Virus record (IMG/VR): IMGVR_UViG_3300017757_000068
Location: 1 to 31,147 of that record
DNA length: 31,147 bases
Reading direction: 5' to 3' (one strand)
Origin: a virus
This document shows positions 1-31,147 of the stretch, one piece after another. The position numbers and the translations under genes were made by a program. The first letter of the stretch is position 1; every line of letters starts with the position of its first letter. Below the pieces are notes generated by a model that saw only the letters and a list, made by a program, of their open reading frames with translations, did not search any database and was not told the DNA's origin.

Positions 1-2043
1 AAAGCCAAGGGTATCTTAAAGGGCGCTAAAAAACGGAAAGGTTTGACGCAGCAGGTTCGTCACCTTCGTTCTTCAATGAAAAATGAAACAGCCAAAGAAG
101 GTAAGCCAGAATTTCAAAAGTGGGCTCACCGCTGTAAATTAAATGCTGGTCTGCACTTGGTAGAGATACTCCGACACTCAACAGGAATGATTGAGTATGC
201 CTATATCCTCAAGAGAAAGGGTCACAAGCCCACTAGGTACGTCACAGCCACTCAGGAGACCCTGACATGGATTGAAGACTTCAACGCCTCCAGAGAGCTT
301 ATGCAGCCCTTCTGGATGCCTACAGTAGAACTCCCAAAGCCTTGGGAAAACATCTGGGACGGTGGATATGACTCCACTAACACCTCGCTGCCTCTGTTGC
401 CGTTTATAAAAACAAACAAGATGACTTATCTCAGGAGTCTAGATAGCAAACGGTTATCCTCCCCAATGGAGGCAGCGAATCTAATTCAACAAACTCCTTG
501 GACAGTCAACAGCCCCATACTTGATGTCATGGATTGGGCTTGGGAAAACAATGTCAACGTAGGTGGTTTACCTAGTAGAGAAGATGAATCTCTTCCTCCT
601 ATTCCAAGTGACATGGAAGAGAATGAACAAGCTAAACGTCTCTGGAAAAAGCAAGCAGCCCGAACATATGAGTTCAACTTAAGCACGAAGTCTCAGCGCC
701 TTCTAATAGCCAAGATTTTGTTCCTCGCTAAGAAGTTTAACAAGCATCGTTTCTTCTATCCTACTACTGCGGATTTCCGTGGACGATTGTATAACGTGCC
801 TAGCTTTCTTGGGGTACAAGGACCAGACGTGTGCAGAGCTCTGTTAGAGTTTCATCGTCCAGAAAGATTAAAGACCAAAGCTGATGCTAAATGGCTCGCT
901 ATACACGGGGCAAACGTTGCTGGGTTTGACAAGTACACGCTCGAAGATCGCGAGAAGTGGGCTTACACGTTTGGTGAAGATGCCATCCGCATTGCGAGTG
1001 ATCCAAAAAATAACACCGATTGGATGGACATGGATAAACCTTGGTCTGCTCTGGCGTGGTGCTTTGAATGGGCGAAGTGGATTAAGAATGGTGTCTTAGA
1101 TACTCGCCTACCCTGTGCGATGGATGCAAGTAACAATGGCTTACAAATATTATCATTGCTAATGCGTGATGAACTAGGAGCTGCATCCACAAACGTTTCA
1201 CAAACAGATAAACCTGCTGACATCTACGGTGTCGTTTCTGACGCTGTTCTTGATTACCTAAGACACGATGCTGCTGAGGGAAGCGATACAGCCAAGACAT
1301 GGCTTGCTTGGGGTGTTGATCGAAAAACAACCAAACGCGCAGTTATGACCTATTTCTATGGAGCTACTTACTACTCCTGTAGGCAATATACCGACGAGTG
1401 GTATGAGGATTGTTATCGTTCCAGAAATGTTTCACCTCCGTTCGATGACTTCACTCGTTATGATGCAGTAGGGTATCTCGCCAAGTTAATTTGGAGAGGT
1501 ATTAACGAGGTTTTAGAAAAACCAAAAGAGTGCATGACTTGGCTTCACAAATGCGCGAAAGCTGTATCAGCAACAGGTGAAGGTGTTAACTGGACGAGCC
1601 CTAGCGGGTTTCCTGTTTACCAGTTCTACCACAACGTGGCAGCTCGTAAGGTCTCCTCAAAGCTATACGGACAGGGTGTTCATATATATTTTGAGAAGGA
1701 GCTTGACAGTGTATCTCCCAGACTTCAGCGTCAGGGAATCGCACCAAATTTTGTCCACTCGATTGACGCAGCAATGCTGCACCTCTCAGTGATCAAGGCT
1801 AATCAAAACCACGGCATATACGACTTCTCAATGATTCACGATTCTTATGGCACACACTCGAACAAGTGTGAGGCGTTTGGTGAGACTTTGAGAGGCGTTT
1901 TCGCTGACACTTTTCGCTCCGACTTACTCGCAGACTTCAAGAACGAAGTTGAGAATAATGCTGGAGTGACTCTCCCAGAACTTCCCACTTATGGGAAACT
2001 GGAAACTGAAGATGTACGCCACTCAACGTACTTCTTTTCTTAA
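1..2043 (+). CDS. gp1 (T7-like): T7-like single-subunit RNA polymerase, 5'-truncated by window edge
   Basis: Phage DNA-dependent RNA polymerase that transcribes the middle and late genes. The frame is open from base 1 and a possible TTG at 43 is not needed as a start. About 680 codons are present against 883 aa in T7, so roughly the N-terminal fifth lies outside the window. Visible: palm motif AMDASNNGLQ with catalytic Asp at 1123-1125; the O-helix-like segment KRAVMTYFYGAT (Lys, Arg and Tyr-Gly equivalents of T7 K631/R627/Y639-G640); GIAPNFVHS; and IHDSYG with the second catalytic Asp at 1840-1842. The promoter-specificity loop (about 1645-1720) differs strongly from T7, so T7 promoters are unlikely to be used. 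The C-terminus ends YFFS instead of T7's FAFA. It is followed 21 bp later by the SSB gene. Family assignment is very secure. Confidence 0.97.
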   Translation, partial: KAKGILKGAKKRKGLTQQVRHLRSSMKNETAKEGKPEFQKWAHRCKLNAGLHLVEILRHSTGMIEYAYILKRKGHKPTRYVTATQETLTWIEDFNASRELMQPFWMPTVELPKPWENIWDGGYDSTNTSLPLLPFIKTNKMTYLRSLDSKRLSSPMEAANLIQQTPWTVNSPILDVMDWAWENNVNVGGLPSREDESLPPIPSDMEENEQAKRLWKKQAARTYEFNLSTKSQRLLIAKILFLAKKFNKHRFFYPTTADFRGRLYNVPSFLGVQGPDVCRALLEFHRPERLKTKADAKWLAIHGANVAGFDKYTLEDREKWAYTFGEDAIRIASDPKNNTDWMDMDKPWSALAWCFEWAKWIKNGVLDTRLPCAMDASNNGLQILSLLMRDELGAASTNVSQTDKPADIYGVVSDAVLDYLRHDAAEGSDTAKTWLAWGVDRKTTKRAVMTYFYGATYYSCRQYTDEWYEDCYRSRNVSPPFDDFTRYDAVGYLAKLIWRGINEVLEKPKECMTWLHKCAKAVSATGEGVNWTSPSGFPVYQFYHNVAARKVSSKLYGQGVHIYFEKELDSVSPRLQRQGIAPNFVHSIDAAMLHLSVIKANQNHGIYDFSMIHDSYGTHSNKCEAFGETLRGVFADTFRSDLLADFKNEVENNAGVTLPELPTYGKLETEDVRHSTYFFS

Positions 2044-2064
2044 AGATAATGAGGCAATAATACA

Positions 2065-2655
2065 ATGAATAATACAGTAACAACACCTATCGGCAAAGCC
2101 GTATACCCACACGTTAACGAGCCAAACTTCCGTTTTGACACTAACGGAATGTACAGCATTAAACTTCATCTCGATGAAGATAAGTACAATGGTTTCAAAT
2201 CAAAAATTGATGCAGCCGTTGAAGTTCAGTATGCAGCAGAATGTGCTAAGCAAGATGGTAAAAAACTACGGAGAGCCGACAGTAATCCGATACGTATTAC
2301 ACCCGAAGGTGACTTCGAAATATACGCAAAACAAGCAGCTAAAAAAGATACTAAAAAGGGAGTTCTTGAGTTCTCTGTAGGTATCTTCGACAGTAAAGCT
2401 AGACCTTCCAACGCACAGGTTGGAGGCGGTTCTACAGTCAAACTAGCTGTGAAGCCTTGGTGCTGGTACAACCCGTCATTGGGATTTGGATACACGCTCC
2501 AGCTTCAATCCGTACAAGTGTTAGAGCTTGTTGAATACTCTAACAATGGGAACGTATTCGGTGAAGAAGAGGGTAGCTATCAAGCTGAATCCTTTGGCGA
2601 AGCGTTCGCTCAAGACTCCGATGATGCATCGACGTCGCCAGCCGCGAACTTCTAA
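2065..2655 (+). CDS. gp2.5 (T7-like): single-stranded DNA-binding protein
   Basis: 196-aa SSB that coats single-stranded DNA at the fork and contacts the DNA polymerase and the helicase. The N-terminal pattern (TPIGKAVYPHVNEPN, then KLHLD) and the central OB-fold-type segment with GVLEFSVGIFDSKARPS are typical of podophage gp2.5. The last 30 residues are Glu/Asp-rich and end in Phe, the acidic tail with terminal aromatic residue that mediates protein contacts in T7. The start ATG is preceded by GAGG about 10 bases upstream, one of the few recognisable Shine-Dalgarno-like sites in the window. The 3' end overlaps the start of endonuclease I. Assignment is from gene order plus tail architecture. 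Confidence 0.93.
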   Translation: MNNTVTTPIGKAVYPHVNEPNFRFDTNGMYSIKLHLDEDKYNGFKSKIDAAVEVQYAAECAKQDGKKLRRADSNPIRITPEGDFEIYAKQAAKKDTKKGVLEFSVGIFDSKARPSNAQVGGGSTVKLAVKPWCWYNPSLGFGYTLQLQSVQVLELVEYSNNGNVFGEEEGSYQAESFGEAFAQDSDDASTSPAANF

Positions 2656-3004
2656 GTTTCGCTCTGGGTTCGAAAAAGTAATTGACGCCCAGCTCACGAG
2701 GGTGGGCGTCTCTTACTCTTACGAATCTATGAAGCTTAGCTATGTCTTAGAGAAGACTTATACTCCCGACTTTATCTTAGATAACGGGATTATAATCGAG
2801 GCTAAGGGATATTGGGAACCTGCCGACCGTACCAAACACCTAAAGGTACGGGAGGCTAACCCCGACTTAGATATTAGATTCTGTTTCCAAAATGCTTGGA
2901 ACCGTCTCAGCAAACGCAGCTCAACCACATATGCCACTTGGTGCGATAAGCACAAATTCAAGTGGTCACATCAAAGAATACCAGAAGAATGGCTTTTACA
3001 GTAA
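2621..3004 (+). CDS. gp3 (T7-like): endonuclease I, Holliday-junction resolvase
   Basis: 127-aa homologue of T7 endonuclease I (149 aa), which cleaves branched DNA and helps break down host DNA. All four catalytic residues are in place: Glu18 in FRSGFE, Asp50 in YTPDF, Glu60 and Lys62 in IEAKG, with the same D-10-E-2-K spacing as T7. WCDKHKFKW and IPEEWL match the family's C-terminal part. T7's basic C-terminal extension is absent. The frame is open further upstream (ATG at 2528), but ATG 2621 or 2624 places the FRSG motif 12 residues from the start, as in T7, and gives a 35-bp overlap with the SSB gene rather than a 128-bp one. A Shine-Dalgarno site is not evident; translation is probably coupled. 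Confidence 0.94.
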   Translation: MMHRRRQPRTSKFRSGFEKVIDAQLTRVGVSYSYESMKLSYVLEKTYTPDFILDNGIIIEAKGYWEPADRTKHLKVREANPDLDIRFCFQNAWNRLSKRSSTTYATWCDKHKFKWSHQRIPEEWLLQ

Positions 3005-4596
3005 CACACCAACCATGCACTAAATGCGGAAGCAGTAATGCACTCTCGTACAACGACGACGGGAGTGCTTATTGTTTCAAATGTCAAACACACTTCCCTG
3101 CCAATAGCACGGGACAACAACCACAACCCTCACCACGTATGCAATCCAATGATAAATTTATCACAGGCACTCTCTCACCTCTCACAGCGCGCGGTATCAC
3201 TGAAGATACGTGTAAAAGATATGATTATCGTATCGGTTCTATCAACGGTATGCCTTGCCACATTGCCAATTATAAAGATGATTCAGGCAGAGTCATGGCT
3301 CAAAAATATCGCTTCGAAGACAAGCGGTTCACATGCCAAGGTTCACCTTCGACTTTTTTTGGTCAGCATCTGTTTCCTAATGGCGGTCATCATCTCTGCA
3401 TCACTGAAGGTGAGATCGACTGTCTTACAGTTAGTCAACTACAAGGAAATAAGTGGGCAGTCGTAAGTCTTCCTAACGGATGCGCTTCAGCTAAGAAGAT
3501 GTTCAAAGACCACATGAAGTGGTTAGACTCCTTTGGTCACATCGTCCTATGCTTCGACAACGATGAAGCAGGTAACGAAGCTATAGAGGCTGTTAGTCAC
3601 CTCCTACCTCTAGGCAAGACAAGAGTAGCTAAGCTTCCTATGAAGGACGCAAACGAGATGCTACTTGCTGGAGAAGGTAAGGAAGTTGTTCGTGCTTGTT
3701 TCGATGCTAAACCTTGGCGTCCAGATGCTATCCTAGATGGCTCTGAGATGTTTGAACGTCTCACTACATTCGAGAACTACGAAACAGTACCTTACCCTTT
3801 TAAGGGCTTGAATAATCTTACCAAGGGTTTTCGCAAATCTGAGATCGCTACGTTCTGTGCTGGTTCTGGTATAGGCAAGAGTCTGGTCTGTAAACAAATC
3901 ATACACAGCTTCCTGACAACTACCGACAAGAAGGTTGGTATGATTGCGCTGGAAGAGTCAGTAGAGCGTACTGCTAATTCCATTATCGGTATTGATATGC
4001 AGAAGCCTATCCACCTTGAGCCCTTCACACCTGATGATGATTATACCGAGTCCTATAACCGTACTGTAGGATCAGGTAACTTTTTCCTCTACGACCATTG
4101 GGGCTCACTCGATGCTGACCACCTACTAGGTCACATGCGTTATATGATTAAAGCGCTCGAAGTTGATTACATCTGTCTCGATCACTTGAGCATCGTTGTA
4201 AGTGACCAAGACGGTGGAGATGAACGCAAGACCATCGACCGCTTGATGACTAAGCTACGTGCTCTCGTACAAGAGACAAACATCGGTCTGCTTCTTGTCT
4301 CTCACCTCAAGCGTCCAGAAGGACGTGGACACGAGGAAGGCACAACAACAAGTCTTTCGCACCTACGGGGCTCAGCGAGTATTGCACAGCTCAGTGACAC
4401 CGTCATTGGACTAGAGCGTAACCAACAAGCTGCGGAGAACAGAAACCAAACTCAGATGCGTGTTCTCAAGAACCGCTTTTGTGGTCTCACTGGTCTAGCT
4501 TCTACTATCATATATGACCCCGACACAGGGATACTCACAGAAGCACAGGTTAACAACTTCGAAGAGGAAGGAGGCAGCACTAATGCACCCTTCTAA
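2989..4596 (+). CDS. gp4 (T7-like): DNA primase-helicase
   Basis: 535-aa bifunctional protein against 566 aa in T7. N-terminal zinc-binding domain: CTKC (residues 10-13) and CFKC (29-32). The TOPRIM primase has TEGEID and FDNDEAGN. The RecA-like hexameric helicase has Walker A GSGIGKS (292-298), EESVE, LDHLSIVVS and a HLKRPEGRGHEEG segment. The C-terminus ends in Phe after an acidic stretch, as in T7, where it docks on the polymerase. A GTG at 2962 would add nine residues; ATG 2989 is preferred because it puts the zinc motif at the normal distance from the N-terminus, and it overlaps the end of endonuclease I by 16 bp. A Met at residue 51, just after the zinc domain, could give a helicase-only short form like T7 4B, but no ribosome site supports it. 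Confidence 0.97.
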   Translation: MAFTVTHQPCTKCGSSNALSYNDDGSAYCFKCQTHFPANSTGQQPQPSPRMQSNDKFITGTLSPLTARGITEDTCKRYDYRIGSINGMPCHIANYKDDSGRVMAQKYRFEDKRFTCQGSPSTFFGQHLFPNGGHHLCITEGEIDCLTVSQLQGNKWAVVSLPNGCASAKKMFKDHMKWLDSFGHIVLCFDNDEAGNEAIEAVSHLLPLGKTRVAKLPMKDANEMLLAGEGKEVVRACFDAKPWRPDAILDGSEMFERLTTFENYETVPYPFKGLNNLTKGFRKSEIATFCAGSGIGKSLVCKQIIHSFLTTTDKKVGMIALEESVERTANSIIGIDMQKPIHLEPFTPDDDYTESYNRTVGSGNFFLYDHWGSLDADHLLGHMRYMIKALEVDYICLDHLSIVVSDQDGGDERKTIDRLMTKLRALVQETNIGLLLVSHLKRPEGRGHEEGTTTSLSHLRGSASIAQLSDTVIGLERNQQAAENRNQTQMRVLKNRFCGLTGLASTIIYDPDTGILTEAQVNNFEEEGGSTNAPF

Positions 4597-6400
4597 TATA
4601 TTATTCTTTGACGCTGAGACCAACGCACCTAAGAGCTTCTCTACTCTTGATGGATTAGACAAGATACACTGCCTGTGCATCTTCGATCCCATTGAACGTA
4701 AGTCATACAGCTTCCGTAAGAACTTCCAAGAGGACAATATCGAGGAAGGTTTGGAAATGCTCCGTAATGCTAATGCAATCTGTGGACACAACATCATAGG
4801 CTTCGACGTCCCTGCGTTGTTTAAGCTCTACGGCTTCAAACATCCTTACCTTGTTGATACTCTTGTGATGTCTCGCTGCATCTTCCCAGACATCAAAGTA
4901 AGTGACTTCTCCCGTATGGATTATCCTAAGAAGCTCATAGGCTCTCACAGCCTTGAGTCTTGGGGACACCGTATTGGTGTCAAAAAAGATTGTGATGCTG
5001 TTCAGTCAGAGGATTGGTCTACTTGGTCTCAGGAGATGGAAGACTACTGTGTCCAAGACGTCACGGTGACTTATAATCTCTACAAGTATCTCATGAAGAA
5101 ATCACCAGACGAGCGTATGCTTGAGCTGGAGCATGACTTCGCTATTCACATCCGTCAGCAAGAGTTCAACGGGTTTCCTTTTGATAAAGAAGCAGCGTTG
5201 AAATTATGCTCAGAGTTATCAGTACGTCGCGTTGAACTTGAGGAAATACTCCAAGAGGCTTTTCCTCCTCGTGTAGAGACAATGAAGACACAAGTCTGGG
5301 TAACTCCTAACGGAACAGAGTTTGAGTTCAAAACAGCAGCACTCAACGCTGGTTTTAAACAAGCTGATATCGAAAGAGGACGATACAAGACTCGTGACAT
5401 TCCATTCAATCCTTTGAGTCGTGACCAGATCGCTGAGCGGCTTATGGAACGAGGTTGGAAACCTGCTGCGTATGAGGGTAAACGTCCCAAGATTGATGAG
5501 GCAGTATTAAAGCAAATAAATACTCCTGAAGCTGAGATACTCTTAGAGTACCTCCTAGTTATGAAACGTCTTGGGCAAGTTGCCGAAGGTCGTAATGCTT
5601 GGCTTAAGATGATTGAAGGCGACCGTATACACGGAAGCATCAACACCAACGGAGCTGTTAGTGGACGCTGTACGCACCGCTCACCGAACGTTGCACAGAC
5701 TCCGTCCTCTCGTTCTCCGTATGGTAAAGAGTGTCGCTCTTGCTTCACCGCACCAAAGGGTAAAGTGTTAGTAGGTGCTGACGCTTCAGGACTCGAATTA
5801 AGAGCTCTGGCTGGATACTTATACTTCTACGACAAAGGTGAGTATGTGAAGATCGTTACTACTGGTGACGTACACACAGCTAACCAAGAAGCAGCTGGAC
5901 TCACCAGCCGTGACCAAGCCAAGACATATATCTACGCACTTTGCTACGGTGCTGGTGATGCTAAGATTGGTCAGATCATAGGAGGCTCGGCAGCGGATGG
6001 TCGCAGATTAAAGGACAGCTTCAAGGATAAGTTTCCTGCGTATGGACGTCTTATGACTGATATAGCCAGTACAGTGGATGCTAAAGGCTTCCTGACGGGC
6101 TTAGACGGACGCAAGCTGCCCTGTAGGTCAAAGCATTCCGCTCTGAACGTCTTATTACAGTCCGCTGGGGCTGTTATCATGAAGAAAGCACTCGTGCTGT
6201 TTGTTAAGATGGCTCGTCATCCTTTTGAGATGCACGGGAACATCCACGATGAAGTTCAATTCTCCTGCGAACCTCAACATGCTGACTCACTTGGTCAGTG
6301 TTTTGTTGACGCTCTCGAAGAAGCAGGAAAGGCGTTGAAATTTAACTGTCCTCTAACAGGTGAATACTCTGTTGGGGCTAACTGGTCTGAAACTCACTAA
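4583..6400 (+). CDS. gp5 (T7-like): DNA polymerase, family A with 3'-5' exonuclease
   Basis: 605-aa replicative polymerase (T7: 704 aa). Exonuclease: Asp10 and Glu12 in FFDAET, GHNIIGFDVP (Exo II), and YCVQDVTVT (Exo III). Polymerase: motif A GADASGLELRALA with Asp400, motif B RDQAKTYIYALCYGAGD, motif C IHDEVQF with His555, Asp556, Glu557. The chosen ATG has an AGGAGG seven bases upstream and overlaps the helicase gene by 14 bp; an in-frame ATG at 4514 would add 23 unrelated residues. The segment between the RRVELEEILQEAF helix and FNPLSRDQI, where T7 carries the thioredoxin-binding loop, is about 25 residues shorter than in T7. Confidence 0.97.
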   Translation: MHPSNILFFDAETNAPKSFSTLDGLDKIHCLCIFDPIERKSYSFRKNFQEDNIEEGLEMLRNANAICGHNIIGFDVPALFKLYGFKHPYLVDTLVMSRCIFPDIKVSDFSRMDYPKKLIGSHSLESWGHRIGVKKDCDAVQSEDWSTWSQEMEDYCVQDVTVTYNLYKYLMKKSPDERMLELEHDFAIHIRQQEFNGFPFDKEAALKLCSELSVRRVELEEILQEAFPPRVETMKTQVWVTPNGTEFEFKTAALNAGFKQADIERGRYKTRDIPFNPLSRDQIAERLMERGWKPAAYEGKRPKIDEAVLKQINTPEAEILLEYLLVMKRLGQVAEGRNAWLKMIEGDRIHGSINTNGAVSGRCTHRSPNVAQTPSSRSPYGKECRSCFTAPKGKVLVGADASGLELRALAGYLYFYDKGEYVKIVTTGDVHTANQEAAGLTSRDQAKTYIYALCYGAGDAKIGQIIGGSAADGRRLKDSFKDKFPAYGRLMTDIASTVDAKGFLTGLDGRKLPCRSKHSALNVLLQSAGAVIMKKALVLFVKMARHPFEMHGNIHDEVQFSCEPQHADSLGQCFVDALEEAGKALKFNCPLTGEYSVGANWSETH

Positions 6401-6401
6401 T

Positions 6402-7139
6402 ATGAATATTAAAAGAACAATGCTAGTAGATGGGGATATGGTAGCCTTTAGAGCTGCCTCCGCTACAGAAGAAGCCATCAAATGGAATGATGATTACTGG
6501 ACGCTTATGTGCGACCCTGATCAAGCCAAAGATGTCTTCATGAAACACCTCGATCAGCTTATGGATCACGTCGCCTGTGATGACGTCCATCTCGCTTTCT
6601 CTTCCAGTAAGTGCTTCCGACACGACCTCAACTCTAACTACAAGTCCAACCGTAAAGACAAGCGTAAGCCTATAGCTTTAAAAGACCTTGTCTATTGGGC
6701 TCGTAAGAAGTGGACGAGCTTTGTATGGGACAACCTCGAAGCTGATGATGTCATCGGTATCTTGGCTACTCGTAAGGATACTAACTACATGGTGGTATCT
6801 GGAGACAAGGACTTCCGAACCATCCCATGTGAACAATATGATTACCTCCGCTGTGAGTTCCACGACATCTCTGAAGCAGAAGCTGATTTTAACTTTTTCA
6901 CACAAGCCCTGTCTGGCGACCCTACGGATGGTTATGCAGGACTAAAAGGCTTTGGTCCTAAAACATCCATAAAGCTCTTAGATAAGCAGGGAGCAACTTG
7001 GGAGACCGTTCGAGACGCTTACATCGCCAAAGGCAGCACCGAAGAGGAAGCGCTCCTCAACGCACGTATGGCTTACATCCTCCGTAGTGATAACTACGAC
7101 CTAACCACTCAGAAAGTAAAATTATGGGAACCAAAGTAG
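6402..7139 (+). CDS. gp6 (T7-like): 5'-3' exonuclease (FEN/RNase H-like)
   Basis: 245-aa exonuclease (T7 gp6: 300 aa) that removes RNA primers and digests host DNA. Metal-binding acidic clusters are visible in order: MLVDGDMVAF at the N-terminus, LEADDVIG, VVSGDKDF, then GDPTDGYAGLKGFGPKTS, the helix-hairpin-helix DNA-binding element. YKSNRK before the second cluster matches the basic arch segment of the family. The C-terminal pattern of MAYILRSDNYDL and KLWEPK mirrors T7 (ARILRFNEYNF and LWRP). The start ATG lies one base after the polymerase stop; an upstream in-frame GTG (6360) inside the polymerase gene gives an unlike extension. The last 16 bp overlap the next gene. Confidence 0.93.
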   Translation: MNIKRTMLVDGDMVAFRAASATEEAIKWNDDYWTLMCDPDQAKDVFMKHLDQLMDHVACDDVHLAFSSSKCFRHDLNSNYKSNRKDKRKPIALKDLVYWARKKWTSFVWDNLEADDVIGILATRKDTNYMVVSGDKDFRTIPCEQYDYLRCEFHDISEAEADFNFFTQALSGDPTDGYAGLKGFGPKTSIKLLDKQGATWETVRDAYIAKGSTEEEALLNARMAYILRSDNYDLTTQKVKLWEPK

Positions 7140-7519
7140 AACAATTAGAATTTGACTTCATGAAATATCAGAGTGAAGCAACCCTGCCAGACTCTGGAGA
7201 ACGTTCAGAGTTTGAAACTGGAGCAGTCCGTGACGCGATGAGCGGTAAAGGTATGCCTAGTTTAATTCCAATCCAAGCTCTTCGTCTCGTATCAAAACGG
7301 TTTGAAGATGGAGCCACCAAGTATGGCAGAGATAACTGGAAGAAAGGTATCCCGTTATCCCGTTATGTTGACAGCCTCTACCGCCACCTGTGGCAGTTTA
7401 TAGAGGATGATACAGCCGAAGACCACGCAGGAGCTATTGTATGGAATGCTATGTGCCTTATCCAAACTAAGGAATGGATAGAAAAAGGAAAACTCCCAGA
7501 GACTCTTAATGACCTATGA
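7124..7519 (+). CDS. DUF5664 family, MazZ-like dATP/dGTP pyrophosphohydrolase
   Basis: 131-aa protein with the hallmark of DUF5664: GAVRD, a KGMPSLIP segment, KRFEDGATKYGRDNWKKGIPLS, then SLYRHLWQFIEDD and AEDHAGAIVWNAMCLI. The family is an all-alpha MazG-type NTP pyrophosphohydrolase. Its best-studied relative, MazZ, cuts dATP and dGTP to the monophosphates and supplies dGMP for 2-aminoadenine (Z) DNA synthesis. Conserved acidic residues in the FIEDD and EDH helices are the likely metal ligands. The gene overlaps the exonuclease by 16 bp and the next ORF by 4 bp, so it is part of the replication operon. No PurZ partner is visible. The role here, dNTP-pool adjustment or part of base modification, is inferred; the family call is solid. 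Confidence 0.85.
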   Translation: MGTKVEQLEFDFMKYQSEATLPDSGERSEFETGAVRDAMSGKGMPSLIPIQALRLVSKRFEDGATKYGRDNWKKGIPLSRYVDSLYRHLWQFIEDDTAEDHAGAIVWNAMCLIQTKEWIEKGKLPETLNDL

Positions 7520-7803
7520 TGCCTCCAAAAAGACCTGAACGACCTCAGCTTGACCTAGACTTTATTATGGACGGAGCAGTTGATGAAGCTATTTTATTCG
7601 ATCAACTAGAGGATGCAATAGTGGGGGTCGATCACAACGGCTACCTAGTTTACAGTCACGAACAGATGCTCCGCTGCTTTATGGAACAAGGTATGACACA
7701 AGAAGAAGCCTTTGAGTGGATTGATTTTAATATCTTAGGTTTCAACGGAGGTGATGGTTTTACTATAATCATGCAAGAGAGAGGGACTAAATATGATGCG
7801 TGA
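7516..7803 (+). CDS. hypothetical acidic protein
   Basis: 95 aa, not recognised. It begins MMPPKRPERPQ and then is acidic (DLDFIMDGAVDEAILFDQLEDAIVG), with a helical EQGMTQEEAFEWIDFN segment and a FNGGDGF turn. No signal peptide or membrane segment. ATGA overlap with the DUF5664 gene and an 11-bp overlap with the following ORF indicate translational coupling. Small acidic proteins in this position are common in marine T7-like phages, but I cannot name a function. Confidence 0.75.
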   Translation: MMPPKRPERPQLDLDFIMDGAVDEAILFDQLEDAIVGVDHNGYLVYSHEQMLRCFMEQGMTQEEAFEWIDFNILGFNGGDGFTIIMQERGTKYDA

Positions 7804-7993
7804 CACCGAAAAAACCTGCCCGTTCATTACTGATGAACTCATTGAATACATTGAAGAATGCTTTCCGATGAAGGATTTTGATGTGTCAACGACCAAAGAA
7901 CAGTTATTGTCCCACGTGGGTCAAAGGACTGTTGTTAACTTCCTAAAACATCAACATGTAATGCAGAATGAATCTGTAATTACCAACCAATAG
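7793..7993 (+). CDS. hypothetical small protein
   Basis: 66 aa, not recognised. Predominantly helical composition with a TDELIEYIEECFP helix followed by TTKEQLLSHVGQRTVVNFLK. No transmembrane segment and no obvious zinc motif (two Cys only). It overlaps the previous gene by 11 bp and sits 6 bp before the gp7.3-like gene, so it closes the replication-to-structure junction. Considered real because of tight packing and absence of a competing frame. Confidence 0.65.
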   Translation: MMRDTEKTCPFITDELIEYIEECFPMKDFDVSTTKEQLLSHVGQRTVVNFLKHQHVMQNESVITNQ

Positions 7994-7999
7994 AGAAAT

Positions 8000-8215
8000 A
8001 TGTGTTCATCAAGCAAGCCTAAAATGCCCGACATACCTAAACCAGCGCCACCCCCCGCTCCTCCTCCCCCTCCAACAGAGACAGCTAAAGTGGTAAAGAA
8101 TAAAGGTGTCCAAAAACGCGCCTCAACTAGAAATCGCGGCACTTCATCACTAACAATGAGACGCTCTAGTGTGAACACAGGCTCCTCTGGAAGTGGCGCT
8201 AAGATTAATTACTAA
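8000..8215 (+). CDS. gp7.3 (T7-like): gp7.3-like small tail or host-range protein, proline-rich
   Basis: 71 aa. Residues 8-27 are a proline/alanine run (PKMPDIPKPAPPPAPPPPP). The C-terminal half is basic and Ser/Arg-rich (RASTRNRGTSSLTMRRSS) and ends in GSGAKINY. T7 gp7.3, needed for adsorption and tail assembly, ends in a similar way (SLSVARSSGGGINI) and occupies the same position just upstream of the portal block. The N-terminus MCSSSKP has an early Cys but no hydrophobic signal, so a lipoprotein is unlikely. The match is to composition and C-terminal motif, not to full length (T7: 99 aa). Confidence 0.65.
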   Translation: MCSSSKPKMPDIPKPAPPPAPPPPPTETAKVVKNKGVQKRASTRNRGTSSLTMRRSSVNTGSSGSGAKINY

Positions 8216-8220
8216 ATAGT

Positions 8221-9774
8221 ATGCCTTCTTCAAGAACTATTCCAAGGATTTCACCCCTTAGTGCTATGACGACACGCATAAAGGTCGATGTTGAAGGACA
8301 TGCTGACATTAGTGGCGTATACACTGGAGCAGGGGGCGGGATTCCTTGGCTTCAAGAAGGAGGTAATGGGAAAATTGCCACGTCTGGGTACAATAGTGAA
8401 GCAGATAACCAAACATGGTTTGTTTATGATAACTCCGACTTAGACCCAAATGGTGAGCAAAACTCCTTGTTCAGCTGGAGCTCCACTTCTGGTGAGAGCC
8501 CCTTCCCTTGGAGCGACCTTGCAAGTAATCATGGAAAAGTAAAGATTACTGCTGATATAGACGTAGTAGTATGTCCCAGCCGTGATCGGGAAGCAGGTGT
8601 AACGGATATACCTAGATTTGGTGTCCCTCTTACTGATACCAGCACCGAAATCAAAGTAACCGTTGCAGGACACGCTGACATTAGTGGTATATATACAGGA
8701 ACTACCGTAGCAGGAGCCACTTGGAATCAACAAGGAGGTAATGGGACGATTGCCGCTTATTCTTTTAACGAGACAGATGGCTATGAATATATACTTGAAG
8801 ACGGAAGTGACCTCGACCCACAGTATCTCCTTAATAACGCTTCTGGTTTCACCGACAGACCTTGGAAGGCTGTTCTCCCAAGCGGTGTAACAATGGACGG
8901 GAAAGATAGCGTCACAGTAAAACGCACAGCCCTTGTACATAAATCAGACCGTAAAGGGGAATCTCGTCCACTACTAAGTAAAGTAGTTGGTGGGGCAGCA
9001 GCAGCTTACAGCCTACGTGACCTCAACGACAAAGCAGGTAACAACAAGGTAGTTGAAGTAAGACGTTCTAGTGACGATGCGGATAGGATTTTCTTAGCCA
9101 AAGAGGTAGCTAATGGAACGCTAGAGGCTTGGGTTGGAGCAGGTAATAACGGCTTCGTATCCAAATGGTATGACCAGTCAGGTAACGGAAATGATGCAGA
9201 ACAAGCAACTGCTGGAAGCCAACCTAAGATTGTTAACAGCGGAGCTTTAGTTGTTGATAACGGAATTGCTGGACTTGATTTTGATGGCGGTGACTTTTTA
9301 GTTGCCTCTTCGGTATCAGGGCTAGAAAGTCCTTTTTCAATATTCTCTACGAGTGTTAGGGATTCAAATGGATATACTGCTTCGCTTTCAAGGAGTTCAG
9401 CCGCCAACAGATATTTTGCCGTTTTTGAGTCATCGGGAACATCTATTGCTGTTCCAAGAAATTCTACTTCAGGTGTTACGGTAGCGGCTAGTGTTTCTGG
9501 GGCTGACCGCCTTACCTTTGCCTTAACTACTGGGGCTACTTCAACTAGTGTAGGTGCTAAAGGAGGAACTGTTGTTACTACAACTGACGACTACGGAAAT
9601 GATTTTACTTCTAGTTCAAGCTTAGACCAAATTGCTATTGGTGTTCAGAGGACTGTAAGCCCAACTGGTTATTTTAACGGGCGTATCCGTGAGATTATTT
9701 TCTACACCTCTGACCAGTCAGCCAACCGTCCAGCCATCGAAGCTAACATTAACAATCAATACGACATCTACTAA
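8221..9774 (+). CDS. LamG/ConA-like structural protein with duplicated N-terminal domain
   Basis: 517 aa, no T7 counterpart. Residues about 19-123 and 143-243 are two copies of one beta-rich domain: each opens with IKV.V.GHADISG.YTG and has GGNG, a SDLDP turn and a KV.I/SVTVK strand near its end. From about residue 260 there is a concanavalin/LamG-type domain, beginning AAAYSLRDLN, with WYDQSGNGNDAEQ, a motif common in phage adhesins and arabinofuranosidase-like folds, and closing with FNGRIREIIFY. No catalytic residues can be assigned. Placed five bases after the gp7.3-like gene and before portal. Probably a virion-exposed carbohydrate-binding or decoration protein; alternatively a tail appendage. 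Function is inferred from fold only. Confidence 0.8.
   Translation: MPSSRTIPRISPLSAMTTRIKVDVEGHADISGVYTGAGGGIPWLQEGGNGKIATSGYNSEADNQTWFVYDNSDLDPNGEQNSLFSWSSTSGESPFPWSDLASNHGKVKITADIDVVVCPSRDREAGVTDIPRFGVPLTDTSTEIKVTVAGHADISGIYTGTTVAGATWNQQGGNGTIAAYSFNETDGYEYILEDGSDLDPQYLLNNASGFTDRPWKAVLPSGVTMDGKDSVTVKRTALVHKSDRKGESRPLLSKVVGGAAAAYSLRDLNDKAGNNKVVEVRRSSDDADRIFLAKEVANGTLEAWVGAGNNGFVSKWYDQSGNGNDAEQATAGSQPKIVNSGALVVDNGIAGLDFDGGDFLVASSVSGLESPFSIFSTSVRDSNGYTASLSRSSAANRYFAVFESSGTSIAVPRNSTSGVTVAASVSGADRLTFALTTGATSTSVGAKGGTVVTTTDDYGNDFTSSSSLDQIAIGVQRTVSPTGYFNGRIREIIFYTSDQSANRPAIEANINNQYDIY
8275..8950 (+). repeat. intragenic domain duplication
   Basis: Two divergent copies of a roughly 105-aa coding unit, about 124 codons apart. 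The seven residues GHADISG are identical at residues 26-32 and 150-156, and both copies carry GGNG and SDLDP. The copies differ at many positions elsewhere, so the duplication is not recent. Confidence 0.75.
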
Positions 9775-10010
9775 TGTATCTAATTTACGCAAGCGAAGAA
9801 GCCGCCCTAAAGCGAGCAGACGAAGAAGGCAAAGACCGTAACTTCGGTCACTGGACTACTGGAGGAACAACACGCTGGGTGACTAAGCCAGTCCCTACGG
9901 CTGACGGTATGTGGGCTTTAGATGTTTCTGAGTATGACCTCGATGAACTTGAACAACCTACAACCGTAGAGTCCGTAGTGTTCCCAGAACCAGAAGATGA
10001 CACCCAATAA
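9774..10010 (+). CDS. hypothetical acidic protein upstream of portal
   Basis: 78 aa, unrecognised. The ATG shares its A with the TAA of the preceding structural gene (TAATG), so translation is coupled. The sequence opens MYLIYASEEAALKRADEEG, then has a GHWTTGGTTRW segment and an acidic C-terminal third (PEPEDDTQ). No membrane segment. Short proteins of this kind often lie beside tail-fibre or adhesin genes as partners or chaperones, but nothing in the sequence proves it. Confidence 0.75.
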   Translation: MYLIYASEEAALKRADEEGKDRNFGHWTTGGTTRWVTKPVPTADGMWALDVSEYDLDELEQPTTVESVVFPEPEDDTQ

Positions 10011-10013
10011 TTT

Positions 10014-11540
10014 ATGACCTCCCAAACTGCTGAAAGTATCTACACCTCGCTAGAAGGTGATCGGTGGAACTATGTCGATAGAGCTCGACGTTGTTCCAAA
10101 CTGACCCTTCCCTACGTGATGCCACAGGATGGATTTGGGGCTCACTCAAGACTAGAAACACCTTTTCAGGGCATGGGAGCGCGTGGAGTAAATAGCCTCG
10201 CATCTAAACTACTACTAGCACTCCTACCTCCCAATGCCCCCTTTTTCCGTTATCAAATCGATCAACAAAAACTTGTTGAAGAAGGAGCCGATGAAGCATT
10301 CTTATCTGAAACTGAAGTCGCGCTTCAAAAGATGGAAAAGACCATCATGGATGAAATCGCTCAACAGAACTATCGTGTGGTACTCCATGAAGCTCTTAAA
10401 CATCTTATCATAACAGGTAATGCTCTTATCTACATGCCAGAAGACGGAGGCATGCGTTGCTTCCATCTTGACCGTTACGTTGTTGAACGTGACCCAATGG
10501 GCAACATCAAGAAGGTAGCTGTCAAAGAAAGTATCTCCTACGACAACCTTCCCGAAGAAGTTAAGAGCGAAGTTTCTTCTGAAGCCAAGAAGGACAAGAC
10601 ATGTGATCTGTATACAGCAATGTGCAAGGATGGCGACAAATGGTATACCTTCCAAGACGTCAACGGTATACGTATTCCTAACGTTGGCGGTAAAACAAAC
10701 TTTCCTCCATTTCTTCCCTTACGTTTCTCCCGTATTGACGGTGAAAGTTATGGGCGTGGATATGTCGAAGAGTATCTAGGAGACCTTCAAAGTCTCGAAG
10801 CTCTTCGAAAGGCTGTTGTAGAAGGATCAGCAGTCAGCTCCAAGGTTGTATTCTTGGTTAATCCCAACGGTACAACACGAGCTAAAGCCCTCGCAGAAGC
10901 TCCTAACGGTGGTATTGTTTCTGGTATAAATACCGACATCACCACACTACAGGTAAATAAAGCTACGGACTTGAGCGTTGCTATGCAAGCCATAGGACCG
11001 ATTGAAAAGCAGCTATCTGACTCCTTTCTTATTGCTGGAGCCCAAGTGCGTAACGCTGATCGTGTTACTGCTGAAGAAATCCGCATGCTCTCTCAAGAAC
11101 TCGAAACTGCTCTAGGAGGACTTTACAGTCTCCTTGCGTCTGAATTACAACTACCGATGGTAGAAATTCTCATGCATAACATGGGCAAAGAGAATAAACT
11201 CCCCAATTTACCAAAAGACCTCGTGAAACCAGTGATTGTTACTGGCATTGAAGCGTTAGGGCGTGGCAATGACTTGCAACGTCTTGACTCCTTCATTGCT
11301 GGTGCAGCTCAAGTTGTCGGTCCTGACGCTATTATGACTACTCTTAATGTAGGCGAATACTTCAAACGACGCGCAACCGCTTTGGGCATAGACACCCAGA
11401 GCCTTCTAAAGTCTCCAGAACAAATTCAAGCTGAGCAACAACAAGCTCAGCAGATGCAGATGCTGGACAAACTAGGACCAAATGCAGTGAACGCAGCAGG
11501 TAAAATGATGCAGGATCAGCAGTCCCCTGAAAACCAATAA
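10014..11540 (+). CDS. gp8 (T7-like): portal (head-tail connector) protein
   Basis: 508 aa (T7 gp8: 536). Dodecameric portal at the capsid vertex, through which DNA is packaged and to which gp11 docks. Diagnostic stretches: ARRCSKLTLPYVMP, ETPFQGMGARGVNSLASKLLLALLPPN near the N-terminus, SYGRGYVEEYLGDLQSLE in the middle, DRVTAEEIRMLSQELE in the stem region, and a Gln-rich C-terminus (EQQQAQQMQM). Starts three bases after the previous stop with no clear Shine-Dalgarno site. Very secure by family pattern and position. Confidence 0.97.
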   Translation: MTSQTAESIYTSLEGDRWNYVDRARRCSKLTLPYVMPQDGFGAHSRLETPFQGMGARGVNSLASKLLLALLPPNAPFFRYQIDQQKLVEEGADEAFLSETEVALQKMEKTIMDEIAQQNYRVVLHEALKHLIITGNALIYMPEDGGMRCFHLDRYVVERDPMGNIKKVAVKESISYDNLPEEVKSEVSSEAKKDKTCDLYTAMCKDGDKWYTFQDVNGIRIPNVGGKTNFPPFLPLRFSRIDGESYGRGYVEEYLGDLQSLEALRKAVVEGSAVSSKVVFLVNPNGTTRAKALAEAPNGGIVSGINTDITTLQVNKATDLSVAMQAIGPIEKQLSDSFLIAGAQVRNADRVTAEEIRMLSQELETALGGLYSLLASELQLPMVEILMHNMGKENKLPNLPKDLVKPVIVTGIEALGRGNDLQRLDSFIAGAAQVVGPDAIMTTLNVGEYFKRRATALGIDTQSLLKSPEQIQAEQQQAQQMQMLDKLGPNAVNAAGKMMQDQQSPENQ

Positions 11541-11558
11541 CAAATAATCGAGTAATCT

Positions 11559-12293
11559 ATGGAAAGCACAAGTATAAATGACGACAGTCAAAACATCAGC
11601 TTGGAAGAACAATCTGAGCTTCAAGATAAACAAGCAGCGAATCAAGAAGGTTCTTCTGAACGTCCTGAGTGGCTTCCTGAGAAGTTTCAATCCCCTGAAG
11701 ATATGGCTAAAGCCTACTCTCAACTTGAAACAAAGCTGGGTTCGTCTTCAGAAAACCAAGAAGAAGAAGGACAAGAGTTAGGAGAAACTCCTGAGCAGAA
11801 TGAGGCTATTAATGGTGCTCATGCTGAGTGGGATGAAAGAGGTGAGCTTTCTGCTGAGACTTACGATTCTCTAGCTCAATCTGGTATCAGCAGAGATATG
11901 GTTGATATGTACATCCAAGGGATGCAGTCACAGGCTAACAGTGAAGAGAGTTCTCTAAAAAACTTAGTTGGTGGCGATGAAAATTATAGCCGAATGTCTG
12001 AATGGGCTGTGAACACTTTAAGTAATGCCGAACAAGAAGAGTTTGATGAGGTTGTAACCTCTGGAAGTTCTAGTGCTGCTAAACTTGCTATACAAGGAAT
12101 GTATGCTCGTTACTCAAACGAGAGTGGTTCTTTCGCTCCTCTTCTTAATGGAACCAAAGCAGACTCCCCTGCTTCCCAAACGTTCAGGTCAACAGCACAA
12201 GTCAAAGAGGCTATGAGCGATCCACGTTATCAATCAGACCCTGCATATCGTAACCGAGTTGCTGAGCGTCTGCGTCACTCCAAAGTAATGTAA
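11559..12293 (+). CDS. gp9 (T7-like): capsid assembly scaffolding protein
   Basis: 244 aa (T7 gp9: 307). Acidic and largely helical; directs capsid shell assembly and leaves before maturation. The segment RPEWLPEKFQSPEDMAKAYS is the standard podophage scaffold signature. C-terminal segments TFRSTAQVKEAMSDPRY and YRNRVAERLRHS correspond to the capsid-binding helix region. The first 35 residues are Gln/Ser/Glu-rich and disordered. It lies between portal and a membrane protein gene, with only two bases to the next start. Confidence 0.94.
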   Translation: MESTSINDDSQNISLEEQSELQDKQAANQEGSSERPEWLPEKFQSPEDMAKAYSQLETKLGSSSENQEEEGQELGETPEQNEAINGAHAEWDERGELSAETYDSLAQSGISRDMVDMYIQGMQSQANSEESSLKNLVGGDENYSRMSEWAVNTLSNAEQEEFDEVVTSGSSSAAKLAIQGMYARYSNESGSFAPLLNGTKADSPASQTFRSTAQVKEAMSDPRYQSDPAYRNRVAERLRHSKVM

Positions 12294-12295
12294 TT

Positions 12296-12694
12296 ATGAG
12301 TATAGAACTACTTGCCATGTTAGGTGGCGGTGCTTCTGGCTTCCTTATGAAGCTAATCGGAGCACAAACTGAAGCTACCTCTCGACACTTCGAGATGATG
12401 CTGAAAAAACAAGAAATAGCTGACATCTCTCATGATGCTGCCTCAAAACGAGGCGGTGTCTGGGTGCGTCGTGTTATTGTTGTCAGCGTCCTCTTTGCGG
12501 TAGTTGTAGCCCCGCTTATTGTAGCCTACTCAAGCGTTCCCGTAGTAGTACAGGGGGAGCAAAAAGGGTTGCTTTCCTTTCTCGGATTTGGAAATGGATG
12601 GAAAGCCCTTGAAGGCTTTGTGTTACTCCCAGAAGTCCGACAAGCTATGTTGGCTATTGTTGGATTCTACTTCGGCAGCTCCCAAATCAAATAA
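12296..12694 (+). CDS. membrane protein, holin candidate
   Basis: 132 aa. A cytoplasmic-type helix (residues about 18-48, with EATSRHFEMMLKKQEIADIS) is followed by a strong membrane segment at about 60-79 (VIVVSVLFAVVVAPLIVAYS) flanked by Arg-Arg, and a second weaker hydrophobic helix at the C-terminus (AMLAIVGFYFGSSQIK). A GGGASGF stretch near the N-terminus could be a third short hydrophobic element. The layout resembles three-helix holin-like proteins seen next to lysozymes in marine phages and gene transfer agents. The next gene, seven bases away, encodes a lysozyme-like protein, which supports a lysis role; a virion or capsid-linked role cannot be excluded. Confidence 0.6.
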   Translation: MSIELLAMLGGGASGFLMKLIGAQTEATSRHFEMMLKKQEIADISHDAASKRGGVWVRRVIVVSVLFAVVVAPLIVAYSSVPVVVQGEQKGLLSFLGFGNGWKALEGFVLLPEVRQAMLAIVGFYFGSSQIK

Positions 12695-12701
12695 ATTAAT
12701 A

Positions 12702-13436
12702 ATGTCTACAGACCCTTTAAACTTAAACTTTCCTAAACCTGATGAAATAGAGCAACCCAAAGAACTAACATCTGACTATAAAGAACGTGAATTTTTAAGG
12801 GCTATTGCGAAGGTTGAGACTAACGGAAACATCCGTCGAGGAGACAACGGCAAGGCTTGGGGAAAGTATCAAATGCATGCTATCTTCGTGCGTGACGTTA
12901 ACGAGCTTCTTGGTACTGATTATGAGCATGCAGACGCAGAACACCCAATACTTGGAGAACAGCTCGCTCGTGATGCTTATCGAGCGTATTACAACTATCT
13001 AAGTAATCGCGGTATTGAACCAACCCCAGAACGCTTAGCTTATATCTGGAATGGTGGGAGAAGTGCTTACAAATATCTAGATGAAAAGTGGTTCGGAACT
13101 ACACAGGGAAGCGTCGATGAAGAAACACGCATCTCTATGGGTGAAAAGAGAAGTAACCTTCGGACTTATCACTCTAAGTTTCTGAACGAGTATAATAAGA
13201 TACAGGGAGTTGCTATTCCAATCACACCTCCTCAACAACAAGAACAACAACCAATTTTACAAGAGACCATCCAGCAGGTAGCTCAAGCTGCTCAAAATAT
13301 ACCAGAACTAATTGGTATGCACGGTGGAGACGTTAACGCTGGTGTGGTAAACGAACCCACTGAAGATGTACCAGACTTGATTGGTATGCACGGTGGAGAC
13401 GTTAACGCTGGCGTTGTGCCAGAACCTCTTGATTAG
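12702..13436 (+). CDS. SLT/lysozyme-like murein hydrolase
   Basis: 244 aa. Residues 25-170 have lysozyme-superfamily features: Glu39 in AIAKVETNGN as likely catalytic acid, GKAWGKYQMH (family G.YQ signature), and RLAYIWNGG, the counterpart of the AYNGG motif in soluble transglycosylases. No signal peptide, so export would need a holin or virion delivery. Residues about 205-225 are Gln-rich, and the C-terminus contains a 23-residue direct repeat with core LIGMHGGDVNAGVV. ATG 12702 is chosen because it follows the membrane-protein stop by seven bases; the frame upstream overlaps that gene. The gp16 homologue in this window lacks the N-terminal transglycosylase domain of T7 gp16, so this could be either the endolysin or a detached virion lysin. 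Confidence 0.75.
   Translation: MSTDPLNLNFPKPDEIEQPKELTSDYKEREFLRAIAKVETNGNIRRGDNGKAWGKYQMHAIFVRDVNELLGTDYEHADAEHPILGEQLARDAYRAYYNYLSNRGIEPTPERLAYIWNGGRSAYKYLDEKWFGTTQGSVDEETRISMGEKRSNLRTYHSKFLNEYNKIQGVAIPITPPQQQEQQPILQETIQQVAQAAQNIPELIGMHGGDVNAGVVNEPTEDVPDLIGMHGGDVNAGVVPEPLD
13311..13411 (+). repeat. 32-bp perfect direct repeat, 69-bp period
   Basis: Bases 13311-13342 and 13380-13411 are identical over 32 bp and are in frame, 23 codons apart, encoding IGMHGGDVNAG twice at the C-terminus of the lysozyme-like protein. Perfect identity including third positions suggests a recent duplication. Confidence 0.93.
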
Positions 13437-13591
13437 AATTTCTAACCCTCAGCACGACGGTGCTGCGGCTAAAGAAAGCCCGTCTGAACTTAAATGAAGC
13501 CGTTGACCTCTGCGGAGATAATCTATCGGAAGACCTTAAGGACGACACCTCTCAACATAAATAATAACCTCAATAGGAAAACAAAAATATC
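13437..13591 (+). other. intergenic region before capsid gene with two hairpins
   Basis: 155 bp without a convincing gene. An inverted repeat CAGCAC-gacg-GTGCTG (13450-13465) is followed at once by GGCT-aaagaa-AGCC (13467-13480). No U-tract follows, so these look like RNA-processing or stability structures rather than terminators. AGGA lies about 15 bases before the capsid ATG, a little far for a ribosome site. An AT-rich stretch with CTCAATAGGA (about 13569-13578) superficially recalls the T7 promoter end but is two bases short. Confidence 0.5.
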
Positions 13592-14617
13592 ATGTCTAAT
13601 TTGACTACATTCCCACGTTCGGGAATAAGCAATAGCACTTCAGATGGTAGTTTTGCACAAGACAATGCTCTATTCCTGAAGGTGTTTAGTGGTGAAATCC
13701 TCACTACGTTCGAAGAACTGAACGTAATGAAAGGACTTCACACTGTACGCACCATCAGCTCAGGTAAGAGTGCTCAGTTCCCTGTAACTGGCGTTGCCGA
13801 TGCAAAGTACCATACTGCTGGTAAGGATATCATGACAGAAGCCAACGGCTACCTGTCTGACATCAAACACGCAGAGCGCACCATCAACATTGATGATGTA
13901 CTCTTGGCTTCTACGTTCATCGCTAATATCGACGAGCTTAAGAACCATTATGACGTCCGAAGCATCTATGCTAAGGAACTCGGTAAAGCCCTCGCTAAAC
14001 GCTTCGACTTGGCTACCATGAAGGTACTCATCGCAGCATCTAAGGCAAGTGCAGCATATACTGATGGACCTGTAGGAGCTACATTGAATCCTAATTATAC
14101 AGATCACACAGCACCTACATCAGGCGAGCTTATTGACTCGTTGTTTGCATGTGCTCAAACGCTTGACGAAAAAGACGCTCCTTCTGAAGGACGTTTCGCT
14201 CTTCTTCGTCCATCGGATTACTACACGCTGATTACAGCTGACAGCACCGCTATCGTCGGTTCTCAAGCTTCTAATCGTGACCTTGGTGGTAATGGCAATG
14301 TTGCCTCTGGTACAATCAGTTCTGTTGCTGGTATCCGTCTAATCAAGACGAACCACATCGCTGATGTATGCGTTGACAACACTAGTGCAGCTCTCGCAGC
14401 TGACGATGCAAATGCTAACAACACTTATAACGCTGATTACTCCGCTACACGTTTCGTAGCTGGTACATCGGAAGCTATCGGTACTGTTAAGCTGCTCGAC
14501 CTCGCTACTGAGTCCGAGTACCAAATTCAACGTCAAGGAAGCTTGTTCCTCGCTAAGTATGCGATGGGACATGGTGTACTTCGACCTGAATGCGCTGTTG
14601 CGGTTGATCCTACCTAA
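13592..14617 (+). CDS. gp10 (T7-like): major capsid protein
   Basis: 341 aa, close to T7 10A (345). HK97-type shell protein. Signature stretches: NALFLKVFSGEILTTFEELN, VRTISSGKSAQFPV, IKHAERTINIDDVLLASTFI, NHYDVRSIYAKELG, and the C-terminal LAKYAMGHGVLRPECA, which closely matches T7. A ribosome site is weak and a terminator follows 21 bp after the stop, so the gene is likely the most abundant transcript end of the block. No slippery sequence or extended overlapping frame for a T7-style 10B form is apparent. Confidence 0.97.
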   Translation: MSNLTTFPRSGISNSTSDGSFAQDNALFLKVFSGEILTTFEELNVMKGLHTVRTISSGKSAQFPVTGVADAKYHTAGKDIMTEANGYLSDIKHAERTINIDDVLLASTFIANIDELKNHYDVRSIYAKELGKALAKRFDLATMKVLIAASKASAAYTDGPVGATLNPNYTDHTAPTSGELIDSLFACAQTLDEKDAPSEGRFALLRPSDYYTLITADSTAIVGSQASNRDLGGNGNVASGTISSVAGIRLIKTNHIADVCVDNTSAALAADDANANNTYNADYSATRFVAGTSEAIGTVKLLDLATESEYQIQRQGSLFLAKYAMGHGVLRPECAVAVDPT

Positions 14618-14638
14618 ACTGATTAAAACTGATCCCTG

Positions 14639-14667
14639 CCCCTCTTCGGAGGGGTGGGGCTCTTTTT
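14639..14667 (+). terminator. strong rho-independent terminator after capsid gene
   Basis: Perfect six-base stem CCCCTC/GAGGGG closed by a UUCG tetraloop (14639-14654), then TGGGG and a CTCTTTTT tract. CCC at 14634-14636 can pair with GGG at 14657-14659 to lengthen it. Equivalent in position to T7 T-phi downstream of gene 10. It ends only five bases before the next ATG. Confidence 0.92.
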
Positions 14668-14671
14668 CTAT

Positions 14672-14920
14672 ATGGCTAAGAAAAAGCGCAAAGGCGTCAG
14701 CCTTCGCAAAGAACACAAAAACCCTTCTGGAGGTCTCAACGCAAAAGGACGTGCGTATTACAACAGGAAGACAGGCTCAAACCTCAAAGCTCCGCAGCCT
14801 AAAGGAGGAGCGAGAAAGAAATCTTTCTGTGCTCGTATGAGCGGAGTTAAAGGACCGATGAAGGATTCTAAAGGACGTCCAACTAGGAAGGCTTTAGCCC
14901 TCCGCAAATGGAAATGTTAA
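14672..14920 (+). CDS. DUF6321-type small basic protein
   Basis: 82 aa, strongly basic. Has the conserved run SLRKEHKNPSGGLNAKGRAY followed by YNRKTGSNLKAP, KSFCARMSGVKGPMK and KGRPTRKALALRKWKC, which I recognise as the DUF6321 family, widespread in marine phages and of unknown function. The start is ATG 14672 (MAKKKRKG); the in-frame GTG at 14654 lies inside the terminator stem. Expression must come from terminator read-through. A nucleic-acid-binding or capsid-internal role is suggested by charge only. Confidence 0.85.
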   Translation: MAKKKRKGVSLRKEHKNPSGGLNAKGRAYYNRKTGSNLKAPQPKGGARKKSFCARMSGVKGPMKDSKGRPTRKALALRKWKC

Positions 14921-14927
14921 ATATATT

Positions 14928-15113
14928 ATGAGCAATTATCAAGGAATGAAATCTTTTAGCGACTATAAACGTCCGACGGGTCCTAGAAATAGCTACCATC
15001 GACACAGCAGATACAATCTAGCTCTTAAAAAAAGACTAGAAGAAGAGATGCAAAGAAAAATAGAAAGAAACAAAAAACGTTTAGCCTTAAAAATAAAAGA
15101 TGAAAAAGTATGA
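14928..15113 (+). CDS. hypothetical small basic protein
   Basis: 61 aa, unrecognised. N-terminal MSNYQGMKSFSDYKRPTGP is followed by a His/Arg-rich turn and a long charged helix (LALKKRLEEEMQRKIERNKK), likely coiled-coil. Lys/Arg dominate. Seven bases after the DUF6321 gene, and its stop overlaps the next ATG (ATGA), so the three small genes form one unit. Confidence 0.7.
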   Translation: MSNYQGMKSFSDYKRPTGPRNSYHRHSRYNLALKKRLEEEMQRKIERNKKRLALKIKDEKV

Positions 15114-15238
15114 GCCTCTACAGAAACATTAACCGTAGGAAAGGACTAGCTATAAGTCGTTCCAAGAAAAACTCAACAATCTCAAAGAAAGCCTATGACA
15201 ACATGAAAAAAGGTTTTCCAAAGAAGAAGAAGAAATAA
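15110..15238 (+). CDS. tiny lysine-rich protein
   Basis: 42 aa: starts MSLYRNINRRKG, has SRSKKNSTISKKAYDNMKKG and ends FPKKKKK. ATGA overlap with the preceding gene and four bases to gp11. Similar short proteins (MSLY.NIN.RKK..., STISKKAY.NM..GFPKK) recur in marine phages next to capsid and tail-tube genes, which is why I call it real despite its size. Function unknown; charge suggests DNA or capsid-interior contact. Confidence 0.8.
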   Translation: MSLYRNINRRKGLAISRSKKNSTISKKAYDNMKKGFPKKKKK

Positions 15239-15242
15239 AATT

Positions 15243-15836
15243 ATGCCTACTCTAACTACTAAACTAGAAGCAGTGAACTCGATGCTGGGAACCATTGGTG
15301 AAACCCCAGTGAACAGTATAAGCGACACCAACGCACTTCCTGTTTCTGCTTCCACGGCTATCTCTGCTCTCGATGAGTTAAGCCGCGCGATACAGTCAGA
15401 GGGGTGGTGCTTTAACACAGAAATAGATGTTACCCTGACCCCATCTCAGGATGGAACTATAACCCTTTCAGCAGACATTATTGAACTAGACGCCATCGAC
15501 ACTTCAATAGATATCGTACAGCGTGGTTTAAGTCTCTTTGATCGTTCTAATAACACCACAGTGTTTGACGCGGATATCAAAGTAAACCAAACCCGTCTAC
15601 TTGATTGGGACTCATTACCTGAGCCAGCCCGACGCTACATAACCCTAAGCGCAGCTCGTGTGTTCCAAGCCCGTATGATTAGCTCCAGAGCGCTTGAATC
15701 GTTAATTACTGCCGATGAATATAAAGCACGCGCTCTGTTACAGGAGTTTGATGCAGGAAGTGCTGATCGGACAATGTTTGACAACTATCACACAGCTTCC
15801 ATTCTAGGTATAAACCGCCCAACTACCCTTATATAA
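15243..15836 (+). CDS. gp11 (T7-like): tail tubular protein A (gatekeeper)
   Basis: 197 aa, T7 gp11 being 196. Forms a dodecameric ring under the portal. Typical start LEAVNSMLGTIGETPVNS, then EGWCFNTEIDVTLTP, a LLDWDSLPEPARRYITL segment and AARVFQARM. Followed two bases later by gp12. Secure by length, motifs and order. Confidence 0.95.
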   Translation: MPTLTTKLEAVNSMLGTIGETPVNSISDTNALPVSASTAISALDELSRAIQSEGWCFNTEIDVTLTPSQDGTITLSADIIELDAIDTSIDIVQRGLSLFDRSNNTTVFDADIKVNQTRLLDWDSLPEPARRYITLSAARVFQARMISSRALESLITADEYKARALLQEFDAGSADRTMFDNYHTASILGINRPTTLI

Positions 15837-15838
15837 TT

Positions 15839-18070
15839 ATGCCATTAATTAACACTTCGGTTCCTAACTTAATCCAAGGCGTGAGCCAGCAGCCTGATGG
15901 TAATAGGTTTGCTGGTCAATGTGACGAGCAGGTGAATGCTGTTAGCTCTATTGTGAGAGGACTAAAAAAGCGCCCACCGATGCAATTTGTTGGTAAAATG
16001 TTTGATGTGAATGGCGCGGATTACGGAAACGCTGAGAGGGATCAGTTTTCAAAGGCTCTCATCACTTTTATCGAGCGGGACAACAACGAGAGATATGTCC
16101 TTACGCTGCGGCATGGTAATTTACGTATATTTCGTATTTATGACAACTATTTAGTAGAATGCAGTATTTCATATAATACCAATACTTTTACATCTGGAGT
16201 TGGTTTTAATAACACTGATTATCTTTATAGTCTAAACTCCGACCAAAAAATAAAAACACTAACGGTCGGGGACACCACTTTTTTGGTCAATACAGAAAAA
16301 GTGGTAACCCAAAACAATGCCGAACTTACTGATGACTATTCAAACAAAGCCATAGTTTTTCTTAAACAAGCTGATTACGAAAAGACTTATACAGTTACAG
16401 TAGGTTCTGGAGTTAATGCTAACACATCGAGCTGCACGACGGGGTCGTCCATTGCAGACAACGAAGATAATATAGACGATGCTGTAGCAAACGACACACC
16501 CAACGGTAGTTCTGCTACAAGCTCAGGAGCCATCATCAATGTATTGGCTTCTGGCTTAGGCGCAGTTGCTACCGTTATAGACAAAGCCCACATGCTGGTT
16601 ACCGTCACTGATAGCATATCTGTTACTGATGACCTACACGGCAACGGAATGGGTGTCGTATACAAAGAGGTTGATAGCATCACCGATCTGCCTCTTGTTT
16701 GTGTAAATGGATTAGTTGTTAAAGTGATTGGTGATGTAGAAATAAACCAAGATGACTACTATGTTAAGTTCGAAACCGTAACTAAATCCGAAGTCGCAAC
16801 AACAGGGAAAGGCTCGTGGGTAGAAACTGTAGCACCTAACATTCCATATAAGATAGATGGTAATTTACCTATGTCTTTGGTGAACACAGCTGAAAATACT
16901 TTCTCATTAGAAATTATGGCGTTAGGCGAAAGAGAAGTGGGAGATGAGGAATCCAACCCCCTTCCCTCTTTCGTAGATTCTACCATTTCCAATGTATTCC
17001 TTTTTAAAGGTCGTTTGGGCTTTCTAAGCGAAGATGCAATCATACTGAGCGAAGCGGGTTTAGGCGGTATAATAACATATAATAACTCAGACACGAGGCA
17101 GAGATTTAACTTCTTTCGTAAGACCGTTACTACGTTACTAGACTCGGAATTAATTGATGTTCGTGTATCAAACAGAGACGTAACTACCTTACGAGCAGCT
17201 CAACCCTTCCAAGAAGACCTCATGATCTTCTCTGACTCAGCACAGTTCAAACTAGCTGGAGGCGACACACTTACTTCAAGAAATATCTCTGTTAGTCAAG
17301 TTACAAGCTTTGACTATAACAAGTCTGTAGAACCTTTGTGTCTTGGCGCTTACCTTTACTTTCCTTTTGATCGTGGAGTATTTAGCGGTATCAGAGAATA
17401 TACAGTCAATGCTGTAAATGCTACTTTTGACTCGGAGGAAATAACTCAACACGTACCTCAATATATACCCAAAAACTTAACCAGTTTTACAGGGTCTGAC
17501 GCTGAGAATATGATTGCTCTATCTTCGGGGGATATCCGATATTTAGATGGAGAGGGCGTGTACAGCGGATCGGGAACCTTCCCCCCTTTTGACTTTGCCG
17601 TTGTCCGCTATGCGTGGACAGCGGCTAACGGACGTGATTTGGATACTAGAACTAGGGTGACGTCACCTATAAATACTTCTGCTGTAGGATGGAATCGACT
17701 CAGCTCTGATACTGGACTGACTTGGCGAGGTGACAATGTGTCTACTACAGGAGTCGAAGCCGTGTTAATCGACTATCCAGACATCATTAGTGCTGCTCCA
17801 AACCCATCATCTCTTATTCTAATTCCACTTAGTGCTTTCTGGTATGGGGAGCGTGCGAACGGTTACTTTAACATCGAATTTGACACATATCTAGGAGGAA
17901 CAATGGTACCAGTTGGATCGTTCGATTACCAAAATACTGGAGGCTCTATTGTTTCTAACATCACTGTAGGTGGGTTTTCTTCAACCGATAACGTTCAAGA
18001 GGACATTGAAGGTGATCAGCAATACACGATTGTATACAACCCCGTATCTAAACAAGCTTACTTAATTTAA
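15839..18070 (+). CDS. gp12 (T7-like, 5' part): tail tubular protein B, N-terminal part plus inserted domain
   Basis: 743 aa forming the tail nozzle. Begins NTSVPNLIQGVSQQPDGNRF and continues with RGLKKRPP, FLFKGRLGFLSEDAIILS, LMIFSDSAQFKL and EEITQHVPQYIPKNLTSFTG, all matching T7 gp12 up to the point where T7 continues SHGDPSKIFMYKFLY. Here, after SSGD (residue 565), the frame enters about 178 residues unrelated to T7 and stops. The missing C-terminal third of gp12 is encoded by the next ORF. The family assignment is secure; the split is read directly from the sequence and from comparison with remembered T7 gp12. Confidence 0.93.
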   Translation: MPLINTSVPNLIQGVSQQPDGNRFAGQCDEQVNAVSSIVRGLKKRPPMQFVGKMFDVNGADYGNAERDQFSKALITFIERDNNERYVLTLRHGNLRIFRIYDNYLVECSISYNTNTFTSGVGFNNTDYLYSLNSDQKIKTLTVGDTTFLVNTEKVVTQNNAELTDDYSNKAIVFLKQADYEKTYTVTVGSGVNANTSSCTTGSSIADNEDNIDDAVANDTPNGSSATSSGAIINVLASGLGAVATVIDKAHMLVTVTDSISVTDDLHGNGMGVVYKEVDSITDLPLVCVNGLVVKVIGDVEINQDDYYVKFETVTKSEVATTGKGSWVETVAPNIPYKIDGNLPMSLVNTAENTFSLEIMALGEREVGDEESNPLPSFVDSTISNVFLFKGRLGFLSEDAIILSEAGLGGIITYNNSDTRQRFNFFRKTVTTLLDSELIDVRVSNRDVTTLRAAQPFQEDLMIFSDSAQFKLAGGDTLTSRNISVSQVTSFDYNKSVEPLCLGAYLYFPFDRGVFSGIREYTVNAVNATFDSEEITQHVPQYIPKNLTSFTGSDAENMIALSSGDIRYLDGEGVYSGSGTFPPFDFAVVRYAWTAANGRDLDTRTRVTSPINTSAVGWNRLSSDTGLTWRGDNVSTTGVEAVLIDYPDIISAAPNPSSLILIPLSAFWYGERANGYFNIEFDTYLGGTMVPVGSFDYQNTGGSIVSNITVGGFSSTDNVQEDIEGDQQYTIVYNPVSKQAYLI
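17534..18067 (+). other. domain inserted into gp12
   Basis: Residues 566-743 of the preceding ORF. Beta-rich, with VVRYAWTAANGRDLDTRTRV, VGWNRLS, TWRGDNVSTTGVEAVLID, LSAFWYGERANGYFNIEF and YLGGTMVP. This set of motifs is familiar from structural or adhesin proteins of marine phages rather than from gp12. It interrupts gp12 exactly between SSGD and SEIYIYKYL, segments that are adjacent in T7. No homing-endonuclease, intein or intron features were seen. Confidence 0.7.
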
Positions 18071-18072
18071 AA

Positions 18073-18840
18073 ATGTCTGAAATATATATATATAAATACC
18101 TATTCCAAAACGGGAAGAAAATACTGAGTGCATGGATGTTATTTACTGTACGAGGGTCTGTTAAGTCTATACAATTTATCGACTCCACCTTGTATGCTGT
18201 GACTGTCTTTAACCAACAATTAATACTAGAAAAGTGTAGACTAGAGGAAGGACACGAAGACTCTGAAGGGTTTACAACTCACCTCGACAGACGTGTGAAG
18301 TTTATACTTGGTCAGGGAGCTAGTACAATCACGATGCCTTACAGTGTCGGGTATAATGAAAACATAGAAGTTTACACAACCGACGGATTGTCACTACCAT
18401 GTACAGCAAATGGTACAACAGTCACTTTACTAAGTCCTCTAGTAGAACCAACAACTGTGTATGTGGGGCTTTCTTATGACATGAAGTACACTTTCTCTAG
18501 TCAAATATTCAAAGGCAAAACAGAGAGTGGTACAAGTCCTTCTAACGCGGCTAAGTTGATGATACGTAACGGTTCTCTATCCTATGATAAAACATCTTAT
18601 TTTAAGGTAAAAGTTACACCCATAGAGCGCGATACATACGAAAATGAATTTGTTCCTGATGTAGTGGGTTCATCCGTAATTGGTAGTCTAAAACTAGAAA
18701 GCGGGATGTTTCGCTTTCCTGTATTTACAAAATCAGACGACGTAGAAATTACTATTGAAAACAACACTCCACTTCCCTCTAACTTCCAAAGCGCTGAGTT
18801 TGAGTCCTTCGTTCACCCAAGGTCAAATAGGTATGGATAA
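18073..18840 (+). CDS. gp12 (T7-like, 3' part): tail tubular protein B, C-terminal part as separate ORF
   Basis: 255 aa. The start SEIYIYKYLFQNGKKILSAW aligns with the T7 gp12 segment SKIFMYKFLYLNEELRQQSW. Later VYVGLSYDMKYTFSSQIFK matches T7 VYIGFNINFVYEFSKFLIK, and the end (SGMFRFPV, HPRSNRYG) matches GQYRFPV and RRSSGI. It starts two bases after the previous stop and in the -1 frame relative to it. The -1 frame closes at 18049, leaving only about 20 bp for a shift and no slippery heptamer, so re-initiation at ATG 18073 is most likely. It overlaps the gp13-like gene by eight bases. The product probably joins the 5' part in the nozzle. Confidence 0.85.
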   Translation: MSEIYIYKYLFQNGKKILSAWMLFTVRGSVKSIQFIDSTLYAVTVFNQQLILEKCRLEEGHEDSEGFTTHLDRRVKFILGQGASTITMPYSVGYNENIEVYTTDGLSLPCTANGTTVTLLSPLVEPTTVYVGLSYDMKYTFSSQIFKGKTESGTSPSNAAKLMIRNGSLSYDKTSYFKVKVTPIERDTYENEFVPDVVGSSVIGSLKLESGMFRFPVFTKSDDVEITIENNTPLPSNFQSAEFESFVHPRSNRYG

Positions 18841-19306
18841 ATATGATGAAGTACTTTTCGAGCATGGAGGATGCAAAGTAACCTTGGCTACTATGGAACA
18901 TGCAGAATACGTAGCAAAGAACATGCGAGCAATCGACGTTCTTGAAGCTAAGTGTATTGGGCATACTCCACTCGAAGCGGTGTCATGTGGTTTAGAAATT
19001 GATGACATCACCCTCACTGGTTTTGACAAAGAAGGTAACCCCGCTTGTATAATGGGAGCAGGTAAACACGACATAGCTTACATATGGCTACTGGGTACAG
19101 ATGCCATTGAAAAGAACTCTTACGTGTTTCTAAAAATGTCTAGAGACATTATAAAATTCCTAGCAAAACCTTATGGAGTCGTAAGTAACTTCGTGCACAA
19201 AGACAATCTAGTCTCTCGTCGTTGGTTAACTTTCTGCAAAGCTGAGTTCGTAAATGAAGTTAGCTTGGACAACCAACCCTTTTATCAATTTCAAATAAAG
19301 TATTAA
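18833..19306 (+). CDS. gp13 (T7-like): internal virion protein, gp13-like (GNAT-like fold)
   Basis: 157 aa (T7 gp13: 138). After CKVTLATMEHAEYVAKNM it has IDVLEAKCIGHTPLEAV, an ACIMGAG strand, AYIWLLGTDAIEK and SNFVHKDNLVSRRWLTFCKA, the same order as T7 gp13 (DILEAKAAGIEPSFPDA, AIGGNCG, CWFVTSD, VGNTSHIRFLKTIGA). The layout is that of an N-acetyltransferase-like fold. ATG 18833 is chosen, overlapping the gp12 C-terminal ORF by 8 bp. In T7 gp13 is needed for core assembly; catalysis has not been established here. Confidence 0.8.
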   Translation: MDKYDEVLFEHGGCKVTLATMEHAEYVAKNMRAIDVLEAKCIGHTPLEAVSCGLEIDDITLTGFDKEGNPACIMGAGKHDIAYIWLLGTDAIEKNSYVFLKMSRDIIKFLAKPYGVVSNFVHKDNLVSRRWLTFCKAEFVNEVSLDNQPFYQFQIKY

Positions 19307-19307
19307 T

Positions 19308-19826
19308 ATGTGTCATCCAATAATAGTAGGTGTAGCTCTTGGAGCATTGCAAATGCAGGCAGCGAACAGAGCGCAAGAACAAGCTGCCAAAATGCAAGCT
19401 CTACAACAAGACCGAGCGAGCGAAGCTGAAAATGCAAGAGTAAGACAACAGTTCTCCTCAATGCGAGCAGAAGAAGCGGCAGAACAAAAAGCGGCTGCCG
19501 TTGAAATGCAGCGGTCTCAAGAACAGTATTTACAAGCCTTTGGACAAGCGTCGGCTATTGATAATGGCGTGACGGGGCAGTCTCTATCCGCTATACAAGA
19601 TTCCTATCTACAGGCATTAGGAAAAGAGCGAAGCGGAGTGTCTCATCAGTTAGCTGTGAACGATATTCAACGTAATTACGCTTTCGATAATGCAGGACAA
19701 CAATTCTCAAATAACCTTATTAACATTAACCAACCTATTGCGCCTGTAGACTACCTTGGAAATGCTGTCAGCGGACTACAAACAGGGCTTTCAACTGGTA
19801 TGGCAGCACACCAAGCCTTTGGTTAG
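19308..19826 (+). CDS. gp14 (T7-like): internal virion protein, gp14-like
   Basis: 172 aa (T7 gp14: 196). Begins MCHPIIVGVALGALQMQAAN, comparable to T7 MCWAAAIPIAISGAQAISGQN, then a long Ala/Gln/Glu-rich helical region (about 22-75) with likely coiled-coil, and GVTGQSLSAIQDSYLQALG. In T7 gp14 is ejected and forms the outer-membrane pore. The hydrophobic N-terminal segment is consistent with membrane insertion. One base separates it from the gp13-like gene. Confidence 0.87.
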   Translation: MCHPIIVGVALGALQMQAANRAQEQAAKMQALQQDRASEAENARVRQQFSSMRAEEAAEQKAAAVEMQRSQEQYLQAFGQASAIDNGVTGQSLSAIQDSYLQALGKERSGVSHQLAVNDIQRNYAFDNAGQQFSNNLININQPIAPVDYLGNAVSGLQTGLSTGMAAHQAFG

Positions 19827-19843
19827 GTTTTAACTTAAAAATT

Positions 19844-22699
19844 ATGTCAAAACAAACAACTGTAAGTTTACCAGATGGCGCGACGTATAAAAGCGCTAAA
19901 GAAGTCGGACTCGGTGTTCCAAAATCTCTATCAGTACCACAAGCTCAAGGAGGCAGGTACAGAGTAGCTGTAGGTGGAAGCCTCAACGCCAATGAAACTA
20001 GCATGGGGCGTCTCGCTAATTCTCTAAAAGGTGTTAGCAGTGTTCTAGGTTCGTATGCTGACATTCGAGTTGAACAGGAAGAGCGTGGACTTGCTGAGCT
20101 ACGTCGTATGTCCAACGAAAAAAAGCGTGAGCTGATTGGCGCTGAGAATAAAGTATTTCGAAAGATGGGTATACGCCCACAAAGTATGCTACAAGTCATG
20201 CATGCTCTAGGCACTGCTGAGTCTGGAAAGTTTCAAGGCGAATGGCAGGAATACCTAGAAAACGAGCTTATCCCTAGTCAACAGGGTGGCACTCCTCTAA
20301 GTTCAGAAGAAATCCAAAAAGCGTATGTAAAGTTTCGCCAAGGTTGGACAAACAGTAACGAGTTTCTAGGTAAGTCCCAACTGGCTACTGATGGGTTCTT
20401 AGCTGACACCGATGGACTCTACGACCGTAACTCAGCTTACTATTTTAAAGCTGCTGATGGTTACTATGAGCAGAACGTACAACGCTTCTCTGCTTCTGAG
20501 GCTATAATGGCGACCGCCTCTACTAAGCCTGAAGAACTAGCAAGGGTAATTACGGAAAATTTCAGTGCTATGGATGGGACAACTTCCAGAGCTGTTGTAC
20601 AAGATATGGTGACCAAAGCTGTTCAATCAGGCGATGTTTCTATGATGGAAACAATGCAGACAGTATTAACCACAATGGCAGCCCCTAAGAATAGCATTAA
20701 ACTCGGAGGGCTAGACTTCTCTAAAACCGCCACCTTTAGTCTGATGAAACTGCGTCTTAATACAAGTCAAGACGATGCAAGATATAAAAAAACTGCGCGA
20801 GAAAGTCAGTTACTTAAGCTTGAAGACGAGAAACTGGAAAGAGAAGTCAAAGAGTTATTTGCTGATTACAAGGTAAAGATGAAAAATCTTGAGGGGCAGC
20901 CTGCTAAACAAAATGAACTTAAAATTTCCACTTGGACGTTAGCTCAAAAGTATTTTGAACCTGTAGGCGAAGGTTTATTTCTGGACTTATCCCGTCAACT
21001 AAACAGCGCAATGCATACTCTAGGTAACCAGAGCAGAGCTGATCAAAAGCTCTCAGATGATAAGACCACCCAATCAATCCTAACAACTGTCCAAAACGCT
21101 GTTTTTAGGAGTGAGGATACAGCAAAGATTAATGCCCTCATAGAACAGAAGAAAACAGAGGTGGATGATAATGTGGCTAACGGTTCTCTGTCTGAAAAAG
21201 CTGCTCAAGAATTAAAAAACCAGCTTAATTCTTTGGGTAATTCTACAACCCAAAAGGGATTGCGGACTACTAGGATTGGGCAACTAGCCGAACGAAGCAA
21301 GATTGATCCAGAACTACGAGCAGGGAACCGCGAGCAGAGTTATTATGTCGTAATGAACGCTGCTAAGGCTGGAATGCTGGATAAGAATGGGAACCCCATA
21401 AGTAAATTCGCAAGGGCTGATGCTGTCGAAATAGCTGGTGCTAACCCAATGGAGGCATATAGCTTTCAAACTGGTCGCCTTAACATCGCTGCAAGAGGGG
21501 TCTTTATTGACTACGAAAATGACGTTCAAGCGGAAAGAGAAAGACTATCTAAACAAGCATTTTATAAATTCTCTCCTAACTCTGGCGGTGAACTAACTGT
21601 TGAGATGGATGAGTATATAAACGACAATCTTAAGGGCTATATAAAAGAACGCCAAAGCTTAGCATCACAACAACTCATAACTATTCACGAACAAAGGGAG
21701 CAAGCTATGAGAAATCAGGAGATGATAAGTAAAGGTTATTCCATTGGTGAAGAAGACTCCGAATTTGACATAGCCGAACGCTTTAAAGCCATGCAAGCAT
21801 GGGAAACAAGCAAAGAGGCAGGTGCAGACGAAGATATGTTTATCTTTACTCAGGAACCTCGTACTGGAGAAGCTAACGTAACTATCCGAACCAATCGCTT
21901 TGACCTAGATGCTACAAAGCCCTTCGCTGGAAGGCAGAGTGACAAACACGTACAATTTCGAGAGCGGTTCGAAATGCTTAATGAGCGTGAGGCTATTACA
22001 ATAGGCACAGGACAGGATAAAAAGAGCATAGCTGTCTTTGACGCTCTCAGTGATGAGTCAAAATCTCAACTGTCCGCTCGTTATGCTGAGTCTCTGCAAT
22101 TAGTTGACGGGGTCTATGGAGAGAAGCATATAAATAAATTGCTGCGTAACATAGACCGTGGGCAGCTTATGTATCGAACTCCAATGGCTCGCGGGATGGG
22201 AGGGATGCAAGGAATCCCCCAAACCGACGACAACCCATTTAATCTTAACCCTCAAATGAGATTTGATGACCAGACTTACCAAGGCAGACGTGAAGCCATT
22301 AATAAAGTCATGACTGCTTACAAACTGTCGAGCGTACCTACAGAGCATTGGCAATCTGAAGACTACGGGGGTAACTCCGAGTTTACCCTACGAGGTCCAG
22401 ATGGTGATGTTAAAAGTGGATTAGGCTATAAGAACAGAAAAGACCTCGCCTTTGTTCCAAGAGAAACTATTCAAAAGTTACATAATTTTGTTACATCAGA
22501 CAAAGCTGTAGGTAACATGAAAGCTGACCTTTCAACTGGTCTAGCCTCTCTACCTGCGGATGAAATCACCGTTGTTAAGGATGCTCTTAAATATTTCTAC
22601 ATCACAGAAGGCATAACTCCCCAACAAGCTTTATCGCAACTCTTTAACAATCATCGAGCTATCTATAGCATTAACCAAGGACACTCCTTCGATCAGTAA
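19844..22699 (+). CDS. gp15 (T7-like): internal virion protein, gp15-like
   Basis: 951 aa, larger than T7 gp15 (747). Helix-rich core protein expected to be ejected with gp14 and gp16 to build the DNA-translocating channel. Starts with TTVSLPDGATYKSAKE, then a VRQ-like polar N-terminal region and a long series of amphipathic helices; QAYSxF-type pattern is seen in MEAYSFQTGRLNIAARGV. No catalytic motif or membrane segment is evident. The assignment depends mainly on position between gp14 and gp16 and on size and composition, with limited direct motif similarity. Confidence 0.82.
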   Translation: MSKQTTVSLPDGATYKSAKEVGLGVPKSLSVPQAQGGRYRVAVGGSLNANETSMGRLANSLKGVSSVLGSYADIRVEQEERGLAELRRMSNEKKRELIGAENKVFRKMGIRPQSMLQVMHALGTAESGKFQGEWQEYLENELIPSQQGGTPLSSEEIQKAYVKFRQGWTNSNEFLGKSQLATDGFLADTDGLYDRNSAYYFKAADGYYEQNVQRFSASEAIMATASTKPEELARVITENFSAMDGTTSRAVVQDMVTKAVQSGDVSMMETMQTVLTTMAAPKNSIKLGGLDFSKTATFSLMKLRLNTSQDDARYKKTARESQLLKLEDEKLEREVKELFADYKVKMKNLEGQPAKQNELKISTWTLAQKYFEPVGEGLFLDLSRQLNSAMHTLGNQSRADQKLSDDKTTQSILTTVQNAVFRSEDTAKINALIEQKKTEVDDNVANGSLSEKAAQELKNQLNSLGNSTTQKGLRTTRIGQLAERSKIDPELRAGNREQSYYVVMNAAKAGMLDKNGNPISKFARADAVEIAGANPMEAYSFQTGRLNIAARGVFIDYENDVQAERERLSKQAFYKFSPNSGGELTVEMDEYINDNLKGYIKERQSLASQQLITIHEQREQAMRNQEMISKGYSIGEEDSEFDIAERFKAMQAWETSKEAGADEDMFIFTQEPRTGEANVTIRTNRFDLDATKPFAGRQSDKHVQFRERFEMLNEREAITIGTGQDKKSIAVFDALSDESKSQLSARYAESLQLVDGVYGEKHINKLLRNIDRGQLMYRTPMARGMGGMQGIPQTDDNPFNLNPQMRFDDQTYQGRREAINKVMTAYKLSSVPTEHWQSEDYGGNSEFTLRGPDGDVKSGLGYKNRKDLAFVPRETIQKLHNFVTSDKAVGNMKADLSTGLASLPADEITVVKDALKYFYITEGITPQQALSQLFNNHRAIYSINQGHSFDQ

Positions 22700-22704
22700 T
22701 TTAT

Positions 22705-25700
22705 ATGAACTTATTTAAAAATCCGAATGAAATCGCCCAAGGCTTAGGACAAGGTCTTTTCCGTGGTCCAAATTCTCCTCAAGAACAACAGCTTGCTGAT
22801 CCTTTCTCTGATATTGCTAGGCAGTCCTCTGTAGAAGAAGAAGAAGATGGACCCAGTATACTTGCAGACCTAGCTATGGCTCCTCTAAGAGGCGTAGAAG
22901 GTGTTGCACATGGGTTGTATAACCTAGCAGATACAATATCCTTTGATGCTCTTCCTGATTGGGCAGACGACAAACGAGTGTTAGGGCGCAGTCAAACAAT
23001 GGCTGGAGGTTTCGTTGAAGGTCTTACACAGTTCCTAGTTCCGTTCTTTCCGCTCAAAGCAGCGATGAAAGTAGGAAAGATTGGTAGAGCTTTTGCCAAA
23101 CTTGGTACAAAACGTTCTGACATTGCTCGTGACGTTCTCGCAGGTTCTGCTGTGGACTTTGCAGCGTTTGACGGACAAGAAGAACGTCTCTCCAATCTCC
23201 TGAATCTCTCCCCTGTTCTAAAGAACCAAGTTACTGAATACCTCGCTGCTGATGAAGATGATGCAGAGCTTGAGGGTCGTATTAAAAACACGCTGGAAGG
23301 TCTCATGATTGAGGGTGGTATGCGTGGAGCGTTCGGAGTACTCGGAGCTGCTTTTAGCGGTATCAAAGCAGTTAAACTACGTCAGAAGAAACTTGCACAA
23401 GGTAAAACCCCAGAACAAGCAGCCAAAGAAGCTGTAAATGAGTCTGGTTTAGAAGATGTTGACTACAGTGAGATGGACTTTGTTCCTGTCGATGAAACAA
23501 AAGTACCTGAGCCAGAGAGCAGAGCAGAGCCTGTAACTACTAAAGCAGATGACGATTTAGAAGCTAATTTGAAGCTTGAACAAAAGTTAAAAGACGCTGA
23601 AGCAGACCCCGATGAACCTAGATTAAGCTCTAAAGAAGACGGAGAAGCTCCTGATCGTCCTACAACTGAAGAAGGCGTAGAGCTTGACGCTCAACAAGCT
23701 GCTGCTAGAAACGTTGATCCTCAAAACCTTGAGGACATGAGCTACAAGGAAATCCAAGCTCTAGCAAAAGAGCTAGGAGTAAATGCTAAAGGTAAACGTA
23801 TTGAACTCGAATCAAGGATTGAAGAACACTACAAGCAATCCCAACAAGCAAACATAGCCTCTGTAGGTGAAGATGGACAACTCGACTTCTTGGGAGGACG
23901 GGCAGACGGCGAACGCAAACCTATACAGTTAACTGAAGATTATAAAGCGACTAAAGATAACCAAGGTAAAACACAGCGCACTCCAACCGAAGATCAGGGC
24001 TCTGGTGATCAGGGGCATTTCAAATTCTTCCACGACGAGAAGTTCCTTGATGACAATGCTGACTACACTGAAGGTTGGACAGGCAAGAAGACTTTTACTG
24101 AAAGCAAACTGACGAGTATTGAAAAGACTGTGTTGCAGCTTGTAAAGCAACTCGCACCAACAGCGGGTGACCGAGGTGGTGAACAAGCTCTGATGGGCTC
24201 AATCCGCAACGTTGCCAACCAAGGTGGCTTAATGATGGTTGCTAAAGCTCTTGCCATTAATATCAAAAATGGAGCTAAAGAAACCCCTGCTTCGTTCGAA
24301 GAAATTTTAAAAGAAGCTAAAGAAATTGCAGATGAGATGGGCTTGCATAGAACTGAGCACGACCACTTAGCAAAGATTGTTCAGGCTGAAAGGTCAGGCG
24401 AAGGTTCTGTAGACGCTCTTCAAACTCTGAGAGCAAACCAACAAGCTTTACGAACTCTTAACCGTTCGCTTGGTAATCAGCTCAGAGACAAAGCCGCAGA
24501 GATGTATGAGCTTAAGAAAAACGGAGGTAAGAAGGGCGATCCTGACTATCACGTACTCGAAACTGAGCTCTTAACAATCCTAGATAAGCACCGCGCTTCT
24601 CAACAAATCTGGTCACTTTACGGGCGTGAGACATCCAAAGTGATGCTTCAGCGTAGGGCTCTTTATGTTGGCTCTTCACCTTACAACAGGCGCTTAGGAC
24701 TTTCAGGTCAGCAAGTATTAAACGGTGCTGATCGCATGCATTACAAGAAGAAGCAGATTGGTAGTATGACTACCGACGAACTGGTTGATAAGATCAGAGC
24801 TGCTCCTAACGGTGATTCTATATTCAAGATACTCAACAAAACAACAGAGGCTACTGAAGGCTCCAAGATGATGCGTATGACTCTGGAGTATTGGATGAAC
24901 TCGCTATTGAGCTCTCCTATTACTCAGATGGTCAATGTACTTGGCGCTGCTGGTATCTACCACATGAAAGCAGCAGAGGGTGTTATGGGTGCAGCTCTTA
25001 ATGGAGATACTGAGACGATGAAGTCTATCGCTCACAATCTTTATAAGATGGAATCCATCAAAGAGGCTTGGGCTCACGCTGTAATTGCGCTAAAGAGCGA
25101 CGATGCTGTATTAGCTCCTGATGCACGTACTTATGACGACAGTGCTGAACGTAGCCACGCTATCTCTTCGGACCGAGAAGATGCATTCGGTGGTGCTATA
25201 AACTGGCTTGGTACACTTGTACGTACTCCTTCACGTGCGCTTCTAGCAGGTGATGAGTTCTTCAAGCAGCTTAACTACCGCTTCTTCGTTCGTTCTGAAG
25301 TCATGGCTGACTCCCTGCGTAAGGGAGAGCCTATGGAGAAAGCAATCATAAAGGCAGAACAAGCTATGGAAGCGGCTGTAACCAAAGGCGGTACAGCAAT
25401 GAACGAGCGAGCTCTCGGAATGGAAGTGTACAAGCAAGTTCAGAAACAAGACGATCAACGCGCTGAAACGGGGCAAGCTCGTATGACTCCAGAAGAGTTT
25501 GACCAAACAATCCGTGAGGTCTTTGAAACACAAGCTTACAGAGTCCGTGACTCCCGTCTTAATATGGAGAATGCTGACCCTCGTTACCGCACAACAGATG
25601 CAGCTCTGGATTACGCTAAAGTCGCTACAGCAACCAAGGACATCCCACAGGTTCAAGAGCCTCTAGCGCGTCTTGCACACTGGTTCCCACCAGCCAAGAT

Positions 25701-26889
25701 GGTGTTCCCGTTCGTTCGTACTCCTACCAATCTTCTAAAGATGGGCTTTGAGCGAACTGCTCTCGGTGGTGTTGCTTCCTTCATGCGTGAAGGGCTCCAC
25801 GGCAAAGTTCTCGAAGGTTATCGGGAAATCATGACAAAGGGTACAAAGCGTGAGCAAGCACAACTTAAAGGCAAGATGGCTACCGCAACTGCTACCAGCG
25901 CAGCTCTGATGACTTATATCTCAGCCAACGGAGCGTTTATGAGTGGTGGTGGACCTAGAAACCGTGATGAGCGAGAAGCACTCAAGCTCGAAGGCTGGCA
26001 ACCCTACTCCATCAAAATTGGAGACAAGTGGGTAAGCTACCGTCGTCTTGACCCTATCTCTACAACACTCGGTATTCTTTCCGACATCGCTGAGATTCCT
26101 AAATACTATGACGTTGATGCTGATACCGCTGAAGGTCTGTTCACCTTGATCTCCGTAGCATTCATGAACAACATCACGCAGCAATCGTTTGTCCAAGGTG
26201 TTGATGATCTGTTCAAGGTTGTTAGTGACCCTGTAACTTACGGACCTCGCTTCCTTGGTAACATCGCTGGTGGTTTCGTTCCAAATACTTTGAACTGGTC
26301 TCAGAACTTTCAAGAAGACAGAATGCTTCGGGAGACTCGGTCAATCTTTGACCACGTACTTGCTCGTGTTCCTTCAGGTGCAAAATCCCTGCCCCCTCGT
26401 CGTAACTTCCTTGGAGAAGCTCAAATTATCAACGAAGGTGGAACGATGCTTAATGCATTTAACCCGCTATACACTTCGTCAGTAAAAGAGACTCCTCTAA
26501 ATTCAGAAGTAGCTAGAATGCTTCACGGCTTCTCAATGCCCGACAGTAAGATAGGTGGTGCTGATAACTTGGACTTAAAGAGGATGCGTACTGAATCAGG
26601 ACAGGATGCCTATGACCGCTACCTTGAATTATCAGGGACAGTTAAGCTTGGTGATAAAACACTTCGAGAGCAACTTTCAGCTCTTGTTGAAAACCCTCAA
26701 TATCAAATGATGCCTGATGATGATATAGCTGATGAGACAGGTTTAAGAAACCCCCGTGTCCGTGCGATGTCTAGAATTATCCGTCATTATCGGTTATCTG
26801 CTCGTCACCAACTTTATAATGAAATGCCTCAACTCCGTCAGGCTATCGCCAGTAACGATGCTCAACGTAAACAATACCTCAACCAATAG
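22705..26889 (+). CDS. gp16 (T7-like): internal virion protein, gp16-like, with SAP-like motif
   Basis: 1394 aa (T7 gp16: 1318), the largest core protein and main part of the ejection channel. The N-terminus has no transglycosylase signature, unlike T7 gp16. It begins with an acidic linker and hydrophobic helices (ILADLAMAPLRGVEGVAHGL, FVEGLTQFLVPFFPLKAAMK). A charged low-complexity tract spans about residues 255-340. Residues 343-377 (EDMSYKEIQALAKELGVNAK and RIELESRIEEHY) look like a SAP nucleic-acid-binding helix pair. Further on are FVRTPTNLLKMGFERTALGG, DKWVSYRRLDPISTTLG and PRFLGNIAGGFVPNTLNW, typical of the C-terminal half of gp16 in marine podophages. Confidence 0.9.
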   Translation: MNLFKNPNEIAQGLGQGLFRGPNSPQEQQLADPFSDIARQSSVEEEEDGPSILADLAMAPLRGVEGVAHGLYNLADTISFDALPDWADDKRVLGRSQTMAGGFVEGLTQFLVPFFPLKAAMKVGKIGRAFAKLGTKRSDIARDVLAGSAVDFAAFDGQEERLSNLLNLSPVLKNQVTEYLAADEDDAELEGRIKNTLEGLMIEGGMRGAFGVLGAAFSGIKAVKLRQKKLAQGKTPEQAAKEAVNESGLEDVDYSEMDFVPVDETKVPEPESRAEPVTTKADDDLEANLKLEQKLKDAEADPDEPRLSSKEDGEAPDRPTTEEGVELDAQQAAARNVDPQNLEDMSYKEIQALAKELGVNAKGKRIELESRIEEHYKQSQQANIASVGEDGQLDFLGGRADGERKPIQLTEDYKATKDNQGKTQRTPTEDQGSGDQGHFKFFHDEKFLDDNADYTEGWTGKKTFTESKLTSIEKTVLQLVKQLAPTAGDRGGEQALMGSIRNVANQGGLMMVAKALAINIKNGAKETPASFEEILKEAKEIADEMGLHRTEHDHLAKIVQAERSGEGSVDALQTLRANQQALRTLNRSLGNQLRDKAAEMYELKKNGGKKGDPDYHVLETELLTILDKHRASQQIWSLYGRETSKVMLQRRALYVGSSPYNRRLGLSGQQVLNGADRMHYKKKQIGSMTTDELVDKIRAAPNGDSIFKILNKTTEATEGSKMMRMTLEYWMNSLLSSPITQMVNVLGAAGIYHMKAAEGVMGAALNGDTETMKSIAHNLYKMESIKEAWAHAVIALKSDDAVLAPDARTYDDSAERSHAISSDREDAFGGAINWLGTLVRTPSRALLAGDEFFKQLNYRFFVRSEVMADSLRKGEPMEKAIIKAEQAMEAAVTKGGTAMNERALGMEVYKQVQKQDDQRAETGQARMTPEEFDQTIREVFETQAYRVRDSRLNMENADPRYRTTDAALDYAKVATATKDIPQVQEPLARLAHWFPPAKMVFPFVRTPTNLLKMGFERTALGGVASFMREGLHGKVLEGYREIMTKGTKREQAQLKGKMATATATSAALMTYISANGAFMSGGGPRNRDEREALKLEGWQPYSIKIGDKWVSYRRLDPISTTLGILSDIAEIPKYYDVDADTAEGLFTLISVAFMNNITQQSFVQGVDDLFKVVSDPVTYGPRFLGNIAGGFVPNTLNWSQNFQEDRMLRETRSIFDHVLARVPSGAKSLPPRRNFLGEAQIINEGGTMLNAFNPLYTSSVKETPLNSEVARMLHGFSMPDSKIGGADNLDLKRMRTESGQDAYDRYLELSGTVKLGDKTLREQLSALVENPQYQMMPDDDIADETGLRNPRVRAMSRIIRHYRLSARHQLYNEMPQLRQAIASNDAQRKQYLNQ

Positions 26890-26893
26890 AATA

Positions 26894-27055
26894 ATGTCCT
26901 CTGATCATACGACTTCTTTCGTGGGCGTAGCTGGGCTTCTAGGTACGCTCACCCTTGAACATGTTAACTCCTCAATCGCAATCCTTGTAGGTATCGCTAC
27001 CTTAATTTGGCTAGTGATTAAAATATGGAAGGAGTTCAAAGGAAATGACGATTGA
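26894..27055 (+). CDS. small one-helix membrane protein, holin candidate
   Basis: 53 aa. A short hydrophobic N-terminal part (FVGVAGLLGTLTL) is followed by one strong membrane helix at about 27-45 (SSIAILVGIATLIWLVIKIW) and a charged C-terminus (KEFKGNDD). ATG 26894 begins four bases after the gp16 stop; the longer frame from 26756 runs inside gp16. Position just before the terminase block parallels T7 gp17.5, a class II holin. Role is inferred from topology and synteny. Confidence 0.7.
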   Translation: MSSDHTTSFVGVAGLLGTLTLEHVNSSIAILVGIATLIWLVIKIWKEFKGNDD

Positions 27056-27197
27056 TTGGTTAGCTAGTCTTACTCCACTAGCAATCGCCCTTATTACTCT
27101 CGTGGTTGTGTTGTCAAAAATGCACTACAGCATCGAGAGCATAGGCGAAAAAGTAAAAATCCTTTTTGATTTTCATAACAAAAGAAACGATAAATGA
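27045..27197 (+). CDS. small membrane protein, possible holin partner or spanin-like
   Basis: 50 aa. N-terminal membrane helix at about 6-24 (LASLTPLAIALITLVVVLS), then a soluble amphipathic charged tail (HYSIESIGEKVKILFDFHNK). It overlaps the preceding gene by 11 bp, the next by 4 bp (ATGA), and has AAGGAG about 10 bases upstream, a better ribosome site than most here. N-in/C-out single-helix topology would fit an inner-membrane spanin or an accessory holin; no proof either way. Confidence 0.7.
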   Translation: MTIDWLASLTPLAIALITLVVVLSKMHYSIESIGEKVKILFDFHNKRNDK

Positions 27198-27421
27198 CTG
27201 AAAAATCCCAAAAACTTGACCTATTACAGGATATTCTTATTGACGAGTTCATAGAACGCATCAAATCTGGCGAAGCAACCCCAAGTGATTTGAACGCTGC
27301 TAGACAGATGCTTAAGGATAATGGAGTCCAATGTCAGGTCTCCGATGCTAATCCAGCGTCTGATTTGATGTCTCTCCTTCCTTTTGAAGACACCGTAACC
27401 TCTAACGCAGCACAAATATGA
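27194..27421 (+). CDS. gp18 (T7-like): small terminase subunit
   Basis: 75 aa (T7 gp18: 89). Helical, acidic; contains LDLLQDILIDEFIERIKSGE and SDLNAARQMLKDNGVQ, the usual pattern for small terminase subunits of T7-like marine phages. It recognises concatemer DNA and regulates the large subunit. It overlaps the genes on both sides by 4 bp and lies one gene upstream of terL. The identification rests on this helix pattern and position. Confidence 0.85.
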   Translation: MTEKSQKLDLLQDILIDEFIERIKSGEATPSDLNAARQMLKDNGVQCQVSDANPASDLMSLLPFEDTVTSNAAQI

Positions 27422-27642
27422 GCCGAAACTACCGACAAGAGTATCAAAGATACCACGCGAAGCCTGAGCAACGGCAGCGACGCTCAAGCCGAAATAAAGC
27501 TAGAAGGAAAGCTCTGAGCCTTTACGGTTCAGCAGCGATTGCTGGAAAGGATGTTGATCACCGCGATAGGAATGCGATGAACAACTCTAGACACAATCTT
27601 CGTATTCAGTCTCGAAAGGCAAATCGGGGCAGAAATAAGTAG
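27418..27642 (+). CDS. HNH-like mini-protein beside terminase
   Basis: 74 aa, very basic. The N-terminal half is Arg/Gln-rich (RQEYQRYHAKPEQRQRRSSR). Residues about 44-65 have GKDVDHRDRNAMNNSRHNLR, which resembles the core of an HNH nuclease (D-H...N..NN...NL), but there are no zinc-binding Cys residues and little room for the final helix. HNH proteins beside terminases can help large-terminase cleavage in other phages. T7 has 18.5 (Rz) here, so the position has been replaced. Nuclease activity is not shown. Confidence 0.7.
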   Translation: MSRNYRQEYQRYHAKPEQRQRRSSRNKARRKALSLYGSAAIAGKDVDHRDRNAMNNSRHNLRIQSRKANRGRNK

Positions 27643-27661
27643 AACCCGTTATAAATCACCT

Positions 27662-29344
27662 GTGAATGACTCTCAAAAGCTTAAAGACTTTAGAAATTTC
27701 CTGTTTCTCGTCTGGAAACATTTAAACCTCCCTGATCCAACACCAATACAATATGACATCTCAGAATACATGCAGTACGGACCAAAAAGAGCAGTTGTTG
27801 AGGGCTTTCGAGGCGTCGGAAAATCTTGGATTTGCTCTGCATTCGTTGTTCACCAACTCTACCTCGATCCAACAAAAAATATCCTTGTTGTCAGTGCTTC
27901 GAAGACACGAGCGGACGATTTCTCTACTTTCACACTACGTCTCATCCATGAAATTCCCTTCCTCGAACACCTCAAACCCCACCACGACAAGCAGCGATTC
28001 TCCAAAATCTCTTTCGATGTCGGACCTGCTCCAGCCTCCCACGCCCCCTCCGTCAAATCGTTGGGGATCACATCTCAATTAACGGGTTCTCGTGCTGATT
28101 TAATCGTTGGGGATGACGTTGAAGTCCCTACGAACTCCGCTACGCAGACCATGCGTGAGAAGCTCTCAGAGCAGATAAAAGAGTTCGACAGTATTTTAAA
28201 ACCTCTTGATGACTCTAAGGTCATCTTCCTTGGCACTCCACAGTGTGAAGATACGGTATACGCTAAGCTCACTGAGAGGGGCTACAAGCCTCGTATATGG
28301 ACGGGGAGGTATGTTACCCCTAAAAGTAACGAGCAACGCTATGACGGGGCTGTGAGCCCTATCTGTGTCGATCTGGATAAGGCGGGTAAGTCTACAGAAT
28401 CCACGCGCTTCAGTGACATTGATTTAGACGAACGAGAAGTGTCCTACGGGCGCTCTGGTTTCACCATGCAATTCATGCTTGATCCTCGTCTCTCTGACAT
28501 GGACAGGTTTCCTCTCAAGGTTAACGAGCTTGTTGTCATGGATTGTGACGATAATACCGCCCCTGAGAAGATTGTATGGGCTCAAGACCCTCAACTGGAG
28601 TGGGACTCCTCCCTACCTAACGTAGGATTTAGCGGAGATCGATTTCATAGACCTTTTAAAACCATCGGAGATAACATCCCATACACAGGCTCTGTTATGT
28701 CCATTGACCCTTCTGGACGAGGTAAAGATGAAACCTCTTGGGCTATCGTTAAGATGCTCAACGGCTTCCTTTACGTTGTAGACGCTGGAGGTATGCAAGG
28801 AGGGTACGGAGAGGACGTCCTGAAGTCTCTGGCTGTTCGAGCAGCTAAACACAAGGTCAACTACATCGTGGTTGAATCTAACTTCGGAGACGGAATGTTC
28901 TCAGAGCTCTTTAAGCCCATCCTACAACGCATACACCCTACAACAGTCGAAGAAGTTCGTCACCACGTCCAAAAAGAGAAGCGTATCGTCGATACTCTTG
29001 AACCGATCATGAACCAACATCGGCTCATCTTTGACCCCAGCGTGATTAGAGATGACTATAAAAGTGCTCAGGGCTACCCCAGTGAGTCCGTCCTCAAGTA
29101 TCAACTCATCTACCAGATGAGCCGTATCACCAGAGAACGAGGTGCAATCACTCACGATGACCGTTTAGATGCCCTCTCAATGGCTGTTAACTATTGGGTT
29201 GAACAGATGGCTCAAGATGCTGACAGAGCAATGGTAGATAGAAAAGAGGGAATGATAACAGAAGAACTCAACAAGTTCATGGATAGCTATTACAAGACCA
29301 ACGGTGCTAACGGTCCATCTCCAATGGTCTGGAATGAAGTTTAA
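27662..29344 (+). CDS. gp19 (T7-like): large terminase subunit
   Basis: 560 aa (T7: 586). Packaging ATPase and nuclease. Walker A GFRGVGKS (48-55), ILVVSASKTRADDF, GITSQLTGSRADLIVGDDVE (Walker B), KVIFLGTPQ (motif III/coupling), and RNase H-type nuclease with SIDPSGRGKDETSWA, VVESNFGDGMFSE and ITHDDRLDALSMA holding the catalytic acids. The start is GTG 27662, since no ATG lies near the beginning and MNDSQKLKDFRNFLFLVWK matches the T7 N-terminal helix. No Shine-Dalgarno site is evident. The gene is followed by a hairpin-rich noncoding stretch. Confidence 0.97.
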   Translation: MNDSQKLKDFRNFLFLVWKHLNLPDPTPIQYDISEYMQYGPKRAVVEGFRGVGKSWICSAFVVHQLYLDPTKNILVVSASKTRADDFSTFTLRLIHEIPFLEHLKPHHDKQRFSKISFDVGPAPASHAPSVKSLGITSQLTGSRADLIVGDDVEVPTNSATQTMREKLSEQIKEFDSILKPLDDSKVIFLGTPQCEDTVYAKLTERGYKPRIWTGRYVTPKSNEQRYDGAVSPICVDLDKAGKSTESTRFSDIDLDEREVSYGRSGFTMQFMLDPRLSDMDRFPLKVNELVVMDCDDNTAPEKIVWAQDPQLEWDSSLPNVGFSGDRFHRPFKTIGDNIPYTGSVMSIDPSGRGKDETSWAIVKMLNGFLYVVDAGGMQGGYGEDVLKSLAVRAAKHKVNYIVVESNFGDGMFSELFKPILQRIHPTTVEEVRHHVQKEKRIVDTLEPIMNQHRLIFDPSVIRDDYKSAQGYPSESVLKYQLIYQMSRITRERGAITHDDRLDALSMAVNYWVEQMAQDADRAMVDRKEGMITEELNKFMDSYYKTNGANGPSPMVWNEV

Positions 29345-29387
29345 CGGGTGCGTCCGTGCTGCGTAGCAGCCAGCACAACGGGTTAAT

Positions 29388-29425
29388 AACTGATCATACT
29401 TAGATAAGCTTATCTGGTATCAGTT
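29388..29425. repeat. long imperfect inverted repeat with 14-bp palindrome core
   Basis: AACTGAT at 29388-29394 pairs with ATCAGTT at 29419-29425; inside them is the perfect palindrome AGATAAGCTTATCT at 29402-29415. The symmetry works on both strands, so it could be a DNA-binding site as well as an RNA hairpin. Confidence 0.85.
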
Positions 29426-29444
29426 CTTAGCTTTATTTAAGCTT

Positions 29445-29516
29445 AGAGTTAATATGGTGGTTTATAAGGTAATAAAGAACCATACTCTTAAAGCCAGAAG
29501 ATAGTCTTCTTAGAGT
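29445..29516 (+). repeat. mutually exclusive hairpins sharing ACTCT
   Basis: AGAGT (29445-29449) and ATGGT (29454-29458) can pair with ACTCT (29484-29488) and ACCAT (29479-29483), with TTTAT/ATAAA inside. The same ACTCT can instead pair with AGAGT at 29512-29516, closing the AGAAGA-tag-TCTTCT stem. The two folds compete for one segment. Confidence 0.65.
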
Positions 29517-29591
29517 TATATAGCTTTCTCGCTAAGAACTTATAAGTTATTTTAAAGGGGCTCAAACCCCTGTCAAGCCCAATATTCAAAT

Positions 29592-29828
29592 ATGTCGTTA
29601 GAAAAGATCGAAGATGCCTTAGCAATTATCGGAGAACATTGTGAGCACTATACGTTAATTGCGGTTCTTCCAGAGTATCCTGCGGAAGTTCAGCTTAGGT
29701 ATAGTTCCCCGTTCATCGTAGAGGGACTTACAACGGAAGCTCAAAGGCTTTTAGAGCAAGAGTATAGCTTTGATACCGAGATTGAATACGTCTGGGAAGA
29801 CGACGAGGACGAAGAAGAAGAACTTTAG
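29592..29828 (+). CDS. hypothetical acidic protein, isolated cistron
   Basis: 78 aa, unrecognised. Begins MSLEKIEDALAIIGEHCEHY, has a short beta-like core (TLIAVLPEYPAEVQLRYSS) and a very acidic end (WEDDEDEEEEL). No membrane segment. Unlike the other genes it is isolated: the hairpin-rich region lies upstream and an inverted repeat plus strong terminator lie downstream. Strong acidity could suit a DNA-mimic or host-interacting accessory protein, but this is speculation. Confidence 0.65.
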   Translation: MSLEKIEDALAIIGEHCEHYTLIAVLPEYPAEVQLRYSSPFIVEGLTTEAQRLLEQEYSFDTEIEYVWEDDEDEEEEL

Positions 29829-29942
29829 ATTTTCGTTACTTTTCTTGCTTGACTTGATGTCCAGAATGCGTGGACTTACCTACATAAAATTTTAGTGTTG
29901 TTCGTTATCTAATGTGTGTGATAACAAATACGTGTGAAAGTC
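29829..29942 (+). promoter_or_regulatory. noncoding region with GTTATC/GATAAC inverted repeat
   Basis: Leader between the acidic ORF and the terminator. A perfect inverted repeat GTTATC-(10 nt)-GATAAC spans 29904-29925 and could be an operator half-site pair or an RNA hairpin. A TTGACT at 29849-29854 resembles a -35 box but has no -10 at proper spacing. No T7-like promoter was recognised. Confidence 0.4.
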
Positions 29943-29984
29943 GGGGTTACTTCTAAGTGGTTTAGGAGTAGCCCTCTTTTTTTT
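29943..29984 (+). terminator. strong rho-independent terminator upstream of tail fibre
   Basis: Stem GGG/CCC plus TACTTCTAA/TTAGGAGTA (one T-G wobble), loop GTGGT, then CTTTTTTTT with eight T. It ends 30 bases before the tail-fibre ATG and falls inside the open frame that extends upstream of that gene, which argues against the upstream GTG (29934) being the real start. Confidence 0.92.
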
Positions 29985-30014
29985 AATAATAAACAAATAA
30001 ACCCCCTTATATTC

Positions 30015-30923
30015 ATGGCTGTTAGCTACCAACAATATACTTATCCTACCCCAACAATCTTTACGATAGGCTTTAACTACCTATCGATTGATGATGTGAA
30101 AGCGCAGGTCTACGACGGTTCAGCTTGGGTAGGGTGGTCAGTGCTTAGTCGTAACGCCTATAACAAAACGGTTACAATTGCCGATGCAAGTAGTTATCAA
30201 GCTCTTCGTCTTTACAGAAGCACATCGACAACAAATTTAGTAGACTTCCAAAGTGGTTCTAGGTTGTCTGAACACGACCTAGATACAGCTTATCAACAAT
30301 GTCTCTTTGCAACTCAAGAGGTTGTAGAGAATGCTTCTAATCAGGTAGTAGCTTCAGGCGCACAAGGAAACGTTGGACTCACTGGAGCTGATGGACCAAC
30401 AGGACCAACAGGACCAGCAGGAGCTGACAGTACAATTGCTGGACCAACAGGAGCAACAGGACCAACTGGAGCAACAGGACCCGCAGGACCAGTAGGAACA
30501 ACGGGAGCAGTAGGACCAGCAGGACCAGCAGGAGCAGCAGGAGCTGATGGAGTTGATGGAGTTGATGGAGTTGATGGAGTTGATGGAGCTGGGACTGGAG
30601 TCTTAAGTTCTGAATTTGAAAGCTCTGAAATTACTATACCAAGCTCAAGTGGGTTTGTAACAGCTGCACATGGATTGGGTTCTATTCCAAAATCATACTC
30701 GGCTTGCTTGCGATGCAAAACGGTAGAATATGGTTATTCTGTAGGAGATGAAATTAATTTATCAATACGTAATTCTTACGCAACATCGACCCATGTCAGT
30801 TTTCATACGGAGAACTATAGTGGCAGCACTCCCGCCTTTAGCATTTACGAGAAAGATACGGAAGTATCAGGCTCCAACATAACAAATTCTTACTGGAAAA
30901 TAGTCTTCCGAGCCTTTGTATAA
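30015..30923 (+). CDS. gp17 (T7-like N-terminus): tail fibre with T7-type attachment domain and collagen-like shaft
   Basis: 302 aa, short beside T7 gp17 (553). Residues 1-110 match the T7 tail-fibre attachment domain: [40 protein letters not shown] and [18 protein letters not shown]. Residues 115-193 hold about 25 Gly-X-Y triplets, interrupted once by STIA, forming a collagen-like shaft. Residues 194-302 form a compact beta-type tip ([29 protein letters not shown]) for receptor contact. ATG 30015 is supported by the motif position after MAVSYQQ. The gene lies after terL and a terminator rather than between gp16 and terS as in T7. Another tip or spike protein might be bound by it. Confidence 0.92.
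30357..30593 (+). repeat. collagen-like Gly-X-Y array
   Basis: Eight triplets, the four-residue break STIA, then seventeen triplets ([30 protein letters not shown]). Within it, 30546-30587 is a near-perfect 9-bp tandem repeat (unit GATGGAGTT), giving GVD four times, which is prone to slippage. Confidence 0.95.
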
Positions 30924-30928
30924 ACTTT

Positions 30929-30960
30929 AACCCTTCCTGTGGATAATGGGGGTTGGTTTT
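30929..30960 (+). terminator. terminator-like hairpin after tail fibre
   Basis: AACCC (30929-30933) and CC (30936-30937) pair with GG (30048 region read as 30948-30949) and GGGTT (30950-30954), leaving a TT bulge, followed by GGTTTT. The tract has only four T, so it is weaker than the other two terminators. Confidence 0.6.
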
Positions 30961-30980
30961 GGTGCAAAAATATGTTTAGT

Positions 30981-31063
30981 CAATACGATATGAAGCACCG
31001 CGACTTACCCCCATGCCCACTATCACAACTGTTGCACATATCGTAGAAAAGTTTGTCGTATTG
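30981..31063. repeat. overlapping inverted repeats
   Basis: CAATACGATATG (30981-30992) contains two overlapping arms: TACGATATG (30984-30992) is the exact reverse complement of CATATCGTA at 31037-31045, and CAATACGA (30981-30988) of TCGTATTG at 31056-31063. Only one partner can be used at a time. Confidence 0.8.
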
Positions 31064-31147
31064 TCTCCGATTCGTCACGACCCTTCTCAAACTCCCGTAA
31101 ATACTCGCAAGGATTAGGACACTCTATCCTATTCCTAGCTGTCGCCA
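31023..31147 (-). CDS. possible 3' end of a minus-strand gene
   Basis: An open frame runs in from the right edge on the minus strand and stops at 31023-31025, giving about 40 residues, including RNRIECPNPCEYLREFEKG and SETIRQTFLRYVQQL. The composition (Glu, Arg, Leu, two Cys) looks protein-like, and it would converge on the tail-fibre gene, against the direction of every other gene. A + strand frame, ATG 31013 to a stop at about 31117 (34 aa), overlaps it. Forty codons without a stop can arise by chance, so this is only a candidate. Confidence 0.25.
   Translation of the reverse strand, partial: ATARNRIECPNPCEYLREFEKGRDESETIRQTFLRYVQQL

Follow-up and report, generated by a model that had tools for sequence, protein, structure and literature searches.

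The right end of the bacteriophage T7 genome (NC_001604) holds phiOR, gene 19.5, the right-end short repeats and the terminal repeat; phiOR lies approximately 100 bp 3' of terL, the gene for the large terminase subunit. The Pseudomonas phage LUZ100 has a comparable layout: a promoter region approximately 100 bp 3' of terL with a mapped phage promoter, phi8, then small genes, and then a terminal repeat of 244 bp (PMC10134795). The LUZ100 promoter is rightward and phage-specific, and the antisense RNA reported for that phage lies downstream of the capsid gene rather than at the terL-downstream site (PMC10134795).

The locus analysed here comes from an uncultured T7-like marine podovirus. The window, that is, the whole 31,147-base virus record, has no end repeats that could be found and is therefore probably a genome fragment. 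It encodes a single-subunit RNA polymerase (cut by the left edge), a primase/helicase, a DNA polymerase, and capsid and tail proteins; about 5% of it is noncoding. The nearest annotated relative of its TerL is that of the uncultured phage MedDCM-OCT-S45-C18 (70% identity), with Roseobacter phages next (60%). The terL stop codon (29344) adjoins a block, 29345-29591, that contains no listed open reading frame and is bounded on its other side by the ATG, at 29592, of a gene for a small acidic protein (Table 1); relatives have a similar small acidic gene, either directly 3' of terL or 3' of a spacer. T7 likewise has a noncoding segment directly 3' of terL, before a small gene and to the left of the terminal repeat, and at 258 nt it is about as long as the block (247 nt). 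The two differ in that the block has no proven phage promoter, in the sequences of their repeats, and in that the T7 region has no leftward σ70 match scoring at least 10/12, unlike the block.

Where is the end of the genome? In relatives, terminal repeats begin 0.4-1.5 kb 3' of terL: the record of HTVC019P ends in a 162-bp direct repeat that starts approximately 430 bp 3' of terL; the final 272 bp of contig G001, beginning approximately 0.5 kb 3' of terL, are 93% identical to the start of that contig; and two other contigs have end repeats of 165 bp (G004) and 186 bp (G002). Of 19 contigs that reach 15 kb and show their downstream end, 12 run out no more than 1.4 kb past terL. These repeats, together with the promoters that relatives have 3' of terL, assign the block to the T7 right-end intergenic position, between terL and a terminal repeat whose place is given by relatives, the window being a fragment that lacks the left arm. 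An origin or a packaging/concatemer site had been among the functions first proposed for the block. Position, and position only, speaks for it: the terminal repeats of relatives lie 3' of terL, and T7, LUZ100 and Roseobacter phage CRP-125 (the last through one copy of a phage-promoter motif that recurs in its genome) have promoters at the equivalent spot.

Scanning IMG/VR with TerL yielded, once redundancy was removed, 142 terL-downstream regions, which fall into 23 sequence clusters; a single region, L002, has the same block. Scans for comparable loci by DNA pattern and by the small protein found none beyond L002, and blastn of the block gave chance-level matches to phage records and no match to plasmids.

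Table 1. Right-end features of the window (positions counted from its first base).
Feature	Position	Strand	Remarks
Small terminase candidate	27194-27421		
terL, large terminase subunit, T7 gp19 family	27662-29344	+	PHROG 38, E=3e-114; Pfam Terminase-T7_RNaseH-like, E=5.5e-41
Dyad-rich noncoding block, putative right-end control region	29345-29591	none	fold z about -4 on both strands; 92.7% identity to L002
GC-rich inverted repeat directly 3' of terL	29351-29380		29347-29376 (30 nt) identical in L002; only outermost pairs differ
Nested inverted repeat around 14-bp palindrome	29381-29432		inner stem 29397-29419 unchanged in L002
TWAGAGTW, three short-repeat copies	29443-29517		29443 (+), 29483 (-), 29510 (+)
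TAATATGG, diverged match to GGACTAATATGG	29450-29457	+	3 mismatches of 12, weak
Inverted repeat	29454-29483		10 of 10 predicted pairs unchanged in L002
12-bp palindrome AACTTATAAGTT, operator-like	29537-29548		directly 3' of -10 box, at predicted start of leftward promoter
Predicted σ70-type promoter	29549-29577	-	CTTGACA (29577-29571), 16-nt spacer, TAAAAT (29554-29549)
Gene for small acidic protein, 78 aa	29592-29828	+	no Pfam or PHROG match
Intrinsic terminator 3' of small gene	29943-29985	+	15-pair stem and T-run
84-bp noncoding segment	30953-31036		85% identical to L002, where it is directly 3' of the small gene; probably near genome end

Other parts of the window also deserve mention. 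To the right of the terminator, positions 30015-30923 (within a segment of approximately 29990-30940) encode a protein that combines collagen repeats with a T7 tail-fibre N-terminal domain; this segment looks like a late-gene cassette recently gained or lost, because it is absent from L002, whose flanking sequence runs on. Between the small terminase candidate and terL, 27418-27642 encodes an HNH-like protein of 74 aa (Pfam HNH_3, E=4e-5, just under the gathering score). The gene at 8221-9774, upstream of a portal-like gene and outside the usual tail module, contains a 35-nt DNA repeat; its 517-aa product has a virion-structural PHROG match.

Dyads, folding and conservation of the block

The block had been singled out in the first-pass annotation as noncoding and dense in hairpins, and so it is: AGATAAGCTTATCT (29402-29415) and AACTTATAAGTT are perfect palindromes of 14 and 12 bp, each unique in the window, and AGAGT occurs at 29445 and 29512, ACTCT at 29484. 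The suggested comparison of its folding with shuffled sequence also bears this out. Against dinucleotide shuffles (200 per case, none of them equally stable), the block is about 4 SD more stable on either strand, with z = -4.0 for plus-strand RNA, -3.8 for minus-strand RNA, and -4.2 with DNA parameters. Perfect inverted repeats with arms of at least 6 number four, versus 1.1 ± 1.1 in shuffles (P ~0.03), and just 0.6% of other 247-nt positions of the window have four or more. The feature is real, though not extreme: three coding areas (near 2650, 12300 and 16500) deviate more than the block from the GC-adjusted folding trend. (A side note: relative to GC content, no fold in the window is more stable than that of 2651-2897, with z = -4.15, which includes a 23-nt inverted repeat, 2669-2725, that is 83% complementary, and probably sits in a reading frame between ssb and primase.) DNA dyads should raise stability almost equally on the two strands, as seen in the block, so the fold excess is by itself no proof of RNA.

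The idea that such density reflects selection gains support from L002, to which the block is 92.7% identical outside gaps, versus 91.0% for terL and 81.5% for the 78-aa gene. Noncoding DNA that is conserved at least as well as its coding flanks is evidently under constraint. The alignment has nearly unbroken identical runs of approximately 30, 48 and 50 nt, and its left two thirds are strongly conserved, which the promoter described next does not explain alone.

A predicted leftward promoter and the dyad at its start

The CTTGAC-type -35 element is the alphaproteobacterial σ70 consensus. On its minus strand the block carries CTTGACA-N16-TAAAAT, which scores 11/12 and is the sole match of at least 11/12 in the window. 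It resembles alphaproteobacterial σ70 promoters in its CTTGACA/G -35 and near-consensus -10 elements, and differs in its fixed 16-nt spacer, in the palindrome at its start site, and in having only terL, in antisense, as its downstream gene. This putative promoter had been overlooked when the hairpins were first catalogued: the 16 nt between its hexamers are the GGGGCTCAAACCCC hairpin, and its -10 box directly adjoins the 12-bp palindrome. (GGGGCTCAAACCCC was also considered as a terminator and discarded: it has no T-run, is broken in L002, and coincides with the promoter spacer.) L002 has the same two hexamers but differs at 6 of the 16 spacer bases. This is the sequence pattern of a σ70 promoter: a -35 and a -10 box set 16-18 nt apart and kept across diverging spacers.

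The wider family of terL-downstream regions points the same way. Within 600 nt of terL, CTTGAC[AG] is found on the minus strand of 42 of the 142 regions and on the plus strand of 18; in cluster 2 the corresponding counts are 24 of 25 and zero. In a stack of 22 sequences that diverge from one another, aligned on CTTGAC[AG] alone, TAnAnT, which is not anchored, peaks exactly 16 nt downstream across a spacer that is mostly unconserved; this is the strongest evidence that the element is a promoter. Minus-strand matches of at least 11/12 are confined to 4 of the 23 clusters, and shuffles give four or more clusters with P=0.003. (A technical note: the raw count of such promoter matches was 24 minus versus 2 plus, a figure inflated by one large lineage; for that reason matches were recounted by cluster.) In contig G001 the -35 box is approximately 71 bp to the left of the 272-bp terminal repeat. 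This leftward promoter is absent at the equivalent place from the isolates examined (CRP and HTVC phages, LUZ100, T7, P-SCSP2 and others), and two distant terL relatives in bacterial genomes also have no leftward match. The TTGACA could be part of another kind of DNA site. Leftward transcription at the right end does exist in relatives: Roseobacter phages CRP-118 and CRP-804 (L331, 4240-5463; L332, 4239-6596) have leftward thymidylate synthase and glutaredoxin genes directly 3' of terL.

A dyad at the predicted start site accompanies the promoter in all four clusters with matches of at least 11/12 (20 of 23 sequences), versus 4-10% of positions by chance. Its sequence is lineage-specific: AACTTATAAGTT in the window is replaced by ACACCTTAGGTGT, TCACCGCATGGTGA or TCCTATTAGGA in other lineages. 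Because transcription should begin inside it, this palindrome is probably to be taken for a DNA site rather than for an RNA hairpin. An operator shared with a second site was entertained and given up: neither the window nor five sister contigs contain a perfect second copy of the dyad. As judged from sequence, then, large divergence has left in place a leftward host-type promoter whose spacer is fixed at 16 nt and whose start site usually bears an inverted repeat. Among the features of the block it is this promoter, and not any RNA structure, that recurs most reproducibly.

Competing readings of the block

The chances seem to us about even that the block is a conserved control region at the right end of the genome of a marine T7-like phage, working mainly as DNA. 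Were its hairpins instead selected as RNA, either as a structured noncoding RNA or as a late-mRNA trailer processed by RNase III? This we regard as distinctly unlikely. The fold excess would suit such an RNA, as would the two stems, 29397-29419 and 29454-29483, that are unchanged in L002, and minus-strand z is low in four other regions also (L010, L011, L012 and L018). The predicted pairing, however, is not what L002 preserves: among 75 pairs there are no compensatory changes and 17 are broken or gapped (in the outer stem of the nested repeat, substitutions or an 11-nt gap remove 4 of 12 pairs), and differences are as dense in paired (22/150) as in unpaired (17/97) positions. Covariation, the check originally recommended, is seen in 1 of 46 pairs of a sister-lineage alignment of 14 sequences; with so few sequences, and so few close relatives, such comparisons have low power. 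The predicted leftward transcripts of 18 sequences fold close to average (median z -1.3), and no Rfam match in the window attains the gathering score. With no Rfam match, no compensatory change in L002 and no consistent transcript folding, structured RNA was abandoned as the leading reading; the RNA fold of the block is probably not the selected feature. The two competing AGAGT/ACTCT stems of the first-pass annotation go with it: that pairing is destroyed in L002, and its pieces are better seen as copies of a short repeat, TWAGAGTW (14 in the clade versus 3.1 ± 1.8 in shuffles, for a motif picked after looking).

An element of the phiOR type is also unlikely. It would consist of a rightward phage-polymerase promoter at TAATATGG, serving as a secondary origin and for transcription into the concatemer junction, with the leftward promoter secondary or accidental. 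The phage promoters of T7 and LUZ100, at about equal distances from terL, and the CRP-125 copy at the same spot make this attractive, and the most enriched noncoding word in terL-downstream regions of the clade, ACTAATATGG (6 of 23 clusters; shuffle maximum 3), is part of GGACTAATATGG, the top conserved word in sister lineages. But GGACTAATATGG occurs approximately once per genome, near terL in sister lineages, unlike known phage promoters, and the window has only its weaker, diverged TTAATATGG version. A search for repeated phage-promoter motifs in the window and sister contigs, by a method that does find one in CRP-125, came up empty, and the attempt to derive a phage-polymerase consensus for the window by this route was dropped. 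A phage-polymerase promoter or a right-end processing site is possible for TAATATGG. (The repeated motif of CRP-125 (L114) is AATTAGGTTGCACCATAG, at 3392, 5933, 7557, 16907, 21187 and 36551, one copy being just 3' of terL; it is likely to be the phage RNA-polymerase promoter consensus of that phage.) Very unlikely is an ordinary AT-rich intergenic spacer of no special function, its many dyads due to chance and recent common ancestry. The mild excess of perfect inverted repeats, the stronger folding, for GC content, of some coding areas, and the single known close relative would be compatible with such a spacer; an identity to L002 that equals or exceeds that of the coding flanks, in a genome with so little noncoding sequence, and a promoter architecture conserved in divergent relatives are not what it would leave behind.

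Implications of a putative right-end control region

If the block is a right-end control region, host RNA polymerase, while still active, would transcribe leftward into the 3' end of terL, yielding antisense RNA; the start-site dyad would be bound by a regulator; and the remaining dyads, together with the TWAGAGTW repeats, may be DNA sites used when the right end is replicated or concatemers are processed. Free divergence from L002 across the final 45 nt of terL speaks against a long antisense RNA under constraint within that gene. A broader proposition can be offered only tentatively, the odds being clearly against it: that marine T7-like phages of one clade retain, near the right end, a regulated host-polymerase promoter that fires backward. 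Its antisense RNA would couple terminase expression, or the processing of the right end, to host transcription shut-off, and the start dyad would serve as operator for a regulator encoded by phage or host.

Hairpin density in a short AT-rich spacer need not mean a folded RNA; as this case shows, DNA dyads and a promoter can produce it. By the usual description, gene expression in T7-like phages runs essentially in one direction. A leftward host promoter conserved beside the packaging gene would add a backward signal precisely where replication, concatemer cutting and packaging meet, and would do so in phages that are common in sea water.
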